The notes under the pieces were generated by a model. It worked only from the letters and a program-made list of their open reading frames with translations, had not been told where the DNA came from and made no database searches. The translations under genes were made by a program, and so were the position numbers. This document shows positions 1 through 64,000 of a stretch of 64,000 bases of DNA, one piece after another (position 1 is the stretch's first letter; each line of letters starts with the position of its first letter). The DNA is taken from the NCBI RefSeq assembly GCF_002356355.1, contig NZ_AP018052.1, positions 2,356,001 through 2,420,000 of the forward strand. The letters run 5' to 3'. The stretch comes from Thiohalobacter thiocyanaticus (lineage in GTDB: Bacteria; Pseudomonadota; Gammaproteobacteria; Thiohalobacterales; Thiohalobacteraceae).

Positions 1-91
1 GGACTGGTACATATAGGAATCAGGGAGGCGCATCGAGGATGTAATGTTGAGCGCAGGTGGTACATCAGCGCTAAGTTATTGATGCAAAAAC

Positions 92-126
92 TTCTTATGA
101 ATTCATCGGGGATGAATTCATAAGAA
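92..126. repeat. Perfect 16-bp inverted repeat at the head of the RNA region
   Basis: Bases 92-107 and 111-126 are exact reverse complements separated by GGG. Each arm also contains the self-palindrome ATGAATTCAT. It could fold as a hairpin at the start of the large RNA, or act in DNA as two adjacent operator-like sites in its promoter region. Confidence 0.8.
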
Positions 127-1244
127 ACTACAGGAGATTCCAATGTAGGGGTCTCATGGGACCCCTACATTCGCTATTAATAGACAGGACACTGGTATGT
201 GGACGTCGCACGACGCACACAAACCGGGGGCCGGGCTCACCACCACATGGGGGCCTCACCAGCCCCCGACACCACTGTCTCTGACGCGAGAGCGTCGCGG
301 TCAGCTTAACCAACTGACCAGGCCTGGACCTACCGATCCCGGCCGAACGTACGCCGTAGCGCAGTGCGGGTAATTCCGCTCGCTGCGCTGCAACGGGCGC
401 TCAGGGCTGCAATGCCCTGTTCGACCCAATCCGCACCTTTGGTGAGATTGGGCGACGCGGAAACGGACCAATGGCGGATGGACGAATGTTCCTGAAACCG
501 GCGGAATCCTGCCGCAGACGAAGTGGGCTGAAAATCCCCACCGAGGGGTGCTCGAAAGGGTACAACTCGGTCCCGACTGGTAGGCTGCACGCACTGTTCG
601 AAAGGCAGTGAGGCCGTTAGGGGAAACCTGGAACGGCTGGTACCACCTGGGGCAACCTGGGTGGATCGCTGAATAGCTCAAGCCAGTAACGGCGGCCGCA
701 GAGGTCGCTGTCGGGTAAGAGGACGATGCCAGTGCCAGCCCTGTAGTGGCTGGATGACTGAAACCGGAAGTGTTCATGCCGGTAAGGGAGGCGCTTTGGA
801 ATCTCTGCCCCCCGAAAACCGACAGGCCAGGTGGAAAACACCACGTCATGAACATGAGGTGCTGGCTAGAAATCGACGTTTGTGTGCTAACGCGGGAAGG
901 CCTACGGAACGACGAACCACGGGTGGTACTGTGGGAGTTCTACGGCCGGGAGCGAGTGTGAGTAGACAATAAACCTCATAGGCGATTCAGTCGAAGCCGT
1001 GAGGGAGGCAAAGCCAGTCGGGAGTGGTATCCCGGTGTCGAAAACACTCAGCGTACGTGAAAAGAGACTGGGGGTGGAACCCCATGTGGTGTGTGAGCGC
1101 GTTCTAGCTGAACGGATGGTGCCGCAGATCTGGAACGTATGTCGGGGTGGTACCCGGCATCTCAACAATTGTGTTCAACCGTAGCGTGGAAAGGAGGACA
1201 AACTGCACGTGGCTATTTTTTGATTTGGGTTTGGCCAGCCCATT

Positions 1245-1273
1245 CTCCCCACCCGTTTGGGTGGGGAGTTCTT
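1245..1273 (+). terminator. Terminator hairpin of the large RNA
   Basis: A perfect 10-bp GC-rich stem (1245-1254 with 1259-1268) has a GTTT loop and is followed by TTCTT. It lies just after the structured region and before the convergent repressor gene, so it probably ends plus-strand transcription of the RNA. The T-tract is short. Confidence 0.7.
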
Positions 1274-1332
1274 ACAATTTGTCGGATCGAGCGTCCGTAT
1301 GGATGGATGGGCAATAAGACTAGCTCTTCCCT

Positions 1333-1755
1333 TCAGCTCTCACTTTTCTTCTGCTGTTTAGATTTCCGGACAGCACCTTGGTAGTGCGAAGCACTGGAAA
1401 CCGACAACACCAGATTCGCTACGGCGCTGAACGTGTCCGCAGGAAGCGCCTTGAGAGGAGCAAGAAGGTCCTCGGGCGAGACATTCGTGTCGCTTGCATT
1501 CTCTACCGGTTCGATAGGTTGCTCACCAGTGAGCAGCCAACCCACCCTGCATCCTAATCGCTGGGCCAGAGCAACGGCCTGCATGGCTGAAAGTTGGCGC
1601 CGTCCTGAGAGGTAGTGCCCCACCGCGCTGCGAGTAGCAACGTCCAGAGCAGACGCAATTTGATCATAGGTGAGGCCACGCCGGTCGAGCATCGTGCGGG
1701 CACGATCCGCCCACCCCTCAATATCGCGGTCCTCGCTCTTTTCGGAGAGTTCCAC
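1333..1755 (-). CDS. XRE-family helix-turn-helix repressor of the element
   Basis: A 140-aa protein with an N-terminal helix-turn-helix of the lambda/XRE type at about residues 18-75. The helices around DQIASALDVA, the phrase VGHYLSGRR and the later GWLLTGE are typical of phage repressors. It starts at GTG with AGGA 8 bases upstream. Upstream is a divergent promoter pair sharing a 19-bp palindrome, so it probably represses the small operon to its right and autoregulates. The C-terminal half is short and shows no LexA/CI peptidase domain, so induction by RecA self-cleavage is unlikely. It converges on the large RNA's terminator. Confidence 0.85.
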   Translation of the reverse strand: MELSEKSEDRDIEGWADRARTMLDRRGLTYDQIASALDVATRSAVGHYLSGRRQLSAMQAVALAQRLGCRVGWLLTGEQPIEPVENASDTNVSPEDLLAPLKALPADTFSAVANLVLSVSSASHYQGAVRKSKQQKKSES

Positions 1756-1767
1756 AGTGGATTCCTA

Positions 1768-1815
1768 TTGACACAGAAGTGTACATATTGTACACTATGC
1801 ATACATTAACGACAA
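1768..1815. promoter_or_regulatory. Divergent overlapping promoters of the repressor switch
   Basis: On the plus strand TTGACA (1768-1773) and TACACT (1791-1796) are 17 bases apart and point at the small operon starting at 1841. On the minus strand TTGTCG (complement of 1810-1815) and TACAAT (complement of 1787-1792) are also 17 apart and point at the repressor. Both -10 elements overlap the palindrome at 1778-1796. Confidence 0.75.
1778..1796. promoter_or_regulatory. Repressor operator palindrome
   Basis: AGTGTACA-TAT-TGTACACT is a perfect 8-bp inverted repeat with a 3-bp spacer. It covers the -10 elements of both divergent promoters, so one bound dimer could block both. Binding by the adjacent XRE protein is inferred from position. 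Confidence 0.8.
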
Positions 1816-2111
1816 CGGAGCAACATGAAAAGAGGTTAGTATGACACACGTTATCAATGCAAATTTTGGTGGCCCTTTGCGGCCTCCTTCATGGCACGGA
1901 CTAAGCTTGGGACTGAGCGCGACGGCAGCGACCCCCGCTTTACATGCCATGGCGGACACTGCCGCGACGGTCGGTATCCCAGTAATTCAGGTTGCCCTAC
2001 TGCTTATATCGATAATTCTGGTCGTCTGGGGGCAGCGTGAGGATGACCTGCTCCCCATTTTGACTACCACGGTGAACTTAGTACAGTCTGTTTTCAGAGG
2101 AGAAAGCGGAC

Positions 2112-2378
2112 ATGAAGAAGAAGCGGTTTACCGAAGCGCAGATCATTGGATTTCTGAAGGAGGCCGAGGCCGGGGTGCCGGTCAAGGAGCTGTGCCGCAA
2201 GCACGGCTTCAGTGATGCCTCCTTCTACACCTGGCGGGCCAAGTATGGCGGCCTGGAGGTCACCGAGGCCAAGCGGCTCAAGGGCCTGGAGCAGGAGAAC
2301 GCCCGGCTGAAGAAGCTGCTGGCCGAGTCGCTGCTCGACAAGGAGGCGCTGGAGGCCGCGCTGCGAAAAAAGTATTGA
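2112..2378 (+). CDS. IS3-family transposase OrfA
   Basis: An 88-aa DNA-binding protein starting [10 protein letters not shown], with the helix-turn-helix phrase [11 protein letters not shown] and a C-terminal leucine-zipper-like stretch ([12 protein letters not shown]). It provides end binding for IS3-type transposition. Near its end the zero-frame heptamer A-AAA-AAG (2366-2372) is a classic -1 slippery site, so OrfAB fusion transposase can be made by frameshifting into orfB, which is in the -1 frame. Confidence 0.93.
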
Positions 2379-3199
2379 CCCCGCAGGCACAGCGAGAGGC
2401 CGTGGCGGTGATGCGGGCCGAGACCGCCATCTCCGAGCGACGCGCCTGTGCCCTGGCGGGGATCTACCGCAGCACGTTGCGCTATGAACCCCGGCAGGCA
2501 GCCGAGACGACTACGCTGAAGGCGCGCATCATCGAGTTGGCCCAGGAGCGGCGCCGGTTCGGCTATCGACGCATCCATGCGCTGTTGCGCCGGGAGGGCC
2601 ATGAGGTCAACCACAAGCGCGTCTACCGGCTCTACAGCGCGGCCAACCTGGCGGTAAAGCGTCGTAAGCGGCGCAAAGGGGTGATGGTACCCCGAGAGTC
2701 TCTGGTGCTGCCGACGCGGCGCAACGAGGTCTGGTCGATGGATTTTGTCATGGATGCGTTGGCCAACGGGCGGCGGATCAAGATCCTGACTGTGGTCGAC
2801 GATTGCACCAAGGAGGCCATCGATCTGGCGGTGGATTTCGGGATCTCGGGCGAGTATGTCACCCGCATCCTGGATCAGGCGGCGCGGTTTCGAGGCTATC
2901 CGAAGGCCATCCGCACCGACCAGGGGCCGGAGTTTACCGGCCGGGCACTGGACCAATGGGCCTATGAGCATGGCATTCAGCTGAAGCTGATCCAGCCCGG
3001 CAAACCGACCCAGAATGCGTTTATCGAAAGCTTCAACGGTCGATTCCGGGACGAATGCCTGAACGAGCACTGGTTCCATACCCTGAGTCATGCCCGGGTT
3101 GTGATCCAGCAGTGGCGAACCGATTACAACGAGCAGCGGCCTCACTCCATGCTCGGCTACCGGACCCCGGCTGAGGCAGCTGAAGAGTTACGATCTTAA
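2375..3199 (+). CDS. IS3-family transposase OrfB, DDE integrase core
   Basis: The catalytic half of the transposase, 274 aa from the TTG at 2375, probably expressed mainly as the OrfAB frameshift product. It has an N-terminal HTH_21-like region ([17 protein letters not shown]) followed by an rve core. The DDE residues are visible in [17 protein letters not shown] and [14 protein letters not shown]. The C-terminal [17 protein letters not shown] is typical of the family. It appears intact, so the IS may still be active. Confidence 0.95.
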
Positions 3200-3277
3200 C
3201 CAACCATGCAGGCTGAACTAAGAAAGACGTGGTAGTAATCTTGGGGGCAGGTCAAGGATACGAAGAAGCACAAAGAA

Positions 3278-3403
3278 ATGCTGCGTGAAGTACTCGCGGA
3301 TCTGCACAGTGAGTGGACGACTCAAAGAATCCACGAATATCGAATGCTGCACCAGCAGCAACGTAATATCCGCCAAAGGCGAGCTACCAAATACCGAATC
3401 TGA
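3278..3403 (+). CDS. Small phage-type protein, unknown function
   Basis: A 41-aa frame beginning at ATG 3278, which overlaps the stop codon (3286-3288) of the reconstructed upstream gene and so suggests translational coupling. The product is highly charged and helical, rich in R, Q, E and H, with no membrane segment. A terminator hairpin follows at 3413. With the IS now upstream, its original promoter is cut off. Function is unknown. Confidence 0.5.
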   Translation: MLREVLADLHSEWTTQRIHEYRMLHQQQRNIRQRRATKYRI

Positions 3404-3412
3404 TATCAGGAG

Positions 3413-3438
3413 GCCCTGCCCCTGCGGCAGGGTCTTTT
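3413..3438 (+). terminator. Terminator after the small phage operon
   Basis: CCCTGCC pairs with GGCAGGG around a short loop, followed by TCTTTT. It closes the two-gene operon that starts at 1841. Confidence 0.7.
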
Positions 3439-3455
3439 GACCTGCAAGAACCATC

Positions 3456-3659
3456 ATGAGCCAACCACCAGTGATACCGCATCTACGAGATACTGACACA
3501 GATCAAGTCCGGGTTCCGTCGCGTATCGAACGCCAGATAGCCCTCGCACTGGGGCATGAAGTGCAGATCACCAATACGAAACAATTGGCTCACGTGCAAA
3601 TCGAACTGATACGGCATGGTGTCATTCAACGAGTCTGGAGTGCCATCCGGGCGGAATAA
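3456..3659 (+). CDS. Hypothetical 67-aa protein of the element
   Basis: A small open frame from ATG 3456 to TAA 3659. It encodes a hydrophilic protein with a basic amphipathic middle section (RIERQIALALGHEV) and a charged C-terminus. There is no clear Shine-Dalgarno sequence and no recognised domain. It lies between a terminator and the recombinase leader. It could be an accessory DNA-binding protein; that is only a guess from size and position. Confidence 0.4.
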   Translation: MSQPPVIPHLRDTDTDQVRVPSRIERQIALALGHEVQITNTKQLAHVQIELIRHGVIQRVWSAIRAE

Positions 3660-3737
3660 CGCACTGCCTTCAGCAGGCTACAAGCGCATTGTTGACGTAA
3701 AGTTATTGCGTTTTTTTATATGGGTACGGTCATCCGA

Positions 3738-3775
3738 AGAAAATTTTTTCTCTATTAAAAGAGAGAAATTTTCTT
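3738..3775 (+). other. AT-rich imperfect hairpin upstream of the recombinase
   Basis: GAAAATTT...CTCT pairs imperfectly with AGAG...AAATTTTC around ATTAA. It sits after a possible promoter (TTGACG near 3691 and TTATAT near 3715) and before the recombinase operon. It could be an attenuator or a weak terminator. Confidence 0.4.
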
Positions 3776-3871
3776 TAAACCGGCCCCATGCCATAGAGGT
3801 AAATACGTTGGTCAACAAACCAGGACATATGCGAATGAAACGGCGCGGGCCTCCGTCCTGGAGGCAGATTC

Positions 3872-4042
3872 ATGTCCACCAAAAAGAAAACCAGACGAAA
3901 TGGGTCTGAGCAAAATATCAAGAGAGGAACATCCCCCACGATTCGGATGAAACCTTCAAAAGGAACCCCTCCACTCAAAGAAGCCGTTAAGGTCTTGCTG
4001 CCCATCGTCCTTGAAGAACATCATGAGGATATCTATGACTAA
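3872..4042 (+). CDS. Small basic protein coupled to the recombinase
   Basis: A 56-aa frame starting at ATG 3872 with a near-ideal GGAGG ribosome site at 3860-3864. Its N-terminal half is very basic (STKKKTRRNG, then a second Lys/Arg patch) and its C-terminal half is acidic and helical (LEEHHEDIYD). The stop codon overlaps the recombinase start at 4035 by 8 bases, so the two are co-translated. Basic small proteins beside phage integrases are often directionality factors or regulators; that role is inferred from position alone. Confidence 0.6.
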   Translation: MSTKKKTRRNGSEQNIKRGTSPTIRMKPSKGTPPLKEAVKVLLPIVLEEHHEDIYD

Positions 4043-5579
4043 GCCGAAACAGAATGCGGTGATTTATCTAAGATCATCGAAAGATAGGTCCGATGTTTCG
4101 ATCGCTGCACAACGCCGAAAGCTCAATGAGGTTGCAACCGAGCGTGGCCTAACCATCGTCAACGAATACACTGACGCCGTGGAGTCTGCGAAGTCAGCTC
4201 ATCGGCCTGGTTTCCAAGCGCTGCTGCGAGACATAGATTCTCCACGACGCAACTGGACGATACTCCTGATGCACGATCATTCGCGCCTATCTCGCGAGCA
4301 GTTCATCGGACCTGTTTTTAGATACGAGGCTCGGCGCAAAGGTATTGACGTGATTTTTGCTACGGCCCCCGAAATGGATACAGTCTCGAAGGTCGTACTG
4401 GATGCGGTAATGGAATCAATGTCCGTCGTGCACAGCCTCCTATCCAAGCAAAAAGGCATAGACGGAATGAAAGAGAATGTGCATCAAGGGTATCGCGCCG
4501 GAGGGCGAGCGCCACGCGGCTACAAGCTGAAACACATTGAGACTGGCACCATACGCGATGGAGCCCCGGTCACGAAATCTGTTCTAGAACCCTCTGAAGA
4601 TGCCCCCCTGATCGCCCGCTATCTGAAGGCCAGGGCGGCAGGAGTTCCACGAGCGAAGGTTATTCGCGACTTGAGCATTCCTTGGAGCGCATCGAGTATG
4701 ATCGATATGGAATGGTCAGCTCTGACCTATGCCGGTTCGACGGTGTGGAACGTACGTAACGAGACGGACCCTGCTGGCGGCTATAAAGGAAAGTCCAAAC
4801 GCAAACCCAGGAGTGAGTGGGTCGTAAAGGAAAATACCCACCCTGCCCTAATCACTTCCGTCGAGGCCTATAGGCTCCTCGAAGCGCTAGAAAGCGGTCT
4901 CATTGGCAAGGCTGTGTCTGAGGCCAAATCCGGCAATTCAAGCTACCTGCTGACAGGCCTTCTGAAGGCTCCTGACGGGCGCGACTGGCTCGGGGATGGG
5001 AAACGCCATTACCGGCTGAAAGCACTGGGAGAGGCAAAGGGACGCTGGCTGAGGATGAAAGATGTGGATGAGGCAGTAACCGGCAAACTTATGGAGGATA
5101 TCCACTCCGACGCCTTCGTGAGCGCCCTGACAGCAGAGGCAAAGCGGCTCAATGCAGTGGAAAATGACCCGGCCAAGGACCTGCGCCAGCAAATCAATAC
5201 CTTTACCGCGCAGATCAGCAAAGCAAGCGATCTGGCGCTTCAATTGGAAGATCCAGGGCCCATGATGCGTAAAATCAACGAGTTGGAGGCGAAACGAAAG
5301 TTACTTCAAGAGGAAGTTGCGCGCACCGAGAAGGACCACCAAGCCCGGCTCATGATGTCACAAGTCACCGACGAAATGGTCCGCAACGTGTTGAAAACCC
5401 TATCAAAGAACTTTGAAGAACTTCCAAGAGAAAAATGGAAAGAGCTTATCCAGGGCCTAGTCGAGAAGATCGAGCTAGACCCGGAAAGCTTGGGCTGCCA
5501 AATTCATTATCGCGTTGCGATCACAAACAGGCTATGTATGGCGTCCCCTAGGGGAGTCGAACCCCTGTCGCCGCCGTGA
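4035..5579 (+). CDS. Large serine recombinase (site-specific integrase)
   Basis: A 514-aa recombinase that should catalyse integration and excision of the element. The N-terminal resolvase domain (about residues 8-150) has the catalytic-serine motif YLRSS and the conserved DHSRLSR. A recombinase domain follows (GYRAGGRAPRGYKL onward), then a coiled-coil-rich C-terminus at about residues 360-470. ATG 4035 is chosen over upstream in-frame starts because GAGG lies 6 bases before it. The usual zinc-ribbon cysteines are not visible after the recombinase domain. The last 13 codons run antisense into the tRNA-Glu gene, so the C-terminus (ending EPLSPP) and stop codon come from host tRNA sequence, which marks that gene as the probable attachment site. 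Confidence 0.93.
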   Translation: MTKPKQNAVIYLRSSKDRSDVSIAAQRRKLNEVATERGLTIVNEYTDAVESAKSAHRPGFQALLRDIDSPRRNWTILLMHDHSRLSREQFIGPVFRYEARRKGIDVIFATAPEMDTVSKVVLDAVMESMSVVHSLLSKQKGIDGMKENVHQGYRAGGRAPRGYKLKHIETGTIRDGAPVTKSVLEPSEDAPLIARYLKARAAGVPRAKVIRDLSIPWSASSMIDMEWSALTYAGSTVWNVRNETDPAGGYKGKSKRKPRSEWVVKENTHPALITSVEAYRLLEALESGLIGKAVSEAKSGNSSYLLTGLLKAPDGRDWLGDGKRHYRLKALGEAKGRWLRMKDVDEAVTGKLMEDIHSDAFVSALTAEAKRLNAVENDPAKDLRQQINTFTAQISKASDLALQLEDPGPMMRKINELEAKRKLLQEEVARTEKDHQARLMMSQVTDEMVRNVLKTLSKNFEELPREKWKELIQGLVEKIELDPESLGCQIHYRVAITNRLCMASPRGVEPLSPP

Positions 5580-5614
5580 AAGGGCGGTGTCCTAGGCCTC
5601 TAGACGAAGGGGAC
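5539..5614 (-). tRNA. tRNA-Glu (UUC), probable attachment site of the element
   Basis: The reverse complement folds as a complete 76-nt tRNA with encoded CCA. The acceptor stem is GTCCCCT/AGGGGAC, the anticodon loop is CTTTCAC with anticodon TTC, and the T-loop is GTTCGACTC. The 3' half overlaps the end of the serine recombinase gene on the opposite strand. The tRNA is intact after insertion, as expected when the element restores the sequence it enters. Confidence 0.95.
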
Positions 5615-5628
5615 GGAACTTGGTGGCG

Positions 5629-5826
5629 CTAGTTGCCGTCTGCCGGCCGGTGCAGCTGGGTGATGACGATCCCCGTCAGCAGTCCGGCAAAGCCGAGTGG
5701 AACCAGGGTCAGCAGCCGTACGGCGTTACTGTCGGCATCCATGAACAGGGCGGTGAAGCCTCCGATCAGTCCGACCGCGACCAGTACGGCACCCAGCCAG
5801 GCCAGGAAGCGACCGAATCGGTGCAT
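5629..5826 (-). CDS. Small two-helix membrane protein between two tRNA genes
   Basis: A 65-aa protein with two hydrophobic segments (about residues 8-28 and 38-57) joined by a short acidic loop (MDADSN). The start is taken at ATG 5826, because longer frames run into the tRNA-Ala gene. It lies between tRNA-Ala and tRNA-Glu on the same strand, so it may share their transcript. No family is recognised. Confidence 0.6.
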   Translation of the reverse strand: MHRFGRFLAWLGAVLVAVGLIGGFTALFMDADSNAVRLLTLVPLGFAGLLTGIVITQLHRPADGN

Positions 5827-5844
5827 GAAACCACTCGTGGTATT

Positions 5845-5920
5845 TGGTGGAGCTAGGCGGGATCGAACCGCCGACCTCCTGCATGCCATGCAGGCGCTCT
5901 CCCAGCTGAGCTATAGCCCC
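5845..5920 (-). tRNA. tRNA-Ala (GGC)
   Basis: The reverse complement is a 76-nt tRNA with encoded CCA. It has the acceptor GGGGCTA/TAGCTCC with a G-T pair, an anticodon loop ATGGCAT giving anticodon GGC, and T-loop GTTCGATCC. It is upstream of the small membrane protein gene and tRNA-Glu on the same strand. Confidence 0.95.
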
Positions 5921-6017
5921 GAAAACGAAGCGCGAACTTTACGCCAGCGGTGGCAGGGTGTCAATACTGGGGCGCTCGCAAACCGGCAACTGTACCGAAT
6001 GGCACTTACTTTAGCTG

Positions 6018-6096
6018 CGTCATCCCCGCGAAGGCGGGGATCCAGCATTTGTTTGCCCTCCCAGGCCCTGGATTCCCGCCTTCGCGGGAATGACGG
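6018..6096. repeat. Extragenic palindrome, GTCATTCCCGC family
   Basis: Two hairpins (CCCCGCGAAGGCGGGG and CCCGCCTTCGCGGG) face each other across about 35 bases and are bounded by CGTCAT and ATGACGG. Related copies lie at 11592, 14915, 47147 and 52589, and a diverged one near 45000. Confidence 0.85.
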
Positions 6097-6185
6097 AGAG
6101 AGTGAAGTCCGGCTTATGTAAGTGCCATTCGGAGCTGTACAGGCATTTTCCCCTCTCCCCGGTGGGAAGAGGGACTTTCGCGGGA

Positions 6186-8627
6186 TCAGTCGTTGTCGGC
6201 CCCGGAGGGGAGGCTGGGCACCTCCGGCTCGGGTTCGTCCCTGTGCTGGCCGAAGGCCTGGCGGATGGCGACGAACTCGGCCAGCCGTTCCTGGATAGCG
6301 CGGTTCACACTGCCCTCGGCGAACAGGCCGTTGTCATCGGCCGTGCCGGCAGGCAGGCCGGTGAGCAGTTCCAGGGCGGCATCCACATGCGCGACCGGAT
6401 AGACGGCGAACTCGCCGCGTTCGGCCGCGGCCACCACCTCGGGCTTGAGCATCAGGTGCGCCACGTTGCTGGCCGGGATGATCACGCCCTGGCGCCCGGT
6501 CAGGCCGCGGGCCTGGCACAGGTCGAAGAAGCCCTCGATCTTCTCGTTCACGGCGCCGATGGCCTGGACGTTGCCGTACTGGTCCACCGAGCCGGTCAGG
6601 GCCAGGTCCTGACGCAGGCCGAGCCGGGCCAGCGAGGACAGCAGTGCGCACAGTTCGGCCAGGGAGGCGCTGTCGCCCTCGATGCCGGCGTAGGACTGCT
6701 CGAAGGCCAGGCTGGCGGTCAGCGACAGCGGCTGGTCCGGCAGAAAGCGCATGCCCACATAGCTGGACAGGATGAACACGCCCTTGGAATGGATCGGCCC
6801 GCTCATCTCGACCTCGCGTTCGATGTTCACCACCTCGCCCTCGCCCAGGCGGGTCACCGCGGTGATGCGCACCGGCAGGCTGAAACGGAAGTTGCCCGGC
6901 TCCAGCACGGTCAGGCCGTTGACCTGGCCCACCTGGCTGCCCTCGGTATCGATATGCACCACGCCCTTGCGGATCTCCTCCAGCATGCGGTCGCGCAGCC
7001 GGTCCACGCGCTCGATGCGGGCAGTGAACGCGGTACGCACATCCTCGGCGCTGACGGTGTCGGCGTTGCGCCGGGCGGTGAAGTAGGCGGCCTCCTGCAT
7101 CAGATCGGCGATGCTGCGCATGTGCATGGACAGGCGCGCGTGATCGGCGGCCTCGCGCGCACTGTAGTCGATCATCGCCGCCACCGCTTCGCGATCGAGC
7201 GGCCGCAGCTGGTGCTTGCGCGCCAGGGTGGCGATCAGCCGCGCGAACAACTCAAAGTTCTCCGGGCTGCGCTCGATGTCGTCCTCGAAATCGGCCGCGA
7301 CCTTGAACAGCTCCCCGAAGTCGGGATCGTATTCATACAGCAGGTAGTACAGCAGCCGGTCGCCCAGCAGCACGATCTTGAGATTCACCGGCACCGGTTC
7401 GGGCTCCAGCGAGACGGTGCTGATCAGGTTCAGGGACTGCCCGAGGGATTCGATCTTCAGTTCATGGGTCTCCAGCACCCGTTTGAGGGTCTCCCAGGCG
7501 AAGGGCTGCAGCAGCAGCCGGCGGGCGTCGATCACGAGATAGCCGCCGTTGGCCCGGTGCAGATCGCCGGCACGGATGAGGGTGAAATCCGTCATCAGCG
7601 CGCCCATCTGGGCCACATGCTCGATGCGCCCGAACAGCTGGCCATAGGTGGGATTGTCGGCATAGACCACCGGCGCGCCCTGCCCCTCCTCGTGCTCGAC
7701 CAGCAGGTTCACGCCATAGCGCTTGAGCGGCCCGTGCATGAACTCCTCGGGCGTCATGCCCCCGTCCTCCTGGCGCAGGAACAGGCCGACGTTCTCGATC
7801 ACGTCCTGCTCGACTGCGTCCAGGTGGGCCTGGATGGCGGGGAAGCTCTTGTAGGTATTGCGGATGGAATCGATGTAGCCGCCCACGGCCTGGCGGGTGA
7901 ACTCGTAATTGAGCTGGCGCAGGCGTTCACGCCGCTCGCGCCGCCATTGCGGCAGGGTGCTCTGCAGCAGGTCCTGCAGTTCCTGTTCCAGTCGCCGGAT
8001 GATGCGCTCGATGCGCTGCTGCTCGTCCCTGGGCAGCTTGGAGAAGCCCTCGGCATCGAGGATCCTGTCCTCGTAGATCGGCGCGAAGGTGAACTCGCCC
8101 GGGCGCTGGATCAGCTTGACCTGCTGCGACTCGCTGCGCGCGGCGAATTCGCGCATGGCGCGCTGCTCACGCTGATCGAACTCGTCCTCGATGCGCTTGA
8201 GCGCATGCTGGTACTCCTCGCTCTCGAAGGCCGAGGGCAGGGCCCCGCGCAACTCCTCGAGCAGGTGCAGCATCTCGCGACGAAAGCGCGCGCCCATGCC
8301 GGCCGGCAGCCGGATCAGGTGCGGCTGGTAGCTGTCGGTGAAATTGTTGACGTAGCAGATGTCCTGCGGGTCCGGCGCGGCAGCGGCCGCTTCGCGCAGG
8401 AAATTGTGCACGGCCGTCTGCTTGCCCACGCCGGGCGGGCCCAGCACGAACAGGTTGTAGCCATGGTTGTCGATGCCCACGCCGAAGCGGATCGCCTCCA
8501 GCGCCCGCGTCTGACCGACCATACCGCTGAGCGGCTCCAGGTCGTCCGTGGTGTGGAAGTCGAACTGCTGCGGATCACACAGGGCACACAGCTGCGCGGC
8601 GGGCAGGGGCGTCGGGCTTGTCGTCAT
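6186..8627 (-). CDS. Lon-family ATP-dependent protease (AAA_32/LonC type)
   Basis: An 813-aa cytoplasmic protease related to E. coli YcbZ rather than to canonical Lon. An AAA domain near the N-terminus has Walker A GPPGVGKQT at about residues 64-72, followed by long helical inserts. The Lon proteolytic domain occupies roughly residues 570-770. The Ser-Lys dyad is recognisable: the serine in GIEGDSASLAE and the lysine in AVNEKIEGFF. The N-terminal LAN substrate domain of true Lon is absent. It is monocistronic and divergent from pcm. A very long open frame on the opposite strand (6090-8708) is its GC-rich shadow. Confidence 0.93.
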   Translation of the reverse strand: MTTSPTPLPAAQLCALCDPQQFDFHTTDDLEPLSGMVGQTRALEAIRFGVGIDNHGYNLFVLGPPGVGKQTAVHNFLREAAAAAPDPQDICYVNNFTDSYQPHLIRLPAGMGARFRREMLHLLEELRGALPSAFESEEYQHALKRIEDEFDQREQRAMREFAARSESQQVKLIQRPGEFTFAPIYEDRILDAEGFSKLPRDEQQRIERIIRRLEQELQDLLQSTLPQWRRERRERLRQLNYEFTRQAVGGYIDSIRNTYKSFPAIQAHLDAVEQDVIENVGLFLRQEDGGMTPEEFMHGPLKRYGVNLLVEHEEGQGAPVVYADNPTYGQLFGRIEHVAQMGALMTDFTLIRAGDLHRANGGYLVIDARRLLLQPFAWETLKRVLETHELKIESLGQSLNLISTVSLEPEPVPVNLKIVLLGDRLLYYLLYEYDPDFGELFKVAADFEDDIERSPENFELFARLIATLARKHQLRPLDREAVAAMIDYSAREAADHARLSMHMRSIADLMQEAAYFTARRNADTVSAEDVRTAFTARIERVDRLRDRMLEEIRKGVVHIDTEGSQVGQVNGLTVLEPGNFRFSLPVRITAVTRLGEGEVVNIEREVEMSGPIHSKGVFILSSYVGMRFLPDQPLSLTASLAFEQSYAGIEGDSASLAELCALLSSLARLGLRQDLALTGSVDQYGNVQAIGAVNEKIEGFFDLCQARGLTGRQGVIIPASNVAHLMLKPEVVAAAERGEFAVYPVAHVDAALELLTGLPAGTADDNGLFAEGSVNRAIQERLAEFVAIRQAFGQHRDEPEPEVPSLPSGADND

Positions 8628-8770
8628 GGCGGGTCCGTAGCATTGGGTGAACTGCCTATGCTAGCAAATCCTGCGCCCGCGGCCGAAGTCCGGATCGCGC
8701 CGGCTTGAGTTGGGTCAGGCCCGGCCGCATTCGTGGCCGCGTGCGCAGCGGCGCGCCTATACTTGAAACG

Positions 8771-9472
8771 ATGACAGACACCGCCCTGAATCAGGCCCGG
8801 GCCCGGCTGCTGCGCGAGATCGAGCAGGAGTTCGCCTATACCGGCGCAATGACCGGCTGCCCGCAGCTGGACCCGCGGGTGCGGGCCGCGCTGGAGGCGG
8901 TGCCGCGCGAACATTTCATCCCCGCCCACCTGCGCCACCAGGCCTACGGCAACCACCCGCTGCCGATCGGCGACGGCCAGACCATTTCCCAGCCCTACAT
9001 CGTCGCCCTGATGAGTCAGTGCCTGGCCCTGACGCCGCACTCCCGGGTGCTGGAGATCGGCACCGGCTCCGGCTACCAGGCCGCCATCCTGGCCCGGCTG
9101 GCCGCGCAGGTGTACAGCGTGGAGACGGTCGCCGCGCTCGGCCGCCTGGCACAGGAGCGACTGCAGGCGCTCGGCCTGGACAATGTGCACACCCGCATCG
9201 GCAACGGCCGTCTGGGCTGGCCGGAGGCCGCGCCCTTCGACGGCGTCATGATCACCGCCGCCTGCGAGCGCGTGCCGCCTGCCCTGCTGGAACAGCTGGC
9301 CCCGGCGGGACGCCTGATTGCGCCGATAGGCGGGACCTTCAGCCAGGAACTGATGCTCTATCGGAAGGCCGCCGATGGCCGGATCAGCAGCGAGGACCTG
9401 CTGCCGGTGATGTTCGTGCCGCTGGTCGACCGGGATGGCGGCGAACCGCAGGGGGCGGCTGCCGATGACTGA
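8771..9472 (+). CDS. pcm: Protein-L-isoaspartate O-methyltransferase
   Basis: A 233-aa SAM-dependent enzyme that methylates isoaspartyl residues in aged proteins so they can be repaired. The N-terminal VPREHFIP and PLPIGDGQTISQP are family hallmarks, followed by the SAM-binding LEIGTGSGYQAA and the VYSVE strand end. ATG 8771 (MTDTALNQ) is chosen over an upstream in-frame start because the family alignment begins shortly after it. The stop overlaps the archease start by 8 bases, so the two genes are translationally coupled. Confidence 0.95.
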   Translation: MTDTALNQARARLLREIEQEFAYTGAMTGCPQLDPRVRAALEAVPREHFIPAHLRHQAYGNHPLPIGDGQTISQPYIVALMSQCLALTPHSRVLEIGTGSGYQAAILARLAAQVYSVETVAALGRLAQERLQALGLDNVHTRIGNGRLGWPEAAPFDGVMITAACERVPPALLEQLAPAGRLIAPIGGTFSQELMLYRKAADGRISSEDLLPVMFVPLVDRDGGEPQGAAADD

Positions 9473-9902
9473 CAGCAGCACTGTCGACGCCGCCTGGGAA
9501 CATTTCCAGCATGGCGCCGACATCGGCATCCGCGGCGTCGGCGCCACCCCGGCCGCGGCCTTCAGCATGGCGGGGCTCGCCCTGACCGCCGTGATCACCC
9601 GGCCCGAAACCGTGCAGGCGAGGCAGTCACTCACCCTCGCCTGCCAGGCCCCGGACCTGGACTTTCTGTTCCTGGACTGGATCAACGCCCTGGTCTATGC
9701 CATGGCCACCGAAGGGCTGCTGTTCGCCCGCTACGAGGTCGCCATCGACAACGGCAGGCTGCAGGCCACGGCCTGGGGCGAGCCGGTGGACCGGGCCCGG
9801 CACCAGCCCGCGGTGGAGGTCAAGGGCGCGACCCTGACCGCGCTGGAGGTGCGGCAGCTTGCCGACGGCCGCTGGCTGGCGCAGTGCGTGGTGGATGTCT
9901 AG
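9465..9902 (+). CDS. Archease, RtcB activating protein
   Basis: A 145-aa protein of the archease family, a small metal-binding chaperone that speeds guanylylation and turnover of the RNA ligase RtcB. Family features are the N-terminal EHFQHGADIGIRG, the central LDFLFLDWINALVYAMATEG and a C-terminal KGATLTALEV. The start at 9465 overlaps the pcm stop. rtcB follows 180 bases downstream, and this pairing strongly supports the call. The intervening gap holds an extragenic repeat. Confidence 0.93.
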   Translation: MTDSSTVDAAWEHFQHGADIGIRGVGATPAAAFSMAGLALTAVITRPETVQARQSLTLACQAPDLDFLFLDWINALVYAMATEGLLFARYEVAIDNGRLQATAWGEPVDRARHQPAVEVKGATLTALEVRQLADGRWLAQCVVDV

Positions 9903-9964
9903 GCTTGGTCAGTAAGATGCGCATGAACCAGTAGGGGAAAAATTCCAGTGACCCCGTGTCCCCA

Positions 9965-10050
9965 CGTCATTGCGAGCGTAGCGTGGCAATCCCGTAACGC
10001 ATATCCTGCCTGTTAAAGATTGCCGCGGCGCTACGCGCCTCGCAATGACG
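9965..10050. repeat. Extragenic palindrome, GTCATTGCGAG family
   Basis: CGTCATTGCGAGCGTAGCG and the inverted CGCTACGCGCCTCGCAATGACG bound about 45 bases. It lies between archease and rtcB. Related copies lie at 15485-15594 and 43012-43097. Confidence 0.85.
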
Positions 10051-10083
10051 AAGAATGTGAATGGCTCAAGAGAAACCGACGCC

Positions 10084-11514
10084 ATGGACCCCGACCGCTT
10101 CACCCAACTCGACGCCACCACCTGGCAGATCCCGCAGCAGGGCAACATGCGGGTGCCGGGCATTCTGTATGCCGACCGGCAGCTCATCAGCGACATGGAC
10201 GCCAAGGTCTGGGAACAGCTGACCAATGTCGCCGCCCTGCCCGGCATCGTGCAGGCCGCCTACGCCATGCCGGACGCGCACTGGGGCTACGGCTTTCCCA
10301 TCGGCGGCGTGGCCGCCTTCGATCCCGACCAGGGCGGCGTGGTCTCGGCCGGCGGCGTGGGCTTCGACATCTCCTGCGGCGTGCGCACCCTGACCACCGG
10401 CCTGAGCGTGGACGAACTGCAGCCGCACCGCGAGACCCTGGCCGACTTCCTGCTCTACCGCATCCCCGCCGGCGTGGGCAGCACCGGCCGCATCCGGCTC
10501 AAGGACGCGGAGATGACCGCCATGCTCGAAGGCGGCGCCGACTGGGCGGTACGCCAGGGCTACGGCCGGCGCGAGGACCTGGAGCGGATAGAGGAACACG
10601 GCCGCATGGCCGGCGCCGTGCCCGAGGCCGTCTCCGAACGCGCCCGCAAGCGCCAGCGCGACGAGATGGGCACCCTGGGCTCGGGCAATCACTACCTGGA
10701 AGTGCAGGCGGTGAGTGAGATCTACGACCCCGAGGCGGCCACGGCCTTCGGGCTGCAGCCTGATGCCGTGGTGGTCAGCATCCACTGCGGCTCGCGCGGG
10801 CTGGGCCACCAGATCGGCACCGAGTTCCTGCGTGAAATGGCCTTGAGCGCCCAGCAGTATCACATCCGCCTGCCCGACCGGGAACTAGCCTGCGCCCCGC
10901 TGAACTCGCCGCTGGGGGAACGCTACCTGGGCGCGATGCGCGCCGGCATCAACTGCGCCCTGGCCAACCGCCAGATACTCACCCACCTCACCCGCGACGT
11001 GTTCGCGCACGTGCTGCCCGAGGCCGATCTGCAGCTGATCTATGACGTCTCCCACAATACCTGCAAGGAGGAGACGCACACGGTCGGCGGTGAAAAGCGC
11101 CGCCTGTTCGTGCACCGCAAGGGCGCGACCCGGGCGCTGGGGCCCGGTCACCCCGACCTGCCGGAGGCGTTTCTGGACAGCGGCCAGCCGGTGCTGATCG
11201 GCGGCTCCATGGGCACCGCCTCCTATGTACTGGCCGGCATGGCGACCAGCGAGGGCAGGTCCTTCGCCTCCGCCTGCCACGGCGCCGGCCGCGCCATGAG
11301 TCGGCACCAGGCCACCAAGCGCTGGCGCGGCGAAGACCTGATCGACGAACTGGCCGGCCGGGGGATTATCATTCGCAGCCACTCCTACCGCGGCGTGGCC
11401 GAGGAGGCCCCGGGCGCCTACAAGGATGTCAGCGCCGTGGTCGAGGCCGCCGAGCAGGCCGGCCTGGCACGCAAGGTGGCACGGCTGCGGCCGTTGATCT
11501 GTATCAAGGGCTAG
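10084..11514 (+). CDS. rtcB: RNA-splicing ligase RtcB
   Basis: A 476-aa Mn/GTP-dependent ligase that joins RNA 2',3'-cyclic phosphate or 3'-phosphate ends to 5'-OH ends in RNA repair. Visible hallmarks are MPDAHWGYGFPIGG, the metal site GVGFDISCGVRT, HCGSRGLGHQIG, YDVSHNTCKEE and the guanylylated histidine in CHGAGRAMSR. ATG 10084 is chosen because residues after it align with the family N-terminus, and the earlier in-frame start falls in the repeat. It is downstream of archease, its activator. Confidence 0.96.
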   Translation: MDPDRFTQLDATTWQIPQQGNMRVPGILYADRQLISDMDAKVWEQLTNVAALPGIVQAAYAMPDAHWGYGFPIGGVAAFDPDQGGVVSAGGVGFDISCGVRTLTTGLSVDELQPHRETLADFLLYRIPAGVGSTGRIRLKDAEMTAMLEGGADWAVRQGYGRREDLERIEEHGRMAGAVPEAVSERARKRQRDEMGTLGSGNHYLEVQAVSEIYDPEAATAFGLQPDAVVVSIHCGSRGLGHQIGTEFLREMALSAQQYHIRLPDRELACAPLNSPLGERYLGAMRAGINCALANRQILTHLTRDVFAHVLPEADLQLIYDVSHNTCKEETHTVGGEKRRLFVHRKGATRALGPGHPDLPEAFLDSGQPVLIGGSMGTASYVLAGMATSEGRSFASACHGAGRAMSRHQATKRWRGEDLIDELAGRGIIIRSHSYRGVAEEAPGAYKDVSAVVEAAEQAGLARKVARLRPLICIKG

Positions 11515-11520
11515 AAGATC

Positions 11521-11697
11521 AAGAGCGCCACGGAATACACGGAAGGCACGGACAACATATGTTGTGTTAGGTGGATGAATGAAATTTTCATCGTCATTCC
11601 CGCCTTCGCGGGAATGACGGGTAACGGTAACGGGTGATTGGCCGTTTTATTACAATATGATTTTGTCCGTGTTTTCCGTGTATTCCGTGGCGCTCTT
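11521..11697. repeat. MITE-like element with CACGGAA inverted ends
   Basis: About 177 bases bounded by AAGAGCGCCACGGAATACAC and its near reverse complement (ending CCGTGGCGCTCTT). The ends contain a 9-10-base periodicity of CACGGAA. A GTCATTCCCGC hairpin (11592-11621) sits in the middle. Related elements lie at 40595, 44929 and 47062, with solo ends at 13533 and 52695. Confidence 0.75.
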
Positions 11698-11711
11698 TAC
11701 AAAGGTGATAC

Positions 11712-13439
11712 ATGCCCTCCGACAACGAACAGATCGCGGAAATCTTCGACGAAATCGCCGACCTGCTGGAGATCGAGGGCGACAACCCCTTCCGTATCCG
11801 CGCCTACCGCACTGCCGCCCGCAACCTGCGCGCGCTGAACAAGGACGTGCGCCGGATGCGCGAGGCCGGCGAGGACCTGACCGACTTCCCCGGCATCGGC
11901 AAGGACCTGGCCGCCAAGATCGAGGAGATCCTGGACACCGGCCGCTGCCGCGCCCTGGAGAAGCTGCGCAGGAAGGTGCCGCCCGATCTGGGTGAGTTGC
12001 TGCGCCTGCCCGGTATCGGTCCGAAGCGGGTCCATGCCCTGTACCACGAGCTCGATATCCAGAACCTGGAGCAGCTGCAGCGCGCCGCCCGTGACGGCGA
12101 GATCCGCGAATTGTCGGGCTTCGGCCCCAAGACCGAGGCGCGCCTCCTGGAGGCGGTGGAAAAGCACCGCGACAGCGAACGCCGCTTCAAGCTGGCCGAG
12201 GCGGCGCGTTACGCCGAACCGCTCCAGGCCTGGCTGGAGGGTGGCAAGAACATCGAGCAGGTGGTCATCGCCGGCAGCTACCGGCGGGCGAAGGAGACGG
12301 TCGGCGATCTGGATATCCTGGTGATCGCCCGCGACGGCAGGCAGGCCATTCAGCACTTCACCCACTATGAGGATGTCGACACCGTCGTCTCCAGCGGCAG
12401 CACCCGCGCCACCGTCATTCTCAGCAACGGCCTGCAGGTGGACCTGCGGGTGGTGCCGAAGGTCAGCTACGGCGCGGCCCTGCACTACTTCACCGGCAGC
12501 AAGGCGCACAACATCGCCGTGCGGCGCATCGCCCAGAAGAAGGGTTGGAAGATCAACGAATACGGCCTGTACGAGGGCGACAAACGCATCGCCGGTGAAA
12601 CCGAGGCCAGTCTGTTCAAGCAGCTGGGGCTGGCGTATATCGAGCCCGAACTGCGCGAGAACCGCGGCGAGATCGAGGCCGCGCGCGAGGATAAATTACC
12701 GAAGCTGATCAAACTCACCGACCTGCGCGGCGACCTGCACTGTCACACCCGCGCCAGCGACGGTCAGGGCTCGCTCAGGGCCATGGCCGAGGCCGCACGC
12801 GACCGGGGCCTGGACTACCTGGCCATCACCGAGCACTCCAAGCACCTCGCCGTCGCCCATGGCCTGGACAGCGACCGGCTGCTGAAACAGGTCGACGCCA
12901 TCGCCGAGTTGAACGACATCCTCGACGGCATCACCCTGCTCAGCGGCATCGAGGTGGACATCCTGGAGGACGGCAGCCTGGACCTGCCGGATGAGGTACT
13001 GGACAGACTGGATCTGGTGATCGGTGCCGTGCACAGCCAGTTCAACCTGAGCCGGAAACAACAGACCGAACGCATCCTGCGCGCCATGGACAGCCCGCAC
13101 TTCACCCTGCTCGCGCACCCCAGCGGCCGGCTGATCGACAAACGCGAACCCTACGCCGTGGACATGGAACGCATCATCCACCAGGCCGCCCAGCGCGGCT
13201 GCTACCTGGAACTGAATGCCAACCCGGACCGGTTGGATCTGCTCGACAGCCACTGCCGGCTGGCGAAGGAGGAAGGGGTGCTGGTGAGCATCAACTCGGA
13301 CGCGCACAGCCCGGCGGCCTTCGAGCACCTGCGCTTCGGCATCGGCCAGGCCCGGCGCGGCTGGCTGGAGAAGGACGACGTGCTCAACACCCGGTCATTG
13401 ACCGCATTGCGCAAGCTGCTCAAACAAACCAGACAGTAG
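11712..13439 (+). CDS. polX: DNA polymerase X family protein with PHP domain
   Basis: A 575-aa repair polymerase with a linked nuclease. The N-terminal helix-hairpin-helix region includes LTDFPGIGKDLAAKI and LLRLPGIGPKRVHAL. The polymerase palm has GSYRRAKETVGDLDILV, whose two Asp residues bind metal. The C-terminal PHP domain (about residues 337-570) starts GDLHCHTRASDG and includes YLAITEHS and INSDAH. Such proteins act in base-excision and gap repair. AAGGTGAT precedes the ATG. Its stop codon TAG (13437-13439) lies inside the first bases of a GTAGG repeat, so the natural C-terminus may have been altered by the repeat. Confidence 0.95.
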   Translation: MPSDNEQIAEIFDEIADLLEIEGDNPFRIRAYRTAARNLRALNKDVRRMREAGEDLTDFPGIGKDLAAKIEEILDTGRCRALEKLRRKVPPDLGELLRLPGIGPKRVHALYHELDIQNLEQLQRAARDGEIRELSGFGPKTEARLLEAVEKHRDSERRFKLAEAARYAEPLQAWLEGGKNIEQVVIAGSYRRAKETVGDLDILVIARDGRQAIQHFTHYEDVDTVVSSGSTRATVILSNGLQVDLRVVPKVSYGAALHYFTGSKAHNIAVRRIAQKKGWKINEYGLYEGDKRIAGETEASLFKQLGLAYIEPELRENRGEIEAAREDKLPKLIKLTDLRGDLHCHTRASDGQGSLRAMAEAARDRGLDYLAITEHSKHLAVAHGLDSDRLLKQVDAIAELNDILDGITLLSGIEVDILEDGSLDLPDEVLDRLDLVIGAVHSQFNLSRKQQTERILRAMDSPHFTLLAHPSGRLIDKREPYAVDMERIIHQAAQRGCYLELNANPDRLDLLDSHCRLAKEEGVLVSINSDAHSPAAFEHLRFGIGQARRGWLEKDDVLNTRSLTALRKLLKQTRQ

Positions 13440-13520
13440 GATGGGGGCAGGCGCCCCGGCGCCGTAACCCATCATGCCCCGGACGCGACGATGGGTTGCG
13501 CTGCGCTCCACCCATCCTAC
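13436..13520. repeat. GTAGGATGGG/CCCATCCTAC inverted-end repeat
   Basis: About 85 bases bounded by GTAGGATGGG and CCCATCCTAC, with inner CCCATCAT...GATGGGTTGCGC. It overlaps the polX stop codon. Similar copies lie at 34974, 52493 and 55148. Confidence 0.8.
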
Positions 13521-13532
13521 AACTGCGTTATA

Positions 13533-13566
13533 TCGTCCGTGCCTTCCGTGTATTCCGTGGCGCTCC
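13533..13566. repeat. Solo CACGGAA-family end
   Basis: GTCCGTGCCTTCCGTGTATTCCGTGGCGCTCC matches the right end of the MITE-like element at 11521-11697. No matching left end is present nearby; the GTAGG repeat lies in that position. Confidence 0.65.
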
Positions 13567-13572
13567 TGAACC

Positions 13573-14751
13573 TCAGCCCGCATCCTCGAAATCGATGCTG
13601 ATGCGGTCGCCCGCCACGGGGCGGAAATGGGTGTCGGCATAGGCCTGGTGGTCGGGGTGGTGCCTGTAGCTGTCCACCACCTCGGCATGGGCGAAACGCA
13701 CCACCCAGCAGTGGCGGTATTTCGCGTCCTCGGCCAGGGCGTGGCCGGTGAACACCCGCCGCACACCGGGAATCTGCCCCAGGGTGTCGCGGCCGATGGC
13801 CATCAGTTCATCGACCTGCTGGGCATCGGCACCCTCGGTGTTGTACACGATCACATGCTCGACCTCCTGCCAGGGGGCGGCCTCGGCCAGCACGGCCTCG
13901 GCGCGGCCGGCGCTGCCCCACAGCCGGATGCAGCGCTCGACCTCCTCCTGGATGGCCGCGGCCGCCCCCTTGACCAGACCGGTGTAGCCGCAGCCACTGT
14001 CGGCATCGGCATTGGCGCGGATGCGGCGGGCGGCGGCATCGGACAGGGCAGTGTAATAATTGATCTTGGTCACACCGTTCTCGATCAGGGCAGTGAACTG
14101 GGCGTCGCTCAGCCCGGTGCCGCCGTGGATCACCAGGGGGATGCCCAGGGCCTGATTGATCCGGCCCAGACGCTCGATGTCCAGCTGCGGCTCGCCGCGC
14201 ATGCGGCCGTGCACGGTGCCGATGGACACGGCCAGGAAGTCCACCCCGCTGCGCTCGACGTATTCGCTGGCCTCCTCCACCGAGGTGTAGATCACCTCGC
14301 CCGGGTGGCGCTCGGCGTCCTCGCCTTCCACCCCGGCGACATAGCCCAGTTCGCCCTCCACCGGCACCCCGCAACCGTGCGCCATGTCGACGATCCGGCG
14401 GGTATAGTTGACGTTGTCCTCGAACGGCTGGGTGGAGGCATCCACCATGACGCCGTTGCAGCCCAGGCGGATGCCGGCAATGGCGCTCTCCAGCGAGGCG
14501 CCGTGATCCAGATGGATGGCCACGGGCACGTTGGCGCGCCGCGCCGCGGCCTCGACCGCGGGCATGATGATCTCGAAGTCGAAATACTCGAAGTGGGATT
14601 CGGCCAGGCTCAGGATCACCGGGGCCTCGCAGCGCTCGGCCCCGTCGAGGATCCCCTGCAGAAAGTCCAGGCTGACCAGGTCGAAGGCACCGACGGCATA
14701 GCCGTTGCGGTGGGCATGCACGAGCATGTCTTTCATGTTCACCAGGGCCAT
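13573..14751 (-). CDS. Class II aldolase (ketose-bisphosphate) fused to a Dabb domain
   Basis: A 392-aa two-domain protein. Residues 1 to about 285 are a class II zinc aldolase of the FbaA/KbaY/GatY superfamily, with GAFDLVSLDFLQ, the zinc-ligand motif AIHLDHGAS, EGELGYVAGVE and VIHGGTGLSD. Residues about 295-390 match a stress-responsive A/B barrel (Dabb) domain, starting VEHVIVYNTEG, passing VFTGHAL and ending ADTHFRPV. Aldolases of this class normally end after the first domain, so the fusion is unusual. It may be a fructose-1,6-bisphosphate aldolase, but tagatose-bisphosphate activity cannot be excluded. It is monocistronic. Confidence 0.88.
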   Translation of the reverse strand: MALVNMKDMLVHAHRNGYAVGAFDLVSLDFLQGILDGAERCEAPVILSLAESHFEYFDFEIIMPAVEAAARRANVPVAIHLDHGASLESAIAGIRLGCNGVMVDASTQPFEDNVNYTRRIVDMAHGCGVPVEGELGYVAGVEGEDAERHPGEVIYTSVEEASEYVERSGVDFLAVSIGTVHGRMRGEPQLDIERLGRINQALGIPLVIHGGTGLSDAQFTALIENGVTKINYYTALSDAAARRIRANADADSGCGYTGLVKGAAAAIQEEVERCIRLWGSAGRAEAVLAEAAPWQEVEHVIVYNTEGADAQQVDELMAIGRDTLGQIPGVRRVFTGHALAEDAKYRHCWVVRFAHAEVVDSYRHHPDHQAYADTHFRPVAGDRISIDFEDAG

Positions 14752-14914
14752 GGAGGCACCCTCCTGTAGCGGCTTGACGGAAAACTCAGTCCGCTATTCT
14801 GCCCCAGGTGAACGATCAGAATAAATAAATATCCGAGATATGGGCCATAAGCTTTAACTTATGGAATGGATAAGTCACCATCATTACATAGATTGCGGTT
14901 ACTATAACCGCCAT

Positions 14915-14984
14915 CGTCATCCCCGCGCAGGCGGGGATCCAGATACCACGCGGTCACTGGATTCCCGCCTGCGCGGGAATGACT
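14915..14984. repeat. Extragenic palindrome, GTCATTCCCGC family
   Basis: A paired-hairpin copy: CGTCATCCCCGCGCAGGCGG faces CCCGCCTGCGCGGGAATGAC. It separates the aldolase from the host-attachment-like gene. Confidence 0.85.
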
Positions 14985-14996
14985 GGAAGCTTATCC

Positions 14997-15434
14997 TTAC
15001 AGTAGTGCCTGGACGTGCTCACGCACCTCTTCGGCGCCATGCTGCACCAGATTCTTGTGCAGGGTCTCGGCTACGGTAGCCGCTACGCCCTGTGCGAGTA
15101 CATCCCGCAGTACGCCGAGGAACTTCGGCGGTGCGACCAGCACCAGCCGGTCATAGGCCTTGTCGTTCAGACCCTGCTCCAGCCTGGCGGCGATCTCGCG
15201 GGCGAACTTCTGCATCTCCTCGACATGCGCCGATGTGGACTCGTCCAGCACATGCGGTCCACTGCCGGCCGTACCGCTGTCATGGCCGGGCCGGTCGCTC
15301 ACCAGATCGCGTTCATGCAGCCGGCCTTCCGGATGCACCAGGTCCTCGCGCTCGACCAGATCCGCCCCCGCGTTCGCGGCCTCGTAGATCTTCGCCCGGC
15401 TGCTCTCGGCCACCACTATCCAGGTTCGACTCAT
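14997..15434 (-). CDS. Host attachment family protein
   Basis: A 145-aa cytoplasmic protein of the Host_attach (PF10116-like) family. Features are the N-terminal TWIVVAESSRAKIYE, the central SDRPGHDSG and LDESTSAH segments, and the C-terminal YDRLVLVAPPKFLGVLR. The family name comes from an attachment phenotype in an alphaproteobacterium. The fold is related to release-factor-like domains, and the real role in most bacteria is unknown. It stands alone, bounded by repeats on both sides. Confidence 0.85.
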   Translation of the reverse strand: MSRTWIVVAESSRAKIYEAANAGADLVEREDLVHPEGRLHERDLVSDRPGHDSGTAGSGPHVLDESTSAHVEEMQKFAREIAARLEQGLNDKAYDRLVLVAPPKFLGVLRDVLAQGVAATVAETLHKNLVQHGAEEVREHVQALL

Positions 15435-15484
15435 GCTCCTGCCCTCCCGTCTTTGTTCCCTGCTCCAGATGGCACTTGGTTAAC

Positions 15485-15594
15485 CGTCATTGCGATGCCC
15501 TGACCCGAAGGGATTCTATGAGAAAGCGCGGCAATCTCGTACCGCAGACCAGGTATTGGGAGATTGCCGCGTCACTTCGTTCCGCGCAATGACG
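15485..15594. repeat. Extragenic palindrome, GTCATTGCGAG family
   Basis: CGTCATTGCG...GCGGCAATCTCGTACCGC is followed by the inverted GAGATTGCCGCGTCACTTCG and GCGCAATGACG. The left end is diverged compared with the copy at 43012. Confidence 0.8.
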
Positions 15595-15673
15595 GAAGAA
15601 TGCAGGCTAACCAAGCAACACCCTCCCTTCATCCCTTTATAGAACAGGCCGGCGCCGGCCGTCATGATCTGGA

Positions 15674-17086
15674 TCAGCTAACGTCGTGGGTATCGATGTA
15701 TTCCAGCGCCCGGTCGATGCGCGCAAGGGTACGCTCGCGGCCGAGCAGGTAGAGGGTGACATCGATGGGCGGCGAGACCGGCCCGCCGGAGACGGCCACG
15801 CGCAGCGGCTGGGCCACCTTGCCCAGCTTCAGGTCCAGCGCCTCGCCCACTTCGCTCACTGCCTGATGGATCGTCTCCTGCTCCCAGGGTTCCAGCGCCG
15901 CCAGGCGCTGACGCAGCTGCGCCAGCGGCTCCCGGGCCTCGGCCTTGAGGTTCTTCTTCGCCGCCTTCTCGTCGTAACCCTCGATGTCGCGGTAGAAGAA
16001 GACGCTGTTTTGCGCCATTTCCACCAGGGTCCGGGCCCGTTCCTGCTGGGCCACCACCACCTCGCTCAGCTCCGGCGCCGGCGCCGGGTCCACATCCAGC
16101 TTGCTGAAGTGATAACTCAGGTGGCGCGCCACGTGCTGCGGCTCGCTGCTCTTGATGTAGTGCTGATTCAGCCACAGCAGCTTGTCCGGATTGAAGCTGG
16201 AGGCGGCCTTGTTGATGTCAGGAACGTCAAACAGCTCGATCATCTCCTCCACGGAAAAGATCTCCTGGTCGCCGTGGGACCAGCCCAGACGCACCAGGTA
16301 GTTGATCAGCGCCTCGGGCAAGTAGCCCTCTTCCCGGTACTGCATCACGCTCACCGCGCCATGACGCTTGGACAGACGCTTGCCGTCGTGACCCAGGATC
16401 ATGGGCACATGGGCATAGACCGGCGGCTCCACCCCGAGCGCGCGCAGGATGTTGATCTGGCGCGGCGTGTTGTTCAGGTGATCGTCGCCGCGAATGACAT
16501 GGGTGATATCCATGTCGGAGTCATCCACCACCACGGTCAGATTGTAGGTCGGCGAGCCGTCGGTGCGGGCGATGATCAGATCGTCCAGTTCGCTGTTGTT
16601 GAACACCACCCGGCCGCGGATCAGGTCATCGACCACCACCTGGCCATCCTGCGGGTTGCGGAAACGGATCACATGGGGCGCATCCGGCGACGGCGGCGCG
16701 GTGAGCGCGCGGCAATGACCGTCGTAGCGCGGCTTCTCCTTGCGCGCCATCTGCTCTTCACGCAGCTTCTCCAGGCGCTCCTTGCTGCAATAACATTTAT
16801 AGGCGTGGCCGGATTCCAGCAGCTGATCGACAATGACCTTGTAACGGTCGAAGCGCTCGGTCTGATAGAAGGGCCCCTCGTCGTACTCCAGCCCCAGCCA
16901 GGTCATGCCCTCGAGGATGGCGTTGACCGACTCGCGGGTGGAGCGCTCGAGGTCGGTATCCTCGATGCGCAGCACGAAGCTGCCGCCGTGCTTGCGGGCG
17001 TAGAGCCAGGAAAAGAGCGCCGTGCGGGCGCCGCCGATGTGCAGATAGCCGGTCGGGCTGGGGGCGAAACGGGTACGTACGGTCAT
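15674..17086 (-). CDS. gltX: Glutamate--tRNA ligase
   Basis: A 470-aa class I aminoacyl-tRNA synthetase that charges tRNA-Glu. The HIGH-type motif appears in [15 protein letters not shown] and the KMSKS-type motif in KRLSKRHG. A zinc-type cysteine cluster is visible as CYCSKERL. Length is normal for the family and ATG 17086 starts directly at the conserved [12 protein letters not shown]. It is monocistronic. The 472-codon frame on the opposite strand is a shadow. Confidence 0.97.
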
Positions 17087-17288
17087 GGATATCCCACCCA
17101 GTGAGGTAAGCAGGCGCGCATTCTAGCAAATCGCGCCCGGACGGCGCGATGCCGGTACGCCACGGCCGGATGCGCAGCATCCGCCCTGAATACAGAGGCT
17201 TAGTCAGTCGCAAGGCGGGACCGGGGAGGGTCGCGGCTGGTGCAGTTGATTTTATATCCCTGACTCCGCTACTATTTGCCGCCTTCCC

Positions 17289-17363
17289 GGGCGGTTAGCT
17301 CAGCGGGAGAGCACTGCCTTCACACGGCAGGGGTCACTGGTTCAATCCCAGTACCGCCCACCA
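17289..17363 (+). tRNA. tRNA-Val (CAC)
   Basis: A 75-nt tRNA with encoded CCA. The acceptor stem is GGGCGGT/ACCGCCC, the anticodon stem is CTGCC/GGCAG around TTCACAC (anticodon CAC), and the T-loop is GTTCAATCC. A strong terminator follows at 17371. Confidence 0.95.
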
Positions 17364-17370
17364 TGAAATC

Positions 17371-17406
17371 AAGGACTTGACCGGAACCGGTCAGGTCCTT
17401 TTCTAT
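17371..17406 (+). terminator. Terminator of tRNA-Val
   Basis: AAGGAC-TTGACCGG pairs with CCGGTCAG-GTCCTT around AA, followed by TTCTATT. It lies 8 bases after the tRNA. Confidence 0.85.
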
Positions 17407-17495
17407 TTCTGCCCCCGGTCTGCGCGTTGCAATCCCGGCCGGTTCCATGCTGAACTTGGCCGCATCCCCATCCGGTTGATTTTGCAGGGACTGAC

Positions 17496-19397
17496 ATGGA
17501 AGCGGAACTCAGGGAAATCCGTGATCACTTCGCCCAGTATCCCCCCTTTGACAACCTGAGCGATGGATTGCTCGACCAGGTGGCCGGCTCAGTCGAGATC
17601 AGCTACTTCAAGGCCGGCACCACCATCCTCGAGCGCGACGCGCCGACCCATACGCTTTATTACATTCGCAGCGGTGCCGTCGAGGTCTATCTGCACAACG
17701 GCCAACTGTACAACCAGCTGGGCGAGGGCGACATCTTCGGCCAGTTCGGACTGTTGCGTAATCATCGTGCGCGCTTTCCGGTCAAGGCCATCGAGGACAC
17801 CCTGCTGTACCTGATTCCCGAACCCGTGTTCGAGCACCTGTGCGAAGAGGACGAGAACTTCGCGGACTTCGTCGAACTCACGGGCTCCCGTCTGAAGAGC
17901 ACGGTGGAACAGAGGCTGCGCGACAACGACATGATCGCCACGCGCGTGCGCCGGCTCATCACCCGCATGCCGGTCATGATCGAGGAATCCGCCTCCGTGC
18001 AGGACGCCGCACGGCTGATGACCGAACATGACGTCTCCTCGGTCCTGGTGCTGGCACCGGGCAACGATGAGGATTCCGACCGGGTATTCACCGATACCGA
18101 AAACCGGCAATGGCGCCTGGCCGGCATGGTGACGGACAAGGATCTGCGTGTGCGCGTTCTCGCCGAAGGCGCCCCGGCCCGGACCCCGCTGTCTGCCATC
18201 ACCCATGGCCGGCTGATCACGGTCCAGTCCGATGAATCGGTGAATGAAGCGATGCTGGTGATGCTGCGCAACAATATCCAGCGCCTTCCCATCCTGCACC
18301 GGCGGCGCCCGGTGGGCGTGGTGCACCTGTCCGACATCGTGCGCTACGAGACCAACAACAGCGCCTACCTGGTCAGCAACATCTTCAACCGGAGTTCGGT
18401 CAACGCCCTGGCGCGCCTTACCCCGGAGATCCGGGCCGCCTTCGTGCGGCTGGTGGATGAAGGCGCGACCTCGCAGATGATCGGCATCGCCATGTCGAGT
18501 GTGGGCCGCAGCCTGATGCGGCGCCTGATCGAACTCGCCGAGACCGAACTCGGGGAGCCACCCATTCCCTACTGCTTCATGGTGCATGGCTCGCTGGCGC
18601 GCAATGACCAGTCCATCACCACCGATCAGGACAATGCGATGGTGCTGCACGACTCCTTCAATCCGGAGCAGCACGATGCCTATTTCAGGGAACTCGCCCA
18701 ACGCGTCAGCGACGGACTCGATGCCTGCGGCTACCCCTACTGCAAGGGCGGGATCATGGCCACCAACGAGCAGTGGCGCCAGCCGCTGTCACAGTGGAAG
18801 CGCTACTTCGAGACCTGGATCGCCAAACCCGACCCGCAACGGCTGCTGCACAGTTCGATCTTCTTCGATCTGGATGCCGTCTATGGCGAGGAGCGTTTCG
18901 TCGAGGAACTCCAGGATCTGATTGCCACCCGCGCCCAGGCCAGTCCGCTGTTCCTCGCCGCGCTGGCGCGCAACGCACTCAGCCGCACCCCGCCGCTGGG
19001 ACTGTTCCGCACCTTCGTGCTGGAACAGGACGGCAAGCACAACAATTCCATCAACATCAAGCGCCGGGGCGTGGCACCGATGAACGACGTGATCCGGGTA
19101 CATGCGCTGGGTGTGGGCTCACGCTCCCAGAACTGCTTTGAACGGCTCGATGACATCGAACAGGCCGGCGCCCTGCCCTCCGGGCAGACTGAGAAGCTGC
19201 GCTATGCACTGGAGTTTCTTTCCAGCGTACGCCTGCGCCACCAGGCCCATGAGATCAAGCACGAGCACCCGCCCGACAATTCCATCGATCCGGAGCAGGT
19301 CTCGGATGTCGACCGCCACAATCTCAAGGAGGCTTTCCAGGTACTGAGCAACGCCCAGAAGTTTCTGCGCTTCCGCTATCCCAGTCCCGGGCGGTGA
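17496..19397 (+). CDS. Cyclic-nucleotide-binding/CBS/DUF294 nucleotidyltransferase
   Basis: A 633-aa soluble signalling protein. Residues about 10-130 form a cNMP-binding domain (KAGTTILERDAPTHTLYYI, GEGDIFGQFGLL). Residues about 155-290 hold two CBS motifs that usually bind adenosine nucleotides. Residues about 320-470 are a DUF294 GlnD-like nucleotidyltransferase (MVHGSLARNDQSITTDQDNA), followed by a helical DUF294_C region. This order is found in many proteobacteria beside a DnaQ-like exonuclease, as here. The substrate is not known. The stop overlaps the next gene. Confidence 0.9.
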   Translation: MEAELREIRDHFAQYPPFDNLSDGLLDQVAGSVEISYFKAGTTILERDAPTHTLYYIRSGAVEVYLHNGQLYNQLGEGDIFGQFGLLRNHRARFPVKAIEDTLLYLIPEPVFEHLCEEDENFADFVELTGSRLKSTVEQRLRDNDMIATRVRRLITRMPVMIEESASVQDAARLMTEHDVSSVLVLAPGNDEDSDRVFTDTENRQWRLAGMVTDKDLRVRVLAEGAPARTPLSAITHGRLITVQSDESVNEAMLVMLRNNIQRLPILHRRRPVGVVHLSDIVRYETNNSAYLVSNIFNRSSVNALARLTPEIRAAFVRLVDEGATSQMIGIAMSSVGRSLMRRLIELAETELGEPPIPYCFMVHGSLARNDQSITTDQDNAMVLHDSFNPEQHDAYFRELAQRVSDGLDACGYPYCKGGIMATNEQWRQPLSQWKRYFETWIAKPDPQRLLHSSIFFDLDAVYGEERFVEELQDLIATRAQASPLFLAALARNALSRTPPLGLFRTFVLEQDGKHNNSINIKRRGVAPMNDVIRVHALGVGSRSQNCFERLDDIEQAGALPSGQTEKLRYALEFLSSVRLRHQAHEIKHEHPPDNSIDPEQVSDVDRHNLKEAFQVLSNAQKFLRFRYPSPGR

Positions 19398-20125
19398 TCG
19401 CCATGTCGGATGACGCCCGGGGTCAGGGCGAAGCACCGAGTTGGCCCGAGTATTTCGCCCGCCAGACACAGGCCTGCAGAACCCCTGCGCTCAAACGCTT
19501 TTACGCTGCCGGACTACCGGCTGCAGATACCCCGATCGCCAACGCCTCCCTGCTGGCACTGGATTTCGAGACCACCGGACTGGATCCCCATCGGCACGCC
19601 ATCGTCAGCATCGGCATGGTGCCGTTCAATCTGCGCAGCATCCGCCCGGCCGCAGGGCGCTACTGGGTCATCAAGCCGCAGCGGCCGTTGCGGGAGGAAT
19701 CCATCGCCTTCCATCGCATTACGCACTCGGAAGTCGAGCACGCCCCGCCCTTCGAGGCCGTGCTCGACGACATTCTGGCCAGCCTTGCCGGACATCTGGT
19801 GGTCGTGCATTACCGCAACATCGAACGCCCGTTCCTGGATGCCGCAGTGATGGCCGCACTCGGCGAACACTGCCTGTTCCCGCTCATCGATACCATGGCG
19901 CTCGAGGCCCGGCACGAACGCATCGACCGCTGGCGGCGCCTCAAACGCTTCCTCGGCGTTCAGCCCACCTCCATCCGCCTGGCCGACAGCCGCGAACGCT
20001 ATGGTCTGCCGGCCTACTCCTCCCATCATGCCAAGGTGGATGCGATGGCCACGGCCGAACTGTTCCAGGCCCAGATCGCGCGCCACTACTCGCCGGACAC
20101 GCCGGTCTCCGAACTCTGGCTGTAG
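19394..20125 (+). CDS. DnaQ-like 3'-5' exonuclease
   Basis: A 243-aa DEDD-family exonuclease resembling the epsilon proofreading subunit. ExoI is visible as LALDFETTGLDP (D and E), ExoII in LVVVHYRNIERPFLD, and ExoIII in the SSHHAKVDAMATAEL segment (DEDDh type, H then D). It overlaps the DUF294 gene by GTGA, so it is translationally coupled; ATG 19403 is an alternative start. It probably trims DNA or RNA together with the upstream signalling protein. A bidirectional terminator follows. Confidence 0.88.
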   Translation: MIAMSDDARGQGEAPSWPEYFARQTQACRTPALKRFYAAGLPAADTPIANASLLALDFETTGLDPHRHAIVSIGMVPFNLRSIRPAAGRYWVIKPQRPLREESIAFHRITHSEVEHAPPFEAVLDDILASLAGHLVVVHYRNIERPFLDAAVMAALGEHCLFPLIDTMALEARHERIDRWRRLKRFLGVQPTSIRLADSRERYGLPAYSSHHAKVDAMATAELFQAQIARHYSPDTPVSELWL

Positions 20126-20148
20126 CCCCTGACAACCGGAGGGACATG

Positions 20149-20175
20149 AAAAAGGCGGCCGCGGCCGCCTTTTTT
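20149..20175. terminator. Bidirectional terminator
   Basis: AAAAAGGCGGCC and GGCCGCCTTTTTT form a symmetric stem flanked by A and T runs. It serves the exonuclease gene on the plus strand and the BCCT gene on the minus strand. Confidence 0.9.
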
Positions 20176-20208
20176 CACCGGGTCAGGAATACCCGCGCAT
20201 GCGCATCG

Positions 20209-21867
20209 CTAGCGCGGCTCGCTTCTCAGCCCCATGACGATGGCAAAGCAGCCCACCAGCAGCACCAGGGTGAAGGGAAGTCCGGCGGAGACTGCGGCGG
20301 CCTGCAGCGCCGCCAGTCCACCGCCGAGCAGCAGCGCGATGGCGATGGCGCCCTCGATCACGCCCCAGAACACACGCTGCGGCTTGGGTGCATCGATCTT
20401 GCCGCCGGCCGTGATGGTATCGATCACCAGCGATCCCGAGTCCGAGGAGGTGACGAAGAACACGATCACCAGCACGATGCCGATGAAGGAGGTGATATCC
20501 GCCAGCGGCAGCTGCTCGAGCATCATGAACAGCTGCAGCTGCAACTCCGCATTTACGGCGCCCTCGAAACCTTCCTGGAGCTGCTTGATTGCCGTAGTAC
20601 CGAAGGCCGTCATCCAGAACACCGACACGATCGACGGTATCAGCAGCACCGACACCAGAAATTCGCGCACCGTGCGCCCCCGGCTCACGCGGGCGATGAA
20701 CATGCCCACGAAGGGCGACCAGCTGATCCACCAGGCCCAGTAGAAGGTGGTCCAGCCCTGGCTGAAATTGGCATCCTCCCGACCGAAGGGATTGGCCAGA
20801 AACGGCAACTCCATCAGGTAACTGCCCAGATTGGCGAAGAAGCCGGTGGCGATCATGAGCGTCGGTCCGACTAAGACCACGAACATCAGCAGCAGGAAGG
20901 CCAGGACCATGTTGATCTCGGACAGGCGCTTCACGCCCTTGTCCACGCCGGCCACGATGGAGAAGACCGCGATGGCGGTAATCCCCGTGATCAGCAGCAC
21001 CAGCACGGTGTCGCCGCTGCCGAACCCGAACAGATGATTCAGCCCGGAGGCGGCCTGCTGGGCGCCGATCCCCAGCGAGGTGGCCAGCCCGAACAGGGTG
21101 GCGAACACCGCCAGGATATCGATGACATGCCCCGGCCAGCCCCAGATGCGCTCGCCCAGCAGCGGATAGAAGATGGAACGCACAGTCAGCGGCAGGCCCT
21201 TGTTGTAGGCGAAGATCGACAACGACAGCGCCACGATGGCGTAGATCGCCCACGGATGCAGACCCCAGTGGAAGATGGTGGCGGCCATCGCCAGCCGGGT
21301 GGAACCGGCCGGGTCATCGGCCGCCGCCCCCAGCGGGGCCCAATCGGTACGCACGCCGTCCTCGCCGACGCTGATGCCGCCGAACGCGGTGCCGTAATGA
21401 CTGAGCGGTTCGGACACGCCGTAGAACATCAGGCCGATACCCATGCCCGCGGCGAACAGCATGGCGAACCAGGACGGCCGGGAGAAATCCGGGGTCGCCT
21501 TCGCCCCGCCGATGCGGATGCTGCCCAGTGGCGACAGGATCAGGCCCAGGCACAGGAGCACGAAGATATTGCCGGCGAGCAGGAACAACCAGGTCATGTG
21601 ACTGTTGATCCAGTTCTTGATCCCGTCGAAGACCGTGGTCGACTGCTCGGGCAGGGCCAGGGTGAGCACGACGAAGGCGAGGATCACCAGCGAGGAGACG
21701 GCGAAGACCGCACCGTGGATGTCGATGTTCACCCCGAGCGGGCTGGCCTGGTAGTTGTCCTGACCGATCTGGTAATCGGTGTCGATCAGGTTGGCCGCGC
21801 CCTCGGGGGCGGGTACGCCGGTGGATTCGCTCAGCTTCTCCGGGGATTCTTCGGGTGTATTGGCCAC
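20209..21867 (-). CDS. BCCT-family compatible-solute transporter
   Basis: A 552-aa inner-membrane carrier with about 12 membrane helices, of the betaine/carnitine/choline transporter family. It has the signature MGIGLMFYGVSEPL and the Trp-rich segment FYWAWWISWSPFVGMF, followed by ISRGR-like VSRGRTVREF. It should import glycine betaine or a related osmolyte with Na+ or H+. The extra acidic N-terminus of about 45 residues carries no signal. It lies 26 bases downstream of a universal-stress gene in the same direction, so the two probably form an osmotic-stress operon. Confidence 0.94.
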   Translation of the reverse strand: MANTPEESPEKLSESTGVPAPEGAANLIDTDYQIGQDNYQASPLGVNIDIHGAVFAVSSLVILAFVVLTLALPEQSTTVFDGIKNWINSHMTWLFLLAGNIFVLLCLGLILSPLGSIRIGGAKATPDFSRPSWFAMLFAAGMGIGLMFYGVSEPLSHYGTAFGGISVGEDGVRTDWAPLGAAADDPAGSTRLAMAATIFHWGLHPWAIYAIVALSLSIFAYNKGLPLTVRSIFYPLLGERIWGWPGHVIDILAVFATLFGLATSLGIGAQQAASGLNHLFGFGSGDTVLVLLITGITAIAVFSIVAGVDKGVKRLSEINMVLAFLLLMFVVLVGPTLMIATGFFANLGSYLMELPFLANPFGREDANFSQGWTTFYWAWWISWSPFVGMFIARVSRGRTVREFLVSVLLIPSIVSVFWMTAFGTTAIKQLQEGFEGAVNAELQLQLFMMLEQLPLADITSFIGIVLVIVFFVTSSDSGSLVIDTITAGGKIDAPKPQRVFWGVIEGAIAIALLLGGGLAALQAAAVSAGLPFTLVLLVGCFAIVMGLRSEPR

Positions 21868-21893
21868 GGAACTCTCCCTTGAATATCGGTTTG

Positions 21894-22322
21894 TTATTCC
21901 ACTGCATCCGGCCGGACGAGAAACACGGATGCCTGGGTATGTGCAGCGATCTTGCTGCCGTTGGCCGGCATGATCGCATCGAGATGCCTGGGCAGGTGCG
22001 TGGCCATGACCACAAGGTCGGCACCGGTATCCCCGATCGCCTGGATCAGAATATCGTCCAGATCGGTCACCGGATCGTGGCTGTTGTAAACGCGGGCGCT
22101 GGGCTCATGCCCGTTGTCCGGGGCATGCTGGTGGGCGAACTCCCTGAGCTTCTGCTCGTATTCATCGGGAGTGCGCGCCACCGAACTGGGCTGGGAGGTC
22201 GTCACGCCGACATAGCTGAGCGCCGCCTGGTAGTGCCGCGCCAGATCGGCGGCGACAGTCAGTGATTTTTCCAACGCATTCAGATGCGCAAGATCCACCG
22301 GCACCATGATCCTGTTGAACAT
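21894..22322 (-). CDS. Universal stress protein, UspA family
   Basis: A 142-aa UspA-type protein. The N-terminal FNRIMVPVDL and C-terminal GADLVVMATHLPRH, then GSKIAAHTQASVFLVR, are family marks. The usual G-2x-G-9x-G(S/T) nucleotide loop is partly degenerate. ATG 22322 is used because MFNRIMVPVD is the family start; a longer frame to 22418 has no homology. It precedes the BCCT transporter, a pairing like TeaD with the ectoine TRAP system, and may modulate transport. Confidence 0.9.
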   Translation of the reverse strand: MFNRIMVPVDLAHLNALEKSLTVAADLARHYQAALSYVGVTTSQPSSVARTPDEYEQKLREFAHQHAPDNGHEPSARVYNSHDPVTDLDDILIQAIGDTGADLVVMATHLPRHLDAIMPANGSKIAAHTQASVFLVRPDAVE

Positions 22323-22531
22323 GAAGGGGCTCCTCTTGCAGTTATTCAGGTTATGAATTGTCGGCCGGACGGCTCTCCCTTGAAACCTGCCAGCATGGAC
22401 GCGTTCGAGAGATTGCAAATCGCAGTTTAACGATTGTTATTGATCGAAAGTGTAGCAGGTGATCCCGAAACATAAATATTCTTCAGCAGCCGGTCAACAG
22501 TACGTACCGGGTGCCGGTAGGTCGGTCGGGA

Positions 22532-23323
22532 TCACGCCGCCCCCTCGGGCGGCTCAGCCCTGAGCGCCGGATCCTGCCGGTAGTAGAGCGCGAGTTGCCG
22601 ATACACCTGTGGGAATTCATGTCGCAAAACAGCCGGGGCCTCGAAGAAATACTCACTGGCAACGGCGAAGAACTCCGCCGGGTCCTCCGCCGCATAGGGG
22701 TCGACAAGCGTCTCCCGTCCCTGCCCGACCTGGCGCAGCAGCTGCTCGAAAGCCGCTGTGAAGATTTCCGACCATGCCTCCACGGCCATACCGCGATGCA
22801 GCGGCGGCAGTCCGTTGGCGCTTCCGGTCCGCATATCCAGCTTGTGCGCAAACTCATGGATGACGACATTGGTGCCGGGGCCGTGGGGCGAAGCCCCCGG
22901 CGCGGCATCCGCCCAGGACAGCACGACCGGACCGCCGTCCCAGGACTCGCCCGCCAGTTCATGCCGGCTGCTGTGCACCAGCCCGGCCTCATCCGTCTCC
23001 TCGCGCGGGGCAACGAAGGTATCGGGATAGAGGATGACGGTGGACCAGTCACGATACAGATCCAGTTCCAGATTCAGGATCAGCAGGCAGGCCTGTACCG
23101 CGACGTGCAATGCCATGGCCGGCGTCACCTCGAAACCGCGGGCGCCATAGAACTCCTTGTCATGCAGGAACAGGGTGGTCAGTTCGCGCAGCCTCTCCCG
23201 CTCGCCGGCGTCCAGTCCCTGCAGCACGGGCAGCGCAGCGGCGAGCTCATCCCATAGCGGATCCGCGATCGCATGACGCCGGAGGACCCGCCGGCGCCTC
23301 CAGCTTTTCAATTGCTGCAGCAT
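22532..23323 (-). CDS. mtfA: MtfA-type zinc metallopeptidase (M90)
   Basis: A 263-aa protein of the MtfA family. In E. coli MtfA binds the glucose repressor Mlc and has zinc aminopeptidase activity. The metal site HEFAHKLD is present at about residues 147-154, with a later Glu-rich AEDPAEFFAVASE segment. ATG 23323 is chosen because LKSWRRRR is the normal family N-terminus, while the longer frame to 23476 adds unrelated residues. It stands alone and divergent from the ExbB-like unit. Confidence 0.88.
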   Translation of the reverse strand: MLQQLKSWRRRRVLRRHAIADPLWDELAAALPVLQGLDAGERERLRELTTLFLHDKEFYGARGFEVTPAMALHVAVQACLLILNLELDLYRDWSTVILYPDTFVAPREETDEAGLVHSSRHELAGESWDGGPVVLSWADAAPGASPHGPGTNVVIHEFAHKLDMRTGSANGLPPLHRGMAVEAWSEIFTAAFEQLLRQVGQGRETLVDPYAAEDPAEFFAVASEYFFEAPAVLRHEFPQVYRQLALYYRQDPALRAEPPEGAA

Positions 23324-23517
23324 CCACCCGCCTTTCCAAAATGTTACAGCCCCTGTTCCGGTTCGGAACACAAACACCGCGAGCCGTTCGATTGTGTCCT
23401 CTCCTCTCTTGATTATCAACTGGATAATCGGCTGGCACGGGCCTTGCCCTGGCATCGGGAGCTTTGTATTCGACACAACAACGACTACCGATGCATGGCC
23501 ATCGGCAAGGGGGACCC

Positions 23518-24126
23518 ATGGCCTGGAACCATCTGCTGTTTTACCGCTGGATTGCCTTCAATCTGGTCGGGGCCGCGCTGCTGCTGGTGTTCAGCGTGCA
23601 GGGCCTGGTGGCGCCGGTATTCAGTTCCGACAGTTCCCGCCTGACCTATGTCATCGCCGCCCTGTTCGTCTACGGCATGGTGCTGTGCGGCTACCGGGTA
23701 TGGAAGACCAGCCGCGAGATCGACGCCGTCAAGCAGGGCGGCAAGGGCAAGCTGCGCGATTTCATCGACCTCAGCGCGCATACCGACCGCGAAAGCGTGA
23801 AGGAGGCCTTCGAAATCAAGTTGCTCGCGCGCATCGCCTTCGTCAAGTACATCGCCACCAGCCTGGTGACGCTGGGCCTGCTGGGCACGGTCATCGGCTT
23901 CATCCTGGTCCTGACCCAGGTGCCGGCCAACGCCGTGGGCGACAGTTCCCAGGTGGGCAAGCTGGTGGCGGTGCTCACCAACGGCATGGGCGTGGCGCTG
24001 TATACCACCCTGGTCGGCGCGGTGACCAATCTGTGGCTGAACGCCAACTACACCATGCTGCGCACCGGCGTCATCAACCTGATCGCGGCCATCCTGGAGT
24101 CGGCCGAGCCGGAAGCAGCCGCATGA
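23518..24126 (+). CDS. MotA/TolQ/ExbB-like proton channel protein
   Basis: A 202-aa membrane protein with four probable helices: two near the N-terminus (about 10-30 and 40-60) and two in the C-terminal half. The C-terminal half carries the MotA/TolQ/ExbB signature, VTLGLLGTVIGFIL followed by MGVALYTTLVGAV. A cytoplasmic loop with charged residues lies between, as in ExbB. ATG 23518 has GGGGGA upstream. The next gene overlaps by 4 bases (ATGA) and encodes a single-helix periplasmic protein, as expected of an ExbD-like partner. The energised process is unknown. Confidence 0.82.
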   Translation: MAWNHLLFYRWIAFNLVGAALLLVFSVQGLVAPVFSSDSSRLTYVIAALFVYGMVLCGYRVWKTSREIDAVKQGGKGKLRDFIDLSAHTDRESVKEAFEIKLLARIAFVKYIATSLVTLGLLGTVIGFILVLTQVPANAVGDSSQVGKLVAVLTNGMGVALYTTLVGAVTNLWLNANYTMLRTGVINLIAAILESAEPEAAA

Positions 24127-24776
24127 GCAAGCACTTCTCCTTCGCCGCCGAGGCCGAGGACGATTCCGACGTCGTCTTCCGTGATGTCATCACCCTGGCC
24201 CTGCTGGGTTTCATCGCCCTGGTGATCATCCTCCTGCCGCACATCAACCCGCCGGAGAAGAAACGCACGGAGCAGGAGGTGGCCGCCCCCGGCAACGTGA
24301 TGATCGAGGCCCGCTGGGATGACGACATCGACGCCGATGTCGATCTCTGGGTGCAGGGCCCGCAGGACCGGCCCGTCGGTTACTCCAACCTGGCCGGGGA
24401 GGTCTTCAACCTGCTGCGCGACGACATCGGCTTTCGCAATGACGTCTCGCAGCTGAATTACGAAAACGCCTACTCGCGCGGCATCGTGGAGGGCGAATAC
24501 ACGGTCAACCTGCACATGTACTTCAACCGCGCCGACAGCTGGCCGGTTCCGGTCACGGTGCTGGTCTCGACAGTGAAACCCTCCGGCACCACCCGTACCA
24601 CCCGCCAGATCCTGGTCAGCGAGGTGGAGTTGCGTCGGCTGGGCGAAGAGTTGACGGTGTTCAACTTTCAGCTGGATGCGGACGGCGAACTGGTGGACGG
24701 AAGCGTCGGTTCAGCACCGAGAAAACTGGTCACCGCGCCCACCGGCGGCTACAACTTCGATGCCTACAAACAATGA
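24123..24776 (+). CDS. Membrane-anchored periplasmic partner of the ExbB-like channel
   Basis: A 217-aa protein with an acidic cytoplasmic N-terminus, one membrane helix (about residues 22-42) and a periplasmic domain. The topology matches ExbD/TolR, but the helix lacks an obvious Asp. The periplasmic part begins with a strand rich in DADVDLWVQGP, like DUF2135/YfaP-type domains that bind at the cell surface. It overlaps the channel gene upstream and the next gene downstream by 4 bases each. This is not a standard ExbD, so the load that the proton motive force drives is unknown. Confidence 0.65.
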   Translation: MSKHFSFAAEAEDDSDVVFRDVITLALLGFIALVIILLPHINPPEKKRTEQEVAAPGNVMIEARWDDDIDADVDLWVQGPQDRPVGYSNLAGEVFNLLRDDIGFRNDVSQLNYENAYSRGIVEGEYTVNLHMYFNRADSWPVPVTVLVSTVKPSGTTRTTRQILVSEVELRRLGEELTVFNFQLDADGELVDGSVGSAPRKLVTAPTGGYNFDAYKQ

Positions 24777-25309
24777 TGAATTCTCACCTCACTGCCCTGC
24801 TCGTCGCCTACCTGCTGCTGTGCCTGGGCTATGCCCTGTTCTCGCTCAAGACCACGCGCAGCTCACTGTTTCGGGGAATCAGCCTGATGTACCTGGGCGT
24901 CTCGGTCGGCCTGGCGCTGTATCTCTACAACCAGCTGCTGTCGCAGCCCCGCCCACTCAGCCAGGAATTCTTCAACAACGCCGAGGAGGCCGTGGTGCTG
25001 GCCACCCACCCGCGCAGCGGCGAGGCCATCTATCTCTGGCTGCAGCTGCCGGGCAGCCCGCAGCCGGCCTACTACGTCATGCCCTGGTCCGGTCAGGCCG
25101 CCGAGGAACTGGAAATCTCGCAGCGCGAGGCGCGCGAACACGGCGGCAGAGTGGTGATGAACGGGCCCTTCAACCAGGACCGTCGCCATGGCCTGCGGGC
25201 CGAGGAAGAGGAGCGCATCTTCTTTCCCGCAGTGCCGCCGCGTCCGCCGCTGAAGGAAGGCGAGACCAGCGGTGCGCCTGCCGCGCAGCGGTTCGAGCGG
25301 CCGCAGTGA
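24773..25309 (+). CDS. Unknown protein with two N-terminal membrane helices
   Basis: A 178-aa protein starting at overlapping ATGATG. Residues 5-25 and about 35-55 are hydrophobic. The rest (about 60-178) is a soluble domain with YYVMPWSGQAAEELE and a proline- and charge-rich tail. It is the third gene of a tightly overlapping unit with the ExbB-like and ExbD-like genes, so it is probably a third subunit or regulator. No family is recognised. Confidence 0.6.
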   Translation: MMNSHLTALLVAYLLLCLGYALFSLKTTRSSLFRGISLMYLGVSVGLALYLYNQLLSQPRPLSQEFFNNAEEAVVLATHPRSGEAIYLWLQLPGSPQPAYYVMPWSGQAAEELEISQREAREHGGRVVMNGPFNQDRRHGLRAEEEERIFFPAVPPRPPLKEGETSGAPAAQRFERPQ

Positions 25310-25353
25310 ATATCCATGCGCAGTATCAGACCAAACCACACTGGAGGAAAACA

Positions 25354-26205
25354 ATGAAAGACAAGATCCTGTATACCCCGGGCGAGGCCATGGAACTGAT
25401 GAAAACGGACAAGGTCATGCTGATCGATATCCGGGACAGCGACGACTATGCCGAGAGCCACATCCAGGGCGCAGTCAATCTTCCGGACATTTTCTATTAC
25501 CTGGCCGAGACCACGCCGGAAGGACTGGAGAAGCTGCACGAGCATTTCCGCCAGCAGCTCTCCGCGATCGGACTGACCCCGGACACCACCGCCATCGTCT
25601 ACGAGGATGCCTACGACAGCCGCTACGGCGGCTCCTGCCGCGGCTACTGGCTGCTGCGCTACCTGGGCCATGCCCGCACCGGCGTGCTGGACGGCGGCTT
25701 CAGCGCCTGGCTGGAGGAAGGCCTGCCCGCCGATGCCGAGCCGGTGCCGACCACGCCGGTCGAATTCGCCATCGACCCGCAGCCGGAGATGCTGGCGACG
25801 CGTGACGAGGTGCTGAACTGCCTGGACAAGCCGGACGTCAAGCTCCTGGACATCCGCGACCGGGTGGAATGGGATGCAAAGAGTTCCTCACCCTATGGCG
25901 TGGATTTCGCCCCCCGCAAGGGCCGCCTGCCGGGCGCGCGCTGGATGGAGTGGTACAGCTTCCTCGAGCGCGACGGCCAGATCCCGTATTTCAAGTCGCC
26001 CGACAGGATCCGGGCCCTGTGCGCCGAGTACGGACTCTACCCCGAGGACAACATCATCATCTATTGCTTCAAGGGCGCACGCGCCTCCAACACCTATGTG
26101 GCACTGAAGGAAGCCGGTTTCCAGAAGGTACGCAACTATTTCGGTTCCTGGAACGAATGGTCGCGCGATCCCCAGCTGCCCGCCAACGAAGAGGTGTTCG
26201 GCTGA
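25354..26205 (+). CDS. Sulfurtransferase with two rhodanese domains
   Basis: A 283-aa cytoplasmic protein with tandem rhodanese domains. The N-terminal domain (about 5-130, MLIDIRDSDDYAESHI) lacks a catalytic cysteine. The C-terminal domain (about 150-275) has the active Cys in IIYCFKGARASNT. There is no signal peptide. GGAGG precedes ATG 25354. It could transfer sulfane sulfur from thiosulfate or persulfides, in keeping with a sulfur-oxidising lifestyle. A terminator follows. Confidence 0.9.
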   Translation: MKDKILYTPGEAMELMKTDKVMLIDIRDSDDYAESHIQGAVNLPDIFYYLAETTPEGLEKLHEHFRQQLSAIGLTPDTTAIVYEDAYDSRYGGSCRGYWLLRYLGHARTGVLDGGFSAWLEEGLPADAEPVPTTPVEFAIDPQPEMLATRDEVLNCLDKPDVKLLDIRDRVEWDAKSSSPYGVDFAPRKGRLPGARWMEWYSFLERDGQIPYFKSPDRIRALCAEYGLYPEDNIIIYCFKGARASNTYVALKEAGFQKVRNYFGSWNEWSRDPQLPANEEVFG

Positions 26206-26237
26206 GGGTCGTCGCATGTCCTACAGCGACGGCTTGG

Positions 26238-26266
26238 CGGTGGCCCACGTGGCCACCGTTTTTTTT
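26238..26266 (+). terminator. Terminator of the sulfurtransferase gene
   Basis: CGGTGGCC pairs with GGCCACCG around CACGT and is followed by eight T residues. Confidence 0.93.
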
Positions 26267-26465
26267 GGAACCCGGCGCCACCCTCCTCCCCCGCATGCCC
26301 GGCTGTCCACCACCCGAATCCACCCCCGGTCACCGTCCATCCGGCATCAGGATAACGCCTGCCCGGCCGCTAAAGTGCAAGGCAGACATAAGCTGTTATC
26401 CTCATTTGCATGGGCACGGTGTCGAGCTCCATGCGAACACACTCAGAACCGTCGGGTGAATCACT

Positions 26466-29387
26466 GTGAGAAAGGCCATAGCGGGATTGCGAAGCCGTCT
26501 GCTGCTGCTGGTGCTGCTGGCCGTGATGCCGGCCTTTGCCCTGATCGGCTACAGCGCACATCTGCAGCGCCAGGGAGTGGAAGCCGCGGTCGAGGCACAG
26601 GCACTGCACATCGTTCAGGCCGCGATCCATGAAGAGCGTCAACTGATAAGCTCGACCCGACAGTTGCTGATGAGCATGGCACAGCTGCCGGCCGCGCGTC
26701 CGGACAGCGACCGCAGGCAGGCGTGCAACGAGATCCTGGCCATGCTGCGCCGGCCAAACCCGTCCTATCTCAACCTCGGCGTGGCCACGCCGGATGGCAA
26801 CATATTCTGCAGCGCCCAGCCCTTCGATCGGGCGGTGAACATTGCCGATCGCAGTTATTTCCAGCGCGCCGTGCGCAACCGCGGGCTGGGTATCGGTGAA
26901 TACCAGTCCGGGCGCATCACCGGCGCCCCGGTCATCGTTTTCGGCTATCCGGTACTGGACAGCAACGGTGGGATCACCGCAGTGGTGTTCGCCGCCCTCG
27001 GCCTGTCCTGGCTGGAAGATCTCATGTCCGGCCTGGAGCTGCAGCCGGGATCAAGCCTGATGGTCATGGACAGCGGGGGTACGATACTGGCGCGTTCTGC
27101 GGATTCCCCCTTCCATGCAGGCGACTCGATCAGCGAGCAGCCTTTGTTCGAGGCCATCGGACAGCATACGGACGGAACAGTGGTCACCCTGAAGGATGCA
27201 TACGGGAAACCGACACTGTATGCCTTCGAATCGCTGCACGGCGACGCCAACGAACGCATCTACGTCAGCCTGGGCATCCCCGCGCAGGTGGCATTTGCCG
27301 AGGTCAACCATTATCTCTATCGCACCGGCTCCCTGCTGGCGCTCGTCTCCCTGCTGGTGTTCGCCGCCGCCTGGTTCGGGAGCGACATCCTGGTACTGCG
27401 GCGGGTCAACGCCCTGAAGGATACGGCAGGGGAACTGGCCGGAGGCAACCTGGCCCGCCGGACCGGACTGACACGTGGCAGCGATGAACTGGGTCAGCTG
27501 GCCGGCGCCTTCGATGACATGGCCGCCTCGCTGCAGCGCAGCAACCGCGCCCTGCACACCCTGAGCGCGTGCAATCACGCCGTCGTACGCGCCACCAGCG
27601 AAGCGGAACTGCTGCGCGGGGTATGCGACAACATCGTCGCCTTCGGCGGCCACCACGCCGCCTGGGTCGCCTTCAGGGACGAAACCGAACCCGAACGACT
27701 GCATCTGAAATCAATCGCAATGCAGGAAACCGACACGCCCGCAGACAGGGAGCCGTTGGGACTGCTGGACATGCAGGGAGACAACCATCCCCTGCGGGAC
27801 GTCATCGAACTGGGCGAGACCTTCATCTGCCGGGATACATGTTCGGATCCAGCGATGGCGACATGGGCCGAGGCGGCACGGCAGCAGTCGATTCGCGCCG
27901 CGGCCCTGCTGCCGTTACAGCTCAACCACCGTCTTATCGGCGTTATGGGTATCTATGCCACCGAGAAGGACGCCTTCGACAGCCACGAAATCGCCCTGCT
28001 CGGCGAGGCGGCGGAGGACCTGGTGTACGGTGTTCGCGCCCTGCGCGTATCGGCGGCACACGAACAGGCGCACGCCACCATCGCCCACATGGCATACTAC
28101 GATGCCCTGACTGAACTGCCCAATCATGCCAGCTTCGATGAAAGCCTGCATGAACGCCTGGAGGCAGCCTCGGCCACGGCCCTGCTGCTGATCGAGGTCG
28201 AGCGCTTCCACACCATCAACGAAACGCTCGGCTTTCATCACGGAGACAGTCTGCTCAATGATATCGGGGCGCGCCTCGGCCAGTGCCTGCCCGATACCGC
28301 GATCCTGACACGCATGCGCGGCAAGGAATTCGGCATACTGCTGCCGGACAACCGGCCCGAGTCGGCGCTGGCATGCGCCCGGGATATCATAACCACGCTG
28401 GAAGCCCCCTTTACCATCGAGGGGCTGAGCCTGTACGTGAGCGTCACCATCGGCATCAGCCTGTTCCCCGAGCATGGCGAGGAGGCCCCGGAACTGATCC
28501 GGCGGGCGGGCTCGGCGGTCCGCCAGGCCCGCCGCGCCGGCACGCATTATGCGCTGTATGTCCCGGAAGACGAGGCCCGGGCGCACCGGCGCCTGTCGCT
28601 GGCCGGGCAGCTGCGCGACGCCATCGACCGGGATGAACTGGTACTCCATTACCAGCCCAAGATCGATCTGCGCACGCACAGGCTGTGGGGCGTGGAGGCC
28701 CTGGTGCGCTGGAACCATCCCCGCGACGGCATGATTCCACCCGGTGAGTTCATATCGCTGGCCGAGGATACCGGCCTGATCAAGCCCCTGACGGACTGGG
28801 TGCTGAGCGCGGCCATGTGTCAGGCCACCCGCTGGCGCAGCCGGAACCGTCCGGTACCGATCTCGGTCAACCTCTCCGCCAACAACCTGCACGACGGGAG
28901 ATTACTGGAAAAGATCGAACAGATGCTGAATACCTGCGATACCGATGTCGATCTGATAAAGCTGGAGTTGACCGAGAGCGCCCTGATGCTCAATCCCGAC
29001 AAATCGCTGAACACCCTAAGACAGCTGCATGAACAAGGCTTCTCGCTGCTGATCGACGATTTCGGTACCGGCTATTCATCCCTGAGCTATCTGCAGAGGA
29101 TGCCCGTCAGCGCGCTCAAGATCGACAAGAGCTTCGTCCAGGCAATGCTGGACGGCTGCGAATCCCTGACCATCGTCAGATCCACCATTGCGCTGGCCCA
29201 TGATCTGGGCCTGACGGTGGTGGCCGAAGGGGTTGAGTCACAGGCGATGCTGCAGCAGCTCGAGCGGCTGGACTGCGACGTTGCCCAGGGCTATTACATC
29301 AGCCGGCCGCTGCCCGCCGATCAATTCGATGCCTGGCTGGATACCAGCCCCTATCAGCATTACGGCCCCGACACCGGGGACGCCTGA
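26466..29387 (+). CDS. Cache-HAMP-GAF-GGDEF-EAL c-di-GMP signalling protein
   Basis: A 973-aa inner-membrane sensor. A signal-anchor helix (about 10-30) and a second helix (about 290-312) enclose a periplasmic Cache-type sensor. A HAMP linker follows (LAGGNLARRTGL), then GAF (about 375-525), GGDEF (about 540-700) and EAL (about 715-960). The GGDEF signature is degenerate, reading RMRGKEFGI, so cyclase activity is doubtful. The EAL domain keeps EALVRW, the metal-binding Glu in KLELTESAL, DDFGTGYSSL and KIDKSFV, so c-di-GMP phosphodiesterase activity is likely. It starts at GTG and is monocistronic. Confidence 0.92.
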   Translation: MRKAIAGLRSRLLLLVLLAVMPAFALIGYSAHLQRQGVEAAVEAQALHIVQAAIHEERQLISSTRQLLMSMAQLPAARPDSDRRQACNEILAMLRRPNPSYLNLGVATPDGNIFCSAQPFDRAVNIADRSYFQRAVRNRGLGIGEYQSGRITGAPVIVFGYPVLDSNGGITAVVFAALGLSWLEDLMSGLELQPGSSLMVMDSGGTILARSADSPFHAGDSISEQPLFEAIGQHTDGTVVTLKDAYGKPTLYAFESLHGDANERIYVSLGIPAQVAFAEVNHYLYRTGSLLALVSLLVFAAAWFGSDILVLRRVNALKDTAGELAGGNLARRTGLTRGSDELGQLAGAFDDMAASLQRSNRALHTLSACNHAVVRATSEAELLRGVCDNIVAFGGHHAAWVAFRDETEPERLHLKSIAMQETDTPADREPLGLLDMQGDNHPLRDVIELGETFICRDTCSDPAMATWAEAARQQSIRAAALLPLQLNHRLIGVMGIYATEKDAFDSHEIALLGEAAEDLVYGVRALRVSAAHEQAHATIAHMAYYDALTELPNHASFDESLHERLEAASATALLLIEVERFHTINETLGFHHGDSLLNDIGARLGQCLPDTAILTRMRGKEFGILLPDNRPESALACARDIITTLEAPFTIEGLSLYVSVTIGISLFPEHGEEAPELIRRAGSAVRQARRAGTHYALYVPEDEARAHRRLSLAGQLRDAIDRDELVLHYQPKIDLRTHRLWGVEALVRWNHPRDGMIPPGEFISLAEDTGLIKPLTDWVLSAAMCQATRWRSRNRPVPISVNLSANNLHDGRLLEKIEQMLNTCDTDVDLIKLELTESALMLNPDKSLNTLRQLHEQGFSLLIDDFGTGYSSLSYLQRMPVSALKIDKSFVQAMLDGCESLTIVRSTIALAHDLGLTVVAEGVESQAMLQQLERLDCDVAQGYYISRPLPADQFDAWLDTSPYQHYGPDTGDA

Positions 29388-29562
29388 GGCAGTCAGGTCG
29401 ACGCCGCCATCCCCGCCGGGGCGGCAGCGGATCAACCGCCGATCGATGGCAGTGGTGATAATGGTTCGCATGCTCAATACGGTTCAGGGCGGATTGCGCC
29501 GTGGTGCGCGACCGTTGTGCTAGGATATTGCTCTCCAGTCTGCAAGCGATTGGGAGTCTGTC

Positions 29563-30324
29563 TTGCTTCGCCGCCTCGTCCTGCTGTTGTCTCTGTTCCT
29601 GCTCGCACCCGCGGTGTACGCGGAGGCCGAAATCGAGCGCATCCGGCTCGGCGACGGCATCGACATGGACCTGCGCCGTTTCAGCGCCGGGGGCGACACC
29701 CTGCTGCTGGGCTTCCCCTGCGATCTGGGCCTGGGCCGGGCCGAGGCGCAGGCCGGTGAGGTGCTGTCGCGGCGCGGGATCGAGGTCTGGATGGCCGACC
29801 TGCTGGGGGCGCATTTCCTGCCCATCGCGCCCAGCAGCATGCGCAGCCTGGAAGGCCGCGAGGTGGCCCGGCTGATCCGGCATGCGGTGGAAACCACCGA
29901 CAAACGCATCATCCTGATCGCCAGCGGCTATGGTGCCGTGCCGGCGCTGCGCGGCGCGCGCATCTGGCAGGCCGAGCGCCCGGAGGACACCCGACTGGGC
30001 GGCGCCATCCTGTTCTACCCGATGCTCAATGCAAGCAACCCCCAACCCGGCCAGCCCATGGACTACCTGCCGGTGGTGCATCAGACCCGGCTGCCGATCG
30101 TGATCATGCAACCGACCAACACCCCGGCCCGCTTCTGGGTCGACAAGCTCAGGCAGACGCTGGCACAGGGCGGCAGCCGGGTGCGGGTGGAACTGCTGCC
30201 GGGCGTGCGCGGTCACTTCTACGACCGCGAGGACGCCACCGAGGCGGAACGCGCCATGGCCCGGCGCCTGCCCGAACTGGTGGAACAGGCGTTGCAACAA
30301 CTCAAGCAGATGGAGGCCCCATGA
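29563..30324 (+). CDS. Secreted alpha/beta-hydrolase-like protein
   Basis: A 253-aa protein starting at TTG with a signal peptide (residues 1-21, cut after VYA). The rest looks like an alpha/beta-hydrolase scaffold: a core strand GDTLLLGFP, a nucleophile-elbow-like segment IILIASGYGAVPALRG (G-Y-G rather than G-S-G), and a C-terminal His in VRGHFYD. With Tyr or Gly in place of Ser at the elbow, catalysis may be lost. It overlaps the TlpA-like gene by 4 bases, so the pair is co-translated and both act outside the cytoplasm. Confidence 0.7.
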   Translation: MLRRLVLLLSLFLLAPAVYAEAEIERIRLGDGIDMDLRRFSAGGDTLLLGFPCDLGLGRAEAQAGEVLSRRGIEVWMADLLGAHFLPIAPSSMRSLEGREVARLIRHAVETTDKRIILIASGYGAVPALRGARIWQAERPEDTRLGGAILFYPMLNASNPQPGQPMDYLPVVHQTRLPIVIMQPTNTPARFWVDKLRQTLAQGGSRVRVELLPGVRGHFYDREDATEAERAMARRLPELVEQALQQLKQMEAP

Positions 30325-30821
30325 TGCTGCGATTGTTCCTCCTGATACTGGCACTGACCGCCCCGCCGTTGTCGGCCGACGAACTGATGGAATACCGCGG
30401 CGAGCCGCTGCCCGCCTTCGCACTGCAGGACCTGGAGGGGAATAGCCACAGCCTGGAGGACTACCGGGGCAAGGTGGTGATGGTGAACTTCTGGGCCACC
30501 TACTGCCCGCCCTGCATCAAGGAAATGCCTTCCATGCAGCGGCTCAGCGACAAGCTCGGCGAGGAGCGGTTTGCCATCCTGGCGGTGAACATGGCCGAGC
30601 CGCGCGACGAGGTCGAGGGCTTTCTGCACAAGCACGATATCGACGTCAGTTTCCCCGTGCTGCTCGACCCGGACGGCACAGTGGTCTCGCAATGGATGAT
30701 CACGGCCGTGCCGACCACCTTCATTCTCGATCCCGAGGGCAGGATCCGCTACGGCCTGTTCGGCGGCCTGGAGTGGGACAAGCCCGAGATCGTCGACACC
30801 CTGAGCGGGCTGATGCGCTGA
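30321..30821 (+). CDS. TlpA/ResA-like periplasmic thioredoxin
   Basis: A 166-aa protein with an N-terminal signal peptide ending after LSA, then a redoxin fold. The active site is NFWATYCPPCIKEMPS (CPPC), and the cis-Pro loop is AVPTTFILDP. Proteins of this kind reduce periplasmic disulfides, often for cytochrome c maturation or thiol repair. It is translationally coupled to the hydrolase-like gene upstream. Confidence 0.9.
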   Translation: MMLRLFLLILALTAPPLSADELMEYRGEPLPAFALQDLEGNSHSLEDYRGKVVMVNFWATYCPPCIKEMPSMQRLSDKLGEERFAILAVNMAEPRDEVEGFLHKHDIDVSFPVLLDPDGTVVSQWMITAVPTTFILDPEGRIRYGLFGGLEWDKPEIVDTLSGLMR

Positions 30822-31060
30822 GCCGGGCCGGCGGGGCTGATGAAGCGCCGCCCGGGCTCTATAATCAGACGGGCAGGCGGCGCCCCGGGGATTCGCGGCC
30901 GCAGTCTCAGCGCCATCCCCGATTGAAACAGAGGCGGGAATACCTGCCGCCGCTGATTCGTCTCTACCTTACAAGCCGCGCGGTATGCAGCGCTCGCCCG
31001 CCACCGCGCACCACAACAATACGCACCACAAAACCACCAGCAATACAAGGAGTTGACACT

Positions 31061-31369
31061 ATGCGCATGACCCACAGCACCTCTGCTTTCGCCCTCGCCG
31101 CCGGCCTGGCCCTGGGCAGTGCCCTGCCGCTCACCGCCGTCGCCGGCTCGGTCGACAAGGCCCTGGATCAGGCCGCGACCGCCATCGCCGAGGCCAAGTC
31201 CAACGACTGGATCTGGCGCGATACCGAGAAATTCTTCAATGAGGCTCAGGAAGCCGCCAAGAAGGGCAACAAGGACGAGGCCATGAAGCTGGCCACCAAG
31301 GCCCGCGAACAGGCCGAGTTGGCCGTCAAGCAGTACCGGCTGGAGCAGGAGACGGACCGCAGTCTCTGA
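31061..31369 (+). CDS. SoxK-like SoxXA-binding protein
   Basis: A 102-aa periplasmic protein with a signal peptide (about residues 1-28). The mature part is two helices. The segment around WIWRDTEKFFNEAQEAAKKG and the following KLATKAREQAELA resemble SoxK, which binds the SoxXA cytochrome and boosts thiosulfate oxidation; the small metal-binding protein family has a similar layout. AAGGAG precedes ATG 31061, and a perfect TATAAT lies at 30860. No sox genes are nearby, so the role is inferred. A terminator follows at 31400. Confidence 0.6.
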   Translation: MRMTHSTSAFALAAGLALGSALPLTAVAGSVDKALDQAATAIAEAKSNDWIWRDTEKFFNEAQEAAKKGNKDEAMKLATKAREQAELAVKQYRLEQETDRSL

Positions 31370-31399
31370 TACGGCGGCTGTCTGCAGACAGAACCGTGG

Positions 31400-31430
31400 C
31401 GCCCCGGTCCAGGCCGGGGCGTTTTCGTTT
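31400..31430 (+). terminator. Terminator between the SoxK-like gene and hypF
   Basis: CGCCCCGG pairs with CCGGGGCG and is followed by TTTTCGTTT. Its position argues that hypF starts downstream, at 31516. Confidence 0.85.
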
Positions 31431-31515
31431 CCGGCCGCCGCTTGCGCGGCGCATTGATCGATGCGAAGGTTGCAGGGTTGCCACTGATCGAGGCAGGTCG
31501 CCGCGACTATCGCCC

Positions 31516-33774
31516 GTGTCCCCATCCCTTCAGACCCTTCGCTGGTTGCTCACCGGTCGCGTCCAGGGCGTGGGCTTCCGTCCCTTCGTCTATCGTCTGG
31601 CGCTCGAACACGGCATCCACGGCTGGATCCGCAACCGCTCCGGCCAGGTCGAGATCCTGGGCCAGGGCGAGTCCGGTCGGCTGGCCCGGTTCGAACAGGC
31701 GCTGACTGCCCAGGCCCCGCCTGCCGCCGCACCGCGCATCGCCGCGCGCGAGTCGCTTGCCTGGCAGCGGCTGGAGAACTTCCGCATCAAGCCCAGCCGG
31801 TCCGACGCCCGGCCCTGGATCCATATCCCGCCTGATCACTTCGCCTGCCCCGAGTGCCTGGCCGAGATCCGCAATCCGGCCGACCGCCGCTACCACTATC
31901 CGTTCAACAACTGCACCCAGTGCGGGCCGCGCTACACCCTCATCCGCACCCTGCCCTATGACCGGCCCAACACCACCATGGCCGGCTTCGACCTGTGCCC
32001 GGCCTGTGCAGCCGAGTACCGCGAGCCGGCCGACCGGCGCTTTCATGCCGAACCCATCGCCTGTCCCGTCTGCGGCCCCTGGCTGAGCTACCGGCCTGGC
32101 ATGGCCACGGCCGCAACCGCCGAAGGTGAAGCGGCGCTGACGGCCGCGGCAGCCGCGCTGCGCGACGGCGCCGTGCTGGCAGTCAAGGGGATCGGCGGTT
32201 ATCACCTGATGTGCGCCGCCGCCGACCCGGCCGCCATCGAACGGTTGCGGGCGCGCAAACCGCGGCTGCACAAACCGCTGGCCGTGCTGTTTCCGGATGA
32301 CGACACCCTGTTGCAGCAGGAGGTCAGCTGCAGCCGGGAGACCCTGGCCCGTCTGCGCAGCCCGCAGCGGCCGATCCTGCTGCTGCCGCGCGCGCCGCAG
32401 GCCACTCTGCCGGAGGCACTGGCGCCCGGGCTGCGCGAACTGGGGGTCATGCTGCCCTGCTCGCCGCTGCACAGCCTGCTGCTGGAGGCGGTCGGCGCCC
32501 CGCTGGTGGCCACCTCGGGCAATCTCAGCGGCGAGCCGGTGCTCACCGACAACGCCGAGGCGGATACCCGGCTGTCCGGGATCGCGGACGGCTTTCTGCA
32601 TCACAACCGGCCCATCCAGCGCCCGGCCGATGACAGCGTGCAGCGGCCCATCGCCGGTGCCGTGCGCCCGCTGCGACTGGGCCGCGGCGACGCGCCGCTG
32701 GAGTTGGAACTCCCCCGGCCCGTGCCCGAACCGCTGCTCGCCGTGGGCGCCCACATGAAAAACACCCTGGCGCTGGCCTGGGACCGGCGCCTGATTGTCT
32801 CACCCCACATCGGCGATATGGGTGGTCGGCGCAGTCTGAGCGTGTTCGAACAGCTGGTCACGGACCTGCAGGCACTCTATGGCGTGCGCGCCGCACGACT
32901 GCTGTGCGACGCCCATCCCGATTACACCACCCACCGCTGGGCTTGTGAGACGCAGCTGCCGGTCACGCCGGTGTTCCATCATCATGCCCATGCCAGCGCC
33001 CTGTGCGGCGAACACGGCATCGACGAGCCCTGCCTGGTCTTTACCTGGGACGGCACCGGCTACGGCGCCGACGGCAGCCTGTGGGGCGGCGAGGCCCTCT
33101 ACGGCCGGCCCGGCGACTGGCGGCATCTGGCCCGGTTGCGCCCGTTCCGTCTGCCCGGGGGCGACCGCGGCGGACGCGAGCCCTGGCGGGCGGCGGCGGC
33201 CCTGTGCTGGGAAAGCGGCGTCGGCTACACCCCACCGGTGCCGGCACCGGATCTGCTGCGCCAGGCCTGGCAGCGCGGCCTGAACGCACCGGCCACCAGC
33301 GCCGCCGGTCGCTTGTTCGATGCCGCCGCCAGTCTGACCGGACTGCTGGAGACGGCCAGCTATGAGGGCCAGGGGCCGATGTGGCTGGAACAGGCGGCTG
33401 CGAACTGCCCGGGCGAGGCGCTGGCGCTGCCGCTGAACACCGACAGCCTGCCCTGGCAGCTCGACTGGGCGCCCCTGCTGCCCCGTCTGCGCGACGCCGG
33501 CCGGCCGGCGGCACAGCGCGCCGCCGACTTTCACGCCAGCCTGGCTGCCGCCATCCGTGACCTTGCCCGGCGCGCGGCCGGGGTGCATGCCTTCACCCGT
33601 GTCGGTCTCACCGGCGGGGTGTTCCAGAACCGTCTGCTGACCGAGCTGGCGCAACGCCAGTTGCAGGACGCAGGCTTTCAGGTCTTGCTCTGCAGGCAGC
33701 TGCCCTGCAATGATGCCGGCATCAGTGCGGGACAGGTGTATGATTACCTCGGGAGTCGGTGCGGAGAAGATTGA
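31516..33774 (+). CDS. hypF: Carbamoyltransferase HypF
   Basis: A 752-aa maturation enzyme that makes the cyanide ligand precursor for [NiFe] hydrogenases, using carbamoyl phosphate and passing the carbamoyl group to HypE. It has an N-terminal acylphosphatase domain (VQGVGFRPFVYR), four CxxC zinc-finger motifs (CPEC, CTQC, CPAC, CPVC), a YrdC-like domain (KGIGGYHLMCAA) and a Kae1-like C-terminus (HHHAHASALCGEHG, TGGVFQN). GTG 31516 is chosen because it gives the normal N-terminus and avoids the terminator at 31400. hypE follows 100 bases later. Confidence 0.96.
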   Translation: MSPSLQTLRWLLTGRVQGVGFRPFVYRLALEHGIHGWIRNRSGQVEILGQGESGRLARFEQALTAQAPPAAAPRIAARESLAWQRLENFRIKPSRSDARPWIHIPPDHFACPECLAEIRNPADRRYHYPFNNCTQCGPRYTLIRTLPYDRPNTTMAGFDLCPACAAEYREPADRRFHAEPIACPVCGPWLSYRPGMATAATAEGEAALTAAAAALRDGAVLAVKGIGGYHLMCAAADPAAIERLRARKPRLHKPLAVLFPDDDTLLQQEVSCSRETLARLRSPQRPILLLPRAPQATLPEALAPGLRELGVMLPCSPLHSLLLEAVGAPLVATSGNLSGEPVLTDNAEADTRLSGIADGFLHHNRPIQRPADDSVQRPIAGAVRPLRLGRGDAPLELELPRPVPEPLLAVGAHMKNTLALAWDRRLIVSPHIGDMGGRRSLSVFEQLVTDLQALYGVRAARLLCDAHPDYTTHRWACETQLPVTPVFHHHAHASALCGEHGIDEPCLVFTWDGTGYGADGSLWGGEALYGRPGDWRHLARLRPFRLPGGDRGGREPWRAAAALCWESGVGYTPPVPAPDLLRQAWQRGLNAPATSAAGRLFDAAASLTGLLETASYEGQGPMWLEQAAANCPGEALALPLNTDSLPWQLDWAPLLPRLRDAGRPAAQRAADFHASLAAAIRDLARRAAGVHAFTRVGLTGGVFQNRLLTELAQRQLQDAGFQVLLCRQLPCNDAGISAGQVYDYLGSRCGED

Positions 33775-33874
33775 GGACGCCCTGACCCATCCGTCATGCG
33801 GCGAAAGCGGGAATGACGCTGTACCAGCGTCGCCATATCTCCGGTCTTCTGATCAGCGTTTCCCCAACAGGGTT

Positions 33875-34882
33875 ATGAACGACGATACCTACATCTCTCT
33901 GGCCCACGGCAACGGCGGCCGCTTCATGCGCGAACTGATCGAATCCGTGTTCCAGCGTCATCTCGGCAACCCGGCCCTGGACGTGCAGGCCGATGCCGTG
34001 AGGCTGCAACTGGGTGATGCGCACTGCCTGTTCACCACCGACGGTTTCACCGTCCAGCCGCTGGAATTCCCCGGCGGTGACATCGGCTCCCTGGCCGTGC
34101 ACGGCACCACCAACGATCTGGCCGTGGCCGGCGCCGAACCGAAGTACCTCAGCCTCAACGCCTTCATCGAGGAGGGGCTGGAACTGGCGCTGCTGGACCG
34201 ACTGATCGCCAGCCTGGCCGCGGCGGCGCGGGACATCGGGGTACAGGTGGTGGCCGGCGACACCAAGGTGCTGCGTCGTGGCGAGGGCGGCGGCCTGTAC
34301 CTGGCCACCACCGGCATCGGCCTGGCCCTGCCCGGCCCGGTACTCGGGCTGGACCGGATCCGGCCCGGCGATGCGGTCCTGGTCAGCGGCCCGGTGGGCG
34401 ATCACGGCATTGCGGTCATGCTGGCACGCGAGCAGTTCGGCCTGCGCGGCGATCTGCGCTCGGATGCCGCCAGCGTGCTGCCGCTCACCCGCGCCGCGCG
34501 TGATCTGGACGGACTGCGCTTCATGCGCGACCCCACCCGCGGCGGGCTGGCCAGCGTCTGTCACGAGATCAGCCGCGCCACCGGCCTGGGTGTGCGTCTG
34601 CGTGAGGCCGCGCTGCCGGTGCGCGATCCGGTACGGTCGGTGTGCGAAATGTTAGGCTATGACCCGCTGTACCTGGCCTGCGAGGGCCGGGTGGTGGCGG
34701 TGGTCGCGCCGGCGCAGGCCGAGGCCCTGCTGGCGCGCTGGCAGGCCCTGCCCGAGGGCAGCGAGGCCTGCCTGATCGGCACCCTGGAGGCCGGCGCCGA
34801 CCGGGTGTTGCTGGAGACCGGCATCGGCGGCGAACGGCTGCTGGAGGAGCTCGAGGACGATCCGCTGCCGCGGATCTGCTGA
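33875..34882 (+). CDS. hypE: Carbamoyl dehydratase HypE
   Basis: A 335-aa ATP-dependent enzyme that dehydrates the thiocarboxamide on its C-terminal cysteine to a thiocyanate, which becomes the Fe-CN ligand. The C-terminus ends PRIC with the required Cys. The PurM-like ATP-binding fold shows GNGGRFMRELI, VHGTTNDLAVAG and RDPTRGGLASV. ATG 33875 gives the normal family start; a longer frame upstream overlaps hypF. It is downstream of hypF and completes the cyanide pathway. Confidence 0.97.
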   Translation: MNDDTYISLAHGNGGRFMRELIESVFQRHLGNPALDVQADAVRLQLGDAHCLFTTDGFTVQPLEFPGGDIGSLAVHGTTNDLAVAGAEPKYLSLNAFIEEGLELALLDRLIASLAAAARDIGVQVVAGDTKVLRRGEGGGLYLATTGIGLALPGPVLGLDRIRPGDAVLVSGPVGDHGIAVMLAREQFGLRGDLRSDAASVLPLTRAARDLDGLRFMRDPTRGGLASVCHEISRATGLGVRLREAALPVRDPVRSVCEMLGYDPLYLACEGRVVAVVAPAQAEALLARWQALPEGSEACLIGTLEAGADRVLLETGIGGERLLEELEDDPLPRIC

Positions 34883-34973
34883 CTTTTCATTGCACCGCCA
34901 TACCCGGAAGCGTGCGGGGAACGCTGCGCTTAACCCGGCCTGACATCCAGGGAACGAGGAGGTCTGGAACACC

Positions 34974-35058
34974 GTAGGTTGGGTTAGGCGCGACAGCGCC
35001 ATAACCCAACGAACAGGCCTGAACGTTGGCTTACGCCCTGCGGGCTAACCCAACCTAC
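34974..35058. repeat. GTAGGTTGGGTTAGG inverted-end repeat
   Basis: It starts GTAGGTTGGGTTAGGCGCG and ends CGGGCTAACCCAACCTAC, and is about 85 bases long. The right end contains the stop codon of the protease gene at 35055-35057. A close copy lies at 52493-52578. Confidence 0.85.
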
Positions 35059-35534
35059 AAGGCTTCGTCTGACTCCATACCCTGCAACCGTGCCGCCACC
35101 ATCCGCGTCAGCGCCGGCCCCTGTTGCGCCAGCCAGTCGGCCGGCGTCTGACCGGCCTGCGGATCCACCACCAGCCCGAGGATGGACAGCCGCGGCCGCA
35201 ACTCCAGCGCCGCCGCCAGTTCGACCACCTCGCGGATACCCAGGCCATGTGAGGAAAGGCCGCCGGCCGCTTCCAGTGCCTGCAGTGTCACCCAGCGCGG
35301 GCCGGCGTCCGGGCCTGTCACCGGCATGGCATCCAGCAGGATGACCCGGTCCAGAGCGTCCCAGTGCGGCAGCATGTCCGCCGGCGTGCGGCAGACATGC
35401 CAGCGGACAGACTCGACGGCCGGATGCCCGGACAGGGCGGTGCGCAGATAATCAATCGCGGCCCAGCCCAGGGCATCCACGCCCTGGGCGGAACCGACGC
35501 CGAAAACCCCTGCCTGCTCCTGTAAATGCGCCAA
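35055..35534 (-). CDS. Hydrogenase maturation protease, divergent HycI/HoxW type
   Basis: A 159-aa protein of the M52 fold, expected to cut the C-terminal tail of a hydrogenase large subunit after nickel insertion. Family marks are GVFGVGSAQGVDALGW near the N-terminus (usually GxGNxxxxDDGxG), DRVILLDAMP with its conserved Asp, and SSHGLGIREVVELA with the His. It is quite diverged from the second protease at 48810. Because its genomic neighbour set includes the group 3b-like enzyme, it may serve HydA, but this is inferred. Its TAG stop lies within a dispersed repeat. Confidence 0.78.
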   Translation of the reverse strand: MAHLQEQAGVFGVGSAQGVDALGWAAIDYLRTALSGHPAVESVRWHVCRTPADMLPHWDALDRVILLDAMPVTGPDAGPRWVTLQALEAAGGLSSHGLGIREVVELAAALELRPRLSILGLVVDPQAGQTPADWLAQQGPALTRMVAARLQGMESDEAL

Positions 35535-35647
35535 GCTTGACTCCGGTCAATGCGGCCTCCCGGCCGCGACGTAGGATGTCTGGATATCAGAAACAGCGTT
35601 GACACACATATTCGCGTCCGCACATGGGCGCCGGGCCGGACCGCTGC

Positions 35648-37243
35648 ATGAGCGCTACCGCATCCAGACTGGAGACTATCATAACTGCGTTGCAGTCAGC
35701 CGAGCGCTTTCCGCATCCGGTCGGCGACTTCCGCGTGATCGAAACCCATATCTCATATATTCTGCTCACCGGCGGCATCGCCTACAAGTTCAAGAAGCCG
35801 GTCGACCTCGGATTTCTCGATTTCAGCACCCTCGAACAACGCCGCGAGGACTGTGAGGTTGAACTGGAACTCAACCGTCGCCTGGCCCCGGCGCTGTATC
35901 TCGATGTGGTCGCGGTGACCGGCACACCGGAAGACCCGCAACTCGGCGGCACCGGGGAGCCGATCGAATATGCGCTCAAGATGAAGCAGTTCGACGATAC
36001 GCGTCGTCTGGACCGGCTCGCCGCCAGGGAAGAACTCACTACCGACCACATCGACCAGCTGGCCGCGACCCTGGCGGCCTTTCACCGCAGCCTGCCGCCG
36101 GCGCCGCCGGACAGCGGCTACGGCAGCTTCGAGGGCATCGCCGAACGCATCCGCGAGAACTTCAATCAGATCGACGCCCGCATCGATGAACCGGCCCTGC
36201 TGGCCGAGCTTGAACCGCTGCGGGAATGGTCCGAAACCCAGCTAGAGCAGCATCAGGACGACATGGAGCAGCGCCGGCGCGAGGGCTGGATCCGGGAATG
36301 CCACGGCGACCTGCACCTGGCCAACATGGTCGACATCGACGGCGGGGTGGAGATCTTCGACTGTCTGGAGTTCTCCCCCGACCTGCGCTGGATCGACACC
36401 CTGAGCGAGATCGCCTTCCTGCTGATGGACCTCGACTATCAGGGGCAGCATAACCTGGCCTGGCGCTTTCTGAACGAATACCTGGAATACGCCAACGACT
36501 ACATGGGGCTGTCGCTGCTGAACGACTACCGCGTCTACCGCGCCATGGTGCGGGCCAAGGTCGCGGCCATCGAGTGCGAGCAGCACCGGGACGATACCGA
36601 GCGCGCCGAAGCGGCCCGTCACCAGCTAGTCCGCCATTTGAAGCTGGCGCGGGCCTATACCCAGAACCACGGCGCCACCCCCATCGTGCTCATGCACGGG
36701 CTGTCGGGTTCCGGCAAGAGCCGGCTGGCCCAGCAGCTGGCCGAGACCTGCAACTGCATCCGCATCCGCTCCGATGTGGAACGCAAGCGTCTGCTGGGCC
36801 TGTCACCGCTGGACTCCACCCATGCGCAGGGCGCCGACGCCTACAGCCCCTCGCTCACGCGCAAGACCTACCAGCGCCTCCAGGCACTGGCCTATGGCAT
36901 CGTCGACGCCGGCCTGCCGGTGTTCGTCGACGCCACCTTCCTCATGCGCGAGCAACGGCAGAATTTCCAGCGCCTGGCCCAGGTGGCCGGCATCCCGCTG
37001 GTGATCCTCGACGTGGCCGCGCCCGAACCCGTACTGCGCCAGCGCATCCAGGCCCGCGCCCGCAGCGGCGGCGATCCCTCCGAGGCCGATCTCGCGGTAC
37101 TCGATCAACAGCTGGAACACCAGGAACCGCTGACCGGGGACGAACGCCGGATCAGCATAGTCGTGGACACCTCGACCGAGGTGGATCTGGAGCGGCTGGT
37201 CAGCGAGATCCTGCAGCGGGCCCGGATCCGGCCGTCCGGCTGA
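35648..37243 (+). CDS. Aminoglycoside phosphotransferase-like/AAA bifunctional protein
   Basis: A 531-aa cytoplasmic protein with two parts. Residues about 1-330 are a kinase-like phosphotransferase fold with IRECHGDLHLANM (catalytic HGD) and IFDCLEFSPDLRWID. Residues about 345-530 form a P-loop kinase with VLMHGLSGSGKSRLAQQL and a DATFLMREQR segment. This combination is a widespread conserved family whose substrate is not known. ATG 35648 starts just before the conserved region. Confidence 0.87.
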   Translation: MSATASRLETIITALQSAERFPHPVGDFRVIETHISYILLTGGIAYKFKKPVDLGFLDFSTLEQRREDCEVELELNRRLAPALYLDVVAVTGTPEDPQLGGTGEPIEYALKMKQFDDTRRLDRLAAREELTTDHIDQLAATLAAFHRSLPPAPPDSGYGSFEGIAERIRENFNQIDARIDEPALLAELEPLREWSETQLEQHQDDMEQRRREGWIRECHGDLHLANMVDIDGGVEIFDCLEFSPDLRWIDTLSEIAFLLMDLDYQGQHNLAWRFLNEYLEYANDYMGLSLLNDYRVYRAMVRAKVAAIECEQHRDDTERAEAARHQLVRHLKLARAYTQNHGATPIVLMHGLSGSGKSRLAQQLAETCNCIRIRSDVERKRLLGLSPLDSTHAQGADAYSPSLTRKTYQRLQALAYGIVDAGLPVFVDATFLMREQRQNFQRLAQVAGIPLVILDVAAPEPVLRQRIQARARSGGDPSEADLAVLDQQLEHQEPLTGDERRISIVVDTSTEVDLERLVSEILQRARIRPSG

Positions 37244-37306
37244 GACCGCGCCGGATTCCTGTTATCCTGCGGTCTGGAAAACAGCAACCACCAGCGGGGA
37301 ACTCAC

Positions 37307-37492
37307 ATGGGCATCGAAGTCGGCGGCCTGCTTGGCCTGATCCTTCTCATCCTGATCATCTGGGCCATTGTCAGTACAGTCCAGAGCACCGCCTCCACCG
37401 GCGCCAAGGTGGCCTGGATCCTGGTGCTGCTCATCCTGCCGCTGGTCGGCTTCATCGTCTGGCTGCTGGTCGGCCCCAAATCGGCCAGATAG
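37307..37492 (+). CDS. Small PLDc_N-type membrane protein
   Basis: A 61-aa protein with two membrane helices (about 8-28 and 35-55) and the ending GFIVWLLVGPKSAR, typical of the PLDc_N domain found alone or before phospholipase D cores. AGCGGGGAAC lies before ATG 37307. Isolated PLDc_N proteins have no known reaction. It follows the phosphotransferase gene in the same direction. Confidence 0.8.
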   Translation: MGIEVGGLLGLILLILIIWAIVSTVQSTASTGAKVAWILVLLILPLVGFIVWLLVGPKSAR

Positions 37493-37505
37493 AACCCGGC
37501 GGCGT

Positions 37506-38483
37506 TTATTCAGTCATTGCTTTCCGGGCTTCCAGCAGCTGCTGCTTCAACGTGCGCGCTGCCGGTCCGGCCTGCTCGAGAATCCTGTCGATGCGATTGA
37601 AGTGCAGCAGCCGCACGCCACTCGTATCCGGCTTGATGTAGATATCCGGCTTCCAGGCACGCATCCGCGCCGCGATGATGGACTGCTGCATGATTTCGAA
37701 GGTACTGAAGACCAGGCGATTCCATTCCACCTCATCCTGTCCGCCGTCCCGGCGTGAACCGGAGACATCGATTGCGACGATCAGGGCATGCCGACCTTCC
37801 AGCAGATCGAACGGCAGCGGATCCGAGGTCCCGCCGTCGATCAGCAGCTGCTCGCCACGCGGCACCGGCGCAAACAGGCCGGGCACCGCCATGCTCGCCC
37901 CGATTGCAGCAAACAGATCACCCTCCTTCAGCACCACCGTCTGGCCGCTCCAGTAATCCGTGGCGACGATCTCCAGCGGGATTTCCAACTCCGCAAAGGT
38001 TCGCGCCTCGATCTTCTCTGCCAGGAAGTCGAGAAAGCCGCCTGAGTCGATCAGCCCGCCGTTGTCGATATCGATCTCGACGAAGTCGGCGAATGTCAGC
38101 CCGGCATCCGGGTCGGCCAGCCGGGACAGGGCATCCAGGCTGGAACCGCCGAACTCGGCGAAGATGTCACGGATCTGCTGCGCACTCAGGCCCGCGGCAT
38201 AGAGGGCACCGATCACCGCCCCGATGCTGGTGCCGGCAATGCGATCAGGGCGGATCGACAGATCATCGAAGACCTGCAGCATGGCGATGTGCGCCAGTCC
38301 TCCTGCCCCACCCGATCCCAGCGCCAGGCCGATGGACGGCCAGGGCGGCGGCGGGGCGTCATTGACCGCACCCACCACCTGCCCGGGAGCGGTCAGCAGT
38401 ACCGAGGCGAACAACAGGGCGAAACACAGATCGGTGCTTCGGACCGCACGACCCGAAACTGTTGCGGGCGCAAACCGGTACAT
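37506..38483 (-). CDS. Patatin-like phospholipase, exported
   Basis: A 325-aa protein with an N-terminal signal or anchor (about residues 15-40) and a patatin domain. The oxyanion motif is LALGSGGAGGLAH, the nucleophile is in GTSIGAVIG, and the Asp of the dyad is in IDGGTSDPLP. It should hydrolyse acyl lipids in the periplasm or at the outer membrane. The gene begins 17 bases after the hydrogenase gene hydA in the same direction, so it may be the last gene of that transcript, though function gives no reason for the link. Confidence 0.9.
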   Translation of the reverse strand: MYRFAPATVSGRAVRSTDLCFALLFASVLLTAPGQVVGAVNDAPPPPWPSIGLALGSGGAGGLAHIAMLQVFDDLSIRPDRIAGTSIGAVIGALYAAGLSAQQIRDIFAEFGGSSLDALSRLADPDAGLTFADFVEIDIDNGGLIDSGGFLDFLAEKIEARTFAELEIPLEIVATDYWSGQTVVLKEGDLFAAIGASMAVPGLFAPVPRGEQLLIDGGTSDPLPFDLLEGRHALIVAIDVSGSRRDGGQDEVEWNRLVFSTFEIMQQSIIAARMRAWKPDIYIKPDTSGVRLLHFNRIDRILEQAGPAARTLKQQLLEARKAMTE

Positions 38484-38500
38484 GGGCAGGGCGCGGCGCC

Positions 38501-39796
38501 TCAGCGCCGCACACTCAGGCGCAGGAAATGGGTCGCACAGGAGATGCAGGGATCATAGTTGCGGATGATCATCTCGCCCTGGCGTCGCAGGGCCTCCTCG
38601 TCGCGGTCCAGGCCGGCGCGGGTCAGGCCCAGCCGCAGGTCCTCCTCGATACGGGCCTGGTTCTGGCTGGTGGGCGGGACGATGGTAACGGCCTGCACCC
38701 GGCCCCGGTCGTCGAGGCGGTAGCGGTGCCAGAGAATGCCGCGCGGCGCCTCGGTCACCCAGGCCGCCGTTCCCGGGCCCGGGGTGGATTCCACATACGC
38801 CTTGTCCGGGCGATGGTAGTCGCGCAGCAGCCGCAGGGCCTCGTCGATGGCATACAGCAGTTCCACCGCGCGGGCGATGATGCTGTGATACATGTTGCGG
38901 CTGGGCAGTTCGATGCCGGCGGCGGCCAGGCGCTGGGTGAGTTCGCCCGGCAGCTGGTCGGCATTGAGGTTCAGCCGCGCCAGCGGCCCGACCAGGTAGG
39001 GCCGGCCGTCCAGGTGGGCATGCAGGGCGGTGGAATGCGGCGCCTGGAATTCGCGGAAGTGCCGTTCGAAGTCCTCCGGGTCCAGGTCGTGGCGGGCGCT
39101 GGAGACGATGCGTCCGGCGTTCATCGGGTATTCCTGCGGATGGCGCATGGCGACATTGACGAAGTCCTGTTCGTCCGCCGGCAGTTCCAGGGTGAACAGC
39201 CAGTCCAGCAGCGCCTCGGCCTCGACGCGGGCCGCGGTCAGCTCACCGACCATGGCCGCGACCTTGTGCGCTTCGGGGGCGTGGTGGAAACCGCCCACCC
39301 TGACCCCGATGGGATGCACGGCACGGCCGCCGAACAGGGCGATCAGCTCGTTGCCCAGCCCCTGCAGCCGCAGGCCGCGGCGCACCTGCTCGGGATAGTC
39401 GCGGGCCATGGCGGTGGCCGACTCGAAGCCGAGGAAATCCGGCGCGGCCAGTAAATGAATATGCAGGGCATGGCTCTGGATCCATTCGCCGCAGTACAGC
39501 ACCCGGCGCATGTCGCGCACCCAGGGCGCGACCTCCACCCCCCAGGCCTTCTCGTAGGCGTGCACCGCGCTCATCTGGTAGGCCACCGGACAGATGCCGC
39601 AGATGCGCGCCACCCGGTCTATCACTGACTGGGCCTCGCAGCCCTCCAGGAATTTCTCGAACAGGCGCGGCGGCTCGTAGATCTCCAGCTTCAGTTCGGT
39701 GATGGCCCCGTTCTCGATGGCCAGATCCAGCGCGCCCTCGCCCTCCACCCGGGCCAGCACCGGCACCTTCACCGCGATTTTTTTCGATTCTGTCAT
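38501..39796 (-). CDS. hydA: [NiFe] hydrogenase large subunit, group 3b-like (alpha)
   Basis: A 431-aa catalytic subunit of a soluble bidirectional or sulfhydrogenase-type enzyme. Nickel ligands are in VARICGICPVAY near the N-terminus and in YDPCISCATHF near the C-terminus; residues after the His form a short cleavable tail (8 aa). The protein is about 160 aa shorter than HynL, which is normal for group 3. ATG 39796 overlaps the small-subunit stop by 4 bases. Gene order with HydB, HydG and HydD is that of group 3b enzymes, which link H2 to NADP(H) and can reduce sulfur or polysulfide. Confidence 0.93.
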   Translation of the reverse strand: MTESKKIAVKVPVLARVEGEGALDLAIENGAITELKLEIYEPPRLFEKFLEGCEAQSVIDRVARICGICPVAYQMSAVHAYEKAWGVEVAPWVRDMRRVLYCGEWIQSHALHIHLLAAPDFLGFESATAMARDYPEQVRRGLRLQGLGNELIALFGGRAVHPIGVRVGGFHHAPEAHKVAAMVGELTAARVEAEALLDWLFTLELPADEQDFVNVAMRHPQEYPMNAGRIVSSARHDLDPEDFERHFREFQAPHSTALHAHLDGRPYLVGPLARLNLNADQLPGELTQRLAAAGIELPSRNMYHSIIARAVELLYAIDEALRLLRDYHRPDKAYVESTPGPGTAAWVTEAPRGILWHRYRLDDRGRVQAVTIVPPTSQNQARIEEDLRLGLTRAGLDRDEEALRRQGEMIIRNYDPCISCATHFLRLSVRR

Positions 39797-40575
39797 TTGC
39801 GGTACCTGTTGCCGGCCGCGGTGAAGGGTTCGGCCTGGCTGTTGATGCCGTGATACTGCTCGCGCAGCTGTTCGGGCAGCAGCCCGAGCCCCTCGAACCA
39901 GTGCGACAGGGCATCGGTATTGGGATTCTCGGCCGGGCCGTAGCAGGCATAGCAGCCGCGCTCGAAGCTCGGGCACAGGGCGCCGCAGCCGGTGCGCGTC
40001 ACCGGGCCCATGCAGGGCGTGCCGTGCGCCACCATGACGCACACGGCCTGACGACGCTTGCACTCCATGCATACCTTGTCCTGCTCCGCCGCCGGGGTGA
40101 CGCCGCTCAGCAGCGCGCGCACGGCAGCGGTCACCTGGCGGGTGTTGACCGGACAGCCCCACAATTCCAGATCCACGTGCACGGCGGACCTGATCGGGCT
40201 GGCCGTGGTCAGGCTGTCCAGGTATTCGGGCGTGGCGTAGACCGCACTGTGCCAGGCATCGGCGTCGGTGAAGTTGCGCAGCGCCTGCAGCCCGCCGGCG
40301 GTGGCGCAGGCGCCGATGGTGACGAGGAAGCGGCTGTTCTTGCGTATGGCCTGGATGCGTTCCAGGTCATGGCGGGTATTGAGGCTGCCCTCGACGAAGG
40401 CGACATCCACCGGCGTGTTCTCGTCCAGCATGCCGGCCTCGGCGAAATGGACGATATCGACCATGGCGGACAGAGTGAGCAGGTCCTCGCCCATGTCCAG
40501 GAAGGCCAGCTGACAGCCGTCGCAGGAGCTGAACTTGTGCACGGCGACTTTCGGTTTGGCGGTTGATTCATCCAT
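39793..40575 (-). CDS. hydD: Hydrogenase small subunit, group 3b-like (delta)
   Basis: A 260-aa iron-sulfur subunit that carries electrons from the NiFe centre. The proximal cluster motif is HKFSSCDGCQLAF, with further Cys in GACATAGGL and ELWGCPVNTRQ. A Cys-rich C-terminal part (CMECKRRQAVC, then CGALCPSFERGCYACYG) holds extra clusters. There is no Tat signal, so the enzyme is cytoplasmic. Its ATG lies 164 bases downstream of hydG, and that gap is filled by a repeat element. Confidence 0.93.
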   Translation of the reverse strand: MDESTAKPKVAVHKFSSCDGCQLAFLDMGEDLLTLSAMVDIVHFAEAGMLDENTPVDVAFVEGSLNTRHDLERIQAIRKNSRFLVTIGACATAGGLQALRNFTDADAWHSAVYATPEYLDSLTTASPIRSAVHVDLELWGCPVNTRQVTAAVRALLSGVTPAAEQDKVCMECKRRQAVCVMVAHGTPCMGPVTRTGCGALCPSFERGCYACYGPAENPNTDALSHWFEGLGLLPEQLREQYHGINSQAEPFTAAGNRYRK

Positions 40576-40594
40576 AGCGATACGCCTTTTTTAT

Positions 40595-40728
40595 AAGAGC
40601 GCCACGGAATACACGGAAAGCACGGAAAATATGCATGTGAAACCCGAGTCGCCATTGCCGGGCGCGCAGCGCCACGGCAATGGCAATCCCAGACATTCCG
40701 TGTCTTCCGTGTATTCCGTGGCGCTCTT
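40595..40728. repeat. MITE-like element between hydG and hydD
   Basis: About 134 bases with ends AAGAGCGCCACGGAATACAC and TGTATTCCGTGGCGCTCTT, the same ends as the element at 11521. It lies inside a four-gene hydrogenase operon. Confidence 0.78.
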
Positions 40729-40739
40729 GAACTCGGTTG

Positions 40740-41576
40740 TCAAAACCCCTTCACTCCCAGCCGGCCGCTGATCTCGGGGTAGTTGAACACCGGTCCCTGG
40801 CGACAGAGGAAATCCTTGCCGTACTGACAGTGGCCGCACAGGCCCACGGCGCACTGCATGTTGCGCTCCATGCTGAGCCAGATCGACTCGGGCGTCACAC
40901 CCAGTTCCAGCAGCCGGCGGATGGCGGCGATCATCATGGGCTCGGGCCCGCACAGCATGACCAGGGCCTGATCGATCGGCATGGTGAGCCGGTCGAACAG
41001 GTCGGTGACCAGGCCGACGTGCCAGTTCCAGCCGCTGCCGGCGACATCGGCCGCGAGTTGGACCTCGGTGTCCGGCCGGCCGCTCCAGGCCTCGTAGCGC
41101 TCGCGCCAGATCAGGTCGTCCATATGCTTCACGCCCTGGACGATGGCCAGGCGGCCGAAGCGCTCGCGGCGCTGCATGACGTAATTGATCACCGAGACCA
41201 CCGGCGCGCAGCCCAGTCCGCCGGTGACCAGCAGCAGATCACGGCCGGCGGCCGCCTCCAGCGGCCAGCCGCGGCCGAACGGTCCGCGCAGGCCGATCCG
41301 GTCGCCGGGACGCAGCGCCTCCAGTCCGTGGGTGACGCGGCCGACGGCGCGCACGGTGTGCTGGATCTCATCGTCGTGCTCGGGATCGGAGACCACCGAG
41401 ACAGGCACCTCGCCCACCCCGTAAAGATAGAGCATGTTGAACTGCCCCGGCGCGAAGCGGTAGGGCGCGGGCGCGGCCGGGTCATCCAGCTTCAGCCCCA
41501 GGGTGAATACGCTGGGGGTCTCCTGCACCCGGCTGACCACCTCGGCCTGCCAGGGCACCTGCAGGGAGGCGTTCAT
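40740..41576 (-). CDS. hydG: Hydrogenase flavoprotein subunit, group 3b-like (gamma)
   Basis: A 278-aa FAD/NAD(P)-binding diaphorase subunit. It has a ferredoxin-reductase-like FAD domain (RFAPGQFNMLYL, PVSVVSDP), an NAD(P) domain (LLVTGGLGCAPVVS, CGPEPMM) and a C-terminal [2Fe-2S] cysteine set (ERNMQCAVGLCGHCQYG). It links the hydrogenase to NAD(P)H. ATG 41576 overlaps the HydB stop by 4 bases; the longer frame to 41657 has no homology before MNASLQ. Confidence 0.93.
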   Translation of the reverse strand: MNASLQVPWQAEVVSRVQETPSVFTLGLKLDDPAAPAPYRFAPGQFNMLYLYGVGEVPVSVVSDPEHDDEIQHTVRAVGRVTHGLEALRPGDRIGLRGPFGRGWPLEAAAGRDLLLVTGGLGCAPVVSVINYVMQRRERFGRLAIVQGVKHMDDLIWRERYEAWSGRPDTEVQLAADVAGSGWNWHVGLVTDLFDRLTMPIDQALVMLCGPEPMMIAAIRRLLELGVTPESIWLSMERNMQCAVGLCGHCQYGKDFLCRQGPVFNYPEISGRLGVKGF

Positions 41577-42700
41577 GTGCCGGCCTCCTTCAACAGCGCG
41601 CTCACCTCTTCGGTGATGTCGATGCCCACCGGGCACCAGGTGAGGCAGCGGCCGCAACCCACGCAGCCGCTGCGCCCGTACTGGTCATGCCAGCTGCCCA
41701 GCTTGTGGGTCAGCCACTGGCGGTAGCGCGAGCGGGTGTCCGGCCGCAGGGTGATGCCGTGGATGTAGCTGTGATTCTGCGTGAAGCAGGAGTCCCATTC
41801 CCGATAGTGGGTGGCGCTGCTGCCGTCCAGCGTCGGGACGTCGACCTGCTGATGGCAGAAACAGGTGGGACACACCGAGGTGCAGTTGCCGCAACTCAGG
41901 CAGCGTTCGGCCACCTGCGCCCAGCGCGGATGCTCCCAGGCGTTGAACAGATGCTCGCGCAGATTGCCGGCGGGCATGGCGCGCGACTGGGCGGTGCTGG
42001 CCGCCTCGCGCTCGCGGTCGATCTGCGCCTGCTGCGCCTCGGTCACTGCCTGCAGCGGCAGTTGCTGCGCGATGGTCTCGCCTTTACTGCTGGCGGCGCG
42101 TACGGCATAGCCATCATCCAGTTCGTCCAGCACCAGGTCGCAGTCATCGCCGGCCTGAGGGCCGTCGCCGGTGGATACGCAGAAACAGGTCGCCGCGGGA
42201 TGGGTGCAATTGACCGCCACCAGGAACAGGCCCTCGCGACGGCGCGCATAGTAAGGGTCCGTACTGCCCGCCCGGAGAAAGTGCTGGTCCTGCAGCGCCA
42301 GCGCGGCCAGATCGCAGGCGCGCACACCGATCACGGCCAGCGGCCGCGGCTCGGGCGCGGTGGACCGGAACTGCAAACGGCCCTCGCTGTCGCGCTCGCT
42401 TCGCCACAAGGGCTCGCGCGGGGCAAACAGGTGCGGCTTGAGCGCCTGCGGTCCGCAGGCCCAGGCGAAACAGCGCGGCGTGCCGGTTTCCCGGAGGCGA
42501 TACTGGCCCGGTGCCTGGGTCTCCTCCATCCCCTGTGGCAGATCGGCGCCGGCGCTCACCTCGCGATACAGGATGGCGTCAGCGTCGACCCGCGGTCCGA
42601 TGCAGTCATAACCGGCGCCATCGAGGGCCCGCAGCAGCGTATCGAACGCCTCCCGTGGCAGGAAGCCGCGTCGGACCGGAGACGTAGCGTTGACAGCCAC
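41573..42700 (-). CDS. hydB: Hydrogenase iron-sulfur subunit, group 3b-like (beta)
   Basis: A 375-aa electron-transfer subunit. The N-terminal half contains VIGVRACDLAAL, common to the AsrA/HydB family. Two ferredoxin clusters follow at the C-terminal end: CLSCGNCTSVCPTCFC at about 270-285 and CVGCGRCLTWCPVGID at about 345-360. It shuttles electrons between the flavoprotein and the small subunit. The start codon is RC of CAC at 42700 (GTG), and it overlaps hydG by ATGA. Confidence 0.92.
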   Translation of the reverse strand: MAVNATSPVRRGFLPREAFDTLLRALDGAGYDCIGPRVDADAILYREVSAGADLPQGMEETQAPGQYRLRETGTPRCFAWACGPQALKPHLFAPREPLWRSERDSEGRLQFRSTAPEPRPLAVIGVRACDLAALALQDQHFLRAGSTDPYYARRREGLFLVAVNCTHPAATCFCVSTGDGPQAGDDCDLVLDELDDGYAVRAASSKGETIAQQLPLQAVTEAQQAQIDREREAASTAQSRAMPAGNLREHLFNAWEHPRWAQVAERCLSCGNCTSVCPTCFCHQQVDVPTLDGSSATHYREWDSCFTQNHSYIHGITLRPDTRSRYRQWLTHKLGSWHDQYGRSGCVGCGRCLTWCPVGIDITEEVSALLKEAGT

Positions 42701-42706
42701 CCGCGT

Positions 42707-42919
42707 CTAGCGTCTGAAGTGCCTGACCAGCAGACCGCCCAGAACGACCACCAGGGCAACGCCAGCGACCAGGGGCAGGATATGATCCGGATGCGTCAGC
42801 CAGTGCAGCAGGCTGTCACCCGGCGTGGTCGTCACGGCATGGCCTTCATGGGCATGAGCGCCCGTAACCGTTGCCAGTGACAGTATCGCGATCAGCCATT
42901 GCGTCGTGGAGCGTGTCAT
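42707..42919 (-). CDS. Small exported His-rich membrane protein in the hydrogenase operon
   Basis: A 70-aa protein with a signal-type helix (about residues 8-22), a short His-rich segment (HAHEGHAVTTTPGDSLLHWL) and a second helix (about 48-66) followed by RHFRR. It sits between hynL and hydB and is transcribed with them. The motif HAHEGHA recalls HupE/UreJ-type metal-binding loops, but the protein is far smaller. A role in nickel handling is possible and unproven. ATG 42919 is used; the longer frame to 43078 runs into a repeat. Confidence 0.6.
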   Translation of the reverse strand: MTRSTTQWLIAILSLATVTGAHAHEGHAVTTTPGDSLLHWLTHPDHILPLVAGVALVVVLGGLLVRHFRR

Positions 42920-43011
42920 CGTTTCACCTCGTTGCGTGAAAATTCCAGTACAGGGATAGCGGGCAATTCCAGTGCCTGCAACCCTGTTTCTGCCGGGGTT
43001 GGATAAAACCA

Positions 43012-43097
43012 CGTCATTGCGAGCGTAGCGTGGCAATCTCGTACCGCAGAAGCAACCTGATGGAGATTGCCGCGTCACTTCGTTCCTCGCAATGACG
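43012..43097. repeat. Extragenic palindrome, GTCATTGCGAG family
   Basis: CGTCATTGCGAGCGTAGCG faces GTCACTTCGTTCCTCGCAATG. It lies between hynL and the small membrane protein gene, inside the hydrogenase gene run. Confidence 0.85.
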
Positions 43098-43129
43098 GCC
43101 GGTATGGGCCATTCGCCCGCCCCCGGCCG

Positions 43130-44902
<1,773 letters not shown>

Positions 44903-44928
44903 GTCAGGGTCCTTTTATCTGGTGAATA

Positions 44929-45098
44929 ATGGCCATGGAATACACGGAAAGCACGGACATATGGGGAATTGGGGTTTAATTGGCTACTTGACGAATTTCC
45001 CGTCATTCCGGCGCAGGCCGGGATGACGGGGTAGATTCCGGTTTGTGCCCCATTTGTATTGGGTATTGTCCGTGCTTTCCGTGTTTTCCGTGGCTAAT
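44929..45098. repeat. MITE-like element between isp2 and hynL
   Basis: The left end is GGCCATGGAATACACGGAAA and the right end is TGCTTTCCGTGTTTTCCGTG. A GTCATTCC-type hairpin (about 45000-45031) lies between. It is the second such element inside this operon. Confidence 0.72.
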
Positions 45099-45103
45099 GA
45101 TTT

Positions 45104-46369
45104 TCACGTCTTCTCCGGCAGAAACTCCGCCAGCATCTCGGTCAGGCCCACCACCTCGATATCCTCCATGCGGTTCTCCTCCAGGCCTTCCTCGAGCATG
45201 TTGCGGCAGTTGGAACAGGCCGTGACCAACTTCTCCACCTGCAGACCGTCGAGTTGCTTCTTCTTGCGGCTGAACACCTGGGCCCGCAGCGGGTTGGCGC
45301 GCTCGTTGGCGCTCACGCCGCCGCCGCCGCCGCAGCACCAGTTCATCACCCCGGCATCGGGCATCTCGACGAAGTCCTCCGCCACCATGTTGAGCAGACT
45401 GCGCGGCTGCTGCACCACGCCGCCGCGGCGTACCAGCTGGCAGGGGTCGTGGAAGGTCACCCGCGCCGATTCCCTGCCGCTGGTCTGCAGCCGGCCCTCG
45501 GCGCGCAGTTCATCCAGCACCTCCAGGATATGCTTGACCTCGAACGGGTAGCTGCGCCCGATGAGGTTGGGCCCCTCCCAGCGCAGGGCGGTGTAGGCGT
45601 GGCCGCACTCGGGGCTGATAACGGTCCTGACCCCTAGCCGTTCGGCACTGTCGACAATGCGCTGCACCAGCTCCGCGGCCAGATCACTGGAGCCAATCTG
45701 AATGCCGCTGTTGGTGGCCTCGAAGGCGGTCGAGGACAGGGTCCAGGACACGCCGGCACGGTCGAATATCTCCGTGACCGCCCCGATGATCTCGTTGAAC
45801 TGGGCGATCTCGGCAGAGGACAGCAGCATCAGGTACTCGGCGCCCTCGACATCCAGCGGCACCGTGAGGCCCGTCTCCTTCTCGGTGTGTTTGATCTGCG
45901 CCTTGAGGGTATCGATGGTCACCCCCATGGGACTGCCGATCTCGATGGCGCGGGTGGTGGCCATCTTCAACCCTTCCGGGGCATGACCGGAAGCGGCCAT
46001 GGCCTCGCGCGACTTGCGGATCATGTAGGTGATGTCATTGCCGACCGGACACACGGCGGTGCAGCGCCCGCACAGGGTGCAGCCGTCGTAGATGAGCGTC
46101 TCCCACTCGGCCAGTTCCTCGTCGGTGATCTTCTTCTCCAGACCCAGCTTCGACAGCAACCGGCCCCAGAAGGTGAAGTTCTGCTTCCAGGCGCGGCGCA
46201 GCGGTTCGGTCTTGTAGATGGGCGTGTACTTCGGATCACCGGTCTCGGTGTAGAACAGGCAGGCATGGGCACACATGCCGCAGTGCACGCAGCTGTTGAA
46301 ATAGGAGGCAATGGGCCCGTCGATCTGGTTGACGAAGGCGTTGAGACCGCGTTCGAGCGAGGGACTCAT
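45104..46369 (-). CDS. isp2: Isp2, HdrD/DsrK-like iron-sulfur protein of Hyn hydrogenase
   Basis: A 421-aa cytoplasmic electron-transfer protein. Two [4Fe-4S] motifs lie near the N-terminus (CVHCGMCAHACLF and CTLCGRCTAVCPVG). Two CCG-type domains follow, with GHAYTALRWEGP, FHDPCQLVRRGG and NWCCGGGGGV and a last CSNCRNM. This layout is that of heterodisulfide-reductase D and DsrK. In Thiocapsa Hyn it passes electrons with Isp1 to the membrane. ATG 46369 overlaps the isp1 stop by 4 bases. A much longer frame to 46927 runs antisense-like through isp1 and is not the start. Confidence 0.94.
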   Translation of the reverse strand: MSPSLERGLNAFVNQIDGPIASYFNSCVHCGMCAHACLFYTETGDPKYTPIYKTEPLRRAWKQNFTFWGRLLSKLGLEKKITDEELAEWETLIYDGCTLCGRCTAVCPVGNDITYMIRKSREAMAASGHAPEGLKMATTRAIEIGSPMGVTIDTLKAQIKHTEKETGLTVPLDVEGAEYLMLLSSAEIAQFNEIIGAVTEIFDRAGVSWTLSSTAFEATNSGIQIGSSDLAAELVQRIVDSAERLGVRTVISPECGHAYTALRWEGPNLIGRSYPFEVKHILEVLDELRAEGRLQTSGRESARVTFHDPCQLVRRGGVVQQPRSLLNMVAEDFVEMPDAGVMNWCCGGGGGVSANERANPLRAQVFSRKKKQLDGLQVEKLVTACSNCRNMLEEGLEENRMEDIEVVGLTEMLAEFLPEKT

Positions 46370-47016
46370 AGCTGGACTCCCTTGCGACCCATGGCCGCAC
46401 CGTTGTAGTAGCGCGACACCGCGAAGGTGAAGGCGTGCATCAGCTTGGTGAAGGGAAACACCACCATCAGGATCTCCACGCTCAGGATATGCAGCGCCAG
46501 CATGGTGGTGTAGGGCACCACGTCCATGTGCATGGCCATGTAGCCGGTCACTACCGGCAGGGTGGTAACGACCCAGGCGATGTAGTCCTGAGATGTGGAC
46601 AGGAAGCGGCGCACCGGGTCGACCAGCCGGTGCACCAGCAGCGCCACCAGCGCGGCGATGGTGAGAATGGACAGAAAATCGATCACTGGCGACGGCAGCC
46701 CGGCCCAGCCGAAACCCAGCACGTCCTTGAAGAACTGGATGTGGGGGATGAAAAACAGCAGTACCAGCAGGAAGCCGATGTGGAACACATAGCCGGCGAT
46801 CAACACCAGCGGCGAGTTCTTCATCAGGCCCTCGCTCGGCAGGGAGCGCCGCCACACGGCACGCCAACCGGCCCGCGAGGCGCTGGCGCGCGGTCTGGAC
46901 AGATCCGGCTTGCGCCCGATCAGCCACATTTCGATGAAGCGCATGAAGATCCCGACCAGGAATATCACAGTTGCATATTCCAGGCCCGGACCCCTTACCC
47001 AGTTGAGAAATTCCAT
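46366..47016 (-). CDS. isp1: Isp1, NarI-like cytochrome b membrane subunit of Hyn hydrogenase
   Basis: A 216-aa integral membrane protein with five probable helices, resembling the gamma subunit of nitrate reductase (NarI). Conserved histidines, likely heme b ligands, appear in YVFHIGF, LLVHRLVDP and LALHI. It should pass electrons between HynSL/Isp2 and quinone. The stop overlaps the isp2 start. A 283-base gap with repeats separates it from hynS upstream. Confidence 0.93.
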   Translation of the reverse strand: MEFLNWVRGPGLEYATVIFLVGIFMRFIEMWLIGRKPDLSRPRASASRAGWRAVWRRSLPSEGLMKNSPLVLIAGYVFHIGFLLVLLFFIPHIQFFKDVLGFGWAGLPSPVIDFLSILTIAALVALLVHRLVDPVRRFLSTSQDYIAWVVTTLPVVTGYMAMHMDVVPYTTMLALHILSVEILMVVFPFTKLMHAFTFAVSRYYNGAAMGRKGVQL

Positions 47017-47061
47017 ATCGGTCTCCCCAGACCTGCCCTGCTACTCAATCAGCTCGTTTAC

Positions 47062-47292
47062 TTGCCACGGAAACACATGGTATGGAACCGAAAATATTCA
47101 TCCAATGGTTTGAATGGCTCTCGCATAACCCGGATACCCGCTTATCCGTCGTTCCCGCGAAGGCGGGAACCCAGTGTCCGGCAGAGCAGATACACACTGG
47201 ATCCCCGCCTGCGCGGGGGTGACGAGGCTGGGGCAAGAGCCTGTTCACTGAATTGATTGCATTCCGTGTTGTTCCGTGTGCTTCCGTGGCCA
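47062..47292. repeat. MITE-like element between hynS and isp1
   Basis: Ends are GCCACGGAAACACATGG and GTGTGCTTCCGTGGC. A GTCATTCCCGC-type paired hairpin (47147-47224) sits inside. It is the third repeat element within the hyn-hyd gene run. Confidence 0.68.
47147..47224. repeat. Extragenic palindrome, GTCATTCCCGC family
   Basis: CGTCGTTCCCGCGAAGGCGG faces CCCCGCCTGCGCGGGGGTGA. It is nested in the larger repeat between hynS and isp1. Confidence 0.8.
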
Positions 47293-47299
47293 TGAATAT

Positions 47300-48394
47300 C
47301 TAGTCCTTCAGATCATCCACCGTCATCTTCTCCCGGCTGGCGGCCGCCTTATGCTTCTGACTACGCGCATACAGCCCGGCGGCCGCGCCGGCCACAGCGC
47401 CGGCGGCGATCGCCCCGCCGGCCAGACCGGACAGGTCGCCGGTGGCCGCGCTCAGCGGTTTGTAGAAGCTGCCGGCATCCCAGAAATCCGGTTCCGAGCA
47501 ACCGATACAGCCGTGACCGGATTCGATGGGGAAGCTGGTCCCCATGTTCCACTTGGCGGTGGCACAGGCGTTGTGTGTGGTCGGGCCCTTGCAGCCCAGT
47601 TCGTACAGGCACCAGCCCTTGCGCGCGCCCTCGTCGTCGAAGGTCTTGGCGAACTTGCCGGCGTCGTAGAAGGGCCGGCGGTAACAGCGATCATGGATGG
47701 AGTCGCCGAAGAAGGCCTTGGGCCGGCCCAGATCGTCGAGTTCGGGCACGCTGCCGAAAGTGAGGTAGTGCGCCAGCACGCCGGTGATGACCACCGGGAT
47801 GGGCGGGCAGCCGGAGACGTTGATCAGCGGCTTGCTGGCGATGCTGCCGTCGGCCATCAGGGCGGCGACGCTCTTCGCCCCGGTGGGATTGGGATCGGCC
47901 TTGGGGATACCGCCGAAGGCGGCGCAGGAACCGATGGCCACCACGGCCGCGGCATCCTTGACCGTATGCGCCAGCATGTCCAGGTTGGTCATGCCCGCGA
48001 TGGTGGAGTAGACACCGCCGTCAGCAACCGGAATGGAACCGTCGACCAGTACCAGATAACCGCCCTCCTCCATGGCCTGTTCGCGCGCCAGTTCGGCGGC
48101 TTCGCCGGCGGCGGCCTGCAGGGTGTGGTGATAGTCCAGCGAAATCAGGTCGAAGATCAGGTTCTCCACCGTCGGCGAGTGCGAGCGGGTCAGCGACTCG
48201 GTGCAGCCGGTGCACTCCTGGAACGACAGCCAGATCACCGAGGGGCGGGTGCGTTTGCCCAGGGCCTCGGCGATGGCCGGCGCCATGGTCGGCGGCAACG
48301 CCATCATGGAGGCGGTGGCCGCACAGAACTTGAGAAAGGCGCGGCGGCTGATGCCCTGTCGGGCCAGCTGCTGGGCAAGCGTCGGTCGTGTCAT
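47300..48394 (-). CDS. hynS: Membrane-linked [NiFe] hydrogenase small subunit (Hyn type)
   Basis: A 364-aa iron-sulfur subunit exported with HynL by the Tat system: the N-terminus has SRRAFLKF followed by a hydrophobic stretch. The proximal cluster motif is SFQECTGCTESL; distal and medial clusters use GSCAAFGG, SGCPPIP, CYRRPFYD, CLYELGCKGP and GHGCIGCSEPDF. A C-terminal Gly/Ala-rich helix (about 325-345) anchors it in the membrane. It is downstream of the HupH-like gene, overlapping by 4 bases. Confidence 0.95.
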   Translation of the reverse strand: MTRPTLAQQLARQGISRRAFLKFCAATASMMALPPTMAPAIAEALGKRTRPSVIWLSFQECTGCTESLTRSHSPTVENLIFDLISLDYHHTLQAAAGEAAELAREQAMEEGGYLVLVDGSIPVADGGVYSTIAGMTNLDMLAHTVKDAAAVVAIGSCAAFGGIPKADPNPTGAKSVAALMADGSIASKPLINVSGCPPIPVVITGVLAHYLTFGSVPELDDLGRPKAFFGDSIHDRCYRRPFYDAGKFAKTFDDEGARKGWCLYELGCKGPTTHNACATAKWNMGTSFPIESGHGCIGCSEPDFWDAGSFYKPLSAATGDLSGLAGGAIAAGAVAGAAAGLYARSQKHKAAASREKMTVDDLKD

Positions 48395-48831
48395 GCGGAT
48401 TCTCCTGTGGGCAGCGCCTCGTGCAGGCGCTGCAGCCCTTCATGGATGTCTTCCTGCTGGGAACGGATAATCTCGGGACAGGCGGTGACTTCGACCTGCT
48501 GGGTCATGATTTCCCCGTCGCGGTTGCGATGCACCACCCACCAGATCCCCGGATAGGCTGTCTCGTGGATGGCCGTGGGGCCGAGGGAGTCGAGTTCGAT
48601 ACGCACCTCACCCACCCCCAGCCATTCACGCAGCAGTTCGTGCTCGGCCACCGGCATCGGCAGGCTGCGCAGGTCGATGACATGGGTCTCGCCGGTCCGG
48701 CGGAATATCTCCAGCCTTTCGGCCAGTTCCATCAACAGGGCCTGTACCGCCGGCGTGATGTCCGTGTCCGACACGACCTCATCCGCAACAGTGACGACCG
48801 GGATATCGTTCAGGCCGCCCACTGACGCCAC
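48391..48831 (-). CDS. HupH/HyaF-like hydrogenase maturation factor
   Basis: A 146-aa protein matching the C-terminal HupH_C domain, with TGETHVIDLRSLPMP, LGVGEVRIELDSLG and TAYPGIWWVVHRN. HupH/HyaF assists assembly of the hydrogenase small subunit and its clusters. Full-length HupH is about 280 aa, so this is a short form. It starts at GTG 48831 inside the protease gene (22-base overlap) and ends overlapping hynS, which ties it to the Hyn enzyme. Confidence 0.85.
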   Translation of the reverse strand: MASVGGLNDIPVVTVADEVVSDTDITPAVQALLMELAERLEIFRRTGETHVIDLRSLPMPVAEHELLREWLGVGEVRIELDSLGPTAIHETAYPGIWWVVHRNRDGEIMTQQVEVTACPEIIRSQQEDIHEGLQRLHEALPTGESA

Positions 48832-49292
48832 CGTTGAATGAGCGAATGGATGGCCTCGCAGGCCGGCTCGATGGCCGCCTGCACCGCTTCGGTGGGCATA
48901 TCGCCCCAGTCGACCTGCTCCGGCTGGATGGCGACCAGGGCGCGGCGCTGTGGCAGTGAATCGGTCAGGCGGGCGATGGCCAGCAGGTCGAGCAGACTGA
49001 CCTCATGCACGCTGCGCTTGCGGTTGCTGCCGATGAATTCGTCCATGCCTTCGTTCTCGTAGACCTGAACGGTACCGGGCGCGGCATTGAGTTCGGCGGC
49101 ATCGACAACGATAAGCCGATTGGTGGATTCGATGGCTTCGGCCAGGGTGAAGCTCAGGGTGCCGCCGTCCATGCAGGTCACGTTCCCGTCGAGCAGGGCA
49201 GCTTCTTCCAGCCGTTTTACGACATGGACGCCGACCCCTTCATCGCTGAGCAGGGTATTGCCGAGTCCAAGTACAAGGCAGTTGTTATTCAT
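48810..49292 (-). CDS. hynD: Hydrogenase maturation protease (HupD/HynD type)
   Basis: A 160-aa endopeptidase that should cleave the HynL tail after nickel insertion. The canonical nickel-sensing motifs are present: LGLGNTLLSDEGVGVH with its Asp or Glu, IVVDAAELN with the Asp, and RSVHEVSLLDLL with the His. ATG 49292 gives the normal start. It is the first gene of the hyn run, followed by the HupH-like gene with overlap. A promoter-like site and an FNR-type box lie upstream. Confidence 0.92.
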   Translation of the reverse strand: MNNNCLVLGLGNTLLSDEGVGVHVVKRLEEAALLDGNVTCMDGGTLSFTLAEAIESTNRLIVVDAAELNAAPGTVQVYENEGMDEFIGSNRKRSVHEVSLLDLLAIARLTDSLPQRRALVAIQPEQVDWGDMPTEAVQAAIEPACEAIHSLIQRWRQWAA

Positions 49293-49331
49293 TCTTGAGC
49301 GTGTCTTTGTATGGACGCTTCCATGGACCCT

Positions 49332-49384
49332 ATTATTGCCCCTGTGCGCCACAGGTCAACAGGTAATGGATTGACGCATATCAA
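49332..49384 (-). promoter_or_regulatory. Candidate hyn promoter with FNR-type box
   Basis: Read on the minus strand, TTGACC (49354-49359) and AATAAT (49332-49337) are 16 bases apart and point at hynD. Upstream lies TTGATATGCGTCAA (49371-49384), one base off the FNR/Anr consensus TTGAT-N4-ATCAA. The box is centred near -52, which is not one of the usual FNR distances (about -41 or -61), so the link to this promoter is tentative. Confidence 0.5.
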
Positions 49385-49425
49385 GCGCCCTGCGGACAGG
49401 ATATAGCAGAATGTGAAATACCTGT

Positions 49426-49716
49426 CTATCGGCCACTGCGCAGGTAATCCAGCAATGCCTGCTGCTCTTCCAGCGACAGCCGGAAACGGTGTTTGCGCAG
49501 CGCGGGCGCGGCCAGTTCGGCCTGCAGCCGGGCCGGCTCCATATCAGCAAAAACTGATATGGATCGATGGCAGGACTGGCAATTCTGCTCATACAGTGCC
49601 CTGCCCGTTTCGGTTGCCGTCCCGGACGAGCAGGCACTGACGCCCGCACCCAGCATCAGCAGTCCCAGCCACGCCCGCGCGGCAGAGCCTGCCGTCGCCA
49701 CTCGCCTGTCGTGCAT
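49426..49716 (-). CDS. Small lipoprotein with a c-type heme motif
   Basis: A 96-aa protein with an N-terminal lipobox-like signal (LMLGAGVSAC, Cys at about 29) and one heme c site CQSCH at about 47-51. A Met that could be the second heme ligand is in FADMEPARL. It is short for a cytochrome c domain and may be a minimal electron carrier at the outer or inner membrane. It sits between hynD and the hypCABD genes, on the hynD strand, so it may relate to hydrogen electron flow. Confidence 0.7.
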   Translation of the reverse strand: MHDRRVATAGSAARAWLGLLMLGAGVSACSSGTATETGRALYEQNCQSCHRSISVFADMEPARLQAELAAPALRKHRFRLSLEEQQALLDYLRSGR

Positions 49717-49860
49717 ACCGCTGCCACTCCCTTATCGAAGTTATGGACTGAGTATGACAGCCATATGACGCGGCGCAAGGCGGTGCCTTGCATGCATGAA
49801 CCAATCGTAGGACTATACTGGGAAACACCGGCCCAAACGCCCGATCACGGAGGCCCGCCC

Positions 49861-50106
49861 ATGTGCCTGGGCATACCCATGCAGGTTCTCAATGTCGACG
49901 GTTTCGTCGCCCAGTGCGAGGCCAAGGGGGTACAGCGCGATGTCAGCCTGTTCCTGCTTCAGGATGAACCTCTGGCCCCGGGCGATTTCGTGATGGTGCA
50001 CGTCGGCTACGCCATCCAGAAGATGAGCGCACAGGAGGCGCGTTCGGCCTGGGAACTCTACGATGAGATGCTGGGGCAACTGGAAGGCGGCGGCGTCGAT
50101 GCATGA
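49861..50106 (+). CDS. hypC: Hydrogenase assembly chaperone HypC
   Basis: An 81-aa chaperone starting MCLGIPMQV, whose Cys-2 is essential for binding HypD and the Fe(CN)2CO unit. The VHVGYAIQKMSAQEA segment is typical. GGAGG precedes ATG 49861. It overlaps hypA by 8 bases. It starts the plus-strand hypCABD run that is divergent from hyn. Confidence 0.96.
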   Translation: MCLGIPMQVLNVDGFVAQCEAKGVQRDVSLFLLQDEPLAPGDFVMVHVGYAIQKMSAQEARSAWELYDEMLGQLEGGGVDA

Positions 50107-50470
50107 GCTGTCCGTGTGCCAGGGCATGCTGCGCCAGGTCAGCGACCTGGCCCGCCGTCACCGCGCCGAGAGGGTCTCGCGCATCGTGGTACGCATCGGC
50201 CCGCTTGCCGGGGTGGAACCCGAACTGCTGCGCCAGGCCTTTCCCATTGCCAGCGCCGGCACCCTGGCCGCGAGTGCCGATCTGGTCGTGGAGACGGACG
50301 CCCTGCGCGTGCACTGCAACGAATGCGGCACCGAATCCGAGGTCCGACCCAACCGGCTGCTGTGCAACCAATGCGGCTCCTGGCAGACCCGGCTCATCAG
50401 CGGGGACGAATTGCTGCTGGCCAGCGTGGAGTTCATCATGCCCGAAACCGAATCCGCTTATCTGAACTGA
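50099..50470 (+). CDS. hypA: Nickel-insertion protein HypA
   Basis: A 123-aa nickel metallochaperone. The N-terminal MHELSV (His-2 binds Ni) and the zinc site CNECG...CNQCGS are both present. It delivers Ni to the large subunit together with HypB, which follows after 22 bases. It starts inside hypC. Confidence 0.96.
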   Translation: MHELSVCQGMLRQVSDLARRHRAERVSRIVVRIGPLAGVEPELLRQAFPIASAGTLAASADLVVETDALRVHCNECGTESEVRPNRLLCNQCGSWQTRLISGDELLLASVEFIMPETESAYLN

Positions 50471-50492
50471 ACGCATAACGGGAACTTACACC

Positions 50493-51323
50493 ATGTGTGA
50501 CACCTGCGGCTGCAACCTCACTCCCGGCAACCGTCACCTGCTGGAAATCGACGGCAAGCTCAGATTCACCCGTCAGGGACACGAAAGCGTGGAGGTACTG
50601 CAGGGCCTGCTGTCGGAAAACGACCGCCAGGCCGCCCACAACCGCGAACACTTCGACCGCCACGGCGTGCTGGCGGTCAATCTGATGTCCTCACCCGGCT
50701 CGGGCAAAACGGCGCTGCTGGAGGCGACCATCGATGCGCTGGGCAATGAACTGCGGATCGGCGTCATCGAGGGCGACCTGGAAACCGAGAACGACGCCGA
50801 GCGCATCCGCGCCCGCGGCGTGCCGGCCTTCCAGATCGCCACCGGCACCGCCTGCCACCTGGATGCCCACATGGTGCATGACGCCCTGCATCATCTGGAC
50901 CTCGACGACCTGGACATCCTGTTCATCGAGAACGTCGGCAACCTGGTCTGTCCGGCCAGCTTCGATCTGGGTCATCATCGCAACGTCACCCTGCTGTCGG
51001 TGACCGAGGGCGACGACAAACCGGCCAAGTATCCGGTGATGTTCCGCGCCGCTGACCTGATGCTGCTGACCAAGGCCGACCTGCTGGCGGTGCTGGACGA
51101 TTTCGACCCCGACCGCGCCACCCGCTGCCTGCGTGAACTGGCCAATCCCGCGCCCGTGTTCAATCTTTCGGCCCGCAAGGGGCAGGGTCTGGACGCCTGG
51201 CTGGACTGGCTGCGCGCCGAGGTCGACGCCCAGCGCGAACGCCGCGCGCGCAGCGAAACCCTGCGCCCGGCGATTCAGCCCGAGGGCGCGGCTTTGCACA
51301 GCGGCCCGCGCCCACACCCCTGA
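50493..51323 (+). CDS. hypB: Nickel-incorporation GTPase HypB
   Basis: A 276-aa GTPase. The N-terminal MCDTCGC is the high-affinity nickel site of the E. coli type. No His-rich stretch follows, so there is little nickel storage. The P-loop is SSPGSGKTALLE, and IEGDLETENDAERI and LTKADLL are the other GTPase motifs. A 30-residue C-terminal tail beyond the domain has no recognised function. It works with HypA to load nickel. Confidence 0.96.
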   Translation: MCDTCGCNLTPGNRHLLEIDGKLRFTRQGHESVEVLQGLLSENDRQAAHNREHFDRHGVLAVNLMSSPGSGKTALLEATIDALGNELRIGVIEGDLETENDAERIRARGVPAFQIATGTACHLDAHMVHDALHHLDLDDLDILFIENVGNLVCPASFDLGHHRNVTLLSVTEGDDKPAKYPVMFRAADLMLLTKADLLAVLDDFDPDRATRCLRELANPAPVFNLSARKGQGLDAWLDWLRAEVDAQRERRARSETLRPAIQPEGAALHSGPRPHP

Positions 51324-51333
51324 GGCCATCACC

Positions 51334-52443
51334 ATGAGCGACTCCGCCGCCCGCCGCTGGCTGCAGCGCATCCACGACCTGGCTATCCGCGAGCCGGTGC
51401 GCATCATGAACGTCTGCGGCGGCCACGAACGCTCCATCACCCAGGCCGGGCTGCGCGGCGCCCTGCCGGAGAACATCGAACTGATTCCCGGACCGGGCTG
51501 TCCGGTGTGCGTATGCCCGGAAGAGGACGTCTATCACGCCATCCAGCTGGCCCTGAACGAGGATGTCATCCTGGTCGCCTTCGGCGACATGCTGCGGGTC
51601 CCGGTCAACGCCCCGAAGAAGGACCCGCGCTCGCTGGAACAGGCCCGGGCGGCCGGGGCCGACATCCGCCCCATCGCCTCACCCGCCGAGGCCGTGCGCA
51701 TCGCCCGTGCCGAGCCTGGAAGGCCGGTGGTCTTCTTCGCCGCCGGTTTCGAGACCACCACCGCGCCGGTGGCCGCCATGCTGGCCGAGGGCGTGCCCGA
51801 CAACCTGAGCGTACTGCTCTCGGGCCGACTGACCTGGCCGGCGGTGGCCATGCTGCTGGACTCCGAGCAGGCCGGCTTCGACTGCCTGGTCGCCCCCGGC
51901 CATGTCAGCACCGTGATGGGTCCGGAGGAATGGGAGTTCGTGGTCCAGCGCCACGGCATTCCGGCCGCCGTGGCCGGTTTCAGCCCGGAGTCGCTGCTGG
52001 CGGCCATGTACTCCACCCTGCGCCAGTACCGCGAGGGCCGGCCCTTCCTGGACAACTGCTATCCGGAACTGGTGCGCCCCGGCGGCAATACGGCCGCCCG
52101 CCGGCTGCTCGACCAGGTCATGGAGGTGGGTGACGCCAACTGGCGCGGCGTGGGCGTGATTCCGGACTCCGGCTTTCACCTGCGTGCGGCCTATGCTGCC
52201 CAGGATGCCCGCCGCCTGTATCCCGCCCAGCAGGACAGCGCGCGCAAGCGCGCCGGCCAGATGCCGCCCGGCTGCGACTGCGCCCGGGTGGTGCTGGGGA
52301 AGATCTATCCCAATGAATGCATCCTCTATGGCGCGGCCTGCACCCCGCGCCACCCCATCGGCCCCTGCATGGTCTCCGACGAGGGTGCGTGCCGCATCTG
52401 GTGGGCCGGCGGCGTGCGCGAGCGGGCGAAGGACACGGCCTGA
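51334..52443 (+). CDS. hypD: Hydrogenase Fe-ligand assembly protein HypD
   Basis: A 369-aa iron-sulfur scaffold on which, with HypC, the Fe(CN)2CO group is built. Conserved motifs are MNVCGGHERSI, GPGCPVCVCP, FAAGFETTTAP and VAPGHVSTVMG, with the [4Fe-4S] Cys in PPGCDCARVVLG, YPNECILYG and PIGPCMVSDEG. It is the last gene of the hypCABD run. A dispersed repeat region of about 335 bases follows. Confidence 0.97.
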   Translation: MSDSAARRWLQRIHDLAIREPVRIMNVCGGHERSITQAGLRGALPENIELIPGPGCPVCVCPEEDVYHAIQLALNEDVILVAFGDMLRVPVNAPKKDPRSLEQARAAGADIRPIASPAEAVRIARAEPGRPVVFFAAGFETTTAPVAAMLAEGVPDNLSVLLSGRLTWPAVAMLLDSEQAGFDCLVAPGHVSTVMGPEEWEFVVQRHGIPAAVAGFSPESLLAAMYSTLRQYREGRPFLDNCYPELVRPGGNTAARRLLDQVMEVGDANWRGVGVIPDSGFHLRAAYAAQDARRLYPAQQDSARKRAGQMPPGCDCARVVLGKIYPNECILYGAACTPRHPIGPCMVSDEGACRIWWAGGVRERAKDTA

Positions 52444-52492
52444 GTTTTTGTCGGCCACGAAACCCCACGATAATGATTAGTGATGGCAACCT

Positions 52493-52578
52493 GTAGGTTG
52501 GGTTAGGCGCGACAGCGCCGTAACCCAACGAATACGGTCAAGGCTGTTGAGTTACGCCCTGCGGGCTAATCAACCTAC
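52493..52578. repeat. GTAGGTTGGGTTAGG inverted-end repeat
   Basis: It starts GTAGGTTGGGTTAGGCGCG and ends CTAATCAACCTAC, close to the copy at 34974. It is the first of three repeats that fill the gene-free 52444-52778 stretch. Confidence 0.82.
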
Positions 52579-52588
52579 AGCGCTTCCC

Positions 52589-52660
52589 CGTCATTCCCGC
52601 GAAGGCGGGAATCCAGAAGCCACCGAGGTCTATGGATTCCCGCCTTCGCGGGAATGACGG
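52589..52660. repeat. Extragenic palindrome, GTCATTCCCGC family
   Basis: CGTCATTCCCGCGAAGGCGG faces CCCGCCTTCGCGGGAATGAC across about 30 bases. It is one of the best-conserved copies in the window. Confidence 0.88.
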
Positions 52661-52694
52661 GTAGAGGGATATCACAGACTTCTTGAGCATTAAG

Positions 52695-52772
52695 GTGTCC
52701 GTGCTTTCCGTGCTTTCCGTGCTTTCCGTGCTTTCCGTGCTTTCCGTGCTTTCCGTGTTTTCCGTGGCCATT
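52695..52772. repeat. CACGGAA-family end expanded into 9-bp tandem repeats
   Basis: Six exact copies of GTGCTTTCC begin at 52701, 52710, 52719, 52728, 52737 and 52746, and one GTGTTTTCC follows at 52755. The ending CCGTGGCC matches the MITE-like ends elsewhere. The unit equals the internal period of those ends, so this copy looks like a solo end lengthened by slippage. Confidence 0.85.
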
Positions 52773-52778
52773 ATAAAA

Positions 52779-53231
52779 TTACGCAGCGAACAGCCAGAAA
52801 TAGCCGATGTTGTAGAAGCAGTGCAGCCAGATCGGCGCGATCAGGCTGTCGTGCCGGTCGCGGAAATAACCGAACACCAGCGACGGCGCCAGCACCGCGG
52901 CCGCGGCCAGCGGCGGATGATTGATGAAATGCAGCGCAGTGAACACCAGGCTGGTGATGAGATTGGCCGGGGTGATGCCGAAGCGGGACACCCGCAGCCG
53001 CGGCCGCTCACGCAACCAGCCCTGCAGCAGGCCGCGGAACAGGACCTCCTCGACCACCGGATAGCCCAGCCCGAGCAGGACGAAGGCCTGAACGGCATGC
53101 AGCGGCCACAGCGGATCGGGTTCCGGCCGCAACCAGGCCAGCCCGGCCAGCCACAGCAGCACCGCTGCCAGATGGGCCAGCCAGAAATGACCGTCCCGCA
53201 GTACTGACCGCAGCCCGGCCGGCGACCTCAT
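52779..53231 (-). CDS. CPBP-family intramembrane glutamic protease
   Basis: A 150-aa membrane protein with about four helices. It has the CPBP/CAAX-protease motifs GYPVVEEVLFRGLLQ (EExxxR), LHFINH and a final LHCFYNIGYFW. The length is near that of small CPBP proteases that process C-terminal sorting tails such as JDVT-CTERM, but no such substrate is in the window, so the specific role is open. It overlaps the secreted protein gene upstream by 4 bases. Confidence 0.82.
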   Translation of the reverse strand: MRSPAGLRSVLRDGHFWLAHLAAVLLWLAGLAWLRPEPDPLWPLHAVQAFVLLGLGYPVVEEVLFRGLLQGWLRERPRLRVSRFGITPANLITSLVFTALHFINHPPLAAAAVLAPSLVFGYFRDRHDSLIAPIWLHCFYNIGYFWLFAA

Positions 53232-53995
53232 TCAGGCAGCAGTTGCAGGAAATCGGTACCGGTGGCGGTATTGCGCAGCCGCACCCGCTGAGCCACGAAT
53301 TCCCGCTCCGGCACCTTCAGCCGGCCGTCGATGACGAAGTACAGCTGCGCCTCCTGCTCCTTGAGCATGCGGGCCCGATCCACCGATGCCTGTACATGGA
53401 AGGTGACATCCTCGATATAGAAGGTGTTCTCGTCCCGCCGCCAGGCGAATTCCTCACCGCGTTCGTAATAGGTCATGCAGCCGCGCCAGGAATCGGCGCG
53501 GAAGGGCTCCAGCCCGGTGAAGAAGTCCTCGTTGAGTACCACCCGGCGTGGCTGACACTCCTTGTAGACGCTGGCCTTGGCGGTGGGGTCGTCCACATGC
53601 CACTTGTCGCGCGGCAGTTTGCCGAGAAAGGCCGGGAAATCGTCCCAGATCAGCGGCTGGTAATGAATGCGGAAGGCCTCCGCCTGCGGCAACTCGAACA
53701 CGAACCGCTGCTGATCGGCCTGGTAGTCGAGGAATACCGGCACCTGCAGCTGCGCCCGTTCGATCAGGCGGTGGCGGTCGCAGCCCACGCGCAGCCGCTC
53801 CAGTCGCAGCCGGTATTCCTCCCGGGTTTCGTACTCGCCGCGCGGCGGGGTGAATTCCTCCCGGGCCTTGCAGCGTTCGTACAGTTCCAGGTAATCCGCG
53901 AAGGTCAGTGACTGCTCCCCCGAATGAATCCGGGGATCGGCAGCCCTGGCGGTCATGCACAGCAGCAGTCCCAGCGCCAGGAGTAGTGTTCGCAT
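53228..53995 (-). CDS. Unknown secreted protein
   Basis: A 255-aa protein with a clear signal peptide (residues 1-18, ending ARA). The mature part is rich in charged and aromatic residues, with YLELYERCKAREEF, a coiled EETREEYRLRLERLR-like stretch and four cysteines. There are no further membrane helices. No family is recognised. It overlaps the CPBP protease gene by 4 bases, so the two are probably co-expressed; whether one acts on the other is unknown. Confidence 0.65.
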   Translation of the reverse strand: MRTLLLALGLLLCMTARAADPRIHSGEQSLTFADYLELYERCKAREEFTPPRGEYETREEYRLRLERLRVGCDRHRLIERAQLQVPVFLDYQADQQRFVFELPQAEAFRIHYQPLIWDDFPAFLGKLPRDKWHVDDPTAKASVYKECQPRRVVLNEDFFTGLEPFRADSWRGCMTYYERGEEFAWRRDENTFYIEDVTFHVQASVDRARMLKEQEAQLYFVIDGRLKVPEREFVAQRVRLRNTATGTDFLQLLPE

Positions 53996-54116
53996 GGCTT
54001 ATCCTTTTCGGTGGCCGCGGAATGCGGGAAGGCGTCGTTTTGTTCCCGGCATCCTGTTAAGATTGCCGGAAATTAAACCAAAAGATTGAAAACATTGCGA
54101 TATGGGAGATGATTCA

Positions 54117-55118
54117 ATGCAGTCAGGTGCGATCCTGGTCACCGGCGGCGCCGGCTACATCGGCAGCCATGTGGTACGCCAGCTGGTCCGGCGCGGGGAG
54201 CGGGTGGTGGTGCTGGACAACCTCTCCACCGGCTTTGCCGAGGCGGTCCAGGGCGCCGAACTGGTGGTGGGGGACACCGGCGATGCCGCCCTGGTCGGCC
54301 GGCTGCTGACCGAGCATGGCATCGAATCCGTCCTGCACTTCGCCGCTCATACCGTGGTGCCGGAATCCGTTGAGAATCCGTTGAAATATTACGGCAACAA
54401 CACCTGCCACACCCGCAGCCTGCTCAGCTGCTGCCAGCATCACGGGGTCAAGCATTTCATCTTCTCCTCCACGGCGGCGGTCTACGGCATCCCCGATTCG
54501 CCCTATTGCACCGAGGATACCCCGACCGATCCGATCAACGCCTACGGCGCCTCCAAGTTGATGAGCGAGATGATGCTGCGCGACCTCAGTCGCGCCAGCG
54601 ATCTGCGGCATGTGGCGCTGCGCTACTTCAATGTCGCCGGCACCAGCCCCGACGGCGACATCGGCCAGTCAACGCCGCGCGCCACCCTGCTGATCAAGGT
54701 CGCCTGCGAGGTCGCCGCCGGCCGACGCGACCGCATGTACGTCTTCGGTACCGACTATCCCACCCCTGACGGCACCGGGGTGCGCGATTACATTCATGTG
54801 GAGGACCTTGCCGACGCCCACCTCAAGGCGCTGGACTACCTGCGCGACGGCGGTGACTCGGCCACGCTCAACTGCGGCTACGGCCACGGCTACAGCGTGC
54901 GCGAGGTGATCGAGGCGGTGGAACGCGTGGCCGGCCATCCCATTGCAGTGGAAGAGACCGACCGGCGCCCCGGTGACCCGCCGACCCTCATCGCCCGCTC
55001 CGAACGCGCTCGCGAAGTCCTTGGCTGGACCCCGCGCTACGACGACCTGGACTTCATCGTGCAGACCTCGCTGGAGTGGGAAAAGAAGCTCGCCGCCGGC
55101 ACGGCCTACGGGGCCTGA
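54117..55118 (+). CDS. galE: UDP-glucose 4-epimerase
   Basis: A 333-aa NAD-dependent epimerase that interconverts UDP-glucose and UDP-galactose for surface polysaccharide. The Rossmann motif is LVTGGAGYIGSHV. The catalytic Ser/Tyr/Lys appear in FSSTAAVYG and NAYGASKLMSE, followed by LRYFNVAGTSPDGDIG. ATG 54117 is chosen because GGGAG lies 8 bases before it; ATG 54102 in the same frame is an alternative. It opens the polysaccharide-related section. Confidence 0.95.
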   Translation: MQSGAILVTGGAGYIGSHVVRQLVRRGERVVVLDNLSTGFAEAVQGAELVVGDTGDAALVGRLLTEHGIESVLHFAAHTVVPESVENPLKYYGNNTCHTRSLLSCCQHHGVKHFIFSSTAAVYGIPDSPYCTEDTPTDPINAYGASKLMSEMMLRDLSRASDLRHVALRYFNVAGTSPDGDIGQSTPRATLLIKVACEVAAGRRDRMYVFGTDYPTPDGTGVRDYIHVEDLADAHLKALDYLRDGGDSATLNCGYGHGYSVREVIEAVERVAGHPIAVEETDRRPGDPPTLIARSERAREVLGWTPRYDDLDFIVQTSLEWEKKLAAGTAYGA

Positions 55119-55147
55119 ACACAGCCACGCAATTCGCGTTGCAACGG

Positions 55148-55231
55148 GTAGGATGGGTGAAGCTCAGCGCAACCCATCATCACACCGCTGGAGACGATGG
55201 GTTACGGCGCACGCGCCTTCACCCATCCTAC
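55148..55231. repeat. GTAGGATGGG inverted-end repeat
   Basis: It begins GTAGGATGGGTGAAGCTCAG and ends TTCACCCATCCTAC. A second partial left end lies at about 55260 (GTAGGATGGGTGGAG). It follows galE. Confidence 0.8.
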
Positions 55232-55283
55232 ACACCGCACGACCTGCCGCCCCGGACAGGTAGGATGGGTGGAGAACACCCCG

Positions 55284-56360
55284 TCACTCCTCACTCCTCA
55301 CCGCCTTGCGCACCAGATGCGGCAACAGCAGCTGCGGCGGCATGCGCAGGGCATGGCCGCGCAGATACAGCAACCAGCGCGCCAGCGGGCTGAAGGCATC
55401 ATCGCAGTCGGGGTGCGGCGGACGCAGGGCGCGTGCCATCAGGGCGTCCATCAGACCGCGCACACCCTGACCGGGCAGAGCCCGATCCGTCCACTGCAGC
55501 AGCGCGTCCGGCACCGGTGTGCCCAGGATCTCCCGGCAGTAGCGCAGGGCATAGGCCAGCGGACGTGACAGCTGCAGTTCCCCGGCGCGCACCGGCAGGC
55601 GCTCCCAGACATCCGGGCTCGTCCCGGCCGCTGCGCGGAGCAGTCCGTCCAGGTCGACCAGGTCGCGCAGCCCATGCTCGAACTCGCCATCATGGAACAG
55701 ATGGGTGGCGCTGTGCAGGATACGATCTTCGGCGGACAGGACATGCAGCTCGGGCGCGTCGATGCACTCGGCCGCCGCCAGCAGTTTTTCCGGATCCGGG
55801 CTGAGTCGTGCCGTCTCGGGCAGGATGTTGTGATGGACATCCAGCACCGTCCTGCGGCGGACATGGCGCAGCGGCGGCAACTCATGCATCCACTGGCGGT
55901 AGTAGCGCTGATCATAGGCGTCGTGATGCGTGGTCAACCACCCGGCCCAGTACAACGACTCCTCCACCGCATCCAGCTGCGCGCGCGGCACCAGGATATC
56001 CACGTCGCTGAACACCCGGCCGATCGCCACCGGCGACCCACTCATGAGATAGGCGGCGCCCTTCAGCAGCACCACCGGCACGCCCAGCGGCGCCAGGGCA
56101 CGGCGGATGCGGTTGACCTCCCAGCGCACCACCCGGGCATGGGCGGCAGCGAAATTGCGGGCCGAATCCAGATGCCGCTGCACCGGCGGCGGCAGCGCCG
56201 CCGGCTCACAGACGGCGGCGACCTGGTGCGCCAGCCGGGCCAGCAGGTTGGCATGCCGGGCCTGGCGGATGAGCCGTTCCCAGGCGGGCGCATCCAGCGT
56301 GGCAGCCACCTCCGGCGCCCGCAGCACCCGAACCAGCAGGGGCAGGCCGGTGTCAGGCAT
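55284..56360 (-). CDS. Nucleotidyltransferase family protein (NTP_transf_5 type)
   Basis: A 358-aa cytoplasmic protein. A nucleotidyltransferase-like core lies at about residues 85-210, with VVLLKGAAYLMSG and IGRVFSDVDILVPRAQLDA; the Asp pair in SDVDILV is the catalytic-metal site. The rest is helical. This family is found beside HprK-related kinase A and PqqD-like genes in exosortase or exopolysaccharide loci, as here. The nucleotide acceptor is unknown. It overlaps the kinase gene by 8 bases. Confidence 0.85.
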   Translation of the reverse strand: MPDTGLPLLVRVLRAPEVAATLDAPAWERLIRQARHANLLARLAHQVAAVCEPAALPPPVQRHLDSARNFAAAHARVVRWEVNRIRRALAPLGVPVVLLKGAAYLMSGSPVAIGRVFSDVDILVPRAQLDAVEESLYWAGWLTTHHDAYDQRYYRQWMHELPPLRHVRRRTVLDVHHNILPETARLSPDPEKLLAAAECIDAPELHVLSAEDRILHSATHLFHDGEFEHGLRDLVDLDGLLRAAAGTSPDVWERLPVRAGELQLSRPLAYALRYCREILGTPVPDALLQWTDRALPGQGVRGLMDALMARALRPPHPDCDDAFSPLARWLLYLRGHALRMPPQLLLPHLVRKAVRSEE

Positions 56361-57273
56361 GGGCGCCCCCGCTCAGGCGGTCGAACCAGGCGATGGCCTC
56401 GTCGAGATCGGCATAGCTCAGGTCGTGACAGCGACTTCCCTGCACCACGGCGGTGAGGGCCTGAAAGGCACGCTCGCCCAGCAGGCTGTAGTTGAAGGTG
56501 TTCTGCGCGATGCGCAGCAGGGTGCGTCCCGGCGTCTCGGACGCGGCCTGCGCCGGCACGGCATCGGGGCGGTAGCGGGGAAACACAATGGCCCCGGCCC
56601 GGACCGGTTCGTCCATGCCCTCGATGCTGGCACGCGGTACCCGCAGGTGGGCCACCGTGCCCTTGAGGGTGTCCAGCGCCGGCGGGCTGATGACCGCCTC
56701 GGGGGCAAAGCGGCGGATCACCTCGATGGAGGCGTTCTTCAGGCTCACCGGCCGTACCACCGGGATCAGTTCCAGGCGGTCCAGATCGATCACCGCCATC
56801 TCGTCTGACAGCAGCCGCCAGCCGCGCAGCACCAGCGCAGCGCAGAGCGTGCTCTTGCCCGCCCCCGGCTCGCCGGGCAGGATCACGCCCAGGCCGTTCC
56901 GCTCCACCACCGCCGAATGAATCAACAGATAGTGATGCATATGGCTGGTGATGCACCAGTTCAGCCCCCATTCCAGCAGCGGGTAGGCCTGGCTCAGGGG
57001 CAGCGGCTTGAACGGAATCCGGCCGTCCATGGCGAACTGCACCTGCGGCCGCCACCAGCGGCGCAGTGGGTTCGGGCTGAACAATCGCACCCGGAAGTCG
57101 GTGAATCCGTCGGGGTCGGCCAGGGGATAATCGGGATAGAGCAGCGCCAGGCCGGCCGCCACGGCGGGCAGGCGCGACTGGATGCGCGAAACGAAGGGGC
57201 CGGTTCTGACACAGATCCCCGGACCGGCCAGCTGCCCCGGCAGCCGCCCCGGGGCGATGGCGGCCAGGGTCAA
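56353..57273 (-). CDS. HprK-related kinase A
   Basis: A 306-aa P-loop protein related to HPr kinase/phosphorylase. Walker A is LPGEPGAGKSTLC at about residues 134-146, followed by LLSDEMAVIDLD, which resembles the HprK signature. It lacks the N-terminal domain of true HprK. The substrate of such kinases in these loci is unproven. It overlaps the PqqD-like gene upstream by 4 bases and the nucleotidyltransferase downstream by 8, so all three form one translational unit. Confidence 0.87.
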   Translation of the reverse strand: MTLAAIAPGRLPGQLAGPGICVRTGPFVSRIQSRLPAVAAGLALLYPDYPLADPDGFTDFRVRLFSPNPLRRWWRPQVQFAMDGRIPFKPLPLSQAYPLLEWGLNWCITSHMHHYLLIHSAVVERNGLGVILPGEPGAGKSTLCAALVLRGWRLLSDEMAVIDLDRLELIPVVRPVSLKNASIEVIRRFAPEAVISPPALDTLKGTVAHLRVPRASIEGMDEPVRAGAIVFPRYRPDAVPAQAASETPGRTLLRIAQNTFNYSLLGERAFQALTAVVQGSRCHDLSYADLDEAIAWFDRLSGGAHA

Positions 57274-57557
57274 GGCTCGACCTGCTCGATAATGTTCAAT
57301 CGCTTGAGTTCTCCCAGGATGGTCTCAACCAGCGCCTGCGGCGGCCGCGCCGGTTCCGGGGATACTAACTCACTCAGGAGGGAAACCAAATCCGCGTCGC
57401 TGCGGGGCTGCTGCTCCAGGGCCCGGAGCAGTTCGGCGGCCAGGGGATCGAGCAGATGGGTGTCACCGCTGCCGCGGTGATAGATCGCGACCTCTCCGTC
57501 CCAGTCCACCCGGGCCAGCCCGGACGGACCGCAGACCTGCCAACGGCGGTCGGACAT
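57270..57557 (-). CDS. PqqD-family peptide chaperone-like protein (HPr-rel-A system)
   Basis: A 95-aa protein of the PqqD-like family: the HLLDPLAAELLRALEQQPRSD segment has the usual winged-helix layout, followed by a helical end (ILGELKRLNIIE). PqqD-like domains bind leader peptides and present them to modifying enzymes. It begins one base inside the end of the upstream secreted-protein gene and overlaps the kinase gene, so the four products are made together. The most likely client is the upstream protein; this is inferred. Confidence 0.85.
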   Translation of the reverse strand: MSDRRWQVCGPSGLARVDWDGEVAIYHRGSGDTHLLDPLAAELLRALEQQPRSDADLVSLLSELVSPEPARPPQALVETILGELKRLNIIEQVEP

Positions 57558-58225
57558 CACTGATAGGCGCAGAGGGTACTCTGGATAAAGGCGACGACCT
57601 GTTCGACGGTGAGGATCTTGCCATTGTTGCCCATGTAGTAGCCGGCGGCCGCACCGCCGTTGGCATCGACGTTGGCGTAGATGGCCTGGACATCGGCCGG
57701 ACTCATGCCGTAGCCCGGGATGGCATAGGAATTGAGCAGGGCGGCGACGATATGGGCGCCGAACTGGTGCGGGTCCTGGTTGCCCTGCAGCCACAGCACC
57801 TGCATCAGGGTCTTGCCGGCGTAGTGCGGGTCGCTGCCGCTGAAGGTGCTGGGGCCGAAGAAGGGAGTGCCGTCGCTGTTGTAGCTGTTGCACTGACCCT
57901 TCCCCTTACCCTTACTGTTGGCACAGGTGCCCGGATCGAAGGGGGTGTGGTTCCAGTTGCCGTCGCCTCTGTCGGGCGTCTTCCAGGCCCCGGGGGTGAA
58001 ACCGCAGGCGCAGTCGTCGTGGCCGTGATCGGACACGTTGCCGGACATGAAGCCGGAGATGGTGCACTCCGCGCCCAGCACCGGCCGGCTGCTCAGGCTC
58101 AGCAGCACCGGGGTCAGGGCCGCACCCTTGAGGATGCGGCGCCGGGTCCCGCTGCCGACGGGCGTTGCAGATTCTGATTCAACTATCTGATTTTCGGTTT
58201 TTTCTGTGTCTTTTTCAGTGGCCAT
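57557..58225 (-). CDS. Exported Cys-rich protein heading the PqqD-HprK operon
   Basis: A 222-aa protein. Residues 1 to about 25 are a charged leader. A twin-Arg-like signal follows (RRRILKGAALTPVLLSLSS) and ends near LGAEC. The mature part has the motif CACGFTPGAWKTPDRG, a relative of the CxxG-TPGxWK motif seen in many secreted bacterial proteins, then CANSKGKGKGQC and a Gly/Asn-rich globular half. Several Cys could form disulfides. It is the first gene of the operon with PqqD-like, kinase and nucleotidyltransferase genes. It could be the substrate that they modify; no such product is known to me. ATG 58225 or 58237 may be the start. Confidence 0.7.
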   Translation of the reverse strand: MATEKDTEKTENQIVESESATPVGSGTRRRILKGAALTPVLLSLSSRPVLGAECTISGFMSGNVSDHGHDDCACGFTPGAWKTPDRGDGNWNHTPFDPGTCANSKGKGKGQCNSYNSDGTPFFGPSTFSGSDPHYAGKTLMQVLWLQGNQDPHQFGAHIVAALLNSYAIPGYGMSPADVQAIYANVDANGGAAAGYYMGNNGKILTVEQVVAFIQSTLCAYQ

Positions 58226-58385
58226 TTTAAGCTGCATCCTGGACAGTGCCCGGACTGGAACGGGCAGATTCATACCTTAAGCTAAGCACATGCCATGCCA
58301 TACAGAATTTATCATTGCCAAATCAAACAGCTGTGGTCCGACACGAAGCCCCGTGTCCGCAGGACAGCGGCAGTCATCCCGGATA

Positions 58386-58401
58386 TGTAAAATTCTTTGA
58401 C
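58386..58401. promoter_or_regulatory. Imperfect palindrome upstream of the secreted-protein operon
   Basis: TGTAAA-ATTC-TTTGAC is an imperfect inverted repeat about 160 bases upstream of the operon start and in the gene-free gap between it and the serine protease. It may be a regulator site for either neighbour. There is no further support. Confidence 0.35.
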
Positions 58402-58479
58402 GCCTCCCGGTACCGGCGGTTTCGCGGCCGGTCTGTCTTGCGCGTTCCTGGAAAGATAGCACAGGCGCATGATTCCGGT

Positions 58480-59259
58480 TCAGTTCTGTGCCTGCCGGAT
58501 GCGCTGCAGCAAGGCCGCGGCATGCGTGACCGGAATGGCGTAGCTGATGCCACTGGGATCGCTCAGGGCCGATTCCCGGGTCTCCTTGACGAATACCTTG
58601 TTAATAATTCCGACAACCCTGCCCGACTCCGGCTGATACAGCGGACTGCCGCTGTTGCCCGGGTAGGCGGTGCCATCGAGCTGATAGACATCATAGGGAG
58701 CCCGCAGACGCCGCACCGTGGCCGGATCGAGCTGGCTGGAGCGGTCGGCCGGGATCACGATGGGCGTGATGGCGGCAATCATGGCCCGATGGGTGGCGGG
58801 ATACAGCCCCAGCACGGCGCCGATGGGGAACCCGGTGAACAGGTAGATGCCGCCCTCGCGCACCCGCGCCTGCGGGGCCAGTTCCAGCACCGGGACCGGG
58901 GCGCCCTCGATCCGCAGCACGGCCAGGTCATGCTTCGGATCGGAGGCATGCAGCCTGGCCCGGCGCAGTTCCGGACGACGCCCGCTGCCGACCATCACGG
59001 TAAGATACTCATGGTGCACGGCATCGAGTTCGTCCGGGATCACGTGCAGGTTGGTCAGGACGTGACGCCCGTCCAGCACGCCGAAGCCGGTCCCCAGCAG
59101 CCGGACCGGCGGCCGCCGGGTCTTCTGGAAGGTGCCGATCCCGACAATGGCCGGCTTGGTTCGATCGATGATGTCGGCATAGTCCGCGGCGGCGAGCGCT
59201 GGCGGAGCGCTGCATAACAGGGTCAGCACGGCCAGAAGCTTCAGCCAGGTAAACCGCAT
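58480..59259 (-). CDS. Secreted trypsin-like serine protease
   Basis: A 259-aa protein with a signal peptide (residues 1-23, ending ALA) and a chymotrypsin fold. The triad is visible: His in VLTNLHVIPDE, Asp in DPKHDLAVLRI and Ser in YPGNSGSPLY. No PDZ domain follows, so it is a short trypsin/S1C type rather than DegP. It is expected to act in the periplasm. It is divergent from the VanZ-heparinase gene and next to the PqqD-type operon. Confidence 0.9.
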   Translation of the reverse strand: MRFTWLKLLAVLTLLCSAPPALAAADYADIIDRTKPAIVGIGTFQKTRRPPVRLLGTGFGVLDGRHVLTNLHVIPDELDAVHHEYLTVMVGSGRRPELRRARLHASDPKHDLAVLRIEGAPVPVLELAPQARVREGGIYLFTGFPIGAVLGLYPATHRAMIAAITPIVIPADRSSQLDPATVRRLRAPYDVYQLDGTAYPGNSGSPLYQPESGRVVGIINKVFVKETRESALSDPSGISYAIPVTHAAALLQRIRQAQN

Positions 59260-59350
59260 GTCACTGTGCCTTGTTGTTATCGAGCCGGATGAGGTTTAGG
59301 CGTTACAATACCCAAACGGCCGACAAATACAACGATCCCGCGATGCCCTC

Positions 59351-62300
59351 ATGCGTTCACGCAGCGACATACGCCTGCTTCTTGTCCTGGCACTCAGCTA
59401 TACCCTGCTGATCGCTTACGGCAGCCTGTATCCGCTCAGCGGCTGGCGGCTGCCGGCCGCCGGCTGGCTGCCCGACAGTCTGCTGCCGGGATTCAACGGC
59501 GCCGACGCGCTGCTGAACCTGCTGGTCTACATGCCGTTCGGCTTTCTCTGGGCCGGCCACCGGCGTCGCCGCGGCCGCACGGGCCTGGCCCCCGTGCTGC
59601 TGCTGGCGGCCGGCACCAGTCTCGGCCTGGAAGCCCTGCAGCACTTTCTGCCCGGGCGCACCACTTCGGGCCTGGACAGCCTGCTCAATATCACCGGCGC
59701 GGGGCTGGGCGCACTGCTGGCCACCGGCACCCGGACCGGCCTGCCGGGCTGGCTGCAACGCCAGCGGTTGCGCTGGCTGCGGGATGACGCCCCCGCCGCG
59801 GCGGCCGGGCTGACGGTGCTGCTGTGGCTGTTCATCGAACTCAGCCCCCTGCTGCCCGATCTCAGCCCGGGCGGCATCCGCCACAGCCTGCTGCCGCTGT
59901 ACAACGGGCTGCGCAACCCGGCACTGCTGGACCTGCCGGCCGCCCTGGCACGGCTGGGCCTGGTGCTGGCCTTCGCCCTGGCCCTGCTGCAGCTGCTGAA
60001 ACCGCAACAGCCGCGTCTGCGGCTGCTGGCGCTGCTGCTGCCGGCACTGCTGGCCGCCCGGGTACTGATCAGTGGCAGTCAGCTGTCACTCGATCTGGTG
60101 CTGGGCACCCTGCTCGGCTTCGGTCTGGTGCTGCTGCTGCGGCGGCGTGAAACCCTGTGGCCCTGGGTCGGCGCGGCCGCGGCGCTGTGCGGCTACATCC
60201 TCGCCCAGAGCCAGGTCGATCCCGGCGCCGCCCGGCTGCACCCGTTCAACTGGCGGCCCTTCTCCCCGCAGATCAGCCACGGCTTCGGGCTGACCGATGT
60301 CGCGGCCCAACTCTGGCCGTTTCTGGCCCTGGGCCTGTTCCTGCGGCAGACGCCGCTGGCCCGTGCCGGCGGTCTGCTGCTGTGGTCCGGGGTGCTGGCC
60401 ATCGCGGCCCTCTCCTTCGGACTGGAGTGGCAGCAGCGCGGCCTGCCCGGGCGCCAGGGCGATATCACCGACGTGATCCTGGCCCTGCTCGGCTGGCTGC
60501 TGGCCTGGCTGCTGAGCGCCCCGCAGCCGCGCCCACGCCCGCTCCGGCCGCTGGCCGCCAGTCAGGCCCTGTACGCCTTCGGCATCCTGCTCGCTGCCAG
60601 CCTGGCCGCCACCCTGCTGATCCGCCCCCAGGCCGGCAACGCCGGGCAGGAACTGCAGGTGCGCGAGATCCCGGCGCCGGAGAGCCTGCCGGCGGCCGAA
60701 CTGCCCGGCTTCCGCATGGCGCATCCGCGCCTGCCCTACCCGACACCCGACCAGCTGAAGATCATCCGCGCGGAAAACCCCCACTACCTGGAGCATCTGC
60801 AGCGCCGGGCCAGCGACGCCAACCGGCGCCATCACCGCGTCTTCGACGCCGTGATGGCCGAGGTGCTGGTCCCGGGCAGCCAGGATCTCGACCAGCTGCA
60901 CGCCGAACTGCTCGAACTGGAACTGCGCTGGCGCGGCAATCAGCAGACCAAGCCGCTGGCCATGGCCTACGACTGGCTGTATGACAAATGGAGCGAGGCG
61001 CAGCGCGCCAGTCTGCTGGAGAAGACCCTGGATGCGTGCGAGTACCAGATCCGCTTCATTCGCCGCAACCAACTCTCGCCCTATAACGTGTATCTGTACA
61101 ACAGCCCGTTCCAGGCCCTGATGGCCTGCGCCATCGCCGTACATGGCGACCACCCGCGCGCCGGGGCGGTGATGAATTTTACGCACCATTACTGGAAGGA
61201 CAGCGTGCTGCCGGTCTGGCGGCAGGTGATGGGCGCGAACGGCGGCTGGCACGAGGGTGCCGAGTATGTCGCCATCGGCATCGGCGACGCCGTGTTCCAG
61301 CTGCCCAATATGTGGCGCGCCGCCACCGGCGAGGACCTGTTCGCCAGCGAGTCCGGACTGCGCGGCTTCGCCGACTTTCTGGTCCACCGCAAGCGGCCCG
61401 ACGGCGAGGACATCCATCTCGGCGATGGCGGACTGTACGAGAACAGCGTGCCGGACGCCGCCGCCCTGGGCGTGGAACTGAACCATCCGGCGGTCTACAG
61501 CCTGGACGGCTGCCCGAACCCGAAACGCCCCCAGCCCCTGAGCTGGCCCTGGGGACCGCTGCCCGATACCGGCCTGTGCCGGCCCGGGGCCAGGCAGCAA
61601 CTGCCTTTGAGCCATTACGCCGACGGCGTCGGCCTGCTGCTCGCGCGCAGCGACTGGTCGCCCGAGGCCACCTTCGTCAGCTTCAAGGCCGGCGACAACT
61701 ACTGGTCGCACATGCACCTCGACCAGGGCGCCTTCACCATTTACAAGGGCGGCGCCCTGGCCATCGACAGCGGCATCTATCCGCAGCAGTACGGCTCCGA
61801 TCATCACCTGAACTATGCCTACCAGAGCATCGCCCACAATGTGATCACGGTGACGGATCCGGCCGATACCGTGCCCCGGCACCAGGGCGACAGGATCCGC
61901 CACATCCACAACGACGGCGGCCAGCGTCGCATCGGCTCCGGCTGGGGCCTGGCCGCTCCGCTCGACCTGGAACACTGGCGGGAACAGTACGACCTCTACC
62001 ACACCGCCGAGACCCTGGCCGTGTACCGGGATGCCGGCGCAGCGGTCAAACTGGCCGACCTCACCCCGGCCTACACCAACCGCCTGTCGGGCAAGGGCAC
62101 CTTCGCCCACCGCACCCGGCGGGTGGAATCGCTGCGCCGGGCCTTCGTCTACGACCGGGTGCAGGATGCCGTCATCGTGTTCGACCGGGTCGAGGCCACC
62201 CGCGCCGACTTCACCAAGCGCTGGCTGCTGCACAGCCAGACCGAGCCGCGGGTCGAGGGCAGCGAGTTCCTGATCGAACTGCCACCCGGGCAGGATCGTC

Positions 62301-62731
62301 CCGGCCACGCCGGCGGCCGCCTGGAAGGTCATATCCTGCTGCCCGAACAGCCGCGCATCCAGCGCATCGGCGGTGAGGGTCAAGAGTTCCGGTTGGGCGA
62401 CCGAAACTATGACGACGACGGCGCCGTCTATACGCGCATCGCCAAACGCGACGAGCGCGGCCGCACCCTGGAGCCGGGCGCCTGGCGCCTGGAGGTCAGC
62501 CCGTCCGCACCGGCCCGGCTGGACCACTATCTGGTGGTGATGCTGCCCTCGCTGCTGGATGCAGGGCGGGCGACCGAGGTCCGCCGCCTGCCCGATCGCG
62601 ACAACGCCGTCGGCTGCGAGATCCGCAGCGGCGAACGCCGCAGCCAGTGGTGGTTCGCGCGCGACGGCTCGCAGGTGGAGCTTGTACGCTTTGACAAGGA
62701 AGGCGAGATTGAACGTCGCATCATCCGTTAA
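59351..62731 (+). CDS. VanZ-like membrane domain fused to heparinase II/III-like domain
   Basis: A 1126-aa protein. Residues 1 to about 435 hold about ten membrane helices in two VanZ-like halves (LLNLLVYMPFGFLWAG, GLEALQHFLPGRTTSG; and the second LGLEWQQRGLPGRQGD-like segment). Residues about 460-1126 are a polysaccharide-lyase-type part: an alpha-barrel containing AMAYDWLYDKWSE, then the beta part with SHMHLDQGAFTIYKGG. The lyase part probably works in the periplasm on an acidic polysaccharide. The fusion is unusual; VanZ and heparinase are usually separate genes. The flippase follows 38 bases later, pointing to export and trimming of an exopolysaccharide. Confidence 0.82.
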   Translation: MRSRSDIRLLLVLALSYTLLIAYGSLYPLSGWRLPAAGWLPDSLLPGFNGADALLNLLVYMPFGFLWAGHRRRRGRTGLAPVLLLAAGTSLGLEALQHFLPGRTTSGLDSLLNITGAGLGALLATGTRTGLPGWLQRQRLRWLRDDAPAAAAGLTVLLWLFIELSPLLPDLSPGGIRHSLLPLYNGLRNPALLDLPAALARLGLVLAFALALLQLLKPQQPRLRLLALLLPALLAARVLISGSQLSLDLVLGTLLGFGLVLLLRRRETLWPWVGAAAALCGYILAQSQVDPGAARLHPFNWRPFSPQISHGFGLTDVAAQLWPFLALGLFLRQTPLARAGGLLLWSGVLAIAALSFGLEWQQRGLPGRQGDITDVILALLGWLLAWLLSAPQPRPRPLRPLAASQALYAFGILLAASLAATLLIRPQAGNAGQELQVREIPAPESLPAAELPGFRMAHPRLPYPTPDQLKIIRAENPHYLEHLQRRASDANRRHHRVFDAVMAEVLVPGSQDLDQLHAELLELELRWRGNQQTKPLAMAYDWLYDKWSEAQRASLLEKTLDACEYQIRFIRRNQLSPYNVYLYNSPFQALMACAIAVHGDHPRAGAVMNFTHHYWKDSVLPVWRQVMGANGGWHEGAEYVAIGIGDAVFQLPNMWRAATGEDLFASESGLRGFADFLVHRKRPDGEDIHLGDGGLYENSVPDAAALGVELNHPAVYSLDGCPNPKRPQPLSWPWGPLPDTGLCRPGARQQLPLSHYADGVGLLLARSDWSPEATFVSFKAGDNYWSHMHLDQGAFTIYKGGALAIDSGIYPQQYGSDHHLNYAYQSIAHNVITVTDPADTVPRHQGDRIRHIHNDGGQRRIGSGWGLAAPLDLEHWREQYDLYHTAETLAVYRDAGAAVKLADLTPAYTNRLSGKGTFAHRTRRVESLRRAFVYDRVQDAVIVFDRVEATRADFTKRWLLHSQTEPRVEGSEFLIELPPGQDRPGHAGGRLEGHILLPEQPRIQRIGGEGQEFRLGDRNYDDDGAVYTRIAKRDERGRTLEPGAWRLEVSPSAPARLDHYLVVMLPSLLDAGRATEVRRLPDRDNAVGCEIRSGERRSQWWFARDGSQVELVRFDKEGEIERRIIR

Positions 62732-62769
62732 CGACGGCTCCGCCCGTCACGCCCACTGACCCGCTGACC

Positions 62770-64000
62770 ATGGCCCTGCAGGATTCGCTCCGTTCCGGCA
62801 CCACCTGGCTGATCACCAAGGGCACGGGCAGCTTCGCCGTGCAATTCGTGTTCGGCGTGATCCTGGCCCGCCTGCTGGTGCCGGAAGAATTCGGCATGAT
62901 GGTCACCATCCAGATCTTCACCGGCCTGGCCACGGTGGTGGCGGTGGGCGGCATGTCCAAGGCGCTGGTCCAGGCCCGCGAGGTGGAACAGCGCCACTAC
63001 AATACCGCCTTCACCCTGCAGCTGCTGATCGGCACCGGCCTGTTTCTGCTGTTCTACCTCCTGGCCTGGCCCTTCGCCGCCTGGTACGACGACCCGCTGT
63101 ACCGGCCGCTGCTGCAGACGGCGGCGGTGGGTTTCCTGCTGCGGCCGCTGATGAACACCCAGGCGGCCTGGATGCACCGCGAGATGCGCTTCAAGGCCTT
63201 CGCCCTGGTCTCCTTCGGCGGCATGTTCCTGTCGGGGCTGGCCGGCATCGCCATGGCCTGGCACGGCATGGGCGTATGGAGCCTGGTGCTGAGCGGTCTG
63301 CTCGGCACCTTCATCCAGATCCTGCTGAGCAAACGGGTGGTGCGTCTGCCGCTGACCCTGCAGCTGGACCGCCGGGCAGTGGGCGACCTCGGCCGCTACG
63401 GGGTACGAATCCAGGCCAACAATGTCGCCTTCCACATCAACCGCCAGGTGGAAAACTTTCTCATCAGCCGCACCCTGGGCGAGCATTTCCTCGGCCTGTA
63501 CAACAAGGCCGGCAGCCTGTTCCAGATCCCGGCCGAGATGATCGGCACCCCGGCCTACGCCACCACCTTCCGCGCCCTGTCCAAGCTGCAGGACAACGCC
63601 GACCAGTCGCGCTGGCTGTACCGGCGCACGCTCAGCCTGGTCACCCTGTACATGCTGCCGATCTATGTCAGCCTGTTCTGGCTGGCGCCGGCCTTCATCA
63701 CCCTGGTCTACGGTCCCAACTGGAGCCCGGCCGCGCTGCCGCTGCAGATCCTGTCCCTGATCGGCCTCAGCCAGTGCATCATCCGGCCGTCGCGGGCGGT
63801 GACCGCGGCGCGCAACTGGCTGGGGCGGGAACTGGCGCTGCAGGTCGAGTCGGCGCTGGTCATTGCCGTGGGTTGCCTGATCGGACTGCGCTGGGGCATG
63901 GTCGGCGTGGCCTGGGCCATGGTGCCCTGCCAGGCCTGGATCGCGCTGCGCTTCTTCGCCCTGGCCCGGCGCAGCCTGGACGCACGCTGGTCGGATCTGC
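62770..64000 (+). CDS. Polysaccharide flippase (Wzx/MATE-like), cut by window end
   Basis: At least 410 codons from ATG 62770 run to the window edge without a stop. The product has many membrane helices and begins ALQDSLRSGTTWLITKG. It includes ILARLLVPEEFGMMV, typical of the polysaccharide transporter/Wzx superfamily, then ALVQAREVEQRHYNTAF and ISRTLGEHFLGLYNKAG. It should move lipid-linked polysaccharide repeats across the inner membrane. It follows the VanZ-heparinase gene in the same direction. Confidence 0.88.
   Translation, partial: MALQDSLRSGTTWLITKGTGSFAVQFVFGVILARLLVPEEFGMMVTIQIFTGLATVVAVGGMSKALVQAREVEQRHYNTAFTLQLLIGTGLFLLFYLLAWPFAAWYDDPLYRPLLQTAAVGFLLRPLMNTQAAWMHREMRFKAFALVSFGGMFLSGLAGIAMAWHGMGVWSLVLSGLLGTFIQILLSKRVVRLPLTLQLDRRAVGDLGRYGVRIQANNVAFHINRQVENFLISRTLGEHFLGLYNKAGSLFQIPAEMIGTPAYATTFRALSKLQDNADQSRWLYRRTLSLVTLYMLPIYVSLFWLAPAFITLVYGPNWSPAALPLQILSLIGLSQCIIRPSRAVTAARNWLGRELALQVESALVIAVGCLIGLRWGMVGVAWAMVPCQAWIALRFFALARRSLDARWSDL

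Follow-up and report, generated by a model that had tools for sequence, protein, structure and literature searches.

A predicted circularly permuted group II ribozyme and its partner AcpG as a candidate RNA-guided relaxase for conjugative mobilisation

Circularly permuted (CP) group II ribozymes, also called "T-large" RNA, have been described by Roth et al. 2021 together with a divergently encoded partner protein named AcpG, for which no known relatives were reported (PMC8637638). Members of this class are characterized by the domain order D5-D6-linker-D1 and onwards, splice sites with the motifs NU and GGGCG, a linker of 15-86 nt, and a divergent acpG gene (PMC8637638). Five members, other than the one treated here, back-splice in vitro to a branched RNA plus a circle, leaving a free D6 3' end, and RNA reactions are the only ones that have been demonstrated for the class; for the P. 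naphthalenivorans RNA, expression was seen and a processed form was not detected (PMC8637638). Roth et al. noted that reversal of the reaction would cut a DNA strand, which mobile elements perhaps exploit, leaving the target unnamed, and they proposed no target, AcpG function or biological role (PMC8637638). In the open-licence papers that we searched, we found no published function for the CP group II class, and we found neither the target site, nor the AcpG fold, nor the exchange with relaxases that are described below.

Our study concerns a stretch of 64,000 nucleotides of Thiohalobacter thiocyanaticus (contig NZ_AP018052.1, positions 2,356,001 to 2,420,000), referred to as the window. Positions 85-1273 of the window are a densely structured non-coding RNA gene, far beyond chance: the minimum-energy fold of 85-1060 is -433.5 kcal/mol, compared with -367.8 +/- 9.3 for shuffled sequences (z = -7.05, with 0 of 20 shuffles as good), and perfect inverted repeats are present. 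The initial annotation of this DNA had already reported dense folding and the lack of a convincing gene in this region, where we identified chance open reading frames only; its terminator at 1245-1273 corresponds to a terminator-like hairpin in the sequence, and its serine-integrase element in a gammaproteobacterium is borne out by a large serine integrase. The RNA region occurs once in its own 3.23-Mb genome, and its relatives in three other loci (L020, L025 and L026) align across nearly the whole of it. The features of the window are as follows, with + and - marking the strand where one applies and a slash marking the expected cut.

1..33 (-), first 11 codons of acpG, divergent from the RNA; the rest lies left of the window, the whole gene occupying genome positions 2355281-2356033 (250 aa).
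92..126, perfect inverted repeat with a 16-bp stem, just before the predicted target site.
134..141 (+), predicted ribozyme target or nic site GAGATT/CC, made up of the exact EBS complement and CC, with the cut expected between 139 and 140; predicted target DNA form TTATAAGAGATT/CC, with the expected cut between T and C.
142..171, second perfect inverted repeat, 12 bp.
282..344 (+), stem-loops upstream of D5, tentatively at the P1/P2 position of the class, from the sequence and the class model (PMC8637638).
358..389 (+), domain 5, with the AGC triad at 358-360, a U.G wobble at 365/382, the 2-nt bulge UC at 380-381 and the loop GUAAUU at 370-375.
395..427 (+), domain 6; its bulged branch-point A424 precedes the 3' splice site by 7 nt.
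428..430 (+), AAU, followed directly by the 3' splice site, from the class motif NU and the alignment.
431..449 (+), linker of 19 nt, predicted to be freed as a circular RNA, with the IBS GAGATT at 444-449.
450..454 (+), 5' splice site GGGCG and start of domain 1, a class motif, invariant in 33 sequences.
450..1244 (+), domains 1 to 4, with approximate outer limits, from the nhmmer alignment of homologues.
800..805 (+), EBS guide hexamer AAUCUC in the domain 1 loop UUUGG-N6-CG, from covariation with the IBS and alignment across loci.
about 1245..1269 (+), terminator-like hairpin CTCCCCACCC...GGGTGGGGAG, from the sequence.
1333..1755 (-), open reading frame of 140 aa, by eye a putative helix-turn-helix regulator for the island.
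2112-3199, IS3-family transposase (orfA plus orfB, by eye), separating the ribozyme terminator from the integrase.
4011..5579 (+), the island's large serine integrase, with the Pfam domains Resolvase and Recombinase, ending in the tRNA-Glu attachment site.
5539-5614, tRNA-Glu, overlapping the integrase end.

Distant blastn searches identified homologues of this RNA on plasmids of E. coli, Halomonas, Azotobacter, Thiothrix, Acetobacteraceae, Paraburkholderia, Paraphotobacterium, Pseudoalteromonas (pMtBL) and Acinetobacter, and an alignment of 21 RNAs revealed a plain group II domain 5 hairpin near the 5' end. In the window RNA, D5 and D6 lie 5' of D1 with the linker between D6 and D1, D5 carries the AGC triad (some members have a CGC variant) and a 2-nt UN bulge, and the splice sites occur in reversed order (AAU, 19 nt, GGGCG), with a linker length inside the published range; in addition, a 250-aa AcpG homologue is encoded divergently upstream. 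Based on the position of D5 near the 5' end, the order D5-D6-linker-D1, the splice-site motifs and the divergent acpG, the window RNA is, by its sequence anatomy, a CP group II ribozyme. The covariation in homologues on which the initial annotation had staked its reading is present and is strong in D5/D6. Across 33 sequences, 99.0% of the D5 helix cells are paired, with double changes in 7 of 12 pairs, and 96.1% of those of D6, with double changes in 8 of 11 pairs; together this amounts to 97.6% and 15 of 23 pairs, and to a covariation score of 0.554, against 0.179 in shuffled and at most 0.116 in slid controls. The alignment column of the branch-point A424 is invariant. Furthermore, when all columns were considered as partners of the IBS, the hexamer before GGGCG, the best covarying one was the EBS at 800-805 (z = 6.3), and the EBS/IBS pairing is compensated in L020 and L017. 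A canonical group II intron was rejected as a candidate, since the domain order is permuted and there is no reverse transcriptase (RT) inside. Two further observations concern the diversity of the class: the Thiothrix plasmid pTunz1 (L034) has two CP ribozyme copies (17001-17794 and 32398-33185) and one matching site by its single acpG match, and five loci, mostly of Acinetobacter (L013, L086, L096, L118 and L138), have CP RNAs that diverge strongly from the others and adjoin a longer AcpG-like open reading frame of about 340-370 aa.

Special attention was given to the sequence that the EBS would recognize. Genome loci were gathered by a pattern in the 5' splice-site region that contains neither the EBS nor the target site, so that the counts describe a sample, and the EBS hexamer was obtained by alignment in 67 unique loci among the matches listed. 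In 52 of these 67 loci, again among the matches listed, the reverse complement of the EBS followed by CC (hereafter N6/CC) is present on the RNA's strand within 1 kb upstream of the RNA, whereas the same search with the EBS types of other loci succeeded in 0.7%; the remaining 15 of the 67 listed loci have no matching site within this distance. A matching site of its own is present for each of eight EBS types (AATCTC, AACATC, AACCTC, AATCTT, AGTCCC, AACTTC, ATGTTC and AACCTT). Among the listed loci with a non-majority EBS (n = 35), a target for the EBS of the locus is present in 25 and the majority target in none, and shuffling the EBS among loci in 2000 trials gave a mean of 17.5 and a maximum of 30 matches. 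The linker IBS was also considered as a place where the ribozyme might act on its own gene, and this was given up because the upstream site fits the EBS better: a perfect match between the EBS and the linker of the same locus exists in only 10 of the 67 loci among the matches listed.

The site lies on the RNA's strand, usually 100-860 nt upstream of the RNA, and in 46 loci among the matches listed it lies immediately upstream of acpG, in every case in divergent orientation. In a Paraburkholderia locus (L050), the site stays by acpG while the RNA is 5.6 kb away, and in a Pandoraea locus (L030) an IS256 copy separates the site from the RNA. The bases ahead of the hexamer are AT-rich, and inverted repeats of at least 7 bp occur within 50 nt upstream of the site in 26% of cases, compared with 1.7% of shuffles; the 16-bp repeats at the equivalent place in L068 and L091 differ in sequence and keep the pairing. 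It is thus well supported, by comparison of sequences, that the EBS would guide the ribozyme to the N6/CC site by acpG. As a separate observation, Gluconobacter and Novacetimonas plasmids (L031 and L035) have an acpG of 388 aa and a GAAGTTCC site in loci where the RNA was not detected; the G. diazotrophicus RNA has the EBS AACTTC, which matches this site, and L031 and L035 are candidates for plasmids carried by the ribozyme of another plasmid.

A related protein of about 230-260 aa is found beside the RNA in nearly every plasmid locus of the first comparison, the exceptions being a 3-kb E. coli plasmid and a 6.3-kb Novacetimonas plasmid without an AcpG homologue; Thiothrix, whose AcpG was identified by tblastn, and Acinetobacter, with only a distant longer open reading frame, lie outside that comparison. 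Conversely, in genomes found through the AcpG protein alone the RNA adjoins in 8 of 8. Sequence searches with AcpG gave no Pfam or NCBIfam match reaching the curated cut-off and no PDB sequence match, and Foldseek with an AcpG model gave nothing below E = 0.001; the fold assignment comes from a second structural aligner, run against PDB chains with AlphaFold models of two AcpG proteins from distant branches (pLDDT 95.2 and 92.2). The top rows were group II intron RTs for both the first model (6me0_C with Z 8.9 over 178 residues, 8t2r_D with 8.8, 8fli_B with 8.7, 8t2s_D with 8.6 and 6ar1_D with 8.0) and the second (8t2r_D with 8.6, 8t2s_D with 8.3, and 7uim_D, 6me0_C and 8fli_B with 8.2). The matches span 166-187 residues, a coverage of about 80%, and are followed by DGR, G2L4, DRT and retron RTs, with Prp8 in the first list. 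It is important to note that these Z values are little above the usual background, so that both models display the RT palm and thumb fold by a small margin; the two lists are consistent with each other. The catalytic motif [YF]xDD occurs in only 2 of 33 AcpG proteins, and AcpG is therefore not an active RT. Judged by these models, AcpG is probably a maturase made of a catalytically dead RT palm and thumb. The two proteins with the motif, those of L081 and L089, have YLDD and YPDD at the beta-hairpin where the RT YxDD sits, possibly as catalytic relics.

The plasmids that carry the RNA were then considered for their conjugation genes. All 27 plasmids found with the AcpG of the window are typed non-mobilizable, and three plasmids found with the RNA are typed mobilizable. 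A VirB-type type IV secretion system (T4SS), a coupling protein and TrbM are present on five wholly read plasmids (E. coli pFHI_NMBU_11_03, G. diazotrophicus pGDIPal5I, P. aromaticivorans pBN5, Pandoraea pPO70-4 and P. terrae pPT65), on all of which the RNA and acpG adjoin the coupling protein or VirB11; the gene order of the E. coli plasmid is acpG, coupling protein, VirB11. Overall, T4SS genes were identified within the roughly 8 kb read at a minority of loci (13). A search of 18 carrier plasmids with five relaxase families, PF03432, PF08751, PF03389, PF07514 and PF13814, gave no matches; for MOBC it is a weak test, as PF13814 also missed the MOBC protein of L165. Given that 128 of 1282 plasmids with a related coupling protein are non-mobilizable, the chance that five independent lineages all have no relaxase is about 1e-5. 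A Sulfuriferula locus (L033) has, besides the RNA and acpG, a distant MOBC-like open reading frame (phmmer 1e-6; no Pfam match).

The comparison of plasmid backbones points to an exchange with relaxase modules. A Klebsiella plasmid (L165, CP021743, typed MOBC) and the Pseudomonas plasmid pPGS17-1 (L164) have VirB11, a MobC-family protein, a gap of about 1-1.5 kb and the coupling protein; in the equivalent slot of G. diazotrophicus, the order is VirB11, AcpG, RNA, coupling protein. AcpG was also considered as a MOBC relaxase, a candidate that was discarded given that MobC and AcpG proteins have no profile similarity. Likewise, the 3-kb RepL plasmid of E. coli (L004) has the RNA where its siblings pSCU-171-4 and pSCU-106-10 (L166 and L167) have a NikA-like mobA; no RNAI or other replicon RNA was found on it. 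E. coli FHI_NMBU_11 holds both a small and a large RNA plasmid. An unknown protein of about 150 aa is encoded 3' of the RNA on the 3-kb and on a 30-kb E. coli plasmid (L004:2289-2741 and L005:6476-6934; phmmer 1e-81), and it may be a third component.

We consider it likely that the CP ribozyme and AcpG form an RNA-guided relaxase for conjugative mobilisation that would nick oriT by the first reverse-splicing step; the targeting is read from sequence comparison, and we infer the DNA nicking and the transfer. Stated in full, and held slightly less firmly, we lean towards conjugation without a protein relaxase, in which a group II-derived ribozyme guided by 6 nt would nick its own oriT and stay covalently bound to the DNA 5' end, with the dead-RT AcpG coupling it to the T4SS. 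The transcript would back-splice to give the linker circle and a branched RNA whose D6 3'-OH is free, a reaction that we assume for the window RNA. The EBS would then pair with the N6 of N6/CC by acpG, exposed by the AT-rich stretch and the inverted repeat, a pairing that has comparative support. The D6 3'-OH would attack the DNA between N6 and CC. By this first reverse-splicing step, which mobile group II introns also carry out, the DNA would be left with a 3'-OH and the transferred strand would have the RNA attached at its 5' end, chemically parallel to a relaxase. AcpG may hold the RNA and deliver the complex to a coupling protein and T4SS that belong either to the same element or to a helper, and reversal in the recipient would close the circle. 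Circular permutation would block insertion of the RNA as an ordinary intron.

Other explanations for this RNA have to be considered. The initial annotation regarded it as a member or relative of GOLLD and ROOL, giant phage-linked RNAs, in a phage-like element, and the size, the dense hairpins and the location in a mobile element fit that proposal. The Rfam covariance models of the whole database, including GOLLD and ROOL, gave no match at the gathering threshold and nothing meaningful in a permissive scan to E = 10, the covarying anatomy is that of a permuted group II ribozyme, no phage relatives of the RNA or of AcpG were found, and the surroundings are a plasmid-like or integrative island. 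Membership in these families is thereby refuted and a relationship with them is extremely improbable, so that from the earlier interpretation the giant structured RNA with covarying homologues stands, and GOLLD/ROOL and the phage do not. It is also conceivable that the target is RNA, the ribozyme trimming or re-splicing its own leader or another transcript of the acpG promoter region for maturation or regulation, with an incidental link to the T4SS. The strand and usual distance of the site would allow it to be in a leader transcript, and the class has been shown to perform RNA reactions only. We regard this as unlikely: the site follows acpG and not the RNA, lying in L050 on the far side of the distant RNA, an IS256 intervenes in L030, L031 and L035 have acpG and the site with no RNA detected, and the AT-rich, palindromic context suits the melting of DNA.

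Two further explanations concern the movement and the replication of the plasmids. Relaxases acting in trans are common, and a relaxase in trans, or one of an unknown protein family, might move the T4SS plasmids, with the CP RNA as a selfish or regulatory passenger; the search for relaxases covered five families, and L033 does have a MOBC-like open reading frame. This is quite unlikely in our judgement, since five independent alpha-, beta- and gammaproteobacterial T4SS backbones are without the five searched families, the RNA/acpG pair sits in the relaxase slot, and the covariation between EBS and site would be left unexplained. It is still less likely that the ribozyme cuts plasmid DNA for replication or maintenance (an RNA-primed or rolling-circle start, copy control or resolution) and not for transfer. 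A reverse-splicing nick would give a 3'-OH primer and many carriers are small plasmids, but the pMtBL replication region (1918-2759) excludes the RNA (at about 3115-3850), most carriers come with Rep genes of their own, the RNA is also present in a chromosomal island, and the swaps involve mobilisation genes and not rep genes. In addition, pTT8 replicates with the RNA nearly deleted, although a chromosomal copy exists (PMC8637638). On the evidence of pMtBL, pTT8 and the Rep genes of the carriers, the RNA as a replication origin was rejected. An RNA-guided relaxase is the reading that we retain.

In Thiohalobacter, the ribozyme belongs to an island of about 22 kb whose limits are set by two copies, at genome positions 2339213 and 2361539, of 18-19 bp from the 3' end of tRNA-Glu. 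It contains a DRT1a-type RT, a type I restriction-modification system, two further candidate defence loci, a KfrA-like protein, acpG, the site, the RNA and the serine integrase. The RT, of 1236 aa, lies left of the window (genome 2341766-2345476; L009:3766-7476) and matches DRT1a along its whole length; its neighbours are the complete restriction-modification system and PDC-S11 and PDC-M30/M41-like genes, an assemblage that makes this a defence island. Under the proposed mechanism, this island would become mobilisable. A phmmer search showed no T4SS genes in the 20-kb stretch L009, which covers most of the island, and the island would therefore need a helper. At genome positions 2338415-2339231, two tRNA-Glu att repeats about 800 bp apart flank a small gene that resembles, by eye, one for a PIN-domain toxin, possibly a mini-element or a second att site.

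The RNA class itself was already known, and what our study offers is a concrete and testable role for CP ribozymes and AcpG, the first biological job proposed for this class. If it is true, a natural RNA enzyme would initiate bacterial DNA transfer, and the result would be a programmable, RNA-guided DNA strand transfer with a short guide and a readable target rule, the EBS complement and then CC. It would also explain plasmids with a complete T4SS and no relaxase. Plasmids and islands counted as non-mobilizable, E. coli plasmids included, would move by RNA catalysis, and mobility typing would change.

With regard to known systems, the window RNA shares with the described CP group II ribozymes the domain order, AGC triad, UN bulge, branch A, splice sites, short linker and acpG neighbour (PMC8637638); to the description by Roth et al., our study adds the EBS-matching site by acpG, the maturase-like fold predicted for AcpG and the exchange with relaxase modules. 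GOLLD and ROOL RNAs are likewise giant, highly folded and carried by mobile elements, but their carriers differ and there is no match in sequence or structure. Canonical mobile group II introns have the catalytic core, the EBS/IBS guidance and likely the chemistry in common with the CP RNA, whereas their order is unpermuted, they encode a protein within the intron, and the CP RNA would be unable to insert as an intron. Their RT/maturase has the palm and thumb fold predicted for AcpG and, unlike AcpG, has kept the YxDD motif. MOBC modules of the CloDF13 MobC type occupy the same slot between VirB11 and the coupling protein as the RNA and AcpG, and NikA-like MobA modules the slot in the small plasmid backbone equivalent to that of the CP RNA. 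The N6/CC site resembles an origin of transfer in having an inverted repeat and a nick motif matched to its enzyme, predicted here from purely comparative evidence, and the nick predicted would resemble those of the MOBC and MobA relaxase-oriT modules in having an inverted repeat and AT-rich sequence ahead of it; in those modules the enzyme is a protein, whereas here it would be a ribozyme together with a protein unrelated to MobC.

Follow-up and report, generated by a model that had tools for sequence, protein, structure and literature searches.

In the window, by which we mean the whole stretch of 64,000 nucleotides of Thiohalobacter thiocyanaticus DNA that was analysed, an exported protein is encoded in one operon with a PqqD-like protein, an HprK-like kinase and a nucleotidyltransferase, and comparison of sequences across many genomes strongly supports the view that the exported protein is the substrate of this set. 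The features that stay constant across loci are a twin-arginine leader and a nearby serine. These results suggest a widespread route for chemically decorating proteins before export.

The operon and its conserved exported neighbour

The four-gene operon is confirmed. Its genes overlap on the minus strand, as the earlier note had described from the sequence and the list of open reading frames, and the three members of the enzyme set score far above the cut-offs of their families. The features in and around the operon are the following.

57557..58225, minus strand: exported protein, proposed substrate, 222 amino acids, no known family (open reading frames; relatives in 112 of 121 kinase loci)
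57270..57557, minus strand: PqqD-like protein, PqqD_rel_X (TIGR04353), proposed leader-binding RiPP recognition element (RRE) (62.5 bits, cut-off 35, NCBIfam)
56353..57273, minus strand: HprK-related kinase A, HprK_rel_A (TIGR04352), with a TTG start at 57273 (386 bits, cut-off 200, NCBIfam)
55284..56360, minus strand: nucleotidyltransferase, NTP_transf_5 (PF14907) (192.7 bits, cut-off 31.2, Pfam)
54102-55118, downstream of the operon: GalE (family scan)
58480..59259, minus strand: Trypsin_2 serine protease, a frequent yet inconstant neighbour (Pfam; relatives in 41 of 121 loci)
59351-62731, beyond the Trypsin_2 protease: VanZ/heparinase-like fusion (family scan)

The reading frame of the exported protein opens at 58273, its start was taken as 58225, and the gene meets that of the PqqD-like protein in a TGATG overlap. 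Both the kinase and the PqqD-like protein exceed the cut-offs of the HPr-rel-A system in NCBIfam. With the Pfam PqqD model, the PqqD-like protein scores 21.2 bits, slightly below the cut-off, and a search of the whole genome gave no match at E 0.001. The Trypsin_2 protease is a possible accessory of the set.

As judged from alignments, the catalytic motifs of the kinase and the nucleotidyltransferase are intact, and we regard this as established: the Walker A and DE motifs of the kinase are present in 121/121 loci (80 of them the best of 589), and K100, G101, R115, D119, D121 and D174 of the nucleotidyltransferase are kept in 120/120. The kinase model (mean pLDDT 93.5), with which Foldseek was also run, has the HPr kinase/PEP carboxykinase fold expected for the superfamily, with a best Z of 16.3 against PEP carboxykinases (rmsd 5.2 over 284 residues) and of 12.6 against HPr kinases (rmsd 2.7 over 130 residues).

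Among 369 genomes of the class, 41 (the window's own genome included) have a member of the kinase family TIGR04352 that exceeds its cut-off. We compared 121 loci, comprising 40 from the class genomes, 80 from a second collection (the best 80 of 589 in a scan with the kinase alignment) and the window itself; the 80 are biased to close relatives, and some genomes are in the set twice (e.g. L093 and L035, L134 and L032). A protein with a twin-arginine leader adjoins the enzyme set in 117 of these 121 loci (80 of them the best of 589). In 112 it is matched by the exported-protein profile, and in five more (L042, L057, L066, L068 and L069) a leader protein of another kind, classed by eye, is present. 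Among the remaining four, L062 and L140 stop at contig ends, and L079 and L128 are without a leader protein. When the kinases are clustered, 99 of 102 clusters at 90% identity and 72 of 73 at 70% have a leader-protein neighbour. PqqD was detected in 118 of the 121 loci and the nucleotidyltransferase in 120. Four loci (L081, L095, L135 and L148) carry two copies of the exported protein, downstream of the nucleotidyltransferase, so that gene order is variable and membership fixed.

The same association is seen when whole genomes are counted. The exported-protein model matches 43 of the 369 class genomes, the kinase 41, and 34 have both (Fisher p 8e-33), which is far above chance; in one of these 34 (G015) the match is to a mature domain on another contig. 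The nine genomes with a match to the exported-protein model and no kinase above the cut-off comprise four with the mature domain only and five with short peptides.

A second sample was drawn from the phylum, where the kinase is found above its cut-off in 61 of 398 genomes, 57 of them new. Forty of these 57 were picked by hand for genus spread, nine of the 40 belonging to the window's own class. A leader protein lies beside the kinase in 34 of the 40. Of these, 24 were matched, at E values of 0.01 or less, by profiles of leader or substrate made beforehand; the other 10 were recognised on inspection or through tblastn with other members of the sample as queries. Five of the six loci without a leader protein (L270, L271, L273, L278, L291 and L295) are also without detectable PqqD, the exception being L295. 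Over both samples, contig ends aside, there are eight leader-less loci, and PqqD is likewise undetected in six of them (L079 included); in the other two, L128 and L295, PqqD is present and a leader protein was not found. Conversely, PqqD was undetected despite a leader protein in seven loci (L071, L148 and L286-L290). The earlier note had proposed the secreted protein as a client of the set, and had named the lack of a conserved secreted neighbour in other copies as what would count against this; such a neighbour was found in the great majority of loci in both samples, and the proposal is strongly supported.

One leader, several mature parts

The exported protein of the window bears a TRRRILKG...SSRPVLGA export signal and a CACGFTPGAWK motif, and can be divided into three parts.

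58070..58144, minus strand: twin-arginine leader, R28 to A52, proposed Tat signal and PqqD-binding leader (R28/R29 in 68/68; cleavage site by eye)
58031..58066, minus strand: CxxSGxxSGNxS segment with the candidate modified serines S57 (58055-58057) and S61 (58043-58045) (conservation; disordered in the model)
57560..58018, minus strand: folded mature part with the CxCGFTPGAWK motif, a GYWK-type domain (well-folded blocks mostly at pLDDT 89-96)

In the alignment of 68 window-family sequences, R28, R29, S57 and S61 are all invariant, and C54 is kept in 67. In the AlphaFold model most blocks of residues 91-220 reach pLDDT 89-96, and the leader and the serine-rich stretch are disordered, which suits an accessible modification site. 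The protein matched no family in NCBIfam, Pfam or PHROGs and no PDB entry by sequence search. Foldseek gave no PDB match at E below 1, and structure alignment found no chain with Z >= 2 among the 220 aligned, a result that does not by itself prove a new fold.

We labelled the exported proteins found beside the set as types A, B and C, labels coined in this analysis. Type A, to which the window protein belongs, has a leader like SRRKLTKAGLxAPVIMTLASRPVLGA, followed by the CxxSGxxSGNxS segment and then the GYWK domain. Type B has a RRRKLLKGLAAGVPAIVTLQSGAALAxSS leader and a middle part that differs from that of type A, and in most cases its C-terminal end is SCWxSF-like; type C has a RRALMLGAVGASAIVSIRPALAQTAGS leader and FTCFASLQ at its end. 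Three different mature parts thus carry similar leaders; none of the exported proteins tested fits an NCBIfam or Pfam family. Within type A, the mean pairwise identity is 0.45 in the leader, 0.56 in the CxxSGxxSGNxS segment and 0.30 in residues 81-222. A second leader protein was also observed in one genome (G296) on another contig, with a leader that resembles the kinase-linked one, including an unusual MSIPGRQVFA (L207 and L050).

The CACGFTPGAWK motif, which the earlier note had listed among the features that make the protein a natural client, belongs to only one of several interchangeable mature parts. In L202-L206 the GYWK domain also forms the C-terminal end of exported-looking proteins that have no such leader, and the stretches fetched show no kinase match; the domain therefore resembles a surface domain to which the leader has been joined. 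TPGxWK was considered as a modification tag and rejected, since the domain occurs in these five loci without leader or kinase match and other leader proteins are without the motif.

Over all types, a serine lies no more than 8 residues from the predicted cleavage site in 139 of 161 proteins, against 40-56% of control stretches, the control being a weak one. As this excess is modest, the argument for the serine rests on type A (68/68) and on the short peptides described below (15/15 model rows). A CxxS-like C-terminal end is common to types B and C, and could be an alternative modified site.

In general form the window leader resembles a Tat signal, with a twin arginine, a hydrophobic segment and, by eye, a cleavage site, and the genome encodes TatC; the Tat-signal model of NCBIfam did not match the window's exported protein. 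A [Y/W]xxP motif is absent from this leader, which reads AALTPVLL.

Following up weak matches of the window model brought to light peptides 57-149 amino acids long, many of which adjoin a more distant HprK-like kinase and, contig permitting, PqqD and NTP_transf_5 (L182-L189, L208, L210 and L211); L187 has three of them between PqqD and the kinase. Their leader can be written SRRxFLKKxAYVAPAILTLxAxPxxA, with GS soon after, and a YxxP motif is present in 22 of the 23 short peptides listed. A leader model of 41 positions was built from 15 short-peptide leaders only, across which S, R, R, F, P, A, G and S are invariant, and was run on the 369 class genomes. Its 34 matches, spread over 22 genomes, comprise the 15 rows from which it was made, seven kinase-linked leader proteins (types A and B), nine further short peptides, and three proteins for which a link was not found. 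Of the nine further short peptides, two have neighbours from the set: in L195 this is a PqqD-kinase fusion, and in L246 it is PqqD and the nucleotidyltransferase at a contig end. For the remaining seven, no set gene was found on the fetched stretch. The likeness between leaders is therefore not merely that of any Tat signal. In a related branch, PqqD and kinase matches fall in one open frame, that is, as a fusion (L195, L197 and L200).

Proposed modification and alternative readings

We propose that the exported protein would be the dedicated substrate of the kinase, the PqqD-like protein and the nucleotidyltransferase. Its twin-arginine signal peptide would double as a leader, which the PqqD-like protein, acting as an RRE, would hold and present to the kinase. 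The HprK-like kinase would add one or more phosphates to a serine just past the signal peptide (S57 and/or S61), and the nucleotidyltransferase would then attach a nucleotidyl or sugar group to the phosphoserine. The Tat pathway carries folded, already modified proteins, and the modified product would be exported by it. An ordinary signal peptidase would remove the leader, so that a dedicated leader peptidase would be unneeded, and the product may then serve at the cell surface or in an exopolysaccharide. Taken as a whole, from the identity of the substrate and the double use of the Tat signal as PqqD leader to serine phosphorylation, elaboration by the transferase and Tat export, we consider this scheme somewhat probable.

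The surrounding genes could also be read to mean that the set modifies another molecule, such as a sugar, a lipid or a polysaccharide carrier, and that the exported protein acts unmodified at a later point of the same pathway, for example in exopolysaccharide. GalE is adjacent to the operon, 25 of the 121 loci have GalE-like genes close to the kinase, and one of the two exosortases encoded in the genome is about 31 kb away. The description of the region as a polysaccharide locus in the earlier note agrees only in part with this setting. However, the mature part is freely exchanged while leader-type N-termini stay, short peptides of 57-149 amino acids fill the same place, and PqqD-like proteins are, to our knowledge, peptide binders in all characterised cases. 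We regard modification of another molecule as unlikely.

More unlikely still is that the PqqD-like protein is a mere chaperone of a Tat substrate, with the leader conserved for Tat export alone and the kinase and transferase acting elsewhere. Such a role would agree with the general Tat-signal form of the leader and with PqqD_rel_X being a small peptide-binding fold. However, generic Tat signals are not matched by the leader model, whose 34 matches in 369 genomes include three with no link found; moreover, PqqD and the kinase are fused in three loci, and the serines next to the leader are invariant in the window family. Finally, it is very improbable that the window kinase regulates sugar metabolism as an HPr kinase: it belongs to the same superfamily and the genome encodes HPr, but the kinase reaches only 34.3 bits with the HPr(Ser) kinase model TIGR00679, below the cut-off of 240. 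Elsewhere the genome encodes a separate full HPr kinase (304.7 bits, above the cut-off), about 1.3 kb away from the HPr gene, for which reason HPr was rejected as the target.

The preferred reading, in which the exported protein is modified on a serine beside its Tat leader, could be extended, though here we are tentative and think the wider proposal possible rather than probable. Pseudomonadota might harbour a large class of proteins and peptides that are modified by a kinase and exported by Tat, and in each of them the Tat signal and the RRE leader would be one and the same N-terminal segment. A serine by the cleavage site would be (poly)phosphorylated and elaborated by the nucleotidyltransferase to a phosphodiester-linked sugar or nucleotide, joining a whole folded protein, and not just a small peptide, to the cell surface or to its polysaccharide. 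Besides the short peptides, this class would cover three or more families of proteins, with the whole HPr-rel-A system among its members. If true, RiPP leader recognition would be joined with Tat export, and an RRE and a kinase could act on whole exported proteins. The leader also provides a search key for short Tat-leader peptides, which are likely to escape gene finders and RiPP finders.

Comparison with known systems

In the systems of Bacillota for linear polyphosphorylated peptides (LPPs), as the main text of Popov et al. 2026 (PMC13381572) describes them, a leader peptide is acted on by a trio of RRE, HprK-like kinase and NTP transferase, and many of these systems are found in capsule loci. 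According to this text, the LPP kinase transfers several phosphates onto Ser3 of the core, beside the leader, and RREs recognise [Y/W]xxP in the leaders of LPPs and lasso peptides. The same trio is present in the window, and the motif recurs in the short Tat peptides described here but not in the window leader. In the LPP systems of that text the substrates are peptides, and there is a transporter as well as an SpI-like peptidase dedicated to the leader, whereas the window leader is Tat-like and the proposed substrate is a protein of 222 amino acids with a folded part. No peptidase or cyclase is found in the window operon, and neither a SpI-like leader peptidase nor an MsbA-like transporter is among the seven genes scanned from 54102 to 62731. 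The Discussion of that paper describes LPPs and paeninodins as restricted to Bacillota, and by word search neither Proteobacteria nor Pseudomonadota nor Tat is mentioned in its main text.

The lasso peptides paeninodin and pseudomycoidin, in the account given by a review (PMC9266682), are similar in that an HprK-like kinase phosphorylates a serine and a nucleotidyltransferase is needed for a hexose: PsmK makes the phosphoserine, and the hexose on it requires PsmN, which is annotated as a nucleotidyltransferase, though that account allows for the involvement of a host enzyme. They differ, as described there, in needing a macrolactam cyclase and a leader peptidase and in being small peptides phosphorylated on a C-terminal serine; among the same seven genes (54102 to 62731) we found neither a lasso macrolactam synthetase nor a B2 peptidase. 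By homology with these systems of Bacillota, we infer that phosphorylation, and elaboration of the phosphate, may also take place in the window system. The least certain part of this analogy is the addition of a sugar or nucleotide, since deleting lppN had no detectable effect in the host used in the published work, as its main text reports (PMC13381572).

In the literature searched (mostly without subscription papers, and without preprints), we found no paper that treats HprK with PqqD and exosortase, HPr kinase with PEP-CTERM, or a Tat signal peptide with RiPP, leader peptide and kinase, and the terms 'HprK-related kinase', 'PqqD family peptide chaperone' and 'HPr-rel-A' were absent from it. 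For combinations of RRE, twin-arginine and HprK, only PMC13381572 was relevant there, as judged by title and the start of the abstract.

The remaining comparison is with the HPr-rel-A system of NCBIfam, in which the parts are named (TIGR04352 and TIGR04353). Its kinase is common (41 of 369 class genomes and 61 of 398 phylum genomes), and no known target was found for it; now there is an adjacent gene for a proposed substrate, with candidate residues. The substrate is the new element here, and the finding is more aptly described as a modification system of the HPr-rel-A kind that depends on a Tat leader and extends to short peptides.

Genes upstream of the exported protein, and a repeat

Two genes and a repeat in the window are listed here:

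58480-59259, Trypsin_2 serine protease with a signal peptide, adjoining the set (the genes for the PqqD-like protein, HprK-related kinase and NTP_transf_5 nucleotidyltransferase)
59351-62731, VanZ-like and heparinase-like fusion protein of 1126 aa
52683-52771, simple repeat, coding for STES/VLSVLS-like stretches on both strands

Among the 121 loci compared (40 from class genomes, the best 80 of 589 named loci, and the window), a Trypsin_2 protease lies near the kinase in 41, and relatives of the fusion protein do so in 14. The exported protein (222 aa) could be a processing target of the protease. The repeat follows putative hydrogenase maturation genes, as judged by eye.

Mature domains and C-terminal ends

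No Pfam family was found for the GYWK domain of the exported protein, a domain in which the leaderless, exported-looking proteins of loci L202-L206 also end C-terminally. Type B and C leader proteins, classed by their mature parts, share a C-terminal Cys-aromatic-x-Ser-(Phe/Leu) ending (phylum-wide loci L262-L281).

Other peptides with Tat leaders

Peptides of 57-149 aa with a Tat leader, featuring YxxP and GS, occur at loci L182-L189, L208, L210, L211 and L244-L250. Many are adjoined by genes for a distantly related HprK-like kinase, PqqD and NTP_transf_5, and some stand alone on separate contigs of set-bearing genomes. At L199:499-819, a divergent kinase and an NTP_transf_5 gene lie downstream of a Tat-leader peptide of a different sort, which carries WxxP as its motif.
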